DNA from: Terriglobales bacterium
Lineage (GTDB): Bacteria > Acidobacteriota > Terriglobia > Terriglobales > Acidobacteriaceae
DNA: 49,986 nt
Direction of reading: 5' to 3'
Assembly (NCBI GenBank): GCA_035454605.1
Contig: DATIGQ010000131.1
Location: 1 to 49,986 of the forward strand
The position numbers and the translations under genes were made by a program. This document shows positions 1 through 49,986 of the stretch, piece after piece (position 1 is the first letter of the stretch; each line of letters opens with the position of its first letter). The notes under the pieces are model-generated. The model did no database searches. It was not told where the DNA came from and saw nothing but the letters and a program-made list of their open reading frames with translations.

Positions 1-128
1 AGGACCTTCACCGCGACGGTGCGGTCCAGGCGGGTATCGCGGGCGCGATACACCTCGCCCATTCCGCCCGCGCCCAGCGGCTCGACGATTTCGTATGGAC
101 CGAGCTTAGTGCCGGAAGAGAGCCCCAT
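1..128 (-). CDS. Serine/threonine protein kinase, N-terminal fragment (runs off the window)
   Basis: Reading the minus strand from the ATG at 126-128 gives 42 residues that match the N-lobe of PknB-type (Hanks) kinases. They contain the glycine-rich loop [14 protein letters not shown] and then the VAVKVL strand carrying the ATP-anchoring lysine. The rest of the kinase lies outside the window, so the C-terminal sensor or TPR/WD domains that Acidobacteriota kinases often carry cannot be judged. The start is supported by the usual spacing of about 12 residues before the loop ([14 protein letters not shown]). A TATAAT hexamer lies only 11 bases upstream with no clear Shine-Dalgarno, so the message may be nearly leaderless. 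Confidence 0.85.
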
Positions 129-139
129 GCGTGTCGCGC

Positions 140-145
140 ATTATA
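140..145 (-). promoter_or_regulatory. Putative -10 box of the kinase gene
   Basis: The minus strand reads TATAAT, a perfect -10 hexamer, 11 bases before the kinase ATG. No convincing -35 is seen at 16-18 bases. If used, transcription would begin about 5 bases before the start codon. Confidence 0.3.
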
Positions 146-153
146 GACGCTTG

Positions 154-174
154 GGAAATCTGGCGCGCCCTGGG
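154..174. repeat. Imperfect copy of the tRNA-Arg 3' end (direct repeat, copy 1)
   Basis: These 21 bases match 545-565 with two mismatches. The matched stretch covers the 3' acceptor strand, discriminator and CCA of the tRNA-Arg gene plus 7 bases beyond it. The two copies are 391 bases apart and bracket the small ABM-like gene. This resembles the direct repeat left by tRNA-targeted integration, but the enclosed segment has no integrase, so it may also be a duplication scar. Confidence 0.5.
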
Positions 175-223
175 GGACGATTTCAGAATCTGCTGTTCCG
201 CGGATAGTAGTCGCGGAGTACCG

Positions 224-499
224 TTACGGCGCGATGTAACGGTGCACGGGCAGGATGACGGGCTGTCCCAATTCGAACCCGCATTTCCGCATCGTAAGAC
301 TGAACAAAGGCGCAAATGCGTCGTAGGCTTCATGGGATTCCCAAATGCTGACAGTAAAGAATGAATCGCCCTCTCCGATCCCTGCGTGAAACAGCAGCCC
401 TGGCGGCACCGCCACCGGCGGGTTCCCGCTCCCGCTCCAACTGGCCTTGTATTGCTCGGCCGTCATCGCGGGTGGCCTGTAAACGACAGCAATCGCCAT
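224..499 (-). CDS. Small ABM-like (dimeric alpha/beta barrel) protein
   Basis: A 91-residue protein starting MAIAVVYRPP. The start is decided by a clean GCAGGAG five bases before the ATG; a longer open frame upstream would run into the tRNA gene. The pattern (short beta-strand, MTAEQYKASW helix, GNPPVAVPPGLLFHAG strand, then FFTVSIWESHEAYDAF) fits the dimeric ferredoxin-like fold of antibiotic-biosynthesis-monooxygenase-like proteins, where WES..A is a common family signature. No catalytic residue can be assigned, so a specific reaction should not be claimed. It lies between two copies of the tRNA-Arg 3' end. Confidence 0.7.
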   Translation of the reverse strand: MAIAVVYRPPAMTAEQYKASWSGSGNPPVAVPPGLLFHAGIGEGDSFFTVSIWESHEAYDAFAPLFSLTMRKCGFELGQPVILPVHRYIAP

Positions 500-544
500 G
501 AGAACTCCTGCTTGTACCCAGACTGCCAGGAAGGCAAGACGTGT

Positions 545-565
545 GGAAAACTGGCGCGCCCTGAG
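545..565. repeat. tRNA-Arg 3' end (direct repeat, copy 2)
   Basis: This is the native copy of the 21-base repeat also found at 154-174. It spans the last acceptor-stem bases of tRNA-Arg, the encoded CCA and 7 downstream bases. Two of the 21 positions differ. Confidence 0.5.
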
Positions 566-628
566 AGATTCGAACTCCCGACCTTCTGGTTCGTAGCCAG
601 ACGCTCTATCCAACTGAGCTAAGGGCGC
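552..628 (-). tRNA. tRNA-Arg (anticodon ACG)
   Basis: The minus strand folds as a complete cloverleaf. The acceptor arms are GCGCCCT and AGGGCGC, the D-arm is GCTC...GAGC, the anticodon stem is TCTGG/CCAGA around the loop CTACGAA, and the T-arm is GGGAG-TTCGAAT-CTCTC. The anticodon ACG reads CGN arginine codons and is normally deaminated to ICG. The discriminator is G, and the CCA tail is encoded (552-554). A TATAAT box lies just upstream. The 3' end is partly duplicated at 154-174. Confidence 0.97.
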
Positions 629-648
629 GCAGGGGTCAACTGAACACG

Positions 649-654
649 ATTATA
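649..654 (-). promoter_or_regulatory. -10 box of the tRNA-Arg gene
   Basis: The minus strand reads TATAAT, placing the predicted transcription start about 14 bases before the mature tRNA 5' end. This is a usual arrangement for a single tRNA gene. The -35 region is poorly conserved. Confidence 0.5.
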
Positions 655-670
655 GCAGCGAGCGGAAAAC

Positions 671-1360
671 TCACTCCAGAGCCTTGCGCAGCGCGGCGCG
701 AGCCAGGAGGCGCGTGGAGTCGAGGGTGGGCAGCGGCGAGTCGGCATCGGAGATGATGAGCGGAATCTCGGTGCAGCCCAGCACGACGGCGTCGCAGCCC
801 TGTTGCTTCAGTCCGCCGATCACGTCCACCAAGTAACCGCGAGACTCGGGCAGAAAGCGGCCGTTCACCAGTTCGTCGAAGATGATGGCGTTGATGCGAG
901 CGCGCTGCTCCGGTCCGGGGATGCTGTGCGCGAGGCTGCGTGGCGCGAGTTTCTCCGGATAGACCGGGCCTTCCATCAGGTAGCGGGTGCCGAGCACGCC
1001 CAGATGGCGGAAGCCGCGCCGGACGGCTTCCTCGGCGACGACCTCGGCGATGTGCAGCCAGGGGACGGGTGAGTTCGCGGTGGCGCGTGCAAAGACCTGG
1101 TGGATGGTGTTGTCCGGGCAGATACAGAATTCGGCGCCGATAGACGCCAGCTTGCGCGCGGATTCGGCCATCAGGTCTCCGACAGAGTCCCAGTCATCGC
1201 GGTAGAGATATTCCATATAGCGGCCGAGGGGAAAAGTATGCAGGCTGACCTCGGGATGCTGATGCGGGCCCATGAGCGCCGGGGCCTCGGTGCAGAGGGT
1301 GCGATAACACAGCGCGGCGCCCTCGGCGCTGCAGGCCACGATTCCGATATGCTTGGGCAT
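671..1360 (-). CDS. Aspartate/glutamate racemase family protein
   Basis: A 229-residue cytosolic protein of the Asp/Glu/hydantoin racemase superfamily, which moves the alpha-proton of an amino acid using two cysteines. Both are present: Cys81 in CICPDNTIH and Cys196 in VVLGCTEIPL. The N-terminal strand KHIGIVACSAEG and the GFRHLGVLGT strand are typical. The CPDNT...GCTE pairing resembles the aspartate racemase branch more than MurI. Supplying D-aspartate or D-glutamate to the cell wall is possible, but substrate cannot be read from the sequence. It is not obviously in an operon with its neighbours. Confidence 0.88.
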   Translation of the reverse strand: MPKHIGIVACSAEGAALCYRTLCTEAPALMGPHQHPEVSLHTFPLGRYMEYLYRDDWDSVGDLMAESARKLASIGAEFCICPDNTIHQVFARATANSPVPWLHIAEVVAEEAVRRGFRHLGVLGTRYLMEGPVYPEKLAPRSLAHSIPGPEQRARINAIIFDELVNGRFLPESRGYLVDVIGGLKQQGCDAVVLGCTEIPLIISDADSPLPTLDSTRLLARAALRKALE

Positions 1361-1411
1361 GGGCGTAGCTAGAGATGCGCGCCATTCGCGCGCCGATGCA
1401 GATTGACCATA

Positions 1412-1639
1412 TCAAATCAAAGCGACCTGTTCCTGCAGGTCGAAGCCGGCGCGGCGGAGCAGAGAAGAGATCTCGGCGGCGCTGAGGCGCGAGGCGTCGT
1501 ACTCCACCCGGATGGTGCGCGAGGTCGCGTCCAACTCGATGCGGCGCACACCGTAGACCTCCCGCACTGTGGAAAGTGCGCGCAGATCATTCTCCGTGGG
1601 AGGCAAACCGTAGCGATAGACGACTTCGACAGCAGTCAT
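1412..1639 (-). CDS. HMA-like ferredoxin-fold protein lacking the CxxC metal site
   Basis: A 75-residue protein with the beta-alpha-beta-beta-alpha-beta order of heavy-metal-associated domains (EVVYRYGL, then TENDLRALSTVREVYGVRRIELDA, RTIRVEYDASRLSAAEISSLLRRAGFDL). The last segment is very HMA-like. The GMTCxxC loop is replaced by GLPPTEND and the protein has no cysteine, so it cannot bind Cu(I) in the usual way. It is divergent from the copper ATPase, with 149 bases between the starts. It could be a degenerate chaperone or a regulatory domain. No clear Shine-Dalgarno is seen, but the fold-like conservation supports a real gene. Confidence 0.65.
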   Translation of the reverse strand: MTAVEVVYRYGLPPTENDLRALSTVREVYGVRRIELDATSRTIRVEYDASRLSAAEISSLLRRAGFDLQEQVALI

Positions 1640-1788
1640 GGCGGCGCTGACGCGGCCAGGTTAGCGTCCGAATTCCGCGTCCACAATCTAATATAGAGCA
1701 AGCCGTTCACGCGGGCGAAGCCAAACGACGCGGAGGACTGCTGTCGACTCGCGGGCCAAGGCGCTTAGCCCAGAAAGGATCGCGACTC

Positions 1789-4320
1789 ATGGCGGAACAC
1801 GACGGGAAGGACCACGCGGCGCATGGGGGATCGGCGTTCCCAATCCTTGCGCCCAAGCACGCGGCCGGCGGAGGCGAGATCGACCCGGTATGCGGCATGA
1901 CGGTAGACCCGGCGAAGCCTGCCGGGACGGCGGAGCACGACGGCAAGACCTATTATTTTTGCAGTACGCACTGCGTGGCCAAGTTTCAGGCGGATCCTCA
2001 GAAATATCTCTCGCGGCCCACAACCGCTGCCATGCCGGCAGGGCAGATGGTCTCAATCGCGCCCGCCAAACCCACGCCGGCCGCGGGCAGGGAAGAGATG
2101 TACACGTGCCCGATGCATCCCGAGGTGCGAGAGAAAGCGGGAACGCCGTGCCCGCTCTGTGGCATGGCGCTGGAGCCGCTGGCGCCGCCGGGACCCCGGG
2201 TGGAATACACCTGCCCGATGCATCCGGAGGTCGTTCGCTCAGAGCCGGGCGCATGTCCCATTTGTGGCATGGCGCTCGAGCCCAAGACGATCACCGCGGC
2301 GGAGGAGAAGAATCCCGAACTGGAGGACATGTCCCGCCGCTTCTGGACGGGCGTGGCGCTGGGCGCACCGTTGCTGCTGCTGACGATGGCGGACATGCTG
2401 CTGCCCGGGCAACCGGTATCGCAGGCCATCTCGGGACGGCTTCTGGTGTGGTTGCAGTTCCTGCTGGCGACGCCGGTGGTGCTGTGGTGCGGATGGCCGC
2501 TGCTGGAGCGCGGCTGGCAGTCGCTCGTGCACCGCCACCTCAACATGTTCACGCTCATCTCCATGGGCGTAGTTGCGGCCTACGGTTACAGCGTGCTGGC
2601 GACGCTGGCGCCGGGAATGATTCCGGAGTCGTTCCTACATCATGGACAGCCGGCCGTGTATTTCGAGGCGGCAGCGGCCATCACCGTACTGGTGTTGCTG
2701 GGGCAGGTGCTCGAGCTGAAGGCGCGCAGCCAGACCTCGAGCGCCATCCGCGCGCTGCTCGACCTTTCTCCCAAGACGGCGCGGCGCCTCCGTCCCGATG
2801 GCAGTGAAGAAGATGTCTCGCTGGATCGCATCCATCCGGGAGACCGGTTGCGAGTGCGGCCAGGGGAGAAAGTCCCTGTGGATGGGGTAGCGCTGGAGGG
2901 CGCGAGCAGTGTGGACGAGTCCATGATCACGGGGGAATCGCTGCCAGTGGAAAAAAATCCGGGCGACCGCCTCACGGGAGCGACGGTGAACGGCACGGGC
3001 GGCCTGGTGATGCGGGCGGAACGAGTGGGCGCGGAAACGCTGCTGGCGCAGATCGTGCGCATGGTGGCGGAGGCGCAACGCAGCCGCGCGCCCATCCAGC
3101 GCCTGGCGGACGTGGTTTCCGGCTACTTCGTGCCGGCCGTGGTGACGGTTGCGGTTGCCACTTTCGTTGTGTGGTCGCTGTATGGACCGGAGCCGAGGCT
3201 GGCCTATGCGCTGGTGAACGCAGTCGCGGTGTTGATCATCGCCTGCCCGTGCGCCCTGGGGCTAGCCACGCCCATGGCCATCATGGTGGGCACGGGACGG
3301 GGAGCGCGCGCCGGCGTGCTTATCAAGAACGCGGAAGCGCTGGAGATTCTGGAGAAGGTAAACACGCTGGTGGTGGACAAGACGGGCACGCTGACCGAAG
3401 GCAAGCCGAAACTGATGTCGGTGATGGCGCTACCGGGTTTCCACGAGAGCGAGGTACTGGGGCTGGCGGCGAGCCTGGAGCGGGCCAGTGAGCATCCCCT
3501 GGCGGCGGCGCTGGTGGCGGGCGCCGGAGAGCGGAAGGTGAATCTGGGTGAGGCGCGCGAGTTCCGGTCCCTGACCGGCAAGGGAGTGGTGGGCAAGGTG
3601 AGCGGTAGGGAAGTGGCGGTAGGGAACGCGAAGCTGTTCGCCGAGCTTGGCGTTGAAGCGGCCACACTGGGCGAGCGCGCCGAGGCGGCCCGCGGTGAAG
3701 GCCAGACGGTGATGCTGGTAGGCATCGATCGGAAGCCGGCAGGGCTGGTGGCTGTCGCCGATCCAGTGAAGGCGTCAGCCAAGGCAGCGGTTGAGGCTCT
3801 GCAACACAAGGGAGTCCACGTCGTGATGCTCACCGGCGACAGCCACACCACCGCGGAGGCGGTGGCGCGGCAGCTCGGCATCACGGAATTCGAGGCCGAG
3901 GTCTTGCCGCAGATGAAATCCGAGGTGGTGAAGAGGCTGCAAAAGGAGGGACGCGTGATCGCCATGGCGGGCGACGGCATCAACGACGCCCCGGCCCTGG
4001 CGCAGGCGCAGGTGGGAATCGCCATGGGCACCGGCACGGACGTGGCCATGGAGAGCGCCGGAATCACCCTGCTGCGCGGCGACCTGGGTGGCATCGTGCG
4101 GGCGCGACGGCTGAGCCGAGCGACCATGCGCAACATCCGCCAGAACCTGTTCTTCGCGTTCATCTACAACGCGCTAGGCGTGCCCTTCGCCGCGGGCGTG
4201 CTGTATCCATTCCTGGGCACGGCAGGATTGCTGAGCCCCATCTTCGCCGCTGCGGCGATGAGCTTCAGCTCGGTCTCGGTTATCGGGAATTCGTTGCGCC
4301 TGCGGAGGCTGGAGCTGTAG
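1789..4320 (+). CDS. copA: Copper-translocating P1B-type ATPase with YHS and two HMBD domains
   Basis: An 843-residue inner-membrane pump that uses ATP to export Cu(I)/heavy metal. In order: a His-rich start; a YHS metal-binding domain ([10 protein letters not shown]...YYFCSTHC, about residues 28-70); two heavy-metal-binding domains with the YTCPMHPEV...CPxCGMALEP pattern (about 103-130 and 143-170); transmembrane helices; the TGES actuator loop; the CPC ion-binding motif in ACPCALGLA; the phosphorylated Asp530 in DKTGTLT; SEHPLA; and [13 protein letters not shown]. There is no N-terminal CxxC HMA domain; an HMA-like protein without cysteines is instead encoded divergently. AAAGGA upstream serves as ribosome binding site. 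Its last 41 bases overlap the convergent TlpA-like gene. Confidence 0.95.
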
Positions 4321-4876
4321 GCAACTCGGCGGTGCGCGTTTCCGCAGAGGAGAGCTTCTCCAGGTAGCTCACGACTTCCGGACTGGTCCAGACAACTGGG
4401 CCGATAAACTTGCGCCGCACCACTCCCCGTTCGTCGATGATGAAAGTCTCGGGGAAGCCGGTGGGACGGTAAAGCCGGGCGCTGCTCTGCTCCGGGTCGC
4501 GGACGGTCAGGAAGTCAATGTTGTAATCGCGCAGGAACTTCTTGTACACGTCCTCATCCACATCCACGCTGACCGCCACCACCACGACACGGTCCTTGAG
4601 GCGGCGTTGCATGGCCGCCAGGGATGGCATCTCGTCCACGCAGGGCGGGCACCAGGTGGCCCAGAAGTTCAGCACCACGATCTTGCCGCGGTACTGGCTG
4701 AGCGACACGGCCGTGGTGCCATCGTTCAGCGTGAAATCAGGCGCGGTCTCGCCGATGAAAGCCGGGCGCGGTCCCTTCATGCAAGCCGCCGAAAACAGCA
4801 GCAGGGCCACCGCGGCCATCGGCAAGACGAACCGGCCCAGAGTCAGGGGCCAGGACGGGTTGGGGAAAGCGCGCAT
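4280..4876 (-). CDS. TlpA/ResA-like thiol-disulfide oxidoreductase lipoprotein
   Basis: A 198-residue exported thioredoxin-fold protein. The signal peptide ends in a lipobox (LFSAAC, Cys32). The redox motif is WCPPC (Cys76, Cys79) within [17 protein letters not shown], followed by the cis-proline segment [14 protein letters not shown]. These proteins reduce periplasmic disulfides, for example during cytochrome c or CuA maturation. Here the tail-to-tail overlap with a copper ATPase makes a role in metal or cytochrome handling plausible. The start coincides with a TATTAT hexamer 12 bases upstream and no Shine-Dalgarno, so the mRNA may be nearly leaderless. Confidence 0.92.
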
Positions 4877-4887
4877 CGCTCAGTCCG

Positions 4888-4894
4888 TATAATA
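4888..4894. promoter_or_regulatory. Overlapping divergent -10 boxes (TlpA-like gene / pterin operon)
   Basis: One AT-rich heptamer reads TATAAT on the plus strand (4888-4893) and TATTAT on the minus strand (4889-4894). It lies 12 bases before the TlpA-like ATG and 17 before the preferred glycosyltransferase ATG. No good -35 is visible in either direction. Confidence 0.4.
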
Positions 4895-4910
4895 AATGTT
4901 TCTACCTGTC

Positions 4911-5999
4911 ATGGCGGCAGAATCCGAAAGCGGCGGAAGCGCGCCACCGGAAGTCTCGGTCATCGTCCCGGCGCGCAATGAAGAGGCCTGTCTCGGCAGG
5001 TGTCTGGAGTCGCTGGTCAGCCAGGAGGGCGTGACTCTTGAGGTTTTGGTGGTGGACGATGGCTCGACGGACCGTACGCGCGAAATCGCGCAGGGGGTTC
5101 ACGGGGTCTTCGTGCTGGGAGCCGATCCCTTGCCTCCCGGCTGGAGCGGCAAGTCCAACGCTTTGATCACCGGCACCAGGCATGCCCGTGGTGGGTGGCT
5201 GCTGTTCACCGATGCCGACACGGTGCATCTGCCGGGTTCGCTGCGCCGGAGCTTGCAGGAGGCGAAGGAGCATGGGGCGGCGTTGCTTTCCTATTCGCCG
5301 GCGCAAGAAGTTCACGGATTCTGGGAGCGGGCCCTGATGCCGGTGATCTTCGCGGAACTGGCGGTGACCTACCGGCCCAAGGAAGTCAGCGACCCGAAAT
5401 CGAAGGCGGCAGCGGCGAACGGTCAGTATCTGCTGATCTCGCGGGAGGCCTACGAAGCGGTAGGCGGACATGCGGCGGTCGCCGGCACGCTGCTGGAAGA
5501 CGTGGCGCTGGCGCGCGCGGTCAAGCGGGCGGGCTTCCGGCTGCGCTTCCGCTTCGGCGGCGACGCGGTGCAGACGCGCATGTACCGTACAGCTGGTGCG
5601 ATGTGGGACGGCTGGACCAAGAACCTGGCGGCGTTGTTTCCGAACCCGCTGTTACTGGCAACGGCGCGCGCCCTTGAGTTCGTCGTGCTGCTGGGCGGTC
5701 TGCTGGCGATTATTGCGCTGGCCCCGCGCTTCAAAGAGGTCGGAATCCTGCTGGCCGCCATGGCAGCTACCTGGCTGAATTTCTCGCTGCGGATCCGCAG
5801 GGCACACTTTTCCTGGGATGCGAACCTGTCGGCGGTGGCGGGGCTGCCACTTTTTGCGCTACTTCTCGTCAACTCATTCATCCATTACAAGCTACGCCGC
5901 AGTGTAACCTGGAAGGGCCGCAGCTACTCCATTCTCGAGGAAGAAGCTGGTTCTCGGAAGGAAGCCGCACACGAACGACATGGTCTATCTGACGCGTAA
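4911..5999 (+). CDS. Family 2 glycosyltransferase, membrane-anchored
   Basis: A GT-A fold glycosyltransferase (362 residues from this start). Visible motifs are VSVIVPARNEE, LVVDDGSTDRT (nucleotide-binding Asp), the DADT metal motif in LLFTDADTVH, PPGWSGKSNAL and TLLEDVALARAVKRAG. It then has C-terminal hydrophobic helices (LEFVVLLGGLLAIIALA and LPLFALLLVNSFIHY). PPGWSGKSNAL with ED and C-terminal helices is typical of the carotenoid/hopanoid-type GT2 branch (HpnB/CrtQ-like). An ATG at 4896 is also in frame, but the TATAAT at 4888-4893 would start transcription after it, so 4911 is preferred. The gene overlaps the first PTPS gene by 20 bases. The acceptor sugar or lipid is unknown. Confidence 0.85.
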   Translation: MAAESESGGSAPPEVSVIVPARNEEACLGRCLESLVSQEGVTLEVLVVDDGSTDRTREIAQGVHGVFVLGADPLPPGWSGKSNALITGTRHARGGWLLFTDADTVHLPGSLRRSLQEAKEHGAALLSYSPAQEVHGFWERALMPVIFAELAVTYRPKEVSDPKSKAAAANGQYLLISREAYEAVGGHAAVAGTLLEDVALARAVKRAGFRLRFRFGGDAVQTRMYRTAGAMWDGWTKNLAALFPNPLLLATARALEFVVLLGGLLAIIALAPRFKEVGILLAAMAATWLNFSLRIRRAHFSWDANLSAVAGLPLFALLLVNSFIHYKLRRSVTWKGRSYSILEEEAGSRKEAAHERHGLSDA

Positions 6000-6390
6000 G
6001 GCCGAATTCGCAGCCGCCCACTTCTATCACAACCCCCAGCTCAGCCCGGAGGAGAACCAGCGTCTGTTCGGCAAGTGCAACAACCCGAACGGCCATGGTC
6101 ACAACTACACGCTCGAAGTTACGGTGAAGGGCGAAGTGAGCCCGCGAACCGGGTTCGTGCTCGACCTCAAGGAACTGAAGGAGATCCTGAACCGCGAGGT
6201 GTTGGAGGTGCTGGATCACCGGCACCTGAACAAGGAAGTGGCGGAATTTCGCGACCGGATCCCGACCACGGAAAACCTGGCGATCTACATATGGCAGCGC
6301 CTGGAACCGAGGCTGCGAGCGGCACGGCTGCATCGAGTGCGGGTGTACGAAAGTCCGGATCTGTTCGCCGATTATTACGGGGAAGCATGA
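5980..6390 (+). CDS. 6-pyruvoyl-tetrahydropterin synthase family protein, copy 1
   Basis: A 136-residue PTPS/QueD-fold enzyme. It has the zinc ligands His14, His39 and His41, the catalytic Cys33 (FGKCNNPNGHGHNY), the Asp79-His80 relay (VLDHRHLN), PTTENLA and the pterin-anchoring Glu124 (RVYES). KCNNPNGHGHNY and STTEN/PTTEN-type motifs are those of animal PTPS, which converts dihydroneopterin triphosphate to 6-pyruvoyl-tetrahydropterin; QueD proteins make carboxy-tetrahydropterin for queuosine. With folE and an SDR just downstream and no queC or queE nearby, a biopterin-type role is the better guess. It overlaps copy 2 by four bases (ATGA). Confidence 0.9.
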   Translation: MVYLTRKAEFAAAHFYHNPQLSPEENQRLFGKCNNPNGHGHNYTLEVTVKGEVSPRTGFVLDLKELKEILNREVLEVLDHRHLNKEVAEFRDRIPTTENLAIYIWQRLEPRLRAARLHRVRVYESPDLFADYYGEA

Positions 6391-6809
6391 AGGCGTACCT
6401 GACCCGCCGGTATCGCTTCGCGGCCGCGCACCGGCTGCATGCGGATTCGATGTCTCACGAGGAGAATCGCGCGGTGTACGGCAAGTGTAACAATCCGCAC
6501 GGCCACGGGCACAACTACACCCTGGAGGTCACGGTGAGCGGTCCGGTCGACGCGCAAACCGGCATGGTTTGCAACCTGACGGACCTGGACCAGGCAGTAG
6601 AAAAGGAAGTGCTGGAACCGTTCGACCATCAGAACCTGAATGCGCTGCAGCCCTTTCGTGAACACGTGCCGACGACCGAGAATCTGACCCTGGAGATCTT
6701 CCGGCGGCTGCAGCCCCACTTCAGGGAAGCGCGGCTGGAGAGGGTGCGCCTGGAAGAGACCATGCTGAATTCATTCGAGTATGCGGGCGGCGCCGAGCCC
6801 AGAAGGTAG
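6387..6809 (+). CDS. 6-pyruvoyl-tetrahydropterin synthase family protein, copy 2
   Basis: A 140-residue tandem paralogue of the preceding gene, starting at the ATG that overlaps its stop codon. All catalytic positions are retained: His15, Cys34, His40, His42, Asp80-His81 and Glu124. The two copies share [17 protein letters not shown] and PTTENL but differ elsewhere, for example [10 protein letters not shown] and FDHQNLN here. They may form a heterohexamer or have divided tasks, one making the 6-pyruvoyl compound and the other a QueD-like or side-chain-cleaving activity. Translational coupling suggests equal expression. Confidence 0.9.
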
Positions 6810-6831
6810 GCGATCGCAGAAGGGAAGTGCC

Positions 6832-7434
6832 ATGAAGAGGACAACCGAACCCGTCACCCTGACCAGCGCAACCACACCGGAGCTGGTGCGCGAGCTTCTG
6901 GTCCGCTTGGGCGAGGACCCGGAGCGCGAAGGTCTCGAGCGCACGCCGGAGCGTACCGGGAAGGCCCTGGAATTCCTGACCCGCGGCTACAACGAGGACC
7001 CGGAGAAGATGCTGCGGGGAGCGCTGTTCAACGTCACCTATGACGAGATGGTGATCGTGAAGGACATCGAGATGTTCAGCCTGTGCGAGCACCACCTGCT
7101 ACCCTTTTTCGGCAAGGTACACGTGGCCTATATTCCCAACGGCAAGGTGATCGGGTTGAGCAAGATCCCGCGGCTGGTGGACATCTACGCGCGGCGGCTG
7201 CAGGTGCAGGAGCGGCTGACCACGCAGATCGCGGAGACCATCCAAAAAGCCATCGAGCCGCAGGGAGTGGGCGTGGTGATTGAAGCCCGGCACCTGTGCA
7301 TGATGATGCGCGGGGTGGAAAAGCAGCACTCCGCCGCGGTGACCTCTTCCATGCTGGGTGCATTCCGCGAGGAGCAGGAGACGCGCGAGGAGTTTCTGTC
7401 CCTCATCCGCAGCCGCACCAACAACGGAGCCTAG
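6832..7434 (+). CDS. folE: GTP cyclohydrolase I
   Basis: A 200-residue enzyme that opens and rearranges GTP to 7,8-dihydroneopterin triphosphate, the entry step to folate and biopterin. Family motifs are clear: [18 protein letters not shown], the zinc site with [43 protein letters not shown] and the second zinc cysteine in [17 protein letters not shown]. The start at MKRTTEP is chosen because GAAGGGAAG lies just upstream; the open frame extends further back but into the PTPS gene. It follows two PTPS genes by 22 bases and supplies their substrate. Confidence 0.97.
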
Positions 7435-7436
7435 GA

Positions 7437-8171
7437 GTGAAGCGACGGGCCGGAGCGCGCCGTTTCCGGAAGCAGCTCGCGGTGGTGACCGGCGCCAGCC
7501 GGGGCATCGGGCTGGCGGTGGCCGAGGCGCTGGCCGCGGAGGGCTGCAACGTGGTGCTGGTGGGACGTGATCCGCGGGCGCTGCAAGCGGCCGAGCGCAG
7601 GGTGGCAAGACACGGCGGGAGAGGGCTCACGGTCTTCGCGGACGTGAGCAAGCCGGAGTCCGCGGCCTTCGTCTTCAAGATGGTGCGGCAGCGTTTCGGA
7701 CGAGTCGACATTCTCTTTAACAATGCCGGCATTGCCCACCGCATCACTCCCATCGCGAAGCTTTCGCTCGAGACCTGGCGGCAGGTGCTCGACACGAACC
7801 TGACGCCGCTGCTGATCTGGACCCAGAAGGCGCTGCCGCTGATGAAGCGCGGAGCCACGATTGTCAACAATCTCTCGGTGTCGGCACGCAAGGTGTACCC
7901 GGGATCGGCGGCCTACACTGCCTCCAAGTTCGGCGCGCTCGGCTTCACAGAAACACTACGAGAGGAACTGCGTGGGCGAGGCGTTCGCGTGATCTCGCTC
8001 ATGCCGGGGCCCGTGAACACCGCATTGTGGGACACCCTGTGGCCGGCCGCCCCGCGCAAGCGGATGATTCGGGCGGAGGACGTGGCCCATGCGCTGGTCG
8101 AGGTGCTGGCCCAGCCGGCGGAAACGACGGTGGAGGAACTGGTGGTCGCGCCCACTTCGGGGCCGCTGTAG
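7437..8171 (+). CDS. Short-chain dehydrogenase/reductase (possible sepiapterin-reductase role)
   Basis: A 244-residue classical SDR. It has the nucleotide-binding TGASRGIG, the NNAG motif (ILFNNAGIAH), an active-site Ser in NNLSVSARK, YTASK as the Tyr-Lys pair, and the MPGPVNT loop. The start is GTG at 7437, two bases after the folE stop, served by GGAG inside the folE end; the longer open frame upstream is folE shadow. In the biopterin pathway an SDR reduces the side-chain ketones of 6-pyruvoyl-tetrahydropterin, so position makes that role attractive. SDRs are too diverse for the sequence alone to fix the substrate. Confidence 0.85.
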   Translation: MKRRAGARRFRKQLAVVTGASRGIGLAVAEALAAEGCNVVLVGRDPRALQAAERRVARHGGRGLTVFADVSKPESAAFVFKMVRQRFGRVDILFNNAGIAHRITPIAKLSLETWRQVLDTNLTPLLIWTQKALPLMKRGATIVNNLSVSARKVYPGSAAYTASKFGALGFTETLREELRGRGVRVISLMPGPVNTALWDTLWPAAPRKRMIRAEDVAHALVEVLAQPAETTVEELVVAPTSGPL

Positions 8172-8223
8172 AATCGGAGCGCGGTTCCTGGCGTTACGGC
8201 CCTGATAGAATCGGTGGACTGCT

Positions 8224-8766
8224 ATGCGACGCAGCGACGAACCCAGCGAGTTCAAGCCCAAGAAGCGCACCTCGCAGATCGTATTCGGCGAGCGCCAGCA
8301 TCTGAGTTCGGTGCTGGATTCCATCCTGCGCTTCGGCAGCATCTCCGAGCGCGTGGCTCGCGAGAAGCTGGCCCTGGACGAGTTGATTGCGGCACGTACG
8401 GCAGAGCTGAACCGCATCAATCCGGATTGGGACCAGAAGCTCAAGAAGGCGCGCGACGCCAACACCTCAGCTGATGAACTGGCGGAGATGGCGCAAAACA
8501 CGCCGGCCGACGACTATCTGCTGTTGCGCACTCTGGCCGAGCATCCCAATACGCCTTCCTCCGTGCTTTCGCTGCTGGCGCAACATTCCTATGACGCGGT
8601 CAAGGAGAACGTGGCCCGGCATCCCAACACGCATCCCAAGACACTGGAGAAGCTGGCCGCAGACCCTACCCGCCCGCTGTGGTTCCTGGTGGCGTGCAAT
8701 CCCGCCACGCCGGAGGAGTTGCGGGAGCAATTGAAGCAGCGCATGTGGCAGGAGGCCGGCAGCTAG
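8224..8766 (+). CDS. Leucine-rich-repeat-variant (LRV-like) protein
   Basis: A 180-residue soluble protein. The first 80 residues are charged and helical. The C-terminal half shows three to four repeats of roughly 24 residues with the LRV-like beat (LAEHPNTPSSVLSLLAQ; VARHPNTHPKTLEKLAAD; VACNPATPEELREQL). LRV repeats form an all-helical right-handed solenoid used for protein contacts; an Fe-S N-terminal module as in the nitrogen-fixation LRV protein is not visible here. A TAGAAT hexamer lies 12 bases before the ATG with no clear Shine-Dalgarno. It may be co-transcribed with the pterin operon. Function unknown. Confidence 0.75.
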   Translation: MRRSDEPSEFKPKKRTSQIVFGERQHLSSVLDSILRFGSISERVAREKLALDELIAARTAELNRINPDWDQKLKKARDANTSADELAEMAQNTPADDYLLLRTLAEHPNTPSSVLSLLAQHSYDAVKENVARHPNTHPKTLEKLAADPTRPLWFLVACNPATPEELREQLKQRMWQEAGS

Positions 8767-9462
8767 CTACCAGCCCTGGTGGCGATATCGCTGCGGGCGC
8801 CGGGCGAACATCTTGACCAGGGTCACACCGGTCAGAAAACCTCCGACGTGAGCCCAGAACGCGATTCCGCCCGAGGTCTGGTGGGAGTAGGCGATGGAGG
8901 TCGCGGCGCCACTGAGGAACTGCGCTACGAACCAGTATCCCAAGACCAGCCACGCGGGCAGCCAGAGGAAAAAGACGAAGAAGAAGGTCAGCACGCGTGC
9001 TGAGGGAAACAGAAGGAAATAGGCTCCCATCACGCCGGCGAGGGCGCCGCTGGCCCCGACGCTGGGCACGTCGGAGGAAATATTGAAACCGATGTGCAGC
9101 AGGGCGGCGGCGATGCCGCTGGTGAGGTAGAAGAGAAGAAAAGGGAAGTGGCCGAGATGGTCCTCGACATTGTCGCCGAAGATCCACAGCGCCAGCATGT
9201 TGGAGAGCAGGTGGAGCCAGGAGGCGTGCAGGAACATGGAGGTGACCAGGGGCACCAGGGAAGTCGTGGCGCTGGCGTGCAAAGCTCCACGGAGCGGCGC
9301 GGTTACCTGTGCGGGAACCACGCCGAACTGGAACAGAAAGTTCATCCGTGTTCCGGGCTCCAGGGAGATCTCGAACAGAAACACCATGACGTTCAACGCC
9401 AGCAGCAGATAGGTGACGAACGGAATTCGGAAGCAGGGAGCGTCGTCGCGCAGTGGGATCAT
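8767..9462 (-). CDS. Rhomboid-family intramembrane serine protease
   Basis: A 231-residue polytopic membrane protein. The catalytic Ser138 is in VPSVGASGALAG and His205 in AFWAHVGGFLTG. FLHASWLHLLSNMLALWIFGDNVED matches the conserved HxxxN region of helix 2. Rhomboids cleave transmembrane segments of client proteins inside the bilayer. The start MIPLRDDAPC is chosen because the N-terminus then matches the short cytosolic leader of bacterial rhomboids; the much longer open frame upstream is shadow of truB. It abuts the convergent LRV gene with no spacer. Confidence 0.93.
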   Translation of the reverse strand: MIPLRDDAPCFRIPFVTYLLLALNVMVFLFEISLEPGTRMNFLFQFGVVPAQVTAPLRGALHASATTSLVPLVTSMFLHASWLHLLSNMLALWIFGDNVEDHLGHFPFLLFYLTSGIAAALLHIGFNISSDVPSVGASGALAGVMGAYFLLFPSARVLTFFFVFFLWLPAWLVLGYWFVAQFLSGAATSIAYSHQTSGGIAFWAHVGGFLTGVTLVKMFARRPQRYRHQGW

Positions 9463-9539
9463 GACGGTATACGTTCGAAGGCAGGAAAGCGTGGGGCGGG
9501 CGTGAGCTGCATTTGCTTTCAACATAACAGAGCGGACGC

Positions 9540-10430
9540 ATGAATGGCGCGCTGGTAGTCGACAAGCCGGGCGGGCTGACCTCGCATGACGTCGTGGCGC
9601 GGGTGCGGCGCATCCTGGACGAGCGCTCCGTAGGGCACTTGGGAACGCTCGACCCCATGGCCACAGGTGTGCTGCCGCTGCTGGTGGGGCGAATGACGCG
9701 GCTGGCCCAGTTCTACCAGGGATGTGAAAAGACCTACGAGGGCGAAATACGCCTGGGTTTCGCCACCGACACCTATGACGCTGAGGGCGCGCCGACGGGC
9801 CCAGCCGTAGAGTGGCGTGGAACCCTCGAGCAGGTGCGGGAGGCGGCTCGCCGGTTCGTAGGATCCATTGAGCAGGTGCCGCCGCCGTTCTCCGCCAAGA
9901 AGGTAGCCGGGGTCCCGGCATACAAGCTCGCCCGGAAACACAAGCCCGTGGAACTGAAGCCGGTAACGGTGGAGATCCGTGAGTTCGAGATCACAGGCCT
10001 GGAAGGCGGCCGCGCCTCCTTCCGTACGCGGGTAACCTCAGGTACCTACTTGCGCTCCGTCGCCCATGACTTGGGGCGCGACCTGGGCGTGGGGGGTCAT
10101 CTGGCCCGGTTGCGGCGGACCGCGGTGGGGGAGTTCGCGCTGGAAGACGCCAGAACGTTGGAGGCACTGGAGGAAGCGACCGCGGCCGGGGAAGTGGAGG
10201 CATTGATGGTCCATCCACGACGGATGCTTCCCGAGTTCCCCTGCGTCAGCGCCAACGCCGAGAGCGCCACCCGAATCCGGAACGGGAACGCGGTGAACCT
10301 GCCCGAGCTGTCGCGGGCAAAGCAGGTGAAGGTCTTCGCCGGGCAGAGCGACCTGATTGCCATCGCTAGCCGGGTTGCCGGCACGCTGTTCCATCCCAAG
10401 GTGGTGCTGGCCGGCAGAGCGGGAGGCTAG
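9540..10430 (+). CDS. truB: tRNA pseudouridine(55) synthase
   Basis: A 296-residue TruB that isomerises U55 to pseudouridine in the T-arm of tRNAs. The start NGALVVDKPGGLTSHDVVARVRR, the catalytic Asp38 in HLGTLDPMATGVLP, KTYEGEIRLGFATDTYDAEG, PPPFSAKKVAGVPAYKLARK and the GTYLRSVAHDLG motif are diagnostic. The length is usual for bacterial TruB. It is divergent from the rhomboid gene. In many bacteria truB sits with rbfA and infB, which are absent here, so it appears to be a stand-alone copy. Confidence 0.97.
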   Translation: MNGALVVDKPGGLTSHDVVARVRRILDERSVGHLGTLDPMATGVLPLLVGRMTRLAQFYQGCEKTYEGEIRLGFATDTYDAEGAPTGPAVEWRGTLEQVREAARRFVGSIEQVPPPFSAKKVAGVPAYKLARKHKPVELKPVTVEIREFEITGLEGGRASFRTRVTSGTYLRSVAHDLGRDLGVGGHLARLRRTAVGEFALEDARTLEALEEATAAGEVEALMVHPRRMLPEFPCVSANAESATRIRNGNAVNLPELSRAKQVKVFAGQSDLIAIASRVAGTLFHPKVVLAGRAGG

Positions 10431-10506
10431 GCGACCCTGGCACAACGTCCGATAACAGATATTCTGTAAACTATGATGCCGTGAGCCCTGGGAGCGGGTT
10501 CGGTTC

Positions 10507-10821
10507 CTACTGGGAGGCTTCCAGAAGGCCTACTAGGTCCTCCTGGAAGCGCCGCAGGCACTCCAGGCGCTCCGGCGTGGCATCCACGACCTCTCCCTTG
10601 GCTTGGAACACCTGGTGACCTCCCTTTTCGACCAGGACGCCCAGAACTTCACCCATGCGCCAGCCGGGGCTGCCGACCATGCGGAGGCCTTCGGAGGTAG
10701 CTTCCAGAAGAGCGATACAGCCGTCGCGAACCACTCCCACACACTGGGGAAAGCGCTCGAAGGTCTGGATCTCAAAGCCGGCTAGATAGATGCGCTGAAG
10801 CTGCTGGGCGGGGTCTGGCAC
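10507..10821 (-). CDS. Conserved hypothetical protein
   Basis: A 104-residue soluble protein that I do not recognise. It begins with a GTG (PDPAQQLQRIYLAGFEIQTF) and lies 18 bases downstream of the BFN gene, so the two are probably co-transcribed. It is rich in beta-strand patterns (FPQCVGVVRDGCIALLEATSEG; GEVLGVLVEKGGHQVFQAKGEVVDAT) followed by a C-terminal helix (RLECLRRFQEDLVGLLEA). There are no membrane segments or catalytic motifs. No good Shine-Dalgarno precedes the GTG, so translation may be coupled to the upstream gene. Confidence 0.6.
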   Translation of the reverse strand: MPDPAQQLQRIYLAGFEIQTFERFPQCVGVVRDGCIALLEATSEGLRMVGSPGWRMGEVLGVLVEKGGHQVFQAKGEVVDATPERLECLRRFQEDLVGLLEASQ

Positions 10822-10839
10822 AGCGGGCAGGCGGCGCCT

Positions 10840-11325
10840 TTACATCTTGTAGCGACCGAGGTCTTCGTCGTTCAGGTTCTCCAGCCAGCGGCGCAGCTCT
10901 TCGCTGGAGACCTTATCGGAGACGGCGCTGGCCAGCTTGGAGGACCGCAGAACCTCGTCCTCAACGTAGATGGGGCAATCCAGGCGCAGGGCCAGTGCCA
11001 GCGCGTCCGAAGGCCGCGAATCGATGCTGATGATGCGCCCTTCGCGCTCCAGCCAGATGACGGCGTAAAAGGTGTCCTCGCGGAGGTCATTGACCACGAC
11101 CTTGCGCACGTTGGTATCCAGGCCCACCAGGACGTTCTTGATGAGGTCGTGGGTCATGGGCCGAGGGGTGGTGACCTTCTCGATCTCCAGGGCGATGGCG
11201 TTGGCCTCATAGATTCCCACCCAGATGGGGAGCACGGCGTCGCCGGAGGTGTCCTTGAGAATCACGATGGGCATGTTCGTGACCGGATCCATCATCAAGC
11301 CCCGGATTTTCATTTCGACTTCCAT
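10840..11325 (-). CDS. BFN (bifunctional nuclease, DUF151) family protein
   Basis: A 161-residue protein with a BFN domain across residues 5-130. Signatures are DPVTNMPIVILKD, LPIWVGIYEANAIALEIE, RPMTHDLIKNVLVGL, TFYAVIWLEREGRIISIDSRPSDALALALRLDCPIYVEDEVL. A C-terminal acidic tail (SSEELRRWLENLNDEDLGRYKM) follows. Plant members are reported to have DNase and RNase activity, but the bacterial role is poorly known. A strong AGGGAGGAG precedes the ATG. It is downstream of miaB by 37 bases on the same strand, so a tRNA/RNA-related operon is plausible. Confidence 0.9.
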   Translation of the reverse strand: MEVEMKIRGLMMDPVTNMPIVILKDTSGDAVLPIWVGIYEANAIALEIEKVTTPRPMTHDLIKNVLVGLDTNVRKVVVNDLREDTFYAVIWLEREGRIISIDSRPSDALALALRLDCPIYVEDEVLRSSKLASAVSDKVSSEELRRWLENLNDEDLGRYKM

Positions 11326-11362
11326 GTCTCCTCCCTGCAGAAAATCACACCTCCGTGGGTCG

Positions 11363-12691
11363 CTAGCCTACCATTTCTCCCGCCAGGCTGTTAGGAAAAC
11401 TCTGCGTTACCCGTGCCTTGACGTATGCGCCTGGGGCAGGACGGATGGGCGCGGTGGTGGTGAAGTTGACGGTCTTGTTCTGCGAACTGCGGCCGACGAT
11501 CTGCCCCCGGCTCGCATTGTGACCTTCAACCATCACTTCCATGATTTCGCCGATGTGCCTTTTGTAGTTGCGGATCTGGATGTCCTTCTGGCGCTCCTGC
11601 AGCACCGCCAGCCGGCCCGCTTTTTCCGGCTCAGGAATCGAGTTGGGCATGGAGAGCGCGGGCGTGTTGGGACGAGGTGAGTACTTGAAGGAAAAAACGC
11701 CGTCGAAGCCTACCTGGTCGAGCAGCGTAAGCGTCTCCTCGAAGTCCTCCCCGCTCTCCCCGGGGAAACCCACGATCACGTCGGTGGTGATGCTGATGGG
11801 ACGCCGGGCCGCGCGCATCCATGCGATGCGCTCCAGATAGTCTTCGCGAGTGTACTCGCGCAGCATGGCACGCAGGAGGCGCGTCGAGCCGCTCTGTACC
11901 GGCAGGTGCACGTGATCGCAAAGCGCGGGAACGGAATCGATCGCGTCCACGATGTCGCGCGTAAAGTCACGCGGGTGTGAGGTGGTGAAGCGCACGCGCC
12001 GGATGCCGGGGATATTACCCACCGCCCTCAGCAGTTCCGCGAAGCTCATGCGTCCGGAAGGATCGCGGTAGGAATTGACGTTCTGCCCCAGCAACTGGAC
12101 CTCGGTGTATCTCGCGTCCGCCATGCGGCGCGCTTCGGCCAGCACGGATTCTGACGTCCGGCTGCGCTCCTTGCCACGGGTATAGGGGACGACGCAGAAG
12201 GCGCAGAATTTGTCGCAGCCTTCGATGATGGTGATATAGCCGCGATACGGGTTGGAGCGCGCCGTGAACTCGGTCTCGAAGGTTTCGCTGGTCTGGCGGT
12301 CGTCGAGCCCGGTGACCCGGCGGTTCCCTGCCTCCAGTTGCACCAGCATCTGCGGCAGATGGCGATAGGAAGCCGACCCGGCGATGAGCGATACGTGAGG
12401 GGCACGCTCGAAGATCCGTTCCCCTTCCTGTTGTGCCACACAGCCCAGAATCCCGAACGTCTTGCCCTGCGTTGCGAGCTGGCGGAAATCCGCTAGGCGG
12501 TGGAAGACTTTCTGCTCAGCCTTGTCGCGAATCGAGCAGGTGTTGTAAAGCACCAGGCCCGCCTGCTCCACGCTTTCCACCTGCCGGTATCCCTGCGAGA
12601 GGAGCGTGCCCACGACTTTCTCGGAGTCGTGCACGTTCATCTGGCACCCGAAGGTTTCAAGGTAGAACGTTTTTTCGCCGTGCGCGGCCAT
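11363..12691 (-). CDS. miaB: tRNA-2-methylthio-N6-dimethylallyladenosine synthase
   Basis: A 442-residue radical SAM methylthiotransferase that adds the 2-methylthio group to i6A37 of tRNAs. The N-terminal UPF0004 domain carries Cys16 (LETFGCQMNVHDSEK), CSIRDKAEQK and GCVAQQEG cysteines for the auxiliary cluster. The radical SAM motif is EGCDKFCAFCVVPYTRG (CxxxCxxC), and a C-terminal TRAM domain ends the protein. The start MAAHGEKTFYLETFGC is chosen because UPF0004 begins there. A TATACT box lies 9 bases before this ATG and no Shine-Dalgarno is seen, which suggests a leaderless message. Confidence 0.97.
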   Translation of the reverse strand: MAAHGEKTFYLETFGCQMNVHDSEKVVGTLLSQGYRQVESVEQAGLVLYNTCSIRDKAEQKVFHRLADFRQLATQGKTFGILGCVAQQEGERIFERAPHVSLIAGSASYRHLPQMLVQLEAGNRRVTGLDDRQTSETFETEFTARSNPYRGYITIIEGCDKFCAFCVVPYTRGKERSRTSESVLAEARRMADARYTEVQLLGQNVNSYRDPSGRMSFAELLRAVGNIPGIRRVRFTTSHPRDFTRDIVDAIDSVPALCDHVHLPVQSGSTRLLRAMLREYTREDYLERIAWMRAARRPISITTDVIVGFPGESGEDFEETLTLLDQVGFDGVFSFKYSPRPNTPALSMPNSIPEPEKAGRLAVLQERQKDIQIRNYKRHIGEIMEVMVEGHNASRGQIVGRSSQNKTVNFTTTAPIRPAPGAYVKARVTQSFPNSLAGEMVG

Positions 12692-12746
12692 CGCAAGGCC
12701 AGTATAGCGCAAGGCTGGCGGGCAAGATTGAGCGCCGGAGCGCCTT

Positions 12747-13547
12747 TCAGGCACCGAAACGAAAGGGCAGTTTCAGAATTTCGGTGACTCGGCGGATCTC
12801 GAAGTCGGCGGTCTCTTCCCTGCTCTCGGGATTCAGTCGCTTGAACTCGCCGTGACGCACGCGAACGGTGTGCATTCCATGGCGGTTCCCTGCCCGGATT
12901 TCGCTCGACGGCCGGTCTCCCACCACGAGAAATCGCCTGGGGTTAGTGTCCACGGTCCGCACCAGCCGATCAAACAACTGCTCCTTGGTGACGACCTTGT
13001 TGGTATCAGCGAAGAAGATGCGTTCGACTGCCGGTTCGTGATCGAGGCCCAAAGAACTCACCTTGGCATGCTGCGTGGCAGGATGACCATAGCTGGCAAT
13101 GAAGATGCGCACGCCGCGCCGTTGGAGAGTGCGCAGCATGGCGCGCACCCCAGGAAACAAATGCAGACGCCCCACCGGCGTCTGAAAAAAAGCCCGGCGG
13201 GCGGCCTGGTGGAGCCTGGCACGGAAAGGGACACCGAAATGCCGGCACACTTCCCGGTCGATGGGCTCCAGGCGCGGGTCGCGCTCGAAGGCGCGCATGC
13301 GTACGCGGTGGATGGCACGCGCCGTGCCTGGAACGCCGGCCCGGGCCATGGCGCGGGCTGCTTGGTAATGGGCGGCCCGCACGCGCTGCCCGAAACAGTC
13401 ATAAAGAGTGTCGTCCAGGTCGAAGATGACGACCTGGATGAGCGGCCGGCTCCGGCGGCCGTTTCCGGACGTCTGCTTAAGGTTTTCTTTGGGGCGCCGC
13501 GCCCGGCGTTTCCTACCGGTAGGACTGGACGGCCGCGTCTTCGTCAT
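12747..13547 (-). CDS. HAD-superfamily hydrolase
   Basis: A 266-residue HAD phosphatase-like protein. The nucleophile motif is IFDLDDTLYD (Asp43, Asp45), motif II is IFIASYG, motif III a lysine region around NKVVTKEQL, and motif IV is FLVVGDRPSSEIRAGNRHGMHTVRV. A helical cap lies between. The first 35 residues form a lysine/arginine-rich tail (GRKRRARRPKENLK), which is unusual and could bind nucleic acid, or the true start may lie further in. It overlaps the upstream STAS gene by 35 bases. The substrate is unknown. Confidence 0.88.
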   Translation of the reverse strand: MTKTRPSSPTGRKRRARRPKENLKQTSGNGRRSRPLIQVVIFDLDDTLYDCFGQRVRAAHYQAARAMARAGVPGTARAIHRVRMRAFERDPRLEPIDREVCRHFGVPFRARLHQAARRAFFQTPVGRLHLFPGVRAMLRTLQRRGVRIFIASYGHPATQHAKVSSLGLDHEPAVERIFFADTNKVVTKEQLFDRLVRTVDTNPRRFLVVGDRPSSEIRAGNRHGMHTVRVRHGEFKRLNPESREETADFEIRRVTEILKLPFRFGA

Positions 13548-13851
13548 CGAAGATCTCGAACAGATTGAGCAAGCCGACGATCTTCAAGGTCTGCATGGCG
13601 AGCTTGGAGGGGCTGACGAGCTTCAACGAACCGCCGCGCTGTTTGGCCGAAGTGAGCGTCCGCACCAGTACGCCGATGCCGCTGGAGTCGATCATGGGAA
13701 CCTGGGCAATGTTCACCACGATGCGGGTGTCGCCGCCATTCAGCAGGTCCTCCAGCGTCTGTCGGAAGCCGTCCACGGCGTCACCGATCTTCAGGTCGCC
13801 GCGGAGCTGGACTACGAACACATCGGTGAACTTGCGAACGTTAATGTCCAA
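13513..13851 (-). CDS. STAS-domain anti-sigma factor antagonist
   Basis: A 112-residue SpoIIAA-like protein. The start is a TTG at 13849-13851, decided by a perfect AGGAGG seven bases before it; no ATG exists near the domain border. The STAS core is VFVVQLRGDLKIGDAVDGF, TRIVVNIAQVPMIDSSGIGVLV and GGSLKLVSPS. Ser56 in DSSG is the site that anti-sigma kinases phosphorylate in this family, so partner switching with an RsbW-like kinase (not in the window) is expected. It is divergent from the GAF-HlyD operon. Confidence 0.92.
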   Translation of the reverse strand: MDINVRKFTDVFVVQLRGDLKIGDAVDGFRQTLEDLLNGGDTRIVVNIAQVPMIDSSGIGVLVRTLTSAKQRGGSLKLVSPSKLAMQTLKIVGLLNLFEIFDDEDAAVQSYR

Positions 13852-13941
13852 GCGTTTTCCTCCTGCTGCGACCCGAAGGCGGCTGCACAACAGTGACCTA
13901 GCTTACCATCGGGCGGCGTGAAAAGCAGCGCCCCGCGCGCG

Positions 13942-13970
13942 TTGACACCCCGGTAAGCGTTTGTTAGAGT
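13942..13970 (+). promoter_or_regulatory. Sigma-70-type promoter of the GAF-HlyD operon
   Basis: TTGACA, a 17-base spacer, then TAGAGT. The predicted start is near 13977, leaving a leader of about 90 bases before the ATG at 14067. This is the best -35/-10 pair between the divergent STAS gene and the operon. Confidence 0.6.
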
Positions 13971-14066
13971 GCGCGCACAAGTTACGTAAACCTCCGTCAC
14001 TTTGCAAGTCGCTGCCAAACTAAGCAGGTCGCGGGCGCGGAACTTTCGTCCGGGCCCAGGAGTGTA

Positions 14067-16472
14067 ATGGCAACGCAACGCCCCGGTTACGCCATCCCCT
14101 ACGCCGATCTGGCCACCGCCCTGCTCGCTACCAGCGAAGTGGCTCCCCGGGCGCGCCTGCTAGCCGAGCAGGTGTCGAATCTCGTGCCGGGCGGGGCGGT
14201 AGTGATCTACATACTGGATGAGAACGGGGCTTGGGCTCCCAAAGCTACTGCCGGGGAGGTGGCCTACGAGGAGTCCGCCATCGAGTTCGGCACGGGTACG
14301 CTCGGCGCGATGGCGGAGCGGAACCAATCGGTACTGTTTACGGGCTCTGCGCTGACACGCGAATCGTACTCGCACCTCAACGTGCGCCGTACGGTGGTGT
14401 CCTTGGCTTCGATCCCTCTGCTGGTTGATGAGCGACTGGTAGGCGCCATCGAAGTCCTCACCTTCGATGAACCTATTACCGAGGTTGGCGTCGCCGCCTT
14501 GACCGAACTGGCGCAGTTTGCGGCCCTGGGGCTGGCCGCTGGGGTGGCGTACGAGAACGAGCGCAACACCCAGTTGCAGTCCATCACCCGCATCACCCAG
14601 ATGTACGACCTCGAGAAGGTCTTCAACGCCACACTCGAGATGGACCAACTGCTCCCTGTCATCGCCTCCAAATTCCAGGAAGTGATGAACGTTCAGGCGG
14701 TGAACCTGTGGCTGGTCGAGGACGAAGCTCTGGTCCTGATGAGCCGCGCCGGTGACGATGCCGCTTACGAACTGGAGGCGCGGCAGGCGACGGGCGAAGG
14801 GATTGTGGCTGACGTGGCGGATTCCGGCGAAGGGGTGTGCATCAGCTCCGCCGACGACGAGCGACTGCGGAAGCGCAATGCCCAGGTGGAAGAAGGAGAG
14901 GGTGCGTTTTCTGTTGTGGCGGCACCCATCATTCACCAGGACTCCGTGGTGGGAGTGGCGGAAGCCATCAACAAGAACGACGGGTCACCTTTCGATGAGG
15001 ATGACCTGTTCCTGCTCACCACCATATGTGAGACCGCGGCGAACGCCCTGCACAACGCCGAACTGTTGCAAACGGAACGCAAGGTCGAGATTCTGGAACT
15101 GCTGGTGCAGGTGAGCCAGGAGATCACGTCCACGCTGAACCTGGACCGCGTGCTGCAGACCATCGTCAACGGCACGCAAGCCGTGATTCCCTTCGAGCGC
15201 GCCGCGCTGGCCCTGGAGGAGCGTGGGAAGCTCCGTCTACGCGCAGTCTCCGGCATGCAGGAGGAGTCGGTCGACCTCTCCAACCCTGACCTCGCGGCTC
15301 TCAACGACCTGCTGCTCTGGGCGTCCACCTCCCTGGAGGAGATTCATGTCCGTCAGCACGGCGACGAGATCGACGACCCGCGCGAAGAGACCCGAGCCAA
15401 GTTCACCCGCTATTTCGAACAGACCGGATTGCGCGGGTTTTACGCTGTGCCCCTTTCGGACGATACCGGTCGTGTCGGCGTACTTTCATTCGAAAGCCGC
15501 GACCCCGATTTCCTTTCGACTGCGCACCTGGAGATCATCCGGGTGCTTGCCGGCCAGGCGACGGTCGCCCTGCGCAACGCTCAGATGTACAAGGAAGTCC
15601 CCTTCATCGGCATCCTTGAACCGATTCTACAGAAGAAGCGGAAATTCTTCGCCATGGAGAAGCGGAGCCGGCAGACGTCCCTCATGCTGGCAGGCGCTGT
15701 ACTCGCCTTCCTGGCGGTTGTGCCTCTGCCGATGCGGGTGGATGGCGACGCCACCGTCGCGCCGACATCGCGGGCGCGCATACAGCCGGAGGTCGAGGGC
15801 GTGGTGCGCAAGGTGTACGTGCGTGAGGGCGACGCGGTGACGCGGGGCACAATCCTGGCAGACCTGGAGGACTGGGACTATCGTTCCGCGCTGGCAGGTG
15901 CTGAGGCCAAATTCAACACGGCGGTTGCGGAGATGAATCGTGCCCTGGCTTCGAATGACGGCACCGAGGCCGGCATCCAGCGGGTTCAAGCTGATTACTG
16001 GGCGTCCGAGGTGAAGCGAGCGCGCGAACGTCTGGAGCGGACGCGCTTGCGCGCTCCAATCGACGGAGTCGTGGCAACGCCCCACGTGGAGAACTTCGTT
16101 GGCCGGCACCTCGAGGCCGGGGACGACTTCGCCGAGTTGGTGGATTCCTCGCGGGCCGTCGTGGATGTAAGAGTCCCCGAGAAAGACGTGGCATTGTTGG
16201 AAGCCGGCCACACCGCATCGGTGAAATTGCTCAGCTTTCCCACCCGAACCTTCCGGGGCCGCGTGGTGGTGGTGAGCCCCAAGGGGGAGCCGGCCGAAGA
16301 CGAGCGCTTCTTCTACGCGCGGGTGGCTCTGCCCAACGCGGATGGCGCAATCCGGGCGGGGATGCAGGGCAGGAGCAAAGTTTGGGTGGGCTGGCGCCCG
16401 GCCGGATACGTCATGTTCCGGGGCTCGGCTATGTGGATCTGGTCGAAGCTATGGTCGTGGTTCGGGTGGTGA
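14067..16472 (+). CDS. Triple-GAF sensor fused to an HlyD-type membrane fusion domain
   Basis: An 801-residue protein of unusual build. Residues about 20-165, 190-335 and 345-510 are three GAF-like modules (for example AVVIYILDENGAWAPKATAG; SVVAAPIIHQDSVVGVAEAI; GFYAVPLSDDTGRVGVLSFE). A single transmembrane helix follows (LMLAGAVLAFLAVVPLP, about 536-556). After it comes a periplasmic HlyD module with biotinyl-lipoyl halves (ARIQPEVEGVVRKVYVREGDAVTRG and RLRAPIDGVVATPHVENFVGRHLEAGD). It may gate or tune a secretion pump in response to a cytosolic ligand. CAGGAG precedes the ATG. It is the first gene of a three-gene operon. Confidence 0.9.
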   Translation: MATQRPGYAIPYADLATALLATSEVAPRARLLAEQVSNLVPGGAVVIYILDENGAWAPKATAGEVAYEESAIEFGTGTLGAMAERNQSVLFTGSALTRESYSHLNVRRTVVSLASIPLLVDERLVGAIEVLTFDEPITEVGVAALTELAQFAALGLAAGVAYENERNTQLQSITRITQMYDLEKVFNATLEMDQLLPVIASKFQEVMNVQAVNLWLVEDEALVLMSRAGDDAAYELEARQATGEGIVADVADSGEGVCISSADDERLRKRNAQVEEGEGAFSVVAAPIIHQDSVVGVAEAINKNDGSPFDEDDLFLLTTICETAANALHNAELLQTERKVEILELLVQVSQEITSTLNLDRVLQTIVNGTQAVIPFERAALALEERGKLRLRAVSGMQEESVDLSNPDLAALNDLLLWASTSLEEIHVRQHGDEIDDPREETRAKFTRYFEQTGLRGFYAVPLSDDTGRVGVLSFESRDPDFLSTAHLEIIRVLAGQATVALRNAQMYKEVPFIGILEPILQKKRKFFAMEKRSRQTSLMLAGAVLAFLAVVPLPMRVDGDATVAPTSRARIQPEVEGVVRKVYVREGDAVTRGTILADLEDWDYRSALAGAEAKFNTAVAEMNRALASNDGTEAGIQRVQADYWASEVKRARERLERTRLRAPIDGVVATPHVENFVGRHLEAGDDFAELVDSSRAVVDVRVPEKDVALLEAGHTASVKLLSFPTRTFRGRVVVVSPKGEPAEDERFFYARVALPNADGAIRAGMQGRSKVWVGWRPAGYVMFRGSAMWIWSKLWSWFGW

Positions 16473-16479
16473 ACGGCAG

Positions 16480-17394
16480 ATGAGAGGTGACAATTTGGCC
16501 CAGCGAGTAACCCAAGGTGCGCTGCTGGCGACGGTGCTGATCCTGGCTGGATGTTCGGGCTCGCAGCCGAACCCAGCGCAGCCAGCTGCACCCTCGGCGG
16601 CACCAGCGCCCATCGCCACCACCACAGCCCCGGCAGCCACGACGAGATTCATCGCGTCGGGGCCTTTGGTCGTAGAAAACCAGGTGGACGTGGCGGCCCA
16701 GCGGGAAGGCGTGGTCGCACAGATCCTGATTGACGTTGGAACGCCGGTTCGCACCGGCCAGGTCCTGGCCCGGCTGGATGACAAGCAGTTGCTGGCGGAC
16801 CGCGAGGCCGCAGAAGCCAGGGTGCGCAGCATCGAGGCCGATCTGAAGAACTGGGAATCGTTCGCCAAGGTGTACGAAGCGGACCTGCAGCGCGCCGAGG
16901 AGATGTGGAAGAACGATCTGCTGACCAAGCAGGATTTGGAGCACGCGCGCTACAAGTCCATAGGCTCCAAATACGAAGTGGAGCGGGAGCGGCATAACCT
17001 GGAGAACGCCAGGGCGACCCTTCGGTCGCTGGAGTTGGAGCTGGCAAAGACGCGCATTGCGGCGCCATTCGATGGAGTGGTAGCGCGACGCTACGTGCGC
17101 GCCGGACAGAAGGTCGCTCTCGGCGACCGCCTCTTCTGGGTAACTGCCGTGGCTCCTTTGCGGGTGAAGTTTAATCTTCCGGAGCGCTTCCTCCGGCAGG
17201 TGAAGATCAACCAGGAATTGGCAGTAACCTCTCCCGACGTCCCAGCAGAGCAGTACGGGGCGCGCGTCATCCAGATGAGCCCGGTGGTCGACCCTTCCAG
17301 CGGAACCATCGAAGTATTGGCGCAGCTCAACGGCCCTGCGGGCGAACTCCGGCCCGGTATGATGGTCAACATCCACGTCACCGAGGCGCCGTGA
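16480..17394 (+). CDS. HlyD/RND-type periplasmic adaptor lipoprotein
   Basis: A 304-residue exported adaptor. The signal peptide ends in LILAGC, then a Pro/Ala-rich linker (QPNPAQPAAPSAAPAPIATT). The lipoyl half VAAQREGVVAQILIDVGTPVRTGQVLARLDD is followed by a helical hairpin (about residues 85-175), the second lipoyl half RIAAPFDGVVARRYVRAGQKVALGD, and a beta-barrel ending LRPGMMVNIHVTEAP. Such proteins bridge an inner-membrane pump to an outer-membrane channel; neither an RND pump nor a TolC-like protein is encoded here. The start is 7 bases after the GAF-HlyD stop; the open frame reaches further upstream but inside that gene. Confidence 0.92.
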   Translation: MRGDNLAQRVTQGALLATVLILAGCSGSQPNPAQPAAPSAAPAPIATTTAPAATTRFIASGPLVVENQVDVAAQREGVVAQILIDVGTPVRTGQVLARLDDKQLLADREAAEARVRSIEADLKNWESFAKVYEADLQRAEEMWKNDLLTKQDLEHARYKSIGSKYEVERERHNLENARATLRSLELELAKTRIAAPFDGVVARRYVRAGQKVALGDRLFWVTAVAPLRVKFNLPERFLRQVKINQELAVTSPDVPAEQYGARVIQMSPVVDPSSGTIEVLAQLNGPAGELRPGMMVNIHVTEAP

Positions 17395-19538
17395 ACCTCA
17401 CCGAAGCGCTCAATACAGCGCTTCCGGACATCCCCGCGTTCACCCACGAGCCCCTTCCCAGGCTTCGACCCAACCTGCTTGCCCGCGAGCACACGGTTCG
17501 GGGCGTACCGGTCGTAGTGGGGGTCATCCAGGAAACAGGCTATATCTACCGTTGGGCTCCCGAAGAATGGGAAATGCTCAAGCTGTTCGACGGTACCCGG
17601 ACGTTGCAAGAGATTTCTGACGTTTATGCCGAGCGTTTTGGGGTCCGGTATTCGGTCGACTTCCTGCGCGAACTCGTGGACGTGCTGGACGGACAGGATT
17701 TCTGGTACAAGACGCCCCTGGAACACAACATCGCCCTGCAACAACGGCTTGCCGAAGAACGGCAGAAGAAAGCGAAAAAATCCAAGTATGGCGATGTTTC
17801 CGACCTGCGGCTGATCTACTGGAACCCGAACAACTACCTGCACGCCATCTACCCCTATCTCAAGTTCATCTACACGCCGTGGTTCACCGCCCTCAGCTTT
17901 GCGGCGATGGCTCTGACGCTGTACATCTTCTTGGACCACGGAATGCAAATCTTGTTGGACACGGTGCGGTTCTATACGTTCACGCTGTACACCGCGTCGG
18001 ATTATGTCACTTTCTGGCTGTTAACCTGTTTTGTCCTGTTCATCCACGAGAGCGCCCATGGCCTGACGTGCGTGCATTACGGCGGCAACGTGTACAAGAT
18101 GGGCTTCAACCTGATCTACATGACCCCAGCCTTCTATACGGAGGCGCAGCAGATCTTCGTGCTGGGCAACAAGTGGCAACGCCTGAACACGATCGTATGG
18201 GGTGCATGGTCGGAATTGCTGCTGTGCTTCATCGTGACGCCGATCTGGTGGGGAACGCCGCCGGGAAGCGTGATCCATGAAGTGTGCTACATGCTGATTT
18301 TGGTGACCGGCGTTGCGGTCGTCCTGCTCAATATCAATCCGTTGATCAAACTGGACGGCTATTACGCGCTGACCGAACTGCTGGAACTGCCGATGCTGAA
18401 GGAAGAGTCCACCGCCTACGTCACCAGCTGGGTGAAGAAATACTTCTGGCGGCTGCCGGTGGAAGTCCCTTTCGTGCCCCGACGCCGGCGGCTGGGATAT
18501 GTGATTTATTGCCTCGTATCCGGTCTGTATAGCTACACCTTGCTCCTGTGGGCGACGCGGCTGGTCACCCGGATTGCCACTAGCTTCACTCCGGATTGGG
18601 GCTTTCTTGTGGGCATCTTAGTGGGGTACCGGCTGTTTCGTTCCCGCATCCACGCCTTTGGGAGGCTCATGAAAACCATCTACCTGGATAAGAAGGAACG
18701 TGTGCAGGCCTGGTTCAGTCGCCCGCGCCTGTTGGCTACAGCGGTGGCTGTGGGTGTCCTCCTGTTTGCGCCTTTGTGGCCGGAGTCCGTGCAAGGGCCC
18801 TTCGTACTCGAACCCCTAAGCCGTGCTCCCGTGCGAGCGGTCGTGCCGGGGATGGTGACAGCAGTTCATATCGAAGAGGGGCAGCAGGTCAAGGCTGGGA
18901 TGCCGGTGGCAACCTTGCGCAACCTGTCGCTGGAGAGCGAAGCGGCTCGGGCCGCGGCAGACTACCAAATGGCTTCGGCTCAAGCCACCCGGGCTCGCCT
19001 GCTTTACACGGACTACGCCGCGGCGGAAGAAGAAAAGGAACGAGTGGCCGAGCTCAGCCGAAGCCGGGCCGAAGAGGTCTCCAAGTTGCAGTTGATCAGC
19101 CCCATCGACGGCACCGTCCTCACGCCGCGCGTGCATGACCGCGTGGGATCGTACCTTAGGGCTGGAACAGAACTGGCTGAGATCGCAGATCTTTCGACCC
19201 TCCGGGCTCGCATCTATTTGCGCGAGTCGGAGATTCGCAAGGCCCGTCCGGGCCAGGAGGCGAAGATCTTGGTGCACGCCTCGCCCATTCCAGTCTCCGG
19301 GACCGTAGTAGCCATCGCGCCTGTTGCCTCCAAGGCAGAGGCAGGCCTGGTTCAGGAGAGCGTTTATCGGGGCATCCAGACGCCAAATTTCTATGCCTGC
19401 GATATCCACCTTGCCAATCCCGAAGGCCTCCTGGGGCCGCAGATGAGCGGCACGGCGAAGGTCTTCACAGGGCGGCGTAGCATCGCAGGTCTAGCGTGGG
19501 AGCCAGTTCAGGAGTTTCTCTCCCGCAGAATCTGGTGA
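17391..19538 (+). CDS. PqqD-like / M50 metalloprotease / HlyD fusion (peptide zinc metalloprotease family)
   Basis: A 715-residue membrane protein. Residues about 25-110 form a PqqD-like domain (LFDGTRTLQEISDVYAERFG..DFLRELVDVLDG), the fold that binds leader peptides in RiPP pathways. Next is an M50 site-2-protease-like membrane core with HESAHG (His219, Glu220, His223) and NPLIKLDGYY (Asp322), the full zinc site. Further helices lead to a C-terminal lipoyl/HlyD domain (RAVVPGMVTAVHIEEGQQVKAGMPV; LISPIDGTVLTPRVHDRVGSYL). Similar proteins are annotated as putative peptide zinc metalloproteases of bacteriocin export loci. The GTG start overlaps the previous stop by four bases. Confidence 0.9.
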   Translation: MNLTEALNTALPDIPAFTHEPLPRLRPNLLAREHTVRGVPVVVGVIQETGYIYRWAPEEWEMLKLFDGTRTLQEISDVYAERFGVRYSVDFLRELVDVLDGQDFWYKTPLEHNIALQQRLAEERQKKAKKSKYGDVSDLRLIYWNPNNYLHAIYPYLKFIYTPWFTALSFAAMALTLYIFLDHGMQILLDTVRFYTFTLYTASDYVTFWLLTCFVLFIHESAHGLTCVHYGGNVYKMGFNLIYMTPAFYTEAQQIFVLGNKWQRLNTIVWGAWSELLLCFIVTPIWWGTPPGSVIHEVCYMLILVTGVAVVLLNINPLIKLDGYYALTELLELPMLKEESTAYVTSWVKKYFWRLPVEVPFVPRRRRLGYVIYCLVSGLYSYTLLLWATRLVTRIATSFTPDWGFLVGILVGYRLFRSRIHAFGRLMKTIYLDKKERVQAWFSRPRLLATAVAVGVLLFAPLWPESVQGPFVLEPLSRAPVRAVVPGMVTAVHIEEGQQVKAGMPVATLRNLSLESEAARAAADYQMASAQATRARLLYTDYAAAEEEKERVAELSRSRAEEVSKLQLISPIDGTVLTPRVHDRVGSYLRAGTELAEIADLSTLRARIYLRESEIRKARPGQEAKILVHASPIPVSGTVVAIAPVASKAEAGLVQESVYRGIQTPNFYACDIHLANPEGLLGPQMSGTAKVFTGRRSIAGLAWEPVQEFLSRRIW

Positions 19539-19540
19539 GC

Positions 19541-19584
19541 AAGAAAAAACAGAAGAGCTGCGAGGAACGAATCTCGCAGCTCTT
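19541..19584. terminator. Rho-independent terminator, mainly for the repeat-peptide gene
   Basis: A perfect 12-bp stem (AAGAGCTGCGAG, 19553-19564, pairing with 19573-19584) with an 8-base loop. On the minus strand it is followed by CTGTTTTTTC, which makes a canonical terminator 27 bases after the repeat-peptide stop. On the plus strand it lacks a T-run but may still protect the convergent operon. Confidence 0.85.
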
Positions 19585-19610
19585 CGAACCACTCGGAGGT
19601 TGGCGCTGAC

Positions 19611-19862
19611 TTAACCCAAGCCGCCGGGACCCTGGAAGCCACCAGGACCTTGGAAACCGCCCGGTCCCTGGAAGCCACCCGGACCTTGGAATCCACCCGG
19701 GCCCTGGAATCCGCCGGGACCCTGGAAGCCACCCGGCCCTTGGAAGCCACCGGGACCCTGAAAGCCACCCTTCTTGCCGGTGAGCCCCTTGGTGCTGCCC
19801 CGCTTGGCAATGGTAGCCTTCTTGGCAGCCGAACGGCTCTTGATCAACGATTTCTTCTTCAT
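19611..19862 (-). CDS. Basic peptide with eight GGFQGP repeats (candidate secreted or modified peptide)
   Basis: An 83-residue protein I do not recognise. Residues 1-31 are Lys/Arg/Ser/Thr-rich ([15 protein letters not shown] at the start; no Asp or Glu). Residues 32-79 are eight perfect GGFQGP hexapeptides, ending GGLG. There is no cysteine anywhere and no Ser/Thr in the repeats. The codons vary at third positions (CAG/CAA, GGN, CCN) while the amino acids are identical, which argues for selection on the peptide. AGGGGGA lies seven bases before the ATG, a sigma-54-like promoter lies upstream, and a strong terminator follows. Neighbours encode a PqqD-M50-HlyD protein and a radical SAM protein, so it may be their substrate; a nucleic-acid-binding or structural role is an alternative. 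Confidence 0.8.
19614..19769 (-). repeat. Tandem 18-base repeats encoding GGFQGP
   Basis: Eight in-frame 18-base units plus a partial one. Units differ mostly at synonymous third positions. Period and reading frame match the peptide exactly. Confidence 0.9.
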
Positions 19863-19925
19863 TTCAAATCCCCCTGAATGTCTAGTTTGAGGTTTGTCCT
19901 AACTCCCCACTTGACCAATAGAATC

Positions 19926-19942
19926 AGCAAGCTGGTGACCAA
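19926..19942 (-). promoter_or_regulatory. Sigma-54 type -24/-12 promoter of the repeat-peptide gene
   Basis: The minus strand reads TTGGTCACCAGCTTGCT. GG and GC are exactly 10 bases apart and the -12 block is TTGCT, as required for sigma-54. The predicted start is near 19915, giving a leader of about 52 bases. An inverted repeat GGTGAC-CAAA-GTCACC (19934-19949) overlaps the -24 block. A sigma-54 activator gene lies immediately upstream. Confidence 0.6.
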
Positions 19943-19964
19943 AGTCACCACTTCGTCAAGCAGC

Positions 19965-20004
19965 TGCAAAATCAGTCACTTGCAACGGAATGCAAGGAAT
20001 TGCA
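19965..20004. promoter_or_regulatory. TGCAA repeat cluster, candidate enhancer site for the sigma-54 activator
   Basis: TGCAA occurs at 19965, 19981 and 19991. The last forms a perfect palindrome TGCAA-GGAA-TTGCA (19991-20004). The palindrome centre is about 70 bases upstream of the -12 element, a plausible place for an activator to bind and loop to sigma-54 polymerase. Confidence 0.45.
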
Positions 20005-20063
20005 CCGATCAAGGAGTAGACGAAGACCAATAATTCGCCCTTTAATGGTTGAGAATTTGGTCG

Positions 20064-21458
20064 TTAAATCTTGTACTTGCGGCAGAGATAGCCCATCTTG
20101 CGCGCGTCGATGCGCAGCAATTGGGCGGCAGCGACCTTCCTGCCGTTGACGCGACGCAGGGCGGTTTCCAGATAGGCCGCCTCGATGCGCTCCATCTCTT
20201 TCACGAAGTCAATCCCTTCTTGTGGAATGAGCAGGTCCTCGTGCCGGGCCGCGCTTTCGTAGAGGATGGGGCCGGGCAGGTCTTTCACAGTGATTACCGG
20301 CCGTTCCACCATCAGTACAAGCCGCTGGATCAGATTCTCCAGCTCGCGCACGTTGCCACGCCAGGGATTTTCCTCCAGGACCTCAAGGACCTCCGGTTCT
20401 ACGCGCTTCAAGGGAACGTTATTGGCGGCGCAGTACAGCCGGAGGAAATGGTCCACGAGCAGGGGGATATCGCCCGGCCGTTGGCGGAGCGGGGGCAGGA
20501 AGATAGGAATGACGTGAACGCGATAGTAGAGGTCCTCGCGGAAGAGCCCTTTGCGGACGCCGTCTTCCAGATCGTCGTTGGTGGCGGTGATGAGCCGGAA
20601 ATCAATCTTCTTCGCCGTCTTGGCACCGATGCGCTGCACAGCGCGGTCTTCCAGCACGCGCAGCAGCTTGCTCTGCAGCGCCAACGGAAGGCTGCCGATC
20701 TCGTCCAGGAACAGCGTGCCGCCGTGGGCCACCTCGATGTGGCCGGGCCGCGAGGCGACCGCGCCGGTGAACGATCCCCTTTCATGCCCAAACAGCTCAG
20801 CCTCGATCAGGGTTTCCGGGATGGCCCCGCAATTTACGCTGATGAAAGGCTTCTCCGCCCGCGGGCTGCTCCGGACGATGGCCCGGGCCACAAGCTCCTT
20901 GCCCGTACCGCTTTCGCCCCGGATCATGACCGTGGTGTTGGTCTGGGCCACGCGACGGATGGCGTCATAGACGCGGCGCATGGGCTCGCTGCCCCCGATT
21001 AGTTCGCAGAAGGAGTACTTTTGAGAGATCTGCTCACGCAGCCGCCGATTCTCGATCTCCATGCTCCGGCGGTCCAGAGCGCGCTCGAGCACGATTTGCA
21101 ATTCCTGGAAATCCACCGGAGCGACAAAAAATTCGTCCGCGCCTACCGCTCCGGCTTTCAGCCTCACGCTGCGGCTGTGTGAACGTGTCAGCGCGATGAG
21201 TACCAGGTCCCTGCCGATGCGGCGCAGTTCCGCCAGTGCGTCCAGTCCCAGAGCCGTGGACTCGGCGATAGTGTCGATGTCCAGAAGGATGGCATCCAAT
21301 GGCGCACGACTCATCAATCCCAGAATCCCATCCCAGGTGCTGAGGCAGGCTGTTTGGAATGCTGGGGTCAGGAACTGCTCGATGTCGGGCAAGGCGGATT
21401 CGTCGGTGGTGACGATGGCAATCCGGCGTTCCGGACCTGGAGTGATGGAAGCGTGCAT
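20064..21458 (-). CDS. Sigma-54-dependent response regulator (NtrC family) with degenerate receiver
   Basis: A 464-residue activator. Residues 10-130 are receiver-like, with an aspartate at LLDIDT (60/62), but the usual acidic pair is TTDES and the conserved Lys is Ala (VAPVDF), so phosphorylation may not control it. The AAA+ domain has Walker A GESGTGKE (181-188), the sigma-54 contact loop GSFTGA (228-233, Ser for the usual Ala) and Walker B GGTLFLDEIG. A C-terminal Fis-like helix-turn-helix ends the protein (NGRKVAAAQLLRIDARKMGYLCRKYKI region). The start MHASITPGPE follows GGGGGA. It sits directly upstream of the sigma-54-like promoter of the repeat-peptide gene and is its likely activator. 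Confidence 0.93.
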   Translation of the reverse strand: MHASITPGPERRIAIVTTDESALPDIEQFLTPAFQTACLSTWDGILGLMSRAPLDAILLDIDTIAESTALGLDALAELRRIGRDLVLIALTRSHSRSVRLKAGAVGADEFFVAPVDFQELQIVLERALDRRSMEIENRRLREQISQKYSFCELIGGSEPMRRVYDAIRRVAQTNTTVMIRGESGTGKELVARAIVRSSPRAEKPFISVNCGAIPETLIEAELFGHERGSFTGAVASRPGHIEVAHGGTLFLDEIGSLPLALQSKLLRVLEDRAVQRIGAKTAKKIDFRLITATNDDLEDGVRKGLFREDLYYRVHVIPIFLPPLRQRPGDIPLLVDHFLRLYCAANNVPLKRVEPEVLEVLEENPWRGNVRELENLIQRLVLMVERPVITVKDLPGPILYESAARHEDLLIPQEGIDFVKEMERIEAAYLETALRRVNGRKVAAAQLLRIDARKMGYLCRKYKI

Positions 21459-21532
21459 GGGAAATCCCCCGCGACAGGGGAGGGGGAGAGTATAGACCAA
21501 ATTTTTGCCGCAGGTGGGGGAAAATTAGACAC

Positions 21533-21565
21533 CAAACAAAAACCCCTCCGGACGGGCCGGAGGGG
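21533..21565 (-). terminator. Rho-independent terminator of the radical SAM gene
   Basis: On the minus strand CCCCTCCGG pairs perfectly with CCGGAGGGG across a 5-base loop (21543-21565). TTTTTGTTTGG follows. It lies 24 bases after the radical SAM stop and separates that gene from the sigma-54 activator. Confidence 0.9.
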
Positions 21566-21588
21566 CAAATCCTTTGGGGGTGCAGCGG

Positions 21589-22689
21589 TTAGTTATCGGT
21601 GCTCGGCCGCCCGGACCAGCCGTGGAGCCCTTGCTTGATGATCCAGCGCAGCACGTTGTTGTTGTTGTAGTAGTAGCCCAGGACGTACTGGCAGGTCGAC
21701 AAGCAGTGGGAGTTACAGACCTTTTTCATCTCCTCCAGCTGCTGGAAGTCGAACTTGTGTTCCCAGATCTGTCCCCAGTCGGTCTTGGCCGAGTACATGG
21801 GAAAACAAGGGGACAAGCTGCCGTCGGTGCGGATGACACAGGAATTCCAGCCGGCACGGCAATTCCAGGGATAGGTGACGCCGCGCATGAAGTCTTTCAT
21901 CTTGCGCAGATGATCCTTGGAATTGACCATGATGTAGCCCTGCGCATTCTTCTCGATCAGCCAGTCCAGCAGCTCGTCCACCCGCGGCCAATCGTCACGC
22001 AGAATGTAGGTGACGTTGTCGTTCAGGTGCTGGAAGTGGGGCTGCTCGATGTAGGGCGGCTCGTTGATGTGCACGTCGGTGGAGATGCCGTTGTCATGGG
22101 CGATCTCCGTCAGCTTGTAGACGTCTTCAATGTTGTTGCGGCAGATGTTGGTGTTGAAGACGATCATGTAGTTGTACTGGCGCTGCTGCTTCACCAGGTA
22201 CTTGAACTGCTTCTCGATGCGCTTGAAGTTCTTGGGCAGGCCGGGGCGCTCCTCGAGCGCGTCCACGGCCAGATTGATGGCGGCCACGCCGGCGTCGCCC
22301 ACGCGGTCGACAAAGTCCTCGTTCATGAGGATGCCGTTGGTGGGCAGGTAGACGAAAAAGCCGTTCTTGGTGCCGTAATCCACCACCTTCAGGATCATGT
22401 CCCGGCGCAGCAGGGGCTCGCCGCCCATGATGGCGATCACGCGGCAACCCACCGACTTGAGCCAGTCGATGGAGCGCACGGCGGTCTCTTCCGTCATGCC
22501 CTTGACCTTGTTGTTGAACGCCCAGCAATAGTGACAATCCACATTGCATTTCCACTCCGTGAACAAGTAGGAAAGCAACGGGCGAAACTGGTCGGAATAC
22601 ACCCGCGACTGCACGTAGGGAACGAACCAGCGGCGGAACGCACGCACAAAGTTGTTGGCGTGGTAACTCCGCGTTTCGAGCTCCGGCAT
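21589..22689 (-). CDS. Radical SAM protein with SPASM-like C-terminal cysteines
   Basis: A 366-residue radical SAM enzyme. The [4Fe-4S] motif is CNVDCHYCWAF (Cys48, Cys52, Cys55) and the SAM-binding GGEP is at 89-92. The C-terminal part has six further cysteines (277, 284, 295, 325, 329, 333; CRAGWNSC, SPC, CNSHCLSTC), a SPASM-like pattern for auxiliary clusters common in peptide-modifying enzymes. AAGGAGG lies just before the ATG. It has its own promoter, a leader hairpin and a terminator. It is in the same locus as the repeat peptide and PqqD-M50-HlyD protein. A role outside peptide modification cannot be excluded. Confidence 0.9.
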   Translation of the reverse strand: MPELETRSYHANNFVRAFRRWFVPYVQSRVYSDQFRPLLSYLFTEWKCNVDCHYCWAFNNKVKGMTEETAVRSIDWLKSVGCRVIAIMGGEPLLRRDMILKVVDYGTKNGFFVYLPTNGILMNEDFVDRVGDAGVAAINLAVDALEERPGLPKNFKRIEKQFKYLVKQQRQYNYMIVFNTNICRNNIEDVYKLTEIAHDNGISTDVHINEPPYIEQPHFQHLNDNVTYILRDDWPRVDELLDWLIEKNAQGYIMVNSKDHLRKMKDFMRGVTYPWNCRAGWNSCVIRTDGSLSPCFPMYSAKTDWGQIWEHKFDFQQLEEMKKVCNSHCLSTCQYVLGYYYNNNNVLRWIIKQGLHGWSGRPSTDN

Positions 22690-22749
22690 CAAGCCTCCTT
22701 GAGTTCGCGAACCGGGGCCAGCCAGGGCTGCCCCAGCATCCTGCAACAA

Positions 22750-22786
22750 CCTGTAAGGATAACCAGAACGGCACCTATCCTACAGG
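22750..22786 (-). promoter_or_regulatory. Leader hairpin of the radical SAM gene
   Basis: CCTGTAGGATA pairs with TATCCTTACAGG, an 11-bp stem with one bulged base around a 14-base loop. It lies between the promoter at 22800-22828 and the start codon at 22689. It has no T-run, so it is more likely an RNA- or protein-binding element than a terminator. Confidence 0.45.
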
Positions 22787-22799
22787 GCTCAAGGCTTCC

Positions 22800-22828
22800 A
22801 AAATACAGGACTTACAGCGTATTGTCAG
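22800..22828 (-). promoter_or_regulatory. Sigma-70-type promoter of the radical SAM gene
   Basis: The minus strand reads CTGACA, 17 bases, then TATTTT. The predicted transcript starts near 22793 and has a leader of about 100 bases containing the hairpin at 22750-22786. Confidence 0.5.
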
Positions 22829-22861
22829 GAACCGGGGCCGAAACGCCGAACTCTCCATCGA

Positions 22862-23455
22862 ATGGGAGGGGCTGTCACAAGCATGGGTGACGAAGGCCGG
22901 GGATGGGACCAACGCTATGCCGAGGGCTGCCATGCCTTCCGCGAGCCCGACGGGTTCCTGATACGAGCATGGAAGCAGCACGTTCAGCCGCGCTTCCCTT
23001 CCCCCGGGTCGGCTCTGGACGTGGCTGGCGGTTTGGGGCGTCACGCCCTCTGGGTAGCAGCTCAAGGTTGGCAGGTGACGCTGGTGGATTCGTCCCAGGT
23101 GGCGCTGGCCCAGGTTCAAGCGGCGGCCGAAGCGCGCGGCCTGAAGCTGAACCTGGTCTGTTCCGACCTCAGGCAATACGACTTCGGGCATGAACGCTTC
23201 GACCTGATTCTGGTCTTTTTCTATTTGGAGCGAGCTCTCTTCCCTGCCCTGCAACAGGCGCTGCGGCCCAGCGGCATCCTTCTCTATAAGACCTACACAC
23301 GAGAGCAACTTCGATTCGAGCGCGGGCCCCGGAACCCGGAACACCTGCTTGAGCCACAGGAGCTCGGGCGCGCTTTTCCGGGCCTAAGAGTCCTGGACTA
23401 TCGCGAAAGCATCACGGACCGAGCGGTGGCAGAGTATGCGGGGCAGCGCTCCTGA
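22862..23455 (+). CDS. Class I SAM-dependent methyltransferase
   Basis: A 197-residue Rossmann-fold methyltransferase. Motif I is SALDVAGGLGRHALWVAAQG, the acidic end of strand 2 is VTLVDSS, and strand 4 is RFDLILVFFYLER. The build resembles TehB-like or small-molecule methyltransferases, with an N-terminal WDQRYAEG stretch typical of that group. A second ATG at 22883 (MGDEGRGW) is close behind GGAGGGG and may be the real start. It is divergent from the radical SAM gene with 172 bases between. The substrate is unknown. Confidence 0.85.
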   Translation: MGGAVTSMGDEGRGWDQRYAEGCHAFREPDGFLIRAWKQHVQPRFPSPGSALDVAGGLGRHALWVAAQGWQVTLVDSSQVALAQVQAAAEARGLKLNLVCSDLRQYDFGHERFDLILVFFYLERALFPALQQALRPSGILLYKTYTREQLRFERGPRNPEHLLEPQELGRAFPGLRVLDYRESITDRAVAEYAGQRS

Positions 23456-23556
23456 GGCGTGCTCCTATGCAGTCGGCGATCACGGGAAGAAATAGTACGG
23501 CTGTACCCAGGGCCGAGGGCTCTCACAGATCCTTGCTGTCTCCCCTGCTCACTTCC

Positions 23557-24315
23557 TTACTGTTGGGGTGAAGCGCTTTCGGGGGGGTCGTAGGAAACCT
23601 GTGGTGGCTGGCTGCTCGCACGAGCGTCGAGCATGTCGAACCGCCATGAGCCGTCGGTGAACCCACCCCAGCGGGGAACCCGGATGTTGCCGTATTGCTC
23701 CAGGGGCCCGAAGATGAACTCCAGTTTTCTCTCGCCCACCGCAGCGCCCCACAACACCGGCTCGGCCAGCGGGCTGAGCCGGAACCAGCAGAGCGGCCCT
23801 CCTCCTCGCTCATGCACTTCAAGGAGTTCTCCCTTCATACGCAGCTCGATGCTGGGATCCTCAGCCGCGATGAGATGGAACATCCGAAACATGTCCCGCT
23901 TCCAGAATCCTCGCTCCATCGCCAGATGCTCCTCCGAGAACCGCGAGACCTTGCCGTCGATCATTCTCCAGCCGCCGCGGGCATCATACGCGCGCAAGCG
24001 GGTTCCGAGTTCGTTCTTGATGGACACCTTCAATCGCGGTGTCTTGAAGTCAATCCACTCCTCGTGAATGATGGACTCTTTCCACTCCAGGACGTGGAAC
24101 CTCTGTTTGAGATGCAGGGACACGAGCTGCGCCCACAGAGTTTTTCCGCCAACCCTTTCCACCATCCTCTCGGCCAAGGCAATGGCTTGGGGCTCTCCCG
24201 CAAGACCTTCCGCAGCAGCGGGAGAAGAAACGGCAGAAACCAGGACGAGGAGGGGGACAATCCTTCGGCCCCAGACTCCCATAACCCGGCTACGAGGACG
24301 ATGAGTTTTCGTCAT
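23557..24315 (-). CDS. Secreted hypothetical protein, paralogue of the next gene
   Basis: A 252-residue exported protein that I do not recognise. The signal peptide is VMGVWGRRIVPLLVLVSAVSSPAAA. The mature part begins with a helix (AIALAERMVERVGGKTLWAQLVSLHLKQ), followed by alternating beta-strands (EEWIDFKTPRLKVSIKNELG, GGWRMIDGKVSRFSEEHL, KLEFIFGPLEQYGNIRVPRWGGF). The layout resembles exported lipoprotein-carrier-like beta sheets, but that is a guess. GGAGGAG lies eight bases before the ATG. It shares order and phrases with the upstream gene (WAQL/WAKL, FGPxxxxGNxRVPxW), so the two are tandem duplicates in one operon. Confidence 0.8.
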   Translation of the reverse strand: MTKTHRPRSRVMGVWGRRIVPLLVLVSAVSSPAAAEGLAGEPQAIALAERMVERVGGKTLWAQLVSLHLKQRFHVLEWKESIIHEEWIDFKTPRLKVSIKNELGTRLRAYDARGGWRMIDGKVSRFSEEHLAMERGFWKRDMFRMFHLIAAEDPSIELRMKGELLEVHERGGGPLCWFRLSPLAEPVLWGAAVGERKLEFIFGPLEQYGNIRVPRWGGFTDGSWRFDMLDARASSQPPQVSYDPPESASPQQ

Positions 24316-24382
24316 GATTCGGTCTCCTCCGAGGGTTCGTTTGCGAAATCACGCCCTCGAGTCCTTGACGGAGTATCGGGAG

Positions 24383-25147
24383 CTATTCCGTTTTCTCCTG
24401 CTCCTTGTGCTTTGTAAACTCCCGCGGCGGTACGAACAGCGACGGGTCGGGGGCGTGATGGGAGCCCGTGAGGGATCGCATCTCATAGGTGACCGCACCG
24501 TTGCCGGTCGTCGCCCAGTTCGGAACTCGAAGATTCCCGAAGCGCTTCATGGGTCCGAACGTGTAGCGATACTCAGTCGTCGCCCAGGCCAGAGGTTCTT
24601 TCCGGATGTTCAGCTGCATCCAGCCGCGGGGTACGCCATCCGGTCCACGGAACTCGAGCCGGCGTGAGCCTTTGAAATCCCCCTCCACGAATCGCACTTC
24701 GTAGAAGGGATCACCGATGGCGATGGCTCTTGCGAGCCGGACGAAGTGAAAAGGCGCGCGCGCCGTTGACATCCTGAACTCGTCATCGCCGCCCCAGGAG
24801 AATTCGTCATTGACGACGCGCCAGATCTTGTGCTCCGGACTAAATCCCTGGACGCTGTAGTTAATCTCGCTTTTCTTTTCTATCCACGATCGGGGGACCG
24901 TAAGATCCAGGATCTCGTTTTCAACATAGGAATCGGCGCGGTTCCAGATGCGCCATTCATGAACGAAGTGGATGCTCTTCAGCTTTGCCCAGATCTCACG
25001 GCCTCCCATGGTGGCCACCATCGCCTCTGCTTCGGCAATCGCCGCGGGGTCGCCGCGCAGGCCCGCCGCTGGCGCGGCTTTCTCCTGGCCAGACAGAAGA
25101 ACTGCGCACAACAAAAGCGGGACAGTCAGCCAGGCGCGCTGCTGCAT
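24383..25147 (-). CDS. Secreted hypothetical protein, paralogue of the previous gene
   Basis: A 254-residue exported protein. The signal peptide is QQRAWLTVPLLLCAVLLSGQ. The mature domain repeats the plan of its downstream neighbour: AEAMVATMGGREIWAKLKSIHFVHEW, NEILDLTVPRSWIEKKSEINY, YTFGPMKRFGNLRVPNWATTG. The start is the second of two adjacent ATGs, with GGGGAGG five bases before it; the first ATG would leave only two bases of spacing. Identity to the paralogue is modest, so the duplication is old. Function unknown; the sheet-rich domain and export suggest an outer-membrane or periplasmic binding protein. Confidence 0.8.
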   Translation of the reverse strand: MQQRAWLTVPLLLCAVLLSGQEKAAPAAGLRGDPAAIAEAEAMVATMGGREIWAKLKSIHFVHEWRIWNRADSYVENEILDLTVPRSWIEKKSEINYSVQGFSPEHKIWRVVNDEFSWGGDDEFRMSTARAPFHFVRLARAIAIGDPFYEVRFVEGDFKGSRRLEFRGPDGVPRGWMQLNIRKEPLAWATTEYRYTFGPMKRFGNLRVPNWATTGNGAVTYEMRSLTGSHHAPDPSLFVPPREFTKHKEQEKTE

Positions 25148-25276
25148 CATTGCCTCCCCTGGCGCGGAAGAATCCCGACCCAACGCGGTCCGTCTCATCC
25201 GCAACGCCAGCAGCCGTGCATAGTATGGAGGCAGGCGCGATACCGAAATTGCGAATCTTCGGCGAGAGCGCTGGGG

Positions 25277-26164
25277 CTAGCTGCGGCGCTCGAGGTGCTG
25301 GCGAAGAGCGCGTGCAAATGCGCTGCGGGAACCGTAGCCGGCCGTCCGCGCGGCGCTCTCGGGGCTGGCGCCGCGCCGCCGCCGATCCAGGGCGCGCTCC
25401 AGCCGCACGCCACGCGCATACCGTGCCGGGGTTGTTTGGAAGACGGCCCTGAAGACCCGGAGAAAGTGAAAGGGCGAGAGACAGGCCTCGCTCGCCATTT
25501 GCGGTAGCGCGACCCGTCCGCCTGTGTCATGGATCAGATCGCGGGCCCGTAGAACGCGGGTCACCAGCTCTTCCCGCGTTGCACGGTGAACGCAGTGTTC
25601 CAAGGACTGCGGCGGCACAAGGTCGAGGGCATCCGCCAGCGCGAGCGCCGCCGCGTCCATCACCAATTCCTCGAGCCGATCGGGCGCAGGGGCGGGGTGA
25701 GCCTGGGCCTCGGCGGTGAGCCGGGCAAGAGCTCGGGCCAGCCCAGCTCGCGGGCGGAATGGCACTTGCAGCACCGCGCGTGCCAGATCGCCGCATCCGG
25801 GAGCGTCGAGCAGCGCGGCATCGCTTCGGGTCAGGGCCCCAACCATGTCGGCGAGCGACGCCGGAGGGAGAAAGAACGACAGCGACTGCGTTCCGGGCTG
25901 CTCGATCGAGCTGGCGTAGACCTGACCCGGATTGAGAATCAGCACCTGCCCCGGCCGAAGGCAGACCAATCGCCTCCCAATGCGATAGCGCTCTTCACCG
26001 CGGGTAACCAGCTTCACGGAAAACTGGCCCCTGTGCTCACCCACCTCCATACGGTCCGTCGTGAAGGCGAACAGCAGGATTTCGTCCCGGTGGATCGCGA
26101 AGGAGTCGTCCACCCTGGCGCCGCTCATCGCTCGGCTTGTGGCGGACCAGCGGGCCAGGATCAT
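25277..26164 (-). CDS. AraC-family transcriptional regulator
   Basis: A 295-residue regulator. The N-terminal cupin-like sensor has RGEERYRIGRRLVCLRPGQVLILNPGQVY. The C-terminal AraC HTH pair is GRVALPQMASEACLSPFHFLRVFRAVFQTTPARYARGVRLERA and ESAARTAGYGSRSAFARALRQHLERR. The start MILARWSATS follows GGAGAAGACCC; an in-frame ATG 45 bases earlier is less well supported. Adjacent genes are the secreted paralogues on the same strand and a thioesterase divergently. What it senses and controls is not visible. Confidence 0.9.
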   Translation of the reverse strand: MILARWSATSRAMSGARVDDSFAIHRDEILLFAFTTDRMEVGEHRGQFSVKLVTRGEERYRIGRRLVCLRPGQVLILNPGQVYASSIEQPGTQSLSFFLPPASLADMVGALTRSDAALLDAPGCGDLARAVLQVPFRPRAGLARALARLTAEAQAHPAPAPDRLEELVMDAAALALADALDLVPPQSLEHCVHRATREELVTRVLRARDLIHDTGGRVALPQMASEACLSPFHFLRVFRAVFQTTPARYARGVRLERALDRRRRGASPESAARTAGYGSRSAFARALRQHLERRS

Positions 26165-26287
26165 GGGTCTTCTCCAACCAGTCTGGCCCCAACGATCCTT
26201 ATCCGGCAACCCATGGGTTCTAGTTCACTAGACGTCGGGTACGTTGTCTCGTTAGCAACACGGTTTGATCTCACCGGCGCAGCGGGT

Positions 26288-26317
26288 TTGGCGCAGCGGG
26301 TCCGGTAACTTTAGAAT
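26288..26317 (+). promoter_or_regulatory. Promoter of the hotdog thioesterase gene
   Basis: TTGGCG, an 18-base spacer, then TAGAAT. Only 14 bases separate the -10 from the ATG, so the leader would be about 6 bases long. Confidence 0.45.
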
Positions 26318-26331
26318 CCAATGCCCCAGCT

Positions 26332-26814
26332 ATGGCCAAGAAGAAACACATCGCCGGTCACTCGACCAGCCAGTCGGTCATCCGGCGGAACCACTGCTTT
26401 GCCTGCGGGAAGGACAACCCCGACGGCATGCACCTGCGCTTCTACTACGACGAGGAACGCCGCAGTTTCGTCTCGCGCTTCCGGCTGGCGCGACGCTTCC
26501 AGGGGCCACCCGGGCACGCCCACGGCGGCATCATTGCCACGGTGCTCGATGAAGCTATGGGGAAAGTCAACAAGCTGCGGTCGGTGGTCGCGTTGACCGC
26601 GCAGATGAAAGTGGAGTTCCTGAGGCCGGTGCCGCTGCGCAAGCCTCTCATCGTGGAATCACGCGAACTCCGGGTGCGCGGACGGCGTCACCTTAATTCC
26701 GCGGAAATCCGTAACGAGAAGGGTGAGGTACTGGCCCGCAGCCGCGGAACCTTCATCGCCATCGACCCGCACAAGATGTTTGCCAAACACATGGGCGGGT
26801 TGCGCACCAGCTAG
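26332..26814 (+). CDS. PaaI-type hotdog-fold thioesterase
   Basis: A 160-residue single-hotdog protein that likely hydrolyses acyl-CoA thioesters. It starts with a Lys/His-rich segment and a small CFACGKDNPDGMHLRF motif seen in this subgroup. The hotdog signature GPPGHAHGGIIATVLDEAMG, with the catalytic Asp/Glu, follows, then TAQMKVEFLRPVPL. No clear Shine-Dalgarno is seen and a TAGAAT lies 14 bases upstream. The acyl substrate is not known. Confidence 0.9.
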   Translation: MAKKKHIAGHSTSQSVIRRNHCFACGKDNPDGMHLRFYYDEERRSFVSRFRLARRFQGPPGHAHGGIIATVLDEAMGKVNKLRSVVALTAQMKVEFLRPVPLRKPLIVESRELRVRGRRHLNSAEIRNEKGEVLARSRGTFIAIDPHKMFAKHMGGLRTS

Positions 26815-26821
26815 GCTGGCA

Positions 26822-28309
26822 TCAAGAAGCGGTGGTGACCGGCTGGGCTTCCGCAACCCGGTTGCGGCCCAAACGCAAGACTTCGTTCACCAGCAGGTCA
26901 AGGTCTTCGAAGCGGCTGCGGTGGTTGCAGATGGCCACCCGCAGCGCGAAGCGACCGTCGAGCACGGTGGAGGAAGGAACGGCGATGCCGCTTTCCTGCA
27001 GGTCAGCCAGGATGGCCTGGTTCAAGGCGGTGAGCGCGGGTTCGTCCCAGCCCGCCACCCGATAGCGGAAGCAGACGACGTTGAGCGGAACCGGAGCGAG
27101 CAACTCCAAATCACCAGAGCCCTCGACCAGCTCGGCTAGATATGTAGCCTGGCGCACGTTCTGCTCGACGAGCTGTCCGTATCGGGGAAAGCCGTGCTCC
27201 TGCAGCGCCATCCATACACGCAGGGCGCGAAACCCTCGCGAAAGCTCGAAGCCATACTCGTTGAACCACAACGCGCCGCCGCTCAATCCTCGCGGGGCCC
27301 GGTTCAGGTAGGCCGCGGGCCGCGTGTAGGCGGCGTGGTGATCGTGCGGGCGGCGGATGAGCACGCAACCCGCGTCGTACTGAACGTGCAGCCATTTGTG
27401 CAGGTCAAGCGCAAGCGAGTCGGCCCGTTCCATTCCACGAAGCATGGGGCGCAAGCGATCGGAAAGCGCTGCGAAAGCACCCAACGCACCATCGACGTGA
27501 AACCAGAGGTCTTCCTGGCGGCAAATCTCCGCCAATTCTTCGAGCGGATCGAATGCGCCGGTGTTCACGGTTCCGGCGTTGCCGACGATGCAGAAGGGCA
27601 AGCGTCCCGCTTCCCTGTCCTGGCGGATTGCGTCTCGCAGTAGATCGGTCCGGATGCGGAAAGTTGTGTCCACGGGAATCATGCGCACGGCGTTTGATCC
27701 AAGGCCCAGAAGCTCCGCCGCCTTGCGCACCGAGCTGTGCGTTTCCGAGGAGGCGTAAAGCACCATGCGGCGAGGCAGAGCTTGCACGCCCTCTGCGGGG
27801 ATGTCCACCTCGGCCTTGGCGTTGCGGGCCACGGTCAGACCCACCAGGTTGGAGGCCGAGCCACCGGTGGTAAGAATACCGCTGGCCTCCGGCGCATAGC
27901 CAAGGGCTTCCTTGAACCATCCAATCACCTGCCGCTCGACCTGCACCGACACCTGGTCCGCTCCGAAGACGTTGCAGTTCATCGCGCCCTCCAGCAGTTG
28001 AGCCAGCATGCCGAAGGGAGTGCCGCTGCCGATCACCCAACCCCAGAAGCGGGGATGGATGTTCCCGGTGGGATACGGCAGGATGAGCCGCTGAAAGTCG
28101 GCATAGATCTCTTCCGGATCGCGGGGTTCGAGGGGCACGTCGCGCTCAAGCTGGTCGCGCACTTGATTGGGGATGGGCTTCCACACTTCGCGCTCTCGCA
28201 CGCTCTCCAGGTAGCCGAAGGCGTCGTCGAGTATGCGATGCCCAAGCTCGCGTAAGCGGGACCAGTCCCGCGGGTCGAGCGTGAGTTCGTTCCTATCCGG
28301 TCGGTTCAT
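26822..28309 (-). CDS. PLP-dependent group II decarboxylase (aromatic amino acid decarboxylase-like)
   Basis: A 495-residue fold type I enzyme. The PLP lysine is Lys305 in LALDLHKWLHVQYD. His191 (SSETHSSVRKAAE) stacks on the ring, Asp273 is in WFHVDGALGAFA, and GGSASNLVGLTVARN lies near the phosphate site. The pattern is that of DOPA/tyrosine/tryptophan decarboxylases rather than glutamate decarboxylase. It is preceded by GAGGGAG. The divergent MocR regulator is 133 bases away and pdxST follows that, so this PLP enzyme may be co-controlled with B6 synthesis. Substrate unproven. Confidence 0.92.
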   Translation of the reverse strand: MNRPDRNELTLDPRDWSRLRELGHRILDDAFGYLESVREREVWKPIPNQVRDQLERDVPLEPRDPEEIYADFQRLILPYPTGNIHPRFWGWVIGSGTPFGMLAQLLEGAMNCNVFGADQVSVQVERQVIGWFKEALGYAPEASGILTTGGSASNLVGLTVARNAKAEVDIPAEGVQALPRRMVLYASSETHSSVRKAAELLGLGSNAVRMIPVDTTFRIRTDLLRDAIRQDREAGRLPFCIVGNAGTVNTGAFDPLEELAEICRQEDLWFHVDGALGAFAALSDRLRPMLRGMERADSLALDLHKWLHVQYDAGCVLIRRPHDHHAAYTRPAAYLNRAPRGLSGGALWFNEYGFELSRGFRALRVWMALQEHGFPRYGQLVEQNVRQATYLAELVEGSGDLELLAPVPLNVVCFRYRVAGWDEPALTALNQAILADLQESGIAVPSSTVLDGRFALRVAICNHRSRFEDLDLLVNEVLRLGRNRVAEAQPVTTAS

Positions 28310-28326
28310 AGGGCTCCCTCAAAGCG

Positions 28327-28354
28327 GTCCATTGCGATATTGGACTGCTCCAAT
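28327..28354. promoter_or_regulatory. Candidate MocR/PdxR operator between divergent genes
   Basis: GTCCA (28327) pairs with TGGAC (28341), and ATTGGA-CTGC-TCCAAT (28339-28354) is a perfect 6-bp inverted repeat. The motifs overlap, giving alternating TCCA/TGGA blocks. The cluster is close to the decarboxylase start, where a divergent regulator would be expected to bind. Confidence 0.35.
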
Positions 28355-28442
28355 GCTCGAAGTGGCGTGATACCATTTGCCTTGTTTAGCTGGATTGTGT
28401 GGCTTTCCACTCCAGCGACGAATATCCAATCGCAGGTTGGCT

Positions 28443-29930
28443 ATGGCTACAGCAGTGAATGTTTCCAAGCTCATCAAGCCGGTGAACGGCGATGGGCCGC
28501 TCTACGGACGTCTTCTGGCTGCGCTCGAAGCGGCCATCCAGGAAGGGACGTTGGCGCCGGGAGCGCGGCTGCCCTCCGAGCGCGACTTGGCGGAAGAGCT
28601 GCGTTTGAGCCGCACCACGGTGACCACAGCGTACCGCGAGCTGGAGTCGCGCGGCCTGGTGCGTGGGCACGTGGGGCGCGGCACCTTCGTCTGCGCTCCG
28701 CCGCAGGCGGATGAAGCGCCTTTTGCCTGGCGCGGCAAGGTCTCGACGCGCGTACAGCGCACCAGCGACCGCGACTTCCATGAGCTGCTGCTGGACTCAG
28801 TGAACCCGGCGCTGATCTCTTTTGCCGCCGGCTGCCCGGCGGTGGACTGTTTCCCTTTCGACGAGTACCAGCGCATCGCGCAACAGGTGATGAAGCGCGA
28901 AGGCGCCCGCATCCTGGGACTGGCGGCCACCGAGGGACAGCCGGCCTTGCGGCGGGCTCTGGCCTCCCGCCTGGACGTGAAACCGGACAAGGTCCTGGTG
29001 GTTTCGGGCTCACAGCAGGCGCTCGATCTGCTGGCCCGTTGCCTGCTCGACAACGGCGATACGGTGCTGATGGAACGCCCCAGTTACGTGGGTGCTATCC
29101 GCAGCTTCCGCTCCGCGGGCGCGAACCTGGTGGGGTGGGACGTGGCTCGGAACGACTTTGACGAGCTCGAGGACCTGATCCTGCGTTACCGGCCGAAGCT
29201 GCTCTACATCAACCCCACGTTCCAGAACCCGACCGGCAGAACGATGGGACTGCGCGAGCGCCGCGACCTGCTGAAACTGGCGGCGCGCTATCGGCTGCCG
29301 GTGATCGAGGATGACGCCTACCGCGAGCTCTGCTATGAAGGTCCGCCGCCCGCCAGCCTCCGGGAGCTTGATGAACACAACATCGTGATCTACCTCAGCA
29401 CGTTTTCCAAGGTACTGGCGCCCGGGCTGCGGCTGGGCTGGATCGTGGCCACCGAGAGCATCGTGGATCAGTTGGCGGAGATCAAGCTGACGCTCGATCA
29501 CTTCACCGAAGGCCTGGGACAGCTGGTGGTGGCGGAGATGCTACGCAGCGGTTTGTTCGACCATCACCTGAAAAAGGTGCGGGCGGAGCACAAGAAGCGC
29601 CGGGATGCCTTGGTGGGTGCCCTGCGGCGTGAACTGCCGCCACGGACGCTCGACTTCTCCGTGCCCGGCGGCGGGATGTACCTGTGGTGCCGGCTGGCGC
29701 GGCATCTGGAGAGCAGGACGTTGTTACGCGCGGCCATGGCTGCCGGGGTGGTGTTTGCCAACGGCGAATTGTTCTATCCCGATGCCTGTGGCGGACGCGA
29801 ACTTCGTCTGTGCTACTCCGCCCTGCCGGTGGAGAAGATCGAAGAGGGCGTGCGACGGTTGGCGCGCAGCCTGGGGTCGGCGGAAATTCACCGTCCCGCG
29901 CCGGAGCGCCAGACACTGCCCATGGTATGA
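28443..29930 (+). CDS. MocR/PdxR-type GntR regulator with aminotransferase-like domain
   Basis: A 495-residue regulator. The N-terminal GntR winged helix (LYGRLLAALEAAIQEGTLAPGARLPSERDLAEELRLSRTTVTTAYRELE, residues 20-85) is fused to a fold type I aminotransferase-like domain. The PLP lysine is Lys323 in STFSKVLAPGLRLGW, and NPTFQNPTGRTMG and VIEDDAYREL are also seen. The protein precedes pdxS and pdxT on the same strand, as PdxR often does, and is divergent from a PLP-dependent decarboxylase. It probably senses PLP and controls pdxST. The start at MATAVNVSKL leaves 133 bases upstream to the divergent gene. Confidence 0.92.
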   Translation: MATAVNVSKLIKPVNGDGPLYGRLLAALEAAIQEGTLAPGARLPSERDLAEELRLSRTTVTTAYRELESRGLVRGHVGRGTFVCAPPQADEAPFAWRGKVSTRVQRTSDRDFHELLLDSVNPALISFAAGCPAVDCFPFDEYQRIAQQVMKREGARILGLAATEGQPALRRALASRLDVKPDKVLVVSGSQQALDLLARCLLDNGDTVLMERPSYVGAIRSFRSAGANLVGWDVARNDFDELEDLILRYRPKLLYINPTFQNPTGRTMGLRERRDLLKLAARYRLPVIEDDAYRELCYEGPPPASLRELDEHNIVIYLSTFSKVLAPGLRLGWIVATESIVDQLAEIKLTLDHFTEGLGQLVVAEMLRSGLFDHHLKKVRAEHKKRRDALVGALRRELPPRTLDFSVPGGGMYLWCRLARHLESRTLLRAAMAAGVVFANGELFYPDACGGRELRLCYSALPVEKIEEGVRRLARSLGSAEIHRPAPERQTLPMV

Positions 29931-30026
29931 GGGTCGGACCGGAGCGATCTTTTCCTCCGGCGTAAAATGTAGATTGGAATCATCCGGAAGCGGGCGCCCC
30001 AAGGCGCCAGGGATGCGAGGGGAAAC

Positions 30027-30944
30027 ATGTCAGAGACTAATGGAAGCGGCAGCCTGCGTCTGAAGACCGGTTTGGCGGAGATGCTCAAGGGTGGCGTCAT
30101 CATGGACGTCACCAATGCCGACCAAGCGAAGATCGCCGAAGAGGCGGGTGCGGTGGCGGTGATGGCGCTGGAGCGGGTGCCGGCGCAGATCCGCGCCGAG
30201 GGCGGCGTGGCCCGCATGGCCGCACCCAAGAAGATCCGCGAGATCATGGCCACGGTCACTATCCCGGTGATGGCCAAGTGCCGCATCGGGCATTTTGCGG
30301 AGGCGCAGATCCTCGAAGCTCTGGGCGTCGATTACGTCGACGAATCCGAGGTCCTAACTCCGGCCGACGAAGAGCATCACGTGGACAAGCACGCCTTCCG
30401 CGTTCCTTTCGTCTGCGGGGCACGGAATTTGGGCGAGGCGCTGCGGCGCATCAGCGAAGGCGCAGCCATGATCCGCACCAAGGGCGAGGCCGGCACCGGG
30501 GATGTGGTACACGCGGTCAAGCATATGCGCGCCATCATGAAAGAGATGCGCTCGCTTACCACGATGCGCGAAGACGAACTCTACACCCGCGCCAAGGAGC
30601 TGCAGGCGCCCGTAGAGTTGGTGCGCCTGGTGGCCAAAGAGGGCAAGTTGCCGGTGCCCAACTTCTCCGCCGGCGGCATCGCCACGCCCGCCGACGCCGC
30701 CCTGGTGATGCACCTGGGTGCGGAGGCGGTGTTCGTGGGCTCGGGCATCTTCATGAAGAATTCCACCGAGTTCGCCGATCCGGAAGATGCCATGCGCCGG
30801 GCGCGCGCCATCGTGCGGGCGACCACCCATTACCAGGATCCTGCCGTGCTGCTCGAAGTCAGCGAGGATTTGATCGGAGCGATGCGCGGCCTGGCGGTCG
30901 CCGGGCTGGCCGAGGCCGACATGTTGCAGAAACGGGGCTGGTAA
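30027..30944 (+). CDS. pdxS: Pyridoxal 5'-phosphate synthase subunit PdxS
   Basis: A 305-residue TIM-barrel synthase that builds PLP from ribose 5-phosphate, glyceraldehyde 3-phosphate and ammonia from PdxT. Signatures are [41 protein letters not shown], the KCRIGH motif with its lysine, [17 protein letters not shown] and [26 protein letters not shown] precedes the ATG. A short GGCGCC-CCAA-GGCGCC hairpin lies in the leader (29993-30008). It is 12 bases upstream of pdxT. Confidence 0.98.
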
Positions 30945-30956
30945 CGAGAAGTGCCC

Positions 30957-31529
30957 ATGAAAATCGGCGTACTTGCCATTCAGGGTGACTTCGACGCTCA
31001 CCGCAAGCGCCTGGAAGAGCTGGGAGCCGAAGTCGTGCTGGTAAAGAATCCAGGCCAGCTTGATGCGGTGGACGGGCTGGTGATTCCTGGCGGCGAGTCG
31101 ACCACTTTCCTCAAGTTCCTGGAGCGCGGAGCATTCCTCGAGAGGTTGCGCGAGTTTGCCCGCGCCAAGCCGGTGTTGGGCACCTGCGCGGGAGCAATTC
31201 TGCTGGCGCGTGAAGTCCTCGACCCGCCGCAGGCCAGTCTGGGAAGCCTCGATATCCGTGTGCGCCGCAACGCATATGGCCGCCAACTTGAGAGTTCCAT
31301 CCGTCACGGCGAGACGCGACTGGGCGGTGGGCCGCTGGAGATGGTGTTCATCCGCGCTCCGAAGATAGAAGCTACCGGTCCGGGTGTTGAGGTGCTGGCC
31401 ACCGCGGGCGGAGATCCGGTGCTGGTGCGCCAGGGTAAGGCCATGGCGGCGACTTTCCACCCTGAACTTTCCGCCGATCCCCGGGTACACACCGCGTTTC
31501 TGGACCTGGCCCGCAACGGCTCGCACTGA
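30957..31529 (+). CDS. pdxT: Pyridoxal 5'-phosphate synthase glutaminase subunit PdxT
   Basis: A 190-residue class I glutaminase that feeds ammonia to PdxS. It starts MKIGVLAIQGDFDAHRKRL, has GLVIPGGESTT (oxyanion/glutamine site), the nucleophile Cys77 in LGTCAGAILLA, and the His-Glu pair in ATFHPELSAD. The ATG at 30957 is preferred over a GTG at 30951. It is 12 bases after pdxS. Confidence 0.97.
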   Translation: MKIGVLAIQGDFDAHRKRLEELGAEVVLVKNPGQLDAVDGLVIPGGESTTFLKFLERGAFLERLREFARAKPVLGTCAGAILLAREVLDPPQASLGSLDIRVRRNAYGRQLESSIRHGETRLGGGPLEMVFIRAPKIEATGPGVEVLATAGGDPVLVRQGKAMAATFHPELSADPRVHTAFLDLARNGSH

Positions 31530-31556
31530 GCCGCCTTTCTTCGCGCTGGTTTTCGA

Positions 31557-31584
31557 TTGCTTCTTTTCCGCCGTGTGCTATTCT
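31557..31584 (+). promoter_or_regulatory. Putative promoter of the cytochrome oxidase operon
   Basis: TTGCTT, 16 bases, then TATTCT. It would start transcription near 31591 with a leader of about 83 bases before ctaC. It is the best -35/-10 pair in the pdxT-ctaC gap. Confidence 0.35.
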
Positions 31585-31673
31585 TTCGCGTTCGCCTGCG
31601 CATTCACGGTGAGCTTGATGCCTGCGAACGGTTCGGAAATCCGCCAAACCAACCTTACCCGAGGTCTTGCCGA

Positions 31674-32486
31674 ATGGGCGTGGCGTTGTTGGTCGTCATC
31701 TGGCTGATCACCCTCATCAGTTCCTACTTTTTCTACACCGGGCAGTGGTCGCCCTTGCCCTTGGCTTCCGCGCACGGCGGCGCCATCGACAAACAGATGG
31801 CGCTGACCATGGTCCTGATGGGCGTGGTGTTCCTGGCTGCCCAACTGGGCTTGGGCCTCTTCGTCTGGAAGTACCGTGAGCGCAGCGGCGCTCAGCCGGC
31901 CACCTACACCCACGGCCACAACGGCCTGGAGTGGACCTGGACGGCGCTCACCGCCGTGCTGTTCGTCGGGCTCAACCTGATGGGCTACAACGTCTGGGCG
32001 GCCAACCGCATCCATGGGGCGGGTCCGGGCGCCATGCAGGTGGAAGTCACGGGCGTGCAGTTCACCTGGTACTTCCGCTATCCCGGACCGGACGGCAAGT
32101 TCGGGCGCGTGGACTACCAGAAAAGCGACGCCTCGCTCGGCAACGAAGGCGCCCTGGGCCTGGATGACACCGACCCAGCCGCCAAGGATGACATCATTAC
32201 CGGCGTCTTGGTGCTTCCGGTCGACCGGGAAGTGGACGTCACCCTGCGCGCCCAGGACGTGATCCACAACTTCAACATTCCCGCCATGCGGGTGAAACAG
32301 GACGCCGTGCCGGGACTGATGATCCATACACACTTCACTCCCATACAAACCGGTGAGTACGAGGTGGCGTGTGCCGAGCTCTGCGGCCTGGGTCACTACA
32401 AGATGCGGGGCGCGGTGCGGGTGCTCAGCGAACAGGACTTTAACCAGTGGATGGCGGAACGCCAGGACGAGAAACAACAACAATGA
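31674..32486 (+). CDS. ctaC: Cytochrome c oxidase subunit II
   Basis: A 270-residue subunit II with two transmembrane helices (GVALLVVIWLITLISSYFFY and LTMVLMGVVFLAAQLGLGLFVW) and a periplasmic CuA cupredoxin domain. The CuA ligands are complete: His198 (DVIHNFNIP), Cys233, Glu235, Cys237, His241 and Met244 (CAELCGLGHYKM). The aromatic GVQFTWYFRYPG is conserved. It accepts electrons from cytochrome c. The start MGVALL follows GAGG; the open frame reaches back 117 bases but without a ribosome site or family match. There is no cytochrome c tail. It is the first gene of the oxidase operon. Confidence 0.94.
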   Translation: MGVALLVVIWLITLISSYFFYTGQWSPLPLASAHGGAIDKQMALTMVLMGVVFLAAQLGLGLFVWKYRERSGAQPATYTHGHNGLEWTWTALTAVLFVGLNLMGYNVWAANRIHGAGPGAMQVEVTGVQFTWYFRYPGPDGKFGRVDYQKSDASLGNEGALGLDDTDPAAKDDIITGVLVLPVDREVDVTLRAQDVIHNFNIPAMRVKQDAVPGLMIHTHFTPIQTGEYEVACAELCGLGHYKMRGAVRVLSEQDFNQWMAERQDEKQQQ

Positions 32487-32526
32487 ATCTCAACCGCGGA
32501 AGGGATTTCATAGGAGATCCACGTCG

Positions 32527-34275
32527 ATGAGCGAAGCGCACGCAGAGGCGGCCGTCCACGCGCATGCTGCACCCACGGGCTTTATCCGGAAGTACATCTT
32601 CAGCCTCGACCACAAGGTGATCGGGATCCAGTACTACTTCCTGGCGCTGGTGGCAGTGTTCGTGGGCATGTTCCTTTCGCTGTTGATGCGCATTCACCTG
32701 GTGTGGCCCACGGCGCATCTGCCGCTTGTGGGCGAGATCAAGCCGGAAACCTATCTCACCCTGCTGACCATGCACGGCACCATCATGGTGTTCTTCGTGC
32801 TGACCACGGCCCCGCAGAGCGGCTTCGGCAACTACGTCCTGCCCATCCAGATCGGCGCGCCGGACATGGCTTTCCCGGTGCTGAACATGCTCTCGTTCTG
32901 GACCACGTTCCTTTCCTTCGTGATCATGCTGGCGGCCTTCTTCGTCGAAGGCGGTGCGCCGCTGCACGGATGGACAGGATACGCTCCCCTGAGCGCCATC
33001 CCTTCGGCAGGGCCCGGCCAGACCTTGGGTGCCGACCTTTGGATCATCAGCATCGCGGTGTTTTGCGCGGCCTCGCTGATGGGTGCTCTGAACTTCATCA
33101 CCACAACCCTCGATCTGCGCGCGCGGGGCATGTCGCTGATGCGCTTGCCGCTCACCTGCTGGAGTTGGTTCATCACCGCTATCCTGGGCTTGCTGGCATT
33201 CGGAGTCCTGGCCGCCGCCGGCATCCTCCTGCTGCTCGACCGCAACGTGGGGACGAGTTTCTTCGTGCCCGGCGGCCTGGTTATGACCGGGATACCGGTG
33301 AAGCATCAGGGCGGCTCTCCGCTGCTCTGGCAGCACCTGTTCTGGTTTTTCGGGCATCCGGAGGTCTACATCGCCATCCTGCCGGGCATGGGTGTGGCGT
33401 CGCAGATCCTTTCGACGTTCTCGCGCAAGCCCATTTTCGGATATCGGGCCATGGTCTACGCCATGCTCTCCATCGGCCTCCTGGGCTTCGTGGTGTGGGG
33501 TCATCACATGTTCATGAGCGGCATGAGCCCCTACTCGGCCTTCGCCTTTTCCGTGATGACCATGGCCATCGGCGTCCCTTCCGCCATCAAGACTTTCAAC
33601 TGGCTGGGCACCATCTGGCGCGGACGCGTGCGCTTCTATACCCCGATGCTGTTCGCCATCGGCTTCGTTTCCCTGTTCGTCAGCGGCGGGCTGAGCGGGC
33701 CTTTCCTGGCGCAGCCACAGCTCGATATCAACCTGCATGACACGTACTTCGTGGTGGCCCACTTCCACCTCATCATGGGCGTGGCGGCCATCTTCGGCAT
33801 CTTCGCGGGCACCTACTATTGGTTCCCTAAGATGTTCGGGCGCATGATGAACGAGCGGCTGGGACAGGCCCACTTCTGGCTGACCTTCATCGGGACGTAC
33901 GCCATCTTCATGCCCATGCACTACCTGGGAATCGCCGGACACCCGCGCCGGTACTCGCAACTCACCGAAATCAAGTTCCTTGAGCCGTTGATGAGCTTGC
34001 AGGAATTCATCACCATCGCGGCACTGATCACCATTGGCGCGCAGATCATCTTCGTGATCAACCTGTTCTGGAGCATGTTCAAAGGACCCAAGGCAAGCGT
34101 CAATCCCTGGGAGGCCACCACGCTGGAGTGGACCGTGCCCTCGCCGCCGCCGCATGACAACTTCGGAGGTCGTGTTCCCGTCGTGCGCCATGGGCCGTAT
34201 GAGTATGCCGTCCCCGGCGCTACCCGGGACTTCGTGATGCAGGACGAAGAACAACCCGTACAGATGCATTCCTGA
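32527..34275 (+). CDS. ctaD: Cytochrome c oxidase subunit I (heme-copper oxidase)
   Basis: A 582-residue catalytic subunit with about 12 membrane helices. The metal ligands are in place: His83 (TMHGTIMVFF, heme a), His277-x3-Tyr281 (FGHPEVYIAILP, CuB with the cross-linked Tyr), His326-His327 (VWGHHMFMSG, CuB) and His412/His414 (VVAHFHLIMG, heme a3 and heme a). HPEVYIAILPG with these ligands marks an A-type proton-pumping oxidase. AGGAGA stands 10 bases before the ATG at 32527; the in-frame extension upstream is ctaC shadow. The stop overlaps the next start (TGATG). Confidence 0.97.
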   Translation: MSEAHAEAAVHAHAAPTGFIRKYIFSLDHKVIGIQYYFLALVAVFVGMFLSLLMRIHLVWPTAHLPLVGEIKPETYLTLLTMHGTIMVFFVLTTAPQSGFGNYVLPIQIGAPDMAFPVLNMLSFWTTFLSFVIMLAAFFVEGGAPLHGWTGYAPLSAIPSAGPGQTLGADLWIISIAVFCAASLMGALNFITTTLDLRARGMSLMRLPLTCWSWFITAILGLLAFGVLAAAGILLLLDRNVGTSFFVPGGLVMTGIPVKHQGGSPLLWQHLFWFFGHPEVYIAILPGMGVASQILSTFSRKPIFGYRAMVYAMLSIGLLGFVVWGHHMFMSGMSPYSAFAFSVMTMAIGVPSAIKTFNWLGTIWRGRVRFYTPMLFAIGFVSLFVSGGLSGPFLAQPQLDINLHDTYFVVAHFHLIMGVAAIFGIFAGTYYWFPKMFGRMMNERLGQAHFWLTFIGTYAIFMPMHYLGIAGHPRRYSQLTEIKFLEPLMSLQEFITIAALITIGAQIIFVINLFWSMFKGPKASVNPWEATTLEWTVPSPPPHDNFGGRVPVVRHGPYEYAVPGATRDFVMQDEEQPVQMHS

Positions 34276-34940
34276 TGGCGACGCTGGCCCATCCCGTTAC
34301 CGTCGAGGAGCGCGAGCCGCGCGTCGCGGGAGGTCCGCCCGCGTCTCCACCGCAACAAGGGGACCGCGGCGGGAGCCGCGGCCCTGGGTTCACTCCTGCC
34401 GACCGCCTGCGCCGCTACCGTATCGGACTGGCTGTCGGCCTGACTCCAGTGCTGATGCTGTTCGTTTCCTTCACCAGCGCATACATCGTGCGGCAGGGTC
34501 TGAGCGACGACTGGCGCAGCATCGCGCTCCCACCCATCCTCTGGATGAACACCGTCATTCTGCTGGTGAGCAGCTTTACCGCGGAGAAGGCACGGAGGAC
34601 GGCGGTCCGCGACGAGGGGCCGGGCGGTTTGTGGCTCGGCATCACGCTGATCCTGGGGCTCGGTTTTCTTGCCGGCCAGTGGATCGCGTGGAAGCAACTG
34701 GCGGCGCAGGGGATTTTCATCGCGTCCAATCCCAGCAGTTCTTTTTTCTACCTGCTGACGGCCAGCCACGGGTTGCACCTGCTGGGCGGAGTATTGGCCT
34801 TGGGTTATGCGGCGGCGGCGTCCCGTCTGCACCGGCCGCCGGAAACGCGGCGCATCGTCGTGGACATCGCCGCCTGGTATTGGCACTTCATGGATCTGTT
34901 GTGGCTGTACATCCTGGCTCTGTTGTTTTTGGCGCAATAG
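34275..34940 (+). CDS. ctaE: Cytochrome c oxidase subunit III, copy 1
   Basis: A 221-residue polytopic protein of the subunit III family, with about 5 membrane helices. Family marks are GLTPVLMLFVSFTSAYIVRQG, LWLGITLILGLGFLAGQWIAWKQL, SSSFFYLLTASHGLHLLGGVLALGY and WYWHFMDLLWLYILALL. The first 40 residues form a Pro/Gly/Arg-rich soluble extension. It shares the TGATG overlap with ctaD. A second subunit III gene follows by 21 bases. Confidence 0.92.
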   Translation: MATLAHPVTVEEREPRVAGGPPASPPQQGDRGGSRGPGFTPADRLRRYRIGLAVGLTPVLMLFVSFTSAYIVRQGLSDDWRSIALPPILWMNTVILLVSSFTAEKARRTAVRDEGPGGLWLGITLILGLGFLAGQWIAWKQLAAQGIFIASNPSSSFFYLLTASHGLHLLGGVLALGYAAAASRLHRPPETRRIVVDIAAWYWHFMDLLWLYILALLFLAQ

Positions 34941-34961
34941 AACGACACGAGGAACCACACG

Positions 34962-35717
34962 ATGGCTGAAGCTGCTGTGCATCACCCGATAAGCGACGCT
35001 TATGAACCGCCGCTGTTCGGGGCCTATTCGAAAAAAGTAGGCATGTGGCTGTTCCTGCTCTCCGACTCGCTCACGTTCGGGGCGCTGCTGTTCGCCTACA
35101 GCTACGGGCGCATCGCCACCCCCAACTGGCCTACGCCGTTCGGCGCTCACAGCATCGCCAACGCCAGCATCATGACCGCTTGCCTGCTCTCCAGTTCGCT
35201 CACCATGGTTCTGGCCGTCCTGGCGGGCCAGCGCGGGGACCGCACGTGGCGCTTCTATTGGCTGTTGGCCACCATGTTGTTCGGCTCGGCCTTCGTCGTG
35301 CTGCACGCCTTCGAGTGGAACGGGTTGATCAAGGAAGGCATGCGGCCGTTCAGCAACCCGTGGGCGGCGGACGTCCCCCAATTCGGCGGAACGTTCTTCG
35401 CGCTCACCGGCATGCACATGCTGCACGTCACCATCGGCGTGATTTACCTGGGTGTCATCGCCCTGGGCCGCAAGTTCATCCCGGTGCTGGTGGGACTGTG
35501 GCTGGTCACCTGGCTGGCGACGCCCTCCAGCAGCGTCTTCCACAACGGCGCCCACGTGCTGCTGGCCTGCGCCGTCATCGCTGGCATGGTCGTCTTCTTC
35601 AAACCCAAGGACTATGACGCCCACGATGTCGAAGTCAGCGGCCTGTACTGGCACTTTGTAGACCTTGTCTGGATGTTCATCTTCCCGCTGGTGTACTTGA
35701 TGTCCACCAGGGTGTGA
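34962..35717 (+). CDS. Cytochrome c oxidase subunit III, copy 2
   Basis: A 251-residue second subunit III with about 6 to 7 helices. Signatures are MWLFLLSDSLTFGALLFAYSYGR, GTFFALTGMHMLHVTIGVIYLGVIALG and GLYWHFVDLVWMFIFPLVYL. Between the last two it has an extra helix pair (VLVGLWLVTWLATPS; HVLLACAVIAGMVVFFKP) not present in copy 1. Two subunit III genes in one operon suggest a complex in which the two halves of a longer subunit III are split or doubled. It is 21 bases after copy 1. Confidence 0.9.
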   Translation: MAEAAVHHPISDAYEPPLFGAYSKKVGMWLFLLSDSLTFGALLFAYSYGRIATPNWPTPFGAHSIANASIMTACLLSSSLTMVLAVLAGQRGDRTWRFYWLLATMLFGSAFVVLHAFEWNGLIKEGMRPFSNPWAADVPQFGGTFFALTGMHMLHVTIGVIYLGVIALGRKFIPVLVGLWLVTWLATPSSSVFHNGAHVLLACAVIAGMVVFFKPKDYDAHDVEVSGLYWHFVDLVWMFIFPLVYLMSTRV

Positions 35718-35735
35718 GGCGGAGGAACCGGATTC

Positions 35736-36050
35736 ATGGCACACGAGGCAACCGCAACGCAGGATCACGGAAAAGCACAGTACTTCTGGGTGTGGGGCGC
35801 CCTGCTGGTTCTTACTGCGATCGAGATCTTTCTGGCCTACGAGCAGGTCTTCGACCCGCTGCACATGTTGCTGGTGTTGCTGATGCTTTCGGTGGTCAAA
35901 GCGGCACTGATCATCGCCTACTTCATGCACTTGAAGTTCGAGATCGCGCGCATGAAAGTCACGCTGATGGCGGCGCTGGTGATCTGCCTGTCGCTGATGT
36001 GCGTGTTCTTCGCGGATGCGTTCCGCATCCTGCAACTGGGAGCAAAGTGA
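35736..36050 (+). CDS. Cytochrome c oxidase subunit IV (CtaF/CyoD-like)
   Basis: A 104-residue protein with three helices (YFWVWGALLVLTAIEIFLAY; MLLVLLMLSVVKAALIIAYFMHLKFE; VTLMAALVICLSLMCVFFADAF). YFMHLKFE is the hallmark of the small prokaryotic subunit IV family. It probably stabilises the oxidase. It is 18 bases after subunit III copy 2. Confidence 0.92.
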   Translation: MAHEATATQDHGKAQYFWVWGALLVLTAIEIFLAYEQVFDPLHMLLVLLMLSVVKAALIIAYFMHLKFEIARMKVTLMAALVICLSLMCVFFADAFRILQLGAK

Positions 36051-36268
36051 AGCTGCGCTGCGCCCTTCTTACGCTGGTCCTGCTGGCCGCTTCCACGGCC
36101 TGGAGTCAATGCTCCATGTGCGCGACCGGCGCCCAGGCTGCCGATCGTCGCGGCCAGATCGCGTTACGCCGCGGAATCATCGTGCTGGCCATCCCGCCGG
36201 TCGGAATCCTGCTGGCGCTGGTGGGCGTGGCATTTCGCTATCGTAACGACCGCAACGATCCCGCCTAA
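36047..36268 (+). CDS. Small membrane protein of the cytochrome oxidase operon, unknown function
   Basis: A 73-residue protein beginning at GTG (36047) that overlaps the subunit IV stop by four bases, with GGAG just before. It has a signal peptide or first helix (KLRCALLTLVLLAASTAWSQ), then a CSMCATGAQAADRR segment with two cysteines spaced CxxC, and a second helix (GIIVLAIPPVGILLALVGVAF). The CxxC could bind a metal or heme on the periplasmic face, in line with oxidase assembly, but this is inference. It overlaps the convergent ada gene by four bases. Confidence 0.75.
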   Translation: MKLRCALLTLVLLAASTAWSQCSMCATGAQAADRRGQIALRRGIIVLAIPPVGILLALVGVAFRYRNDRNDPA

Positions 36269-37389
36269 TTGCGCTCCGCAGCTCGTCGCCTGGACGTCGG
36301 CAGTCCCGAGCTCTCCATACCCAGCAAGGTCTTCTTCCGGCGAACGCCCCAGCGATATCCGCCCAGGTCACCGTCGCCGCGTGTCACGCGGTGACAGGGG
36401 ATGACCACGGCCACCGGATTTGTGGCACAGGCTCGGGCTACCGCCCGGGCGGCGGAAGGCTGACCCAGGGCGCGCGCCACCTGACCGTAGGAACGGGTGG
36501 TTCCCCGTGGAATGGCCTGCAGATAACGCCAAACGCGCCGCTGGAAGGCGGTGGCCTGGATGTCCAAGGGCAGCGTGGCGTCGCGTTTTTCGCCGCGCAG
36601 GTAATCGACCAGTGTCTTGCAGTAACCGGCCAGAGCGCCGTCATCACGCTTGCGCACCGCAAACGGATACTCGCGACGCAGTCCTTGTTCCAGTTCAGCA
36701 TCCGAGTGGCCGAAGCGCACCGCGCAAATACCCTTGGGCGTTGCCGCCACCAGCATCCGCCCCAAGGGCGAGTCGGCGCAGGTGAAGTGGATAGGCGTAC
36801 CGATGGCGCCGCGCCGGTAGGCATCGGGCGTCATTCCAAGCTGAGATGCCGTTCGCTCGTAGAGCCGGCTGGTGGAGCCGTATCCCGCGTCATACATGGC
36901 ATGGGTGACGGACCGGCCGGCCTGGAGTTGGCGCTTGAACCGCTCCATGCGGCAGGAATCGGCATACTCGCGCGGCGAGATGCCCAACGCACTCTTGAAG
37001 CTTCGCTGCAGGTGGAACGGGCTCTGCTGGAAGACCGAACCCAGAGTGCGCAGGGTTACCGGCTCGTCCAAATGGCTCTCGATGTAGCGGCAGACCTCCT
37101 GCACCCGGGCCTGGCGAGGGTTCCCGGTCGAGCGCGGACGGCAACGCAGGCAGGCCCGGAACCCGGCGCCTTCGGCCTCGTCTGGTCTGCGGAAAAACAC
37201 GACGTTCTCCCGGCGCGGACGGCGCGAAGCGCACGACGGCCGGCAATACACGCCGGTGGTCTTCACGGCAAAGTAGAACTCGCCATCCCGGCTGGGATCG
37301 CGCGCCAGCACGGCCTCCCACAGGTTGAGTTCCGGATCGCGAGCAGCCAAGGCTGAGGTACCTTCAGCAATCATTGTACTGTTCATCAT
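36265..37389 (-). CDS. ada: Bifunctional DNA repair methyltransferase / transcriptional activator Ada
   Basis: A 374-residue Ada. The N-terminal zinc site has Cys49, Cys53, Cys80 and Cys83 (GVYCRPSCASRRP...FRACLRCRP); the cysteines accept methyl groups from phosphotriesters. An AraC-type HTH follows (TLGSVFQQSPFHLQRSFKSALGISPREYA; DAGYGSTSRLYERT). The C-terminal O6-alkylguanine-DNA alkyltransferase has the acceptor Cys332 in VVIPCHRV and AFQRRVWRYLQAIPRGTTRSYGQVA. Methylated Ada activates its own regulon. It is divergent from uvrA, so the two repair genes sit together. Confidence 0.95.
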   Translation of the reverse strand: MMNSTMIAEGTSALAARDPELNLWEAVLARDPSRDGEFYFAVKTTGVYCRPSCASRRPRRENVVFFRRPDEAEGAGFRACLRCRPRSTGNPRQARVQEVCRYIESHLDEPVTLRTLGSVFQQSPFHLQRSFKSALGISPREYADSCRMERFKRQLQAGRSVTHAMYDAGYGSTSRLYERTASQLGMTPDAYRRGAIGTPIHFTCADSPLGRMLVAATPKGICAVRFGHSDAELEQGLRREYPFAVRKRDDGALAGYCKTLVDYLRGEKRDATLPLDIQATAFQRRVWRYLQAIPRGTTRSYGQVARALGQPSAARAVARACATNPVAVVIPCHRVTRGDGDLGGYRWGVRRKKTLLGMESSGLPTSRRRAAERN

Positions 37390-37484
37390 GCTGTGACTTT
37401 AGCCGCAGGCCGTCGCGGACGCTATCCGCTTCTTGCGCTCAAATTCGGATTCTTGGGGGGCAGCCCGCTTTTTGAGAGCGGGGC

Positions 37485-37490
37485 TATAAT
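37485..37490 (+). promoter_or_regulatory. Putative -10 box of uvrA
   Basis: TATAAT, followed by a 52-base leader to the uvrA ATG. The -35 region is weak, and I see no convincing LexA-type operator near it. Confidence 0.35.
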
Positions 37491-37542
37491 CAAAGGTTCC
37501 GCATCCCAAGCGGTGAGCGCCTGTGGCTGCGGCAGTGTACTC

Positions 37543-40479
37543 ATGGCAGCGGAAAGCATCGTGGTGCGCGGAGCCCGCGTCCACAACCTCAAGAACATCG
37601 ATTTCGAGATCCCCCACAATACCCTGACCGTGGTGACTGGGGTGAGTGGGTCGGGTAAGTCGTCGCTCGCCTTCGACACCATTTACGCCGAAGGCCAGCG
37701 GCGCTATGTCGAGTCGCTTTCCGCCTATGCCCGCCAGTTCCTGGAACGTATCGAGAAGCCGGACGCCGACCTGATCGACGGCATCGCCCCGGCCATTGCC
37801 ATCCGACAGAAAAACACCACGCGCAACCCGCGTTCCACCGTGGCCACGGCCACCGAGATCTACGACTATCTGCGTTTGCTCTTCGCGCGCATTGGCCGCA
37901 CGTACTGCGTCGAATGTGGCTCCGAAGTACGACGCGACACCGTGGATGAAGTCGCCGACGCGGTTCTAGCCCTGGGCGAGGGTACCCGCCTGCAGGTGCT
38001 TTTCCCGCTTCACCCTCGGGCAGCACACCCTGCCTCGGCCGAGCCCGGCGCACAACCAAAGAAGCGTGCGAAAAGGAAGCAGGCAGTTGACAGCACCGCC
38101 GCCGCCGACCTTCTCAAGACCCGCCTGTTTGAGCTGCGCCAGCGCGGATTCAACCGCTTGTACCAGAACGGCCAGGTGTTCGAGTTCTCGACCCCGGAAT
38201 CGTTGCTGGATGTGGATTTCTCTGCCCCGGTCTTCGTTCTGGTGGATCGCCTAGCGGTATCTCCAGACGCACGTGCCCGCACCGTGGACGCGATCGAGAC
38301 CGGCTACCGGGAATCCGGAGAGGTGGTGTTCGAGGCCGTCTCCAGCGACGGCCGCCCGCCGGAGCGTCTGCGCTTCGCGCAGCGGTTCGAGTGCAAGCGC
38401 TGCCACCTGCGCTACGAGGAGCCCGAGCCGCGCCTTTTCTCTTTCAATAGTCCGTACGGCGCCTGCCCGCGCTGCCAGGGCTTCGGCAACACCATCGACT
38501 TCGACCTCGACCTGGTGATCCCGGACAAGTCCAAGAGCCTCGGCGAAGGCGCCATCGATCCCTGGACCAAGCCCAAGTACCGCGTCTTCTTCAATGAGAT
38601 GAAGCGCTTCGCGCGCGCCCGCAATCTGCCTCTCGACGTCCCCTGGGCGGAATTGCACCGCGACGACCAGCAACTGGTGCTCGATGGCGAAGCCAGGTTC
38701 CCCGGTGTACGTGGGTTCTTCGCCTATCTGGAACGCAAGAAGTACAAGCTGCACGTCCGCGTGTTCCTGAGCCGCTACCGCGGCTACGCCGTTTGCCCGG
38801 CCTGTCACGGGACCCGACTGCGGGTGGAGGCCCGCCAGGTGCGCGTTGCCGACAAGAACATCTGCGATGTGTGTCGCATGACGGTGGCCGAGGCGGCCCG
38901 CTTCTTCAGCGCACTGCAGCTTCGCGCCGAAGAGGCCGCGGTTGCCGAGCGCGTGCTCGAGGAAGTGCGGGAACGGCTGAAGTTCCTGAATGAAGTCGGC
39001 CTGGAGTACCTCACGCTCGATCGCCTCTCCTCCACCCTTTCCGGCGGTGAGGCGCAGCGCATCCAGTTGGCTACGTCGTTGGGTTCGCGGCTCGTGGGTT
39101 CGCTCTACGTGCTGGATGAGCCTTCGATAGGCCTGCACAGCCGCGACACTTCAAGGTTGGTCGGCATCCTTCACGATCTGCGCGATCAGGGAAACACCAT
39201 CCTGGTCGTCGAGCACGACGCCGAGGTCATGCGCAATGCCGACCGCATCCTCGACCTCGGTCCTGGACCCGGCGAGAACGGCGGGCGGGTGGTGGCCACC
39301 GGCTCCTATGACCAGATCGTCGCCTGCAACACTTCGCTGACCGGAAAGTACCTGGCGGGAGAACTGCACATTCCCAGTCCGGCGCAACGTCGCAAGCCTG
39401 GGCCACGCCAAATCAAGCTCTTTGGCGCGCGTGCCAACAATCTGAAGAACCTGGATGTCGTGATTCCGCTGGGCATGATGGTGGCCGTTACCGGCGTCTC
39501 GGGCTCGGGCAAGTCCACCTTGGTACACGACGTTCTCTATCAGGCTTTGGCCGCTGCCAAGGGTACGCCGAACGCGAACCTTTCGCCCCAGGGATTGCTG
39601 GACCGCCTGGAGGGTGCCCAGCACATCCAGGAAGCCGTGCTGGTCGATCAATCGCCCATCGGGCGCACGCCGCGGTCGAACCCCGTGACTTATCTCAAGG
39701 CTTTCGATTCGATCCGGGAACTCTTCGCTTCCCTGCCGGAAGCAAAGAAGCGCGGCTTGGGTGCGGGACACTTTTCGTTCAATATTCCCGGCGGTCGTTG
39801 CGAGGCCTGCCAGGGCGACGGCACGGTCACCGTCGAGATGCAGTTCCTGGCGGACGTCGAGCTGCTATGCGAGGAATGCAAGGGAGCGCGCTACAAGCCC
39901 GATATCCTGGGCATCCGCTATCGGGGCAAGAACATCCACGAGGTCCTTAACCTCACGGTGCGCGAAGCCATGCAGTTTTTCTCCGTGGTGCCCAAGATTG
40001 TGGACCGCCTGCGCGTCCTGGATGAGGTGGGTTTGAGCTATCTTCGCCTGGGCCAGTCCGCCACCACCCTGTCCGGGGGCGAAGCACAGCGCTTGAAGCT
40101 GGCGGCGCGATTGGGTTCCTCCGGCCGTGCTGCCGCGGCCGAACTCGGTCGGGCCTCTCGCCACAAGGAAGAGAAGCAGCCGCCTCACGTCTTGTACATG
40201 TTTGACGAGCCCACGACCGGCCTTCACTTTGACGATATCAGCAAGCTGTTGGCGGCTTTCCGGCGCCTCATCGAGGCGGGCGGCACGGTACTGGTGATCG
40301 AGCACAATCTCGACGTCATCAAGACCGCCGACTGGGTAATCGACCTGGGCCCGGAGGGCGGGGAGCGCGGCGGCGAGATCGTGGCGGTCGGCCCGCCCGA
40401 GAGCCTGGTGAAAAACCCGCAATCCCACACCGGACGGTGGCTGGAACGCATCCTAGGAAATGGGCGGAGACGGGCCTGA
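37543..40479 (+). CDS. uvrA: Excinuclease ABC subunit A
   Basis: A 978-residue UvrA, the damage-recognition ATPase of nucleotide excision repair. It has two ABC modules, with Walker [38 protein letters not shown] near the N-terminus and [18 protein letters not shown] at about residue 655. The signatures are [12 protein letters not shown] and [12 protein letters not shown], and zinc fingers occur (CKRCHLRYE...[16 protein letters not shown]...CEECKGARY). The insert with KKRAKRKQ near residue 175 is basic and longer than usual. The start [20 protein letters not shown] fits the family; the frame upstream does not. The stop is 2 bases before the TPR gene start. Confidence 0.97.
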
Positions 40480-40481
40480 CC

Positions 40482-41807
40482 ATGCGCGGCGATAGAACCA
40501 TCGTGGCTTTGCTGACGCTGATTCTCTTCTGCAGCGCCGCTTTCGCCCGCCCGGAACCGCAGAAAAAATCCACCAGCCAGAAGACTGTCCGCAAGCGGAT
40601 AAAGGTCGCGGACGTTTCCGAGCGCATCCTGCAGGCCGAAGCGGCCATCGATAAGCAGGATTTCACCACTGCCGAGCGCCTGTTGCTGGAGGAGGCCGCG
40701 GCCAATCCCCAGGACTTTCGGCCGTGGTTCGACCTCGGTTTGGTATACAGCGCTACCCATCGCCCGAAAGAGGCGGTCGACGCTTACCGCAAGGCAGTCC
40801 AGGCACAGCCCGAGCTTTTTGAGTCCAACCTGAATCTGGGTGTGTTGCTGGCCGCCGCGGGAAATGCGGAGGCAGCCACGTTCCTGCGCGCTGCCACCCA
40901 GCTCAAGCCTTCGGACCGGACCGACGAGACCCTGGCCGACGCCTGGGTTACGCTGGGCCGCGCGCTGGAGAAGGACCAGCCTGCTGAAGCCGTGGCCGCC
41001 TTTCGCGAGGCCCACAGCTTGCGACCACAAGACCCGGGACCGCTCGTTGCTGCGGCCACCCTCTTGGAGCGACAAGGTGAGCTGGACGCCGCGGAAAAGG
41101 AGTTCCGCAAGGCGTTGGAATTGGATGGCAAATCCAGTGAAGCTCTGGCGGGTTTGGTCAATATGTACAGCCGTGCCCGGAGGCTGCCGGAAGCCGAGCA
41201 GGCCCTGCGCGATTATCTGAAGCTCGATCCCGGCAACATGAACGCACGTTTGCAGTTGAGCCGCGTGCTGGTAGCTCAAGGGCGAGCGGACGAAGCTGCG
41301 TCCGAACTGCAGCAAATGCTGCAGGCGGCACCGGATGATCCGGCCATGCAGCGTGAACTGGCAGACCTGTATGTCACCGCAGGCAAGTACTCGGATGCCG
41401 AGGGTCTGTATCGCGCGCTGGTGCAAAAGCAGCCCAACGATGCAACCCTTCGCCATGCGCTAGGAATCATCCTTCGGCATGAGCAGAAATATGGCGAAGC
41501 TGAGGCCGAATTGGTCCGGGCCTTGACTCTGAAGCCGGACTTGGCCGAGGCTTACGGAGACTTGGCCGTCACGGCCAACCTTAACAAGAACTATCCGCTG
41601 GTGCTGAAGGTCCTGGATGCGCGCGTCCGATACCTGCCGGACACTGCCGCCACGGTATTCCTGCGGGCCACGGCACTCGACAGCCTGCGCGACTACAAGC
41701 AGGCCGCGGAGTACTACCGGCGCTTTCTAGCGATGGCTGCCGGGAGTTATCCTGATGAGGAATGGAAGGCGCGTCACCGCCTGAAGGCGCTAGAACCGCA
41801 GAAGTAA
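40482..41807 (+). CDS. Secreted TPR-repeat protein
   Basis: A 441-residue exported protein. The signal peptide is RTIVALLTLILFCSAAFA, followed by a Lys-rich linker (PEPQKKSTSQKTVRKRIK). About ten TPR-like helix pairs of 34 residues run to the C-terminus (AAIDKQDFTTAERLLLEEAAANPQDFRPWFDLGLVYSATHRPKEAVDAY is the first). It should form a peptide-binding solenoid in the periplasm or at the outer membrane. It directly follows uvrA and precedes two small secreted proteins, with which it probably forms an operon. Function unknown. Confidence 0.88.
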   Translation: MRGDRTIVALLTLILFCSAAFARPEPQKKSTSQKTVRKRIKVADVSERILQAEAAIDKQDFTTAERLLLEEAAANPQDFRPWFDLGLVYSATHRPKEAVDAYRKAVQAQPELFESNLNLGVLLAAAGNAEAATFLRAATQLKPSDRTDETLADAWVTLGRALEKDQPAEAVAAFREAHSLRPQDPGPLVAAATLLERQGELDAAEKEFRKALELDGKSSEALAGLVNMYSRARRLPEAEQALRDYLKLDPGNMNARLQLSRVLVAQGRADEAASELQQMLQAAPDDPAMQRELADLYVTAGKYSDAEGLYRALVQKQPNDATLRHALGIILRHEQKYGEAEAELVRALTLKPDLAEAYGDLAVTANLNKNYPLVLKVLDARVRYLPDTAATVFLRATALDSLRDYKQAAEYYRRFLAMAAGSYPDEEWKARHRLKALEPQK

Positions 41808-41812
41808 GAGCC

Positions 41813-42259
41813 ATGGGGCGACTGTTCCATCTCGCAGTGCTTGCATCTGCTGTTGCCGTCGTCTGCGCTGCGGATGACGTCTCGCTGGAAGAACTCAAGC
41901 GCCGGGCGGCCGCCGCCGAGGGCGGGCGCCGCGCCGATCTCTTCATTGACGTAGCGCAGCGTCAGATCGAAGCCGCAGACTCGCGCTTCACGGAAGGCAA
42001 GACCGAGGAAGGGCAGGCCGCAGTGGATGACGCGGTGGCCGCTGCGGAGGAAGCCAGCGCTGCGGCGGTCGAGTCGCGCTCACACATGAAGCGGACCGAG
42101 ATTGCCTTGCGCCGCGCCTCCCGCCGCCTGTCGGATATCAGCCGCAGTCTGCCTTTTGACGAACGCAAGCGCACCGAAGAAGCCGTCATAAAGCTGGAAA
42201 AGATACGCACCGATCTGCTGACCGCCATGTTCGCTCCCAAAAAGAAAGACAAGTCATGA
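41813..42259 (+). CDS. Small secreted helical protein
   Basis: A 148-residue exported protein starting MGRLFHLAVLASAVAVVCAADD. The mature region is almost all helix, rich in Ala, Glu and Arg (LEELKRRAAAAEGGRRADLFIDVAQRQIEAADSRF; AAEEASAAAVESRSHMKRTEIALRRASRRL). It is likely a coiled coil and is similar in style to the next gene. It overlaps that gene by four bases (ATGA). I do not recognise the family. Confidence 0.75.
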   Translation: MGRLFHLAVLASAVAVVCAADDVSLEELKRRAAAAEGGRRADLFIDVAQRQIEAADSRFTEGKTEEGQAAVDDAVAAAEEASAAAVESRSHMKRTEIALRRASRRLSDISRSLPFDERKRTEEAVIKLEKIRTDLLTAMFAPKKKDKS

Positions 42260-42798
42260 CCGCCTTCAAAAAGGCACTCCCTTTGCTGCTGATTTGTTTT
42301 CTGGCCCAGATGGACGCTCAAAGGCGGCGCGACCCACTCACTGAGCCCGAAGTCGACCAACTGCGCGAGCTGGCACAGGACCCGCCCAAGCGCCTGCGCC
42401 TCATGCTGCAGTTCACTCGCGAGCGCTGGCAGGCTTTACACGCGGCCAGGGCAGCCGCAGAGTCGCCGGAGCGTGCCCGTGAGGTTGGTGAACGCCTGCG
42501 CGATTTCGGCGCCCTCGTGGCCGAACTGGAATCCAATGTGGAGTCCTATTCCCGCAAAGCCGACGTTCGCAAACCGCTGCGGGAAATCATCCAGGCCACC
42601 AACCAGTTCAAGGATGGATTGCTGGCGATGAAGGAAGCGGCCAAGAACGACGCCGTGTTGGCGAAAGAGGCCAGGGAGTACGAATACGCTCTGGAGGATG
42701 TGATCGAGAGCGTGAATTCCAACCTGGAGACTTCCCTGCTCACCCTGGAGCAGCAAGAAGAAGCGGTGCGCGAAGCCAAGAAGAGAAAGAAAGAGTGA
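42256..42798 (+). CDS. Small secreted helical protein
   Basis: A 180-residue exported protein. The signal peptide is FKKALPLLLICFLAQMDAQ, and the mature region is helical and charged (EPEVDQLRELAQDPPKRLRLMLQFTRERWQALHAARAA; NQFKDGLLAMKEAAKNDAVLAKEAREYEYALEDVIESVNSNLETSLLTLEQQEEAVREAKKRKKE). It ends in a lysine-rich tail. The ATG overlaps the preceding stop. With its two upstream neighbours it forms a secreted TPR/helical set with no known function. Confidence 0.78.
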   Translation: MTAFKKALPLLLICFLAQMDAQRRRDPLTEPEVDQLRELAQDPPKRLRLMLQFTRERWQALHAARAAAESPERAREVGERLRDFGALVAELESNVESYSRKADVRKPLREIIQATNQFKDGLLAMKEAAKNDAVLAKEAREYEYALEDVIESVNSNLETSLLTLEQQEEAVREAKKRKKE

Positions 42799-42836
42799 AG
42801 CTCTCTGGCTGCGAAAGCATGCTAGTCTGAAGTTGC

Positions 42837-43523
42837 GTGAGACGGGATCTATCGGAGATTTTCGAGCAGGCATTCGACGAGCTTTGTCCCCGGTTCCCGA
42901 TGCCTGATTTTCACGTCGAGTTCTTCCCTTTTTCCGGCCTCAATAACACCATCCGCTTGCGCGGAGAATGCGTGCGCGTGCGCATCTCCGACCTGCTGGG
43001 ATCGGCGCCCCGGCGCGTGCTGCAGGCCATCGCCCACATCTTGCTGGCCAAGCTTTACCGCTGCCCGGTGGATCCTGCGCATGCCTCCTGTTACCGCAGG
43101 TACGTCGGCCGGCGGGACGTAAGCGAGCAAGTGCACCGCACCCGGCAGGCCCGCGGCCGCAAACGGATCGCCGGCGCCCGAGGACGCCATTACGACCTCG
43201 AGGCCGTCTTCGCGGATCTGAACCGGCGTTTCTTTCACGGCTTGCTGGCCCAGCCGCGCCTCACCTGGAGCCAGGGCCAAGCCCGCAACAGCCTGGGCCA
43301 CTACGACCCGGCCCACAATACCATCGTCGTCAGCCGCGTCTTCGACTCGCCAGGCGTTCCCCGCTACGCCGTCGAGTACCTGCTATTCCATGAAATGCTG
43401 CACCTTCGCCATCCCGTGCGGCTGCGTGGCAGCCGTCGCTGTGTCCATCCGCCGGCCTTCCAGGCGGAGGAAAAGTGTTTTCCGCACTTGGCGCAGGCCA
43501 AGCGTTTTCTCCGCTCGCTTTGA
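42837..43523 (+). CDS. SprT-like zinc metalloprotein
   Basis: A 228-residue protein with HEMLH (residues in YLLFHEMLHLRHPVRLRGSRRCVHPPAFQAEE), the HExxH zinc motif, and a downstream His in VHPPAF that could complete the site. Before it, FADLNRRFFHGLLAQPRLTWSQGQARNSLGHYDPAHNTIVVSR has the SprT/Wss1 style seen in DNA-protein crosslink proteases. The N-terminal half has a Cys/Arg-rich stretch (SCYRRYVGRRDVSEQVHRTRQARGRKRIAG). The start is GTG at 42837. A TAGTCT lies 8 bases upstream. The role is not known; DNA-associated proteolysis is an option near uvrA. Confidence 0.8.
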   Translation: MRRDLSEIFEQAFDELCPRFPMPDFHVEFFPFSGLNNTIRLRGECVRVRISDLLGSAPRRVLQAIAHILLAKLYRCPVDPAHASCYRRYVGRRDVSEQVHRTRQARGRKRIAGARGRHYDLEAVFADLNRRFFHGLLAQPRLTWSQGQARNSLGHYDPAHNTIVVSRVFDSPGVPRYAVEYLLFHEMLHLRHPVRLRGSRRCVHPPAFQAEEKCFPHLAQAKRFLRSL

Positions 43524-43547
43524 CACAGGGTCCTGTGACGCCGGCGA

Positions 43548-43577
43548 TTGACGGTCTCGGTCCCGGCCGGGTATCAT
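43548..43577 (+). promoter_or_regulatory. Sigma-70-type promoter of the FTR1 iron operon
   Basis: TTGACG, an 18-base spacer, then TATCAT. The predicted start falls near 43584, at the beginning of the 23-bp Fur-like palindrome, so a bound repressor would block polymerase. Confidence 0.6.
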
Positions 43578-43582
43578 GGCAA

Positions 43583-43605
43583 TTGAAATTGAAATTCATT
43601 TTCAA
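43583..43605. promoter_or_regulatory. Fur-like operator
   Basis: A 23-bp palindrome of the form TTGAAA-n-TGAA-n-TTCA-n-TTTCAA; only two mirrored positions and the centre fail to match. It has the A/T-rich TGAAA..TTTCA structure of Fur/DtxR-type boxes. It overlaps the predicted transcription start and ends 17 bases before the FTR1 ATG. Confidence 0.6.
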
Positions 43606-43622
43606 CATAGACTAGCCGGCGC

Positions 43623-44873
43623 ATGCTCCAATCCTTCATCGTCACCTTGCGCGAGGGTGTGGAAGCCGCGCTCATCGTCGGCATCATCCTCGCCTATCTG
43701 GCCAAGGTAGGCCGCCTGGACTTGCGCCGCATTGTGTACGCCGCCCTGGGTGCGGCCCTCCTGGGCAGCGTGGTCGGCGCCGTGCTGATATCCCGGCTTC
43801 GCCTCAGCCAGGAGGCCTTTGAAGGCTGGGTCATGCTGGCCGCGGGATTCTTTGTCATCACGGTGGTCGTGTTCATGGCCCGCGCTGCCCGCGGCCTGCG
43901 CAAGGACATCGAGGCCAAGGTCGGCGCGTTCGCCGGGCGCGGTTCCCAGGTCGGCCTATTTTTGTTCGTGTTTCTCATGGTGCTGCGGGAGGGCGTGGAA
44001 ACCGTGCTCATCCTGGGTGCCATGTACCTCAATACCGACGAACTCAGCAACCTGCTGGGCACTCTGGCGGGAGTCGCACTGGCCGTGGTTTTTGGCGTGA
44101 TGTTCGTCAAGGGCAGCGTGCGCATCAACCTGCCGAAATTCTTCCGCGTCACTACCGTCATCCTGGGATTCGTTGCCGCGCAGTTGTTCGTTTCCGGCCT
44201 GCACGAGCTTTCTGAGAGCGGCGTGATCCCCGCTACGCGGGAGTCCATGGCGCTGATCGGGCCCATTGTGCGCAACGACCTGTTCTTCTTCGTCACCATC
44301 CTGGCTCTGGCGGCGATGATGGTGCTGTTCGAAGCCCGGCGTCGGGCTCCCGAAGCCGCGCCGGCCGAGTCCCGTGCCGCCCAGCGCAAGGCGGCCTGGA
44401 GCGCTCGCCGGGAACGCTTGTGGATGAGTTCGGTCTATGCCAGCGCCTTTGTCTTTATCATGCTGGTGACGGCGCAATTCATTTACGCGCGCAGCACCAC
44501 TTCCCTTTCTCCGGCAAAACCCATGGAATTCGTGAATGGCGAGCTGCGCGTTCCGCTGGCCGAGGTTTACGACGGCGACCTGCACCGCTATTCCGCGGAA
44601 ATCGACGGCGTCACCGTCCGCTTCCTGCTGTATCAGAAGCCGGACGGAAAGATTGCCACGGTGTTGGATGCCTGCGAGATTTGCGGTCCGGTAGGATTCA
44701 CTCGCGGACCGCAAGGCATCGAGTGCAAGAACTGCGCCGCTCCTATCGATCCTCAATCGATGGGCATGCCCGGCGGCTGCAACCCGATTCCCTTGCAAGC
44801 CAGCGTTACCGAAACGGATGTCATCATCTCCCGGGCCGATCTGTCCTCCGGAGCGAGCCACTTCCACCACTAG
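43623..44873 (+). CDS. FTR1-family iron permease fused to a DUF2318 iron-sulfur-like domain
   Basis: A 416-residue membrane protein. The N-terminal ~245 residues are FTR1/EfeU-like with seven helices and two REGVE iron-binding motifs (residues 10-14 and 122-126). After a charged linker and an eighth helix (SSVYASAFVFIMLVTAQFIY), a periplasmic domain with DACEICGPVGF, ECKNCAAPID and PGGCNPIPL follows, which is the DUF2318 cysteine pattern. In the Campylobacter P19/cFtr1 system these are separate genes next to FtsX-like permeases and an ABC ATPase, as here. It likely imports iron. A Fur-like operator precedes it. Confidence 0.9.
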   Translation: MLQSFIVTLREGVEAALIVGIILAYLAKVGRLDLRRIVYAALGAALLGSVVGAVLISRLRLSQEAFEGWVMLAAGFFVITVVVFMARAARGLRKDIEAKVGAFAGRGSQVGLFLFVFLMVLREGVETVLILGAMYLNTDELSNLLGTLAGVALAVVFGVMFVKGSVRINLPKFFRVTTVILGFVAAQLFVSGLHELSESGVIPATRESMALIGPIVRNDLFFFVTILALAAMMVLFEARRRAPEAAPAESRAAQRKAAWSARRERLWMSSVYASAFVFIMLVTAQFIYARSTTSLSPAKPMEFVNGELRVPLAEVYDGDLHRYSAEIDGVTVRFLLYQKPDGKIATVLDACEICGPVGFTRGPQGIECKNCAAPIDPQSMGMPGGCNPIPLQASVTETDVIISRADLSSGASHFHH

Positions 44874-44875
44874 CC

Positions 44876-46141
44876 ATGTTCGCCCGCCTCCTGTACGAAT
44901 CGTTCCGCCGGCAGCGCAGACGGAAGCTGTTGGCAGGCGTCTCCGTGACTCTGGGCATTGCCGTGATCACCGCCATGATCGGCGTCGCCACCGCGGTGGG
45001 CGACAAGATCAACCGCGAACTGCGCCAGTACGGCGCCAACCTCATCGTCTACCCCCACGAGGACACGCTGGACGTGGACATTGGTGGCGTCAACCTCAAG
45101 CCCGCCAGCGAAGGCGCCTACCTGAACGAAGCGGAGCTTCCAAAGATCAAGGGCATTTTCTGGCGCAACAACGTCCTCGGGTTCGCTCCCTTTCTGCCTG
45201 TCGCGGTCCGTGTGGAAACCGTCCACGGCGCGCGGGAAGTCGAGCTGCTGGGAACGTATTTTGCAAAGACTCTGAGCTTTGGCAAAGACCCGTTCACCAC
45301 CGGGGTGCGCACTACGCATCCCTGGTGGAAGGTGCGTGGTGCCTGGCCGGGAGATGATTCGCAGGACGTGCTGATCGGTGAGCGCCTGGCTGCCACGCTC
45401 GGCGTTGGTGCCGGCTCGACCGTTCGCCTCGACGGGCGCGATGTCCGTGTGACCGGAATCCTCTCCACTGGCGACCAGCAGGAGGAGAGCGTAGTTGCTC
45501 CGCTGTCCTTCGCGCAGGAGATTGCCGGCCGTCCCGGGGTCGTGCGGCGGGTCTTCGTGAGCGCGCTGACCAGTCCGGAGGACATGTTTGCCCGCCGCGA
45601 TCCCGCCACCATGACGCCCGCCGATCGCGACCGCTGGTATTGCACGCCTTATGCCCTCTCCATCGCCTACCAGCTTCGGGAAGTGATCGCGCAGTCCGAT
45701 GCCGAGCCTATTCGGCAGGTGGCACAGAATGAAGGCAAGGTTCTCGAGCGCATCCGAAGTCTGATGCTGCTGGTTGCGCTTGCCGCTCTTCTGGCCTCCG
45801 CCCTTGCCGTTTCCGCCGCCATGGCAACGGCCCTTCTGGAGCGCCGCCGCGAAGTTGGACTGATGAAGGCGCTGGGTGCAAGAAGCGCCGCGGTCGCCTT
45901 GATCTTCGTCGCGGAGGCCTGCCTGCTAGCTCTTCTTGGAGGGACCGCGGGTTTCCTGATTGGCGTTTTGCTGGCCCGGCAGATCGGCATGGCAGTGTTC
46001 GGGTCGCAGATCGCGGTGCAACCTATGCTCTTCCCCGCCGTGCTCCTGCTGGCCGTACTGGTGACGCTCGCCGGCAGCGCCGCCGCCATCCGCCGGGCGT
46101 TGCGTTTCCATCCCGCCGTGGTCCTGCGAGGTGGCCTGTGA
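44876..46141 (+). CDS. FtsX/MacB-like permease, subunit 1
   Basis: A 421-residue ABC-type permease. The N-terminal helix is RKLLAGVSVTLGIAVITAMIGVATAVG, a large periplasmic MacB_PCD-like domain follows (about 50-290, ending LREVIAQSDAEPI), and three C-terminal helices of FtsX type close the protein (LMLLVALAALLASALAVSAAMATALLERRREVGLMKALGA...). It pairs with the next gene. The ATG is 2 bases after the FTR1 stop; the longer open frame is FTR1 shadow. Confidence 0.92.
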   Translation: MFARLLYESFRRQRRRKLLAGVSVTLGIAVITAMIGVATAVGDKINRELRQYGANLIVYPHEDTLDVDIGGVNLKPASEGAYLNEAELPKIKGIFWRNNVLGFAPFLPVAVRVETVHGAREVELLGTYFAKTLSFGKDPFTTGVRTTHPWWKVRGAWPGDDSQDVLIGERLAATLGVGAGSTVRLDGRDVRVTGILSTGDQQEESVVAPLSFAQEIAGRPGVVRRVFVSALTSPEDMFARRDPATMTPADRDRWYCTPYALSIAYQLREVIAQSDAEPIRQVAQNEGKVLERIRSLMLLVALAALLASALAVSAAMATALLERRREVGLMKALGARSAAVALIFVAEACLLALLGGTAGFLIGVLLARQIGMAVFGSQIAVQPMLFPAVLLLAVLVTLAGSAAAIRRALRFHPAVVLRGGL

Positions 46142-47238
46142 CGCGCTGGCGCATGCTGCTGCGCCTGCTGCTGCGGGCCGCCTGGGTACGCCGCGAACGC
46201 GCTTTGACCGCCCTGGCTGCCTTTACCGTCGCTGCCGCGTCTTCCACCGCCATGCTCAATCTCTACTCCGATGCGGACGCCAAGCTGCGGCGTGAATTCC
46301 GCAACTACGGGGCCAACATCGTGATCGCACCGCGCGCCGGTGCAGCCCTTCCGGCGGACGCGTTGCAACGAGCGGAAACTATTCTCGGTGCAGACGGCCT
46401 GGTGGTCCCTTTTGCCTACGCGGTCGCCAAAACCTCGGAGGGAATTCCGATCGTTGTGGCCGGAACCGATCTCGAGCGCGCGCGCCGGATGAATACGTGG
46501 TGGCAGGTGACCGCCTGGCCCTCGTCCGCGGACCAGGCTCTGCTCGGAGCTCGCGCGTCCGAAGTCCTGGGCACGAGCGGCAATCTCGAGCTTTCTTTCG
46601 AGGGTCGGGTCCTGCGTTTGCAGCCGGCCGGCACCCTGCGCACCGGGTCGGCGGAAGACAGTCGGGTGTACGTTTCACTGGCGGAATTCACCGCCTGGAC
46701 CGGCGTTGCGCCTTCGGTGGTCGAGGTGGCGGCGCTGGGATCCGCCCAGCAGGTCTCCGACGCTGCGGCTCGTCTGGAGGTGGCGCTCCCGGACGCAGAC
46801 GTGCGCCCCATCCGCCGCATCGTGCAGGCGGAAGCGCAGGTTCTGGGTAAGACCCAGGCCGCCCTGCTCGCCTGCGTGGCGCTGATTATTCTCACCGCAG
46901 CGCTGTGCGTGCTCGCTACACTGACCGCGTCCGTGTTCGACCGCCGCAAGGACTTCGCGCTGATGAAAGCGCTGGGCGCGTCGCAAGCCATGGTGAACGC
47001 GATTTTCGCCGCCGAGTCCCTGCTGTTGGGCCTGTTGGGCGCCCTGGCCGGCTACGCGATTGGTGTCGGCTTGGCCGCCTGGATCGGACGCGCCAGCTTC
47101 CACGCCGCCGTAGAGCCGCGCCTTGGCGTTCTGCCGGTCATTGTCGCCGGCTCGCTGGCTATGGCGCTCTGGGCGGTGGTTCTGCCCTTATTTCTGCTGC
47201 GCCGCGTGCAACCTGCCGTGATGCTGAAAGGCGAGTGA
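46138..47238 (+). CDS. FtsX/MacB-like permease, subunit 2
   Basis: A 366-residue paralogue of the previous permease with the same build: N-terminal helix (RALTALAAFTVAAASSTAML), periplasmic domain, then C-terminal helices with the DFALMKALGASQAMVNAIF coupling segment and GAVLAGY-like glycine-rich helices. It starts at GTG overlapping the previous stop and ends overlapping the ABC ATPase start (TGATG), so the three genes are translationally coupled. Two FtsX-like permeases with an ATPase and FTR1 recur in iron-uptake loci of the P19 type. Confidence 0.92.
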   Translation: MTRWRMLLRLLLRAAWVRRERALTALAAFTVAAASSTAMLNLYSDADAKLRREFRNYGANIVIAPRAGAALPADALQRAETILGADGLVVPFAYAVAKTSEGIPIVVAGTDLERARRMNTWWQVTAWPSSADQALLGARASEVLGTSGNLELSFEGRVLRLQPAGTLRTGSAEDSRVYVSLAEFTAWTGVAPSVVEVAALGSAQQVSDAAARLEVALPDADVRPIRRIVQAEAQVLGKTQAALLACVALIILTAALCVLATLTASVFDRRKDFALMKALGASQAMVNAIFAAESLLLGLLGALAGYAIGVGLAAWIGRASFHAAVEPRLGVLPVIVAGSLAMALWAVVLPLFLLRRVQPAVMLKGE

Positions 47239-48419
47239 TGGGAATCGAGCTCAAGCATGTCAGCCGCGCCTATCCCGCGCGCAGCGACTCCAACGCCGGC
47301 GAAGTTCGTGCTCTCGACGACGTCACGTTTTCGGTGGGTTCGGGCGAGTGGCTGGCGGTCATGGGCCCTTCCGGCTCGGGGAAATCCACCCTGGTGAACC
47401 TGATCGGCTGCCTCGACCGCCCCGACAGCGGCACAGTCGAGGTGGAGGGCCAGAGTGTTGCCGATCTTTCCGGTCCCGCGCTGGACCGTTTTCGGGCGGA
47501 GACCATCGGCTTTGTCTTCCAGCAGTACCACCTGATTCCCTATCTCACCGCGCTGGAGAACGTCATGCTGGCGCAGTACTTCCACAGCATGACCGATGAG
47601 CAGGAAGCTCTGGAGGCGCTGGAGCGTGTCGGTCTGGCGGAACGTGCACGCCATCTACCCGCCCAGCTTTCCGGCGGCGAGCAGCAGCGCGTGTGCATCG
47701 CCCGCGCCCTCATCAACGATCCCAAGGTGATCCTGGCCGACGAACCCACCGGGAATCTGGACGCCGTGAACGAAGAAATCGTTATGGGCCTGCTGCGCGA
47801 CCTGCACCGCCAGGGCCGGACCCTGGTCATGGTCACTCACGACCCGGTAGTGGCGCGCATGGCCGACCGGCGGCTGGAGCTGCACCACGGCCGCGTCACC
47901 ACCCACGAGATCTACTCCATGCCCGATGAAGAGCTGTTCGACGAGATCCTGGAGGAGATGTGGATCTTGGAGGAGAACGGGGACCGCGCAGAGCTGGGCC
48001 GCATGCAACTCTCCGGTCCCATGCCCATCGGCCTCGCTGTCGAACGCATGGCGCAATCAGGATTGCTGGCCGAGCGCGCGCATCCCTCCGAACCCCACAC
48101 GCACCGGCCCTCCTTGGACCGCTGCCACGAAGCGATTCATCCCGCCGAATCCGTCCCGGAGCACGGCAGCGCCGTGATTCAGTTCACCGAGCGCGGCCGG
48201 CGGCGTGCGGAAGATATCATCCGCCGCCACCGCCTCGCCGAGCGTTTGTTCACCGAGACCTTGCACCTGGACGACGAGGCGCAGATCGAGCAGCAGGCCT
48301 GCAAGTTCGAGCACATCCTCTCGCCGCAAGCCACGGACAAGATCTGCAGCTTTCTGGGTCACCCGCGCACCTGTCCGCACGGCAGCCCTATTCCCTACGG
48401 CACGTGTTGTCCGCGCTAG
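47238..48419 (+). CDS. ABC transporter ATPase fused to a DtxR-like metal-sensing region
   Basis: A 393-residue protein. Residues 1-222 are a MacB/LolD-type ATPase: Walker A GPSGSGKS (43-50), Q-loop FVFQQYH, signature LSGGEQQR (144-151), Walker [10 protein letters not shown] and the switch His201. Residues about 231-390 resemble DtxR/IdeR repressors. They start with a winged-helix-like part ([14 protein letters not shown]...[10 protein letters not shown]), then the metal/dimer domain with [19 protein letters not shown] and TCPHGSPIP. DtxR ligands align as His331, Glu335, Glu351 (His in DtxR), Cys355, Glu358 and His359. The C-terminus adds GTCCPR. The fusion could let iron level gate the transporter directly, or let it bind DNA. 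Confidence 0.9.
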
Positions 48420-48427
48420 CTCTTCGC

Positions 48428-48712
48428 TCAAGCTGCCTGCGCGGGGAGGAGTTCACCGGAGTCGAGGTGGATGCGGTGCAGGCTGAGGTCGAGGCCGAGG
48501 TCTTGGCGCAGGCGGGCGACCATCTCCTGGCAGCGCGCGGCAGCCTCCTCGCGATTCTTGCGGGCGATGAGGAGCTGGAGTTCGGCGGCGCGCTCCTCGG
48601 CTTCGGCGGCCTGGCGGCGATAGGCGGCCGCAGCAAGCTGCGACAAGTAGGGCTCTTCGAGGCGGGTGAGGGGCGGCGTAGTTGCGACTTCAGGACCGTC
48701 GGGTTTCGGCAT
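48428..48712 (-). CDS. Small coiled-coil protein
   Basis: A 94-residue protein of unknown function. AAGGAG lies seven bases before the ATG, which supports a real gene. The centre is one long charged helix (RLEEPYLSQLAAAAYRRQAAEAEERAAELQLLIARKNREEAAARCQEMVARLRQDL), likely a coiled coil. It ends SGELLPAQAA. It converges with the ABC ATPase gene with 8 bases between. Confidence 0.7.
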   Translation of the reverse strand: MPKPDGPEVATTPPLTRLEEPYLSQLAAAAYRRQAAEAEERAAELQLLIARKNREEAAARCQEMVARLRQDLGLDLSLHRIHLDSGELLPAQAA

Positions 48713-48727
48713 GGCGAGGCTCCTTAG

Positions 48728-49963
48728 TCATTGGGATACTTCTTGCTGCGAAAGGATAGCAGTCCGTAGAGTTAATAAGCCCGCCGGGAACGGTGAACCA
48801 GCAAGCGGAGTGAGCGAACCGGTTGTTGCCTCGATGCGATAACCAAGAACGCCATTCCCATGATTGGTTGCATAGAGAAAGTTGCCAGCAGGATCTATGG
48901 AGCCGGCAACGCCGACACCCGATAAGAAGGAAGGCTCGGTGCCCACCTTGAACGGGGAACCCGGCACTACCTCGAGGGCGCCGGTAGCGGGATTAACGCT
49001 CAGGACGGAGAACCCAGAGTCCCGGAAGTCATCGTCCGAACAGCAGTGTGGGAGGTCAACAACATAGAGGAACTTGCCGCTTGGATGGACCGTCATCGGC
49101 CCCACGGGTAACCTACTAATCGAGACGGGGGAACCGCTTGCCAATGTGAGTTCACCAGTTGATGAGTTGATGGAATACGCCGCTATAGCATCTGGAAAAG
49201 CCGCAACAAGTAGAAAGTCTCCGATGACAGCCAGCGCTCCTGGAGACTCAGCCGGAAAGAAAGGTGAAGCAGCCGTTTCCGCCATTTGGCCGGTGGTGCC
49301 ATCGAAACTGAAAATCTGAATGCGGCCGGGGCTGCTCACGTAAAGGAAGCTCGAGTCTGGAGTGAAAGCTGGAATGTGCGGGAAGCGCCCAACGGTTACA
49401 GGCGGACCTGCTGCGGTAATGGCGCCGGTTCCTGGGTCAATCGCGTATACGGAGACGTCGTTCGGACGGTCTGCTCGCATTGTCAGCAGGAACTTTCCCG
49501 CAGGATCCGTCACAACGGGTGCGCCCAGGGTCTGAAATGGGGATCCACTAATCTCGGTAAGCACGCCGGATTGCCGATTCACTCGGTAAGCCCTGCACCC
49601 ATCGTTGGTCCAGGTGTAGAGGAAGTTCCCGCTGGGAGCTGCCACGACCGAACTGGGCTCAGAACCGGGCCCAGTTGGCAGCGGGAATTGCGGGAGTTGA
49701 GATAGTGCGCCGGTCACGCTATTGACTGAGTATCCTGTGATGCTATCGCTTGCAAAGTTGGTCGCGTAGAGGAACCCATCCGGGCTTGTACTTGGTTTCG
49801 GTTCGCTGCTGCAGCCGCCAACGAAGAAACCTGCGGCAGCGAGAGAAGCCAAGGTCACGGCAGCAAGCCGTTTCAGTCGAGTTGTCCGGCCCCTGTCCAT
49901 CCGGGAGCAGCTACGTGGCGCTGACTCTCCTGATAACGATGCTGCTACCGTTCCATTCCGCAT
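48728..49963 (-). CDS. Beta-propeller lipoprotein (lactonase-like)
   Basis: A 411-residue exported protein. AAGGA lies before the ATG at 49963; a second ATG at 49900 would give a more ordinary signal peptide and is possible. The signal ends in a lipobox FFVGGC. Repeats of about 45 residues follow with the GxFLYxxN / ITGYSVNSVTGAL / SPF beat seen in the 6-phosphogluconolactonase-like seven-bladed propellers (for example PSGNFLYTWTN, PAGKFLLTMRA, PSGKFLYVVDL, PAGNFLYATNH). Acidobacteriota encode many of these. Enzyme activity is not certain; binding is as likely. It lies 15 bases upstream of the coiled-coil gene, so the two may be co-transcribed. Confidence 0.88.
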   Translation of the reverse strand: MRNGTVAASLSGESAPRSCSRMDRGRTTRLKRLAAVTLASLAAAGFFVGGCSSEPKPSTSPDGFLYATNFASDSITGYSVNSVTGALSQLPQFPLPTGPGSEPSSVVAAPSGNFLYTWTNDGCRAYRVNRQSGVLTEISGSPFQTLGAPVVTDPAGKFLLTMRADRPNDVSVYAIDPGTGAITAAGPPVTVGRFPHIPAFTPDSSFLYVSSPGRIQIFSFDGTTGQMAETAASPFFPAESPGALAVIGDFLLVAAFPDAIAAYSINSSTGELTLASGSPVSISRLPVGPMTVHPSGKFLYVVDLPHCCSDDDFRDSGFSVLSVNPATGALEVVPGSPFKVGTEPSFLSGVGVAGSIDPAGNFLYATNHGNGVLGYRIEATTGSLTPLAGSPFPAGLLTLRTAILSQQEVSQ

Positions 49964-49986
49964 AACTGATTTTCCTTACCGAGGAG

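Follow-up and report, generated by a model that had tools for sequence, protein, structure and literature searches.

Daptide gene clusters were found through RiPP-recognition elements (RREs) fused N-terminally to a site-2 protease; their precursors carry the leader motif ELExMEAP, and the protease MpaP combines the RRE with the site-2 protease and removes the leader (PMC10036551). A review gives the epipeptide protease EpeP as thought to both cut and export its peptide (PMC10885120). Type I and RND tripartite export systems use periplasmic adaptors such as MacA, MexA and HlyD. In the PEP-CTERM-box response regulator system, an exported product is under sigma-54 control. Bacteriocins typically place variable cargo behind a constant leader, while yeast alpha-factor and the fungal KEX2-processed repeat proteins are multicopy precursors, the fungal proteins joining a constant front end to variable tandem units. 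Repeats of the KPAA type are known from AlgP and histone H1-like proteins.

The peptide gene described here lies in a stretch of 49,986 nucleotides from a bacterium of the order Terriglobales (the window), and it converges on a gene for a fusion of an RRE-like domain, an M50 protease and an HlyD adaptor (M50-HlyD, Table 1). Like daptide MpaP and the NCBIfam model NF041824, M50-HlyD has its predicted RRE-like domain N-terminal to the protease, and NF041824 is its best NCBIfam match (124 bits against a cut-off of 300). Unlike MpaP, it adds a C-terminal HlyD adaptor, the leader motif of the peptide is KKSLI, and many of the cores are repeats. The C-terminal Thr of daptide precursors is absent from the peptides examined, and no daptide oxidative decarboxylase, aminotransferase or methyltransferase is conserved with the cassette among open reading frames (ORFs) of at least 100 aa. 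EpeP (YydH-LiaK, NF058609) also has an M50 protease like that of the window (a match of 25 bits against 225), but here no radical SAM epimerase is conserved and the protease is fused to HlyD. The adaptor fold of the M50-HlyD C-terminus and the adaptor profiles in two neighbouring proteins recall Type I and RND export, but no ABC or RND pump, ATPase or TolC is seen in the cassette among ORFs of at least 100 aa, and the adaptors are fused to protease and GAF domains. As for ABC-type bacteriocin export, its GG-type leader motif is absent from the 37 aligned leaders and no transporter is conserved.

The adjacent regulator has the PEP-CTERM-box response regulator model TIGR02915 as its second-best NCBIfam match (366 bits, short of the cut-off of 503), and inspection of the peptide found no PEP-CTERM sorting signal. 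Unlike the fungal KEX2-processed proteins, the system is bacterial, with no dibasic sites in the units of the window and a different protease. A few cores of the family are of the KPA type seen in AlgP, but most are not, and a leader and an export cassette are present. Since no conserved modifying enzyme is seen, we do not class the peptide among the RiPPs or the daptides. By analogy, the system would seem to operate as an RRE-protease leader system to which an efflux adaptor has been fused. In the literature searched, we did not meet together an RRE-like intramembrane protease with an efflux adaptor, a repeat unit that is swapped yet held, and a private sigma-54 circuit.

Results

The peptide and its gene

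The first-pass annotation of the window, made from the DNA alone, had described an 83-residue ORF with a basic, acid-free N-terminal third and eight perfect GGFQGP units, all of which we confirm. Residues 1–31 contain no D or E and the N-terminus is basic, the eight units are consecutive, and they are followed by the C-terminal tail GGLG. The units have one amino acid sequence in seven DNA versions, and the array is the only tandem array that TRF finds in the whole window (period 18, 8.5 copies, 79% matches). The strong Shine-Dalgarno and the strong terminator reported at first pass are also present (Table 1). The terminator has a stem of 13 bp with a U6 run (-26.4 kcal/mol, z -4.85), and none of 200 shuffles was as stable. 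RNA families in the window amount to one tRNA.

Table 1. Positions in the window of the peptide gene, its signals and the genes of the cassette
Feature	Position	Strand	Remarks
Peptide gene, 83 aa: leader and eight GGFQGP units	19611..19862	minus	ATG start
Conserved leader, residues 1-21	19800..19862	minus	alignment of 37 leaders
Repeat core, eight GGFQGP units, residues 32-79	19626..19769	minus	
Shine-Dalgarno AGGGGG, 7 bases 5' of ATG, rated good	19870..19875	minus	
Intrinsic terminator of the peptide gene, in convergent gap	19545..19585	minus	
Sigma-54-type -24/-12 promoter TGGTCACCAGCTTGC, 79 bp 5' of ATG	19927..19941	minus	15 of 18; conserved in closest relative
Possible diverged enhancer pair GACCAAATTCTCAAC and GGGCGAATTATTGGTC	20025..20063	minus	weak, tentative
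Sigma-54 dependent response regulator (receiver, AAA+, Fis-type HTH)	20064..21500	minus	TTG start called, true start uncertain
M50-HlyD, 715 aa: RRE-like domain, M50 intramembrane metalloprotease (HESAH, NPLIKLDG), HlyD adaptor	17391..19538	plus	
RiPP-recognition-element-like domain of M50-HlyD, residues 23-107	17457..17711	plus	model pLDDT 83, fold matches
HlyD / RND-type periplasmic adaptor	16342..17394	plus	start probably downstream of called one; in 33/38 loci
GAF-HlyD, 801 aa: three GAF domains, hydrophobic stretch (probably transmembrane, by inspection), HlyD adaptor	14067..16472	plus	

The annotation knew of no described family with this plan, and database searches bear this out. The window peptide matches no Pfam or NCBIfam family and no PDB sequence at E<=0.01, and its family was not found in Pfam, NCBIfam or the literature searched, beyond weak low-complexity matches. 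Taken as such were the matches of the window peptide to a PHROGs tail-fibre profile (E 6.9e-6), of a GLSGAK member to Collagen (E 0.00016, under the gathering score) and of an LQRGT member to a pentapeptide-repeat family (E 0.00047, far under the cut-off).

A conserved leader in the Acidobacteriaceae

A contig scan with the window peptide alone found no relative, probably owing to low complexity, and relatives were obtained instead by a leader profile and by an M50 alignment. A whole-genome search gave the first orthologues, which have similar first 20 residues and other repeats: GGLQGG (G001), GLSGAK (G080), GLKGGA (G060) and LATKGG (G025). The leader consensus is M-x-x-Q-KKSLI-xx-R-x-A-x-KKAI-x-A, and a profile built from five leaders matches 59 of the 398 genomes of the GTDB family of the window (E<=0.01). 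Across 37 aligned leaders K3, K4, L6 and I7 are invariant, S5, K15, A16 and A19 are present in at least 90%, and conservation stops at about residue 21. A conserved leader followed by a variable core is the precursor plan of RiPPs. The phylum-wide leader search gave matches in nine of 396 genomes, and as every one of these is in the family of the window, the KKSLI leader is narrow in range. Whole-peptide matches in G002, G024, G029, G034, G038, G076, G082, G085 and G124 were to other proteins or frames and were dropped; true members in G002, G024 and G038 were later recovered by the leader profile.

Repeat units differ between lineages and are held within them

The cores are lineage-specific and include, besides GGFQGP, GLSGAK (20 copies), LAPNK (18), KPGAL (17), AADAGSM and others. 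Whole arrays differ between lineages, GLSGGK in G002 against GLSGAK in G080 of the same genus. At least four perfect tandem units are found in 31 of 67 distinct peptides, which use 29 different units of 3–8 residues; these peptides include near-identical relatives, and the 79-locus set introduced below overlaps the 38-locus set (same peptides), so that the counts are not independent. Exact repetition is not essential, since the other 36 peptides have fewer than four perfect tandem units, down to none. Pooled core composition is 19% Ala, 12% Ser, 12% Gly and 10% Lys; Trp is absent, and Cys and Tyr each make up 0.1%.

Mismatches between unit copies number 241, 120 and 1004 at codon positions 1, 2 and 3, with about 2800 sites each. 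The regions counted were picked on DNA alone, blind to frame, as a control for the pooled pN/pS of 0.20 over 61 arrays, a value biased low by the choice of regions on amino-acid match. Such DNA-only repeat regions passed in 60 of the 67 genes, and all 60 lags are multiples of 3. With third-position mismatches dominating and a pN/pS of 0.20, many unit copies have drifted at silent sites and retained their residues. Selection thus acts on the units as protein.

A cassette of five recurring genes

We compared 38 loci, the window and 37 others. The sigma-54 regulator is encoded upstream of the peptide in all 38, on the same strand in 37, and the regulator of the window is 50–88% identical to those of the other loci. 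In 33 loci the peptide gene converges on the M50-HlyD, HlyD and GAF-HlyD genes (one of the 33 GAF-HlyD genes is partial). Four of the five loci without this trio end at a contig end (L023, L058, L070, L073); the fifth, in G025 (L024), has about 10 kb of downstream sequence with no M50 gene, which is on another contig. Clustering of ORFs within 11 kb, which covers those of at least 100 aa and could miss smaller conserved genes, yielded five recurring genes and no modifying enzyme or transporter common to the loci. It also gave many clusters that were read by offset and strand as overlapping frames of the five genes, and lists flanking genes of some lineages, for example an 8-locus cluster about 2.7 kb upstream.

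Of the 398 family genomes, 79 have M50-HlyD, and when the lists were compared by hand 56 of the 59 leader genomes appeared in both, the exceptions being G051, G272 and G351. Twenty-three M50-positive genomes were missed by the leader profile. A peptide is encoded in 16 of the 19 flanks examined, and its leader has often diverged (for instance MAITKKSLIG or MAILKKSIVS); the remaining three flanks end within 250 bp.

The M50-HlyD protein and its RRE-like domain

The protease motif residues H219, E220, H223, N316, P317, D322 and G323 are invariant in 32 of 32 M50-HlyD members, and Pfam PF02163 is found in all 32 at E<=1 (best 4.8e-7). With both HExxH and NPxxKxDG present, the protein belongs by motif to the M50 (site-2) proteases, and its C-terminal part matches MacA/MexA adaptors.

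Residues 1–131, modelled separately, have a pLDDT of 83 and the topology b-b-b-a-a-a. The VIA alignment is headed by leader-bound lasso-peptide B1 proteins (Z 9.0, 8.4 and 8.3), and the others among the top ten include PqqD (7.1), TigE (7.0), CteB, a cyanobactin heterocyclase and ThcOx. These ten rows (Z 9.0–6.0 overall) are RREs or RRE-bearing RiPP enzymes; the first unrelated row has Z 5.9, and Z 9.0 is only slightly above the best Z of 7–8 that the tool states as typical of models lacking a clear match. In Foldseek, lasso B1 and sactipeptide proteins come out on top, but at E 0.017 or worse, and Pfam PqqD is reached by three of the 32 members (best E 0.095). We therefore call the domain RRE-like at the level of the predicted fold, an assignment that the analogy with the daptide proteases strengthens.

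Promoter, enhancer and regulator

Each of the 66 peptide genes whose upstream sequence is long enough has, at -58 to -107, a -24/-12 site with a score of 15–18 of 18. The consensus and its weights are general ones and were not fitted to these genes, and shuffles of single bases scored at least 15 in 12.8% of trials and never 18, a score reached by 13 real genes. The sigma-54-like promoter noted at first pass keeps its GG-N10-GC, but its score of 15 is among the 8 weakest of 66. GG-N10-GC, as expected of a sigma-54 regulon, is present in the putative promoters, that of the window included. Word counts upstream of the peptide genes exposed an enhancer-like motif, GGTTAAN3TTAACC, which scores 11–12 of 12 in 43 of the 66 regions against 0.08% of shuffles, the motif having been found and scored on overlapping sets of the same sequences. 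Two sites scoring at least 9 occur in 50 of the 66 regions, often 22 bp apart as judged by eye. The canonical motif is absent from the window.

The recognition helix of the regulator reads M-K-Y in all 22 loci with an enhancer score of 11–12. The enhancer is missing from the window, from G001 (M-G-Y) and from G080 (M-A-Y), and all three have G or A at this helix position. Six regulators (L062, L063, L064, L065, L070, L076) have M-H-Y or M-Q-Y, and most of them go with GATTAA/TTAATC-type sites, which L063 matches poorly. Five M-K-Y loci score only 7–10 for the enhancer (L079, L078, L071, L024, L066); the comparison leaves out L074 (truncated) and L083 (I-K-Y). Because the helix varies together with the enhancer-like sites, this covariation would, on balance, tie the adjacent regulator to the peptide gene.

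The change from M-K-Y to M-H-Y or M-Q-Y alongside that from GGTTAA to GATTAA/TTAATC is a possible natural specificity switch. Among 37 readable regulators, 26 have a GAFTGA-like sigma-54 contact loop (GSFTGA in the window), and in the other 11 the loop reads GAFTDA, GAYTDA or GSFTDA. GAFTDA in place of GAFTGA is unusual in enhancer-binding proteins and may impair sigma-54 contact.

The neighbouring radical SAM gene

Next but one to the peptide gene is a radical SAM/SPASM gene (21589–22749, minus strand), whose product has maturase-like profile matches far under cut-off. It was rejected as a peptide maturase. It adjoins the peptide in only 6 of 38 loci. Among 150 genomes searched, orthologues of 87–98% are present in seven others; one genome with a close orthologue (G004) has no leader match, and in two (G026, G055) the orthologue and the peptide are on different contigs. 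The gene is apparently unrelated to the peptide, and a dedicated radical SAM maturase that co-occurs with its precursor, as in glycine-rich or triceptide-type systems, was not found across the loci. A TehB-like methyltransferase near the radical SAM gene of the window matches the daptide methyltransferase model weakly (30 bits against 175), and is not common to most loci.

The radical SAM/SPASM protein is far more conserved than its neighbours, with homologues of 50–72% in the other 44 matched genomes. Elsewhere in the window, adjacent genes at 23557–24315 and 24383–25204 (minus strand) encode proteins of 252 and 273 aa that start alike and are possibly paralogous; the 252-aa protein has no NCBIfam match.

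Wider relatives of the cassette

A contig scan with the M50 alignment was followed up for the best 80 of 363 relatives, which correspond to 79 loci. A KKSL-type peptide follows the M50 gene in 53 of these (49, then 4 more), in records named Granulicella, Edaphobacter, Sulfotelmatobacter, Korobacter, Acidobacteriaceae and others, and the contig ends within 300 bp in a further 12. Of the remaining 14 loci, seven come from other Acidobacteriota and hold different peptides at the corresponding place, every one with a sigma-54-like site that scores 16–17 of 18. These peptides carry LQRAS six times (L148), LQRGAGV (L149) or LQRGT repeats (L163); L151 and L157 have, about 0.7 kb beyond the M50 end, 12–13-residue RKAPLSVDAEAN-like repeats that follow a second type of leader, MADPKSVVIKLTNEQQEAIRRATGQEI, and L152 and L159 have this second leader without clear repeats. 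No peptide candidate was found in L154 and L158, and repeat peptides sought by one script in the five loci from other phyla (L161, L162, L164–L166) were not found.

One of these five, L161 (Gemmatimonadota), has a 49-aa ORF with ELEERIAP about 5.4 kb upstream of the M50 end. The peptide, MTYSKKVRIELTDEQ...ELEERIAPRRPGLA, precedes genes for GAF-HlyD, HlyD and M50-HlyD and a protein kinase. It resembles the leader of L151 and L157 and weakly matches the NHLP-clan family Os1348 (E 0.0099, 16 bits against 40). Its ELEERIAP, beside a distant M50-HlyD homologue, resembles by eye the daptide ELExMEAP. In two Bdellovibrio-like loci, M50-HlyD and HlyD genes are flanked by genes for large proteins, of 1226 aa at L162:10081-13761 (plus strand) and 1012 aa at L164:2099-5137 (minus strand). 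Both proteins begin ...KLEERIAPGMLGG, with N-terminal KKLEERIAPGMLGG, and they are possibly large cargo of the same type of machine.

Discussion

The peptide is probably the cargo of a dedicated, leader-guided cut-and-export cassette, which soil Acidobacteria carry as a set of five genes. Statistics compiled from the sequences establish a conserved leader, a core that varies between lineages yet is held within each, fixed partners, and a recognition helix that covaries with enhancer-like sites. In the mechanism that we propose, phosphorylation of the regulator would lead to the peptide being made in bulk from the sigma-54 promoter, and the KKSLI leader would dock on the RRE-like domain of M50-HlyD. 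The intramembrane M50 protease would then cleave the leader close to the conserved A-x-x-A, and the core would be passed outward, via a periplasmic bridge, by the HlyD portions of all three membrane proteins. The released core may act as it is, being short, of low complexity, mostly rich in Ala, Ser, Gly and Lys and almost free of Cys, Trp and Tyr. A modified and exported peptide was among the suggestions made at first pass. Its export half is favoured by the fixed RRE-like-M50-HlyD, HlyD and GAF-HlyD neighbours, while modification is not supported, as no conserved modifying enzyme is seen and the cores have next to none of these three residues.

Within the export reading, we favour, tentatively, a surface or matrix polymer as the role of the core; we lean to a secreted polymer since the family runs from perfect arrays to no array at all, its composition remaining of low complexity throughout. 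A multicopy signal is possible and nearly as plausible, and an antimicrobial is rather unlikely. A more far-reaching reading, possible but less likely than not, is a previously unrecognised secretion route, in which the RRE-protease-adaptor fusion would recognise the KKSLI leader and deliver an unmodified, lineage-specific repeat polymer or signal to the outside. Units would be replaced between lineages and yet purified to identity within many of them, under a dedicated sigma-54 regulator-enhancer pair, and LEERIAP-type leaders would extend the route beyond Acidobacteriota, including the Bdellovibrio-like proteins of more than 1000 aa.

The nearest contender, though we hold it doubtful, is a multicopy precursor of a lineage-specific small peptide signal, each unit of which would be cut out after export. 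Identical units would then be selected because each is the same message, and the units are indeed identical in protein and not in DNA, and differ between lineages and between two cassettes of one genome. However, no conserved receptor or further protease is seen in the cassette among ORFs of at least 100 aa, repeats are imperfect or lacking in several members (L189, L142, L147), and inspection of the units found no shared cutting motif. Export of a bacteriocin-like antimicrobial peptide by the cassette is unlikely: it would suit the many cationic cores and the variable cargo behind a constant leader, but the same set of ORFs holds no conserved immunity-like gene, and some cores are neutral or acidic. 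Cores such as GGFQGP, NSPLS and AADAGSM, which may be neutral or acidic, also speak against an intracellular basic protein, nucleic-acid-binding or a scaffold, that never leaves the cell, as does the near-constant partnership with a membrane protease-adaptor. That reading has in its favour the basic N-terminus and the likeness of some cores to H1-like KPA repeats (KPAI, KLAAKAPA), and we consider it quite unlikely; nucleic-acid binding, which the first-pass annotation had raised, is on account of these cores an unlikely function for the family.

Still less probable is a modified peptide (RiPP) in which the neighbouring radical SAM/SPASM enzyme would install cross-links in the repeats. The position of that gene and the RRE-like domain in the cassette point this way, but the gene is beside only those six loci, its close orthologues include one in a genome lacking a leader match (G004) and two on contigs other than that of the peptide (G026, G055), the cores have no Trp and hardly any Cys or Tyr, and no other enzyme family is seen to be conserved among ORFs of at least 100 aa. 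That the ORF arose by chance in a DNA minisatellite, as its 18-bp tandem DNA repeat might suggest, has a negligible probability and is refuted by the leader, frame, promoter and neighbours conserved in many genomes, as well as by the dominance of third-position changes and by the lags, all multiples of 3. The first-pass annotation had taken codons that vary under fixed amino acids as a mark of a selected peptide, and orthologues, codon-position counts and the conserved promoter agree with it. It had also named the lack of an orthologue with conserved frame, or a dN/dS near 1, as the outcome to expect of a chance ORF; the orthologues keep the frame, and changes between units are mostly synonymous.

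Cultured genera carry the cassette (Granulicella and Edaphobacter records), which opens peptide secretion, cleavage of the leader and the function of the repeats to direct testing. The family also offers a clean natural system for studying concerted change of tandem protein repeats. One genome, G151, holds two cassettes (L072 and L087) with different units, VGHSPKV and RVQS, and L103 and L106 of the record series JAIQEU are likewise two cassettes with different repeat units. The unit is thus a property of the cassette and not of the species.
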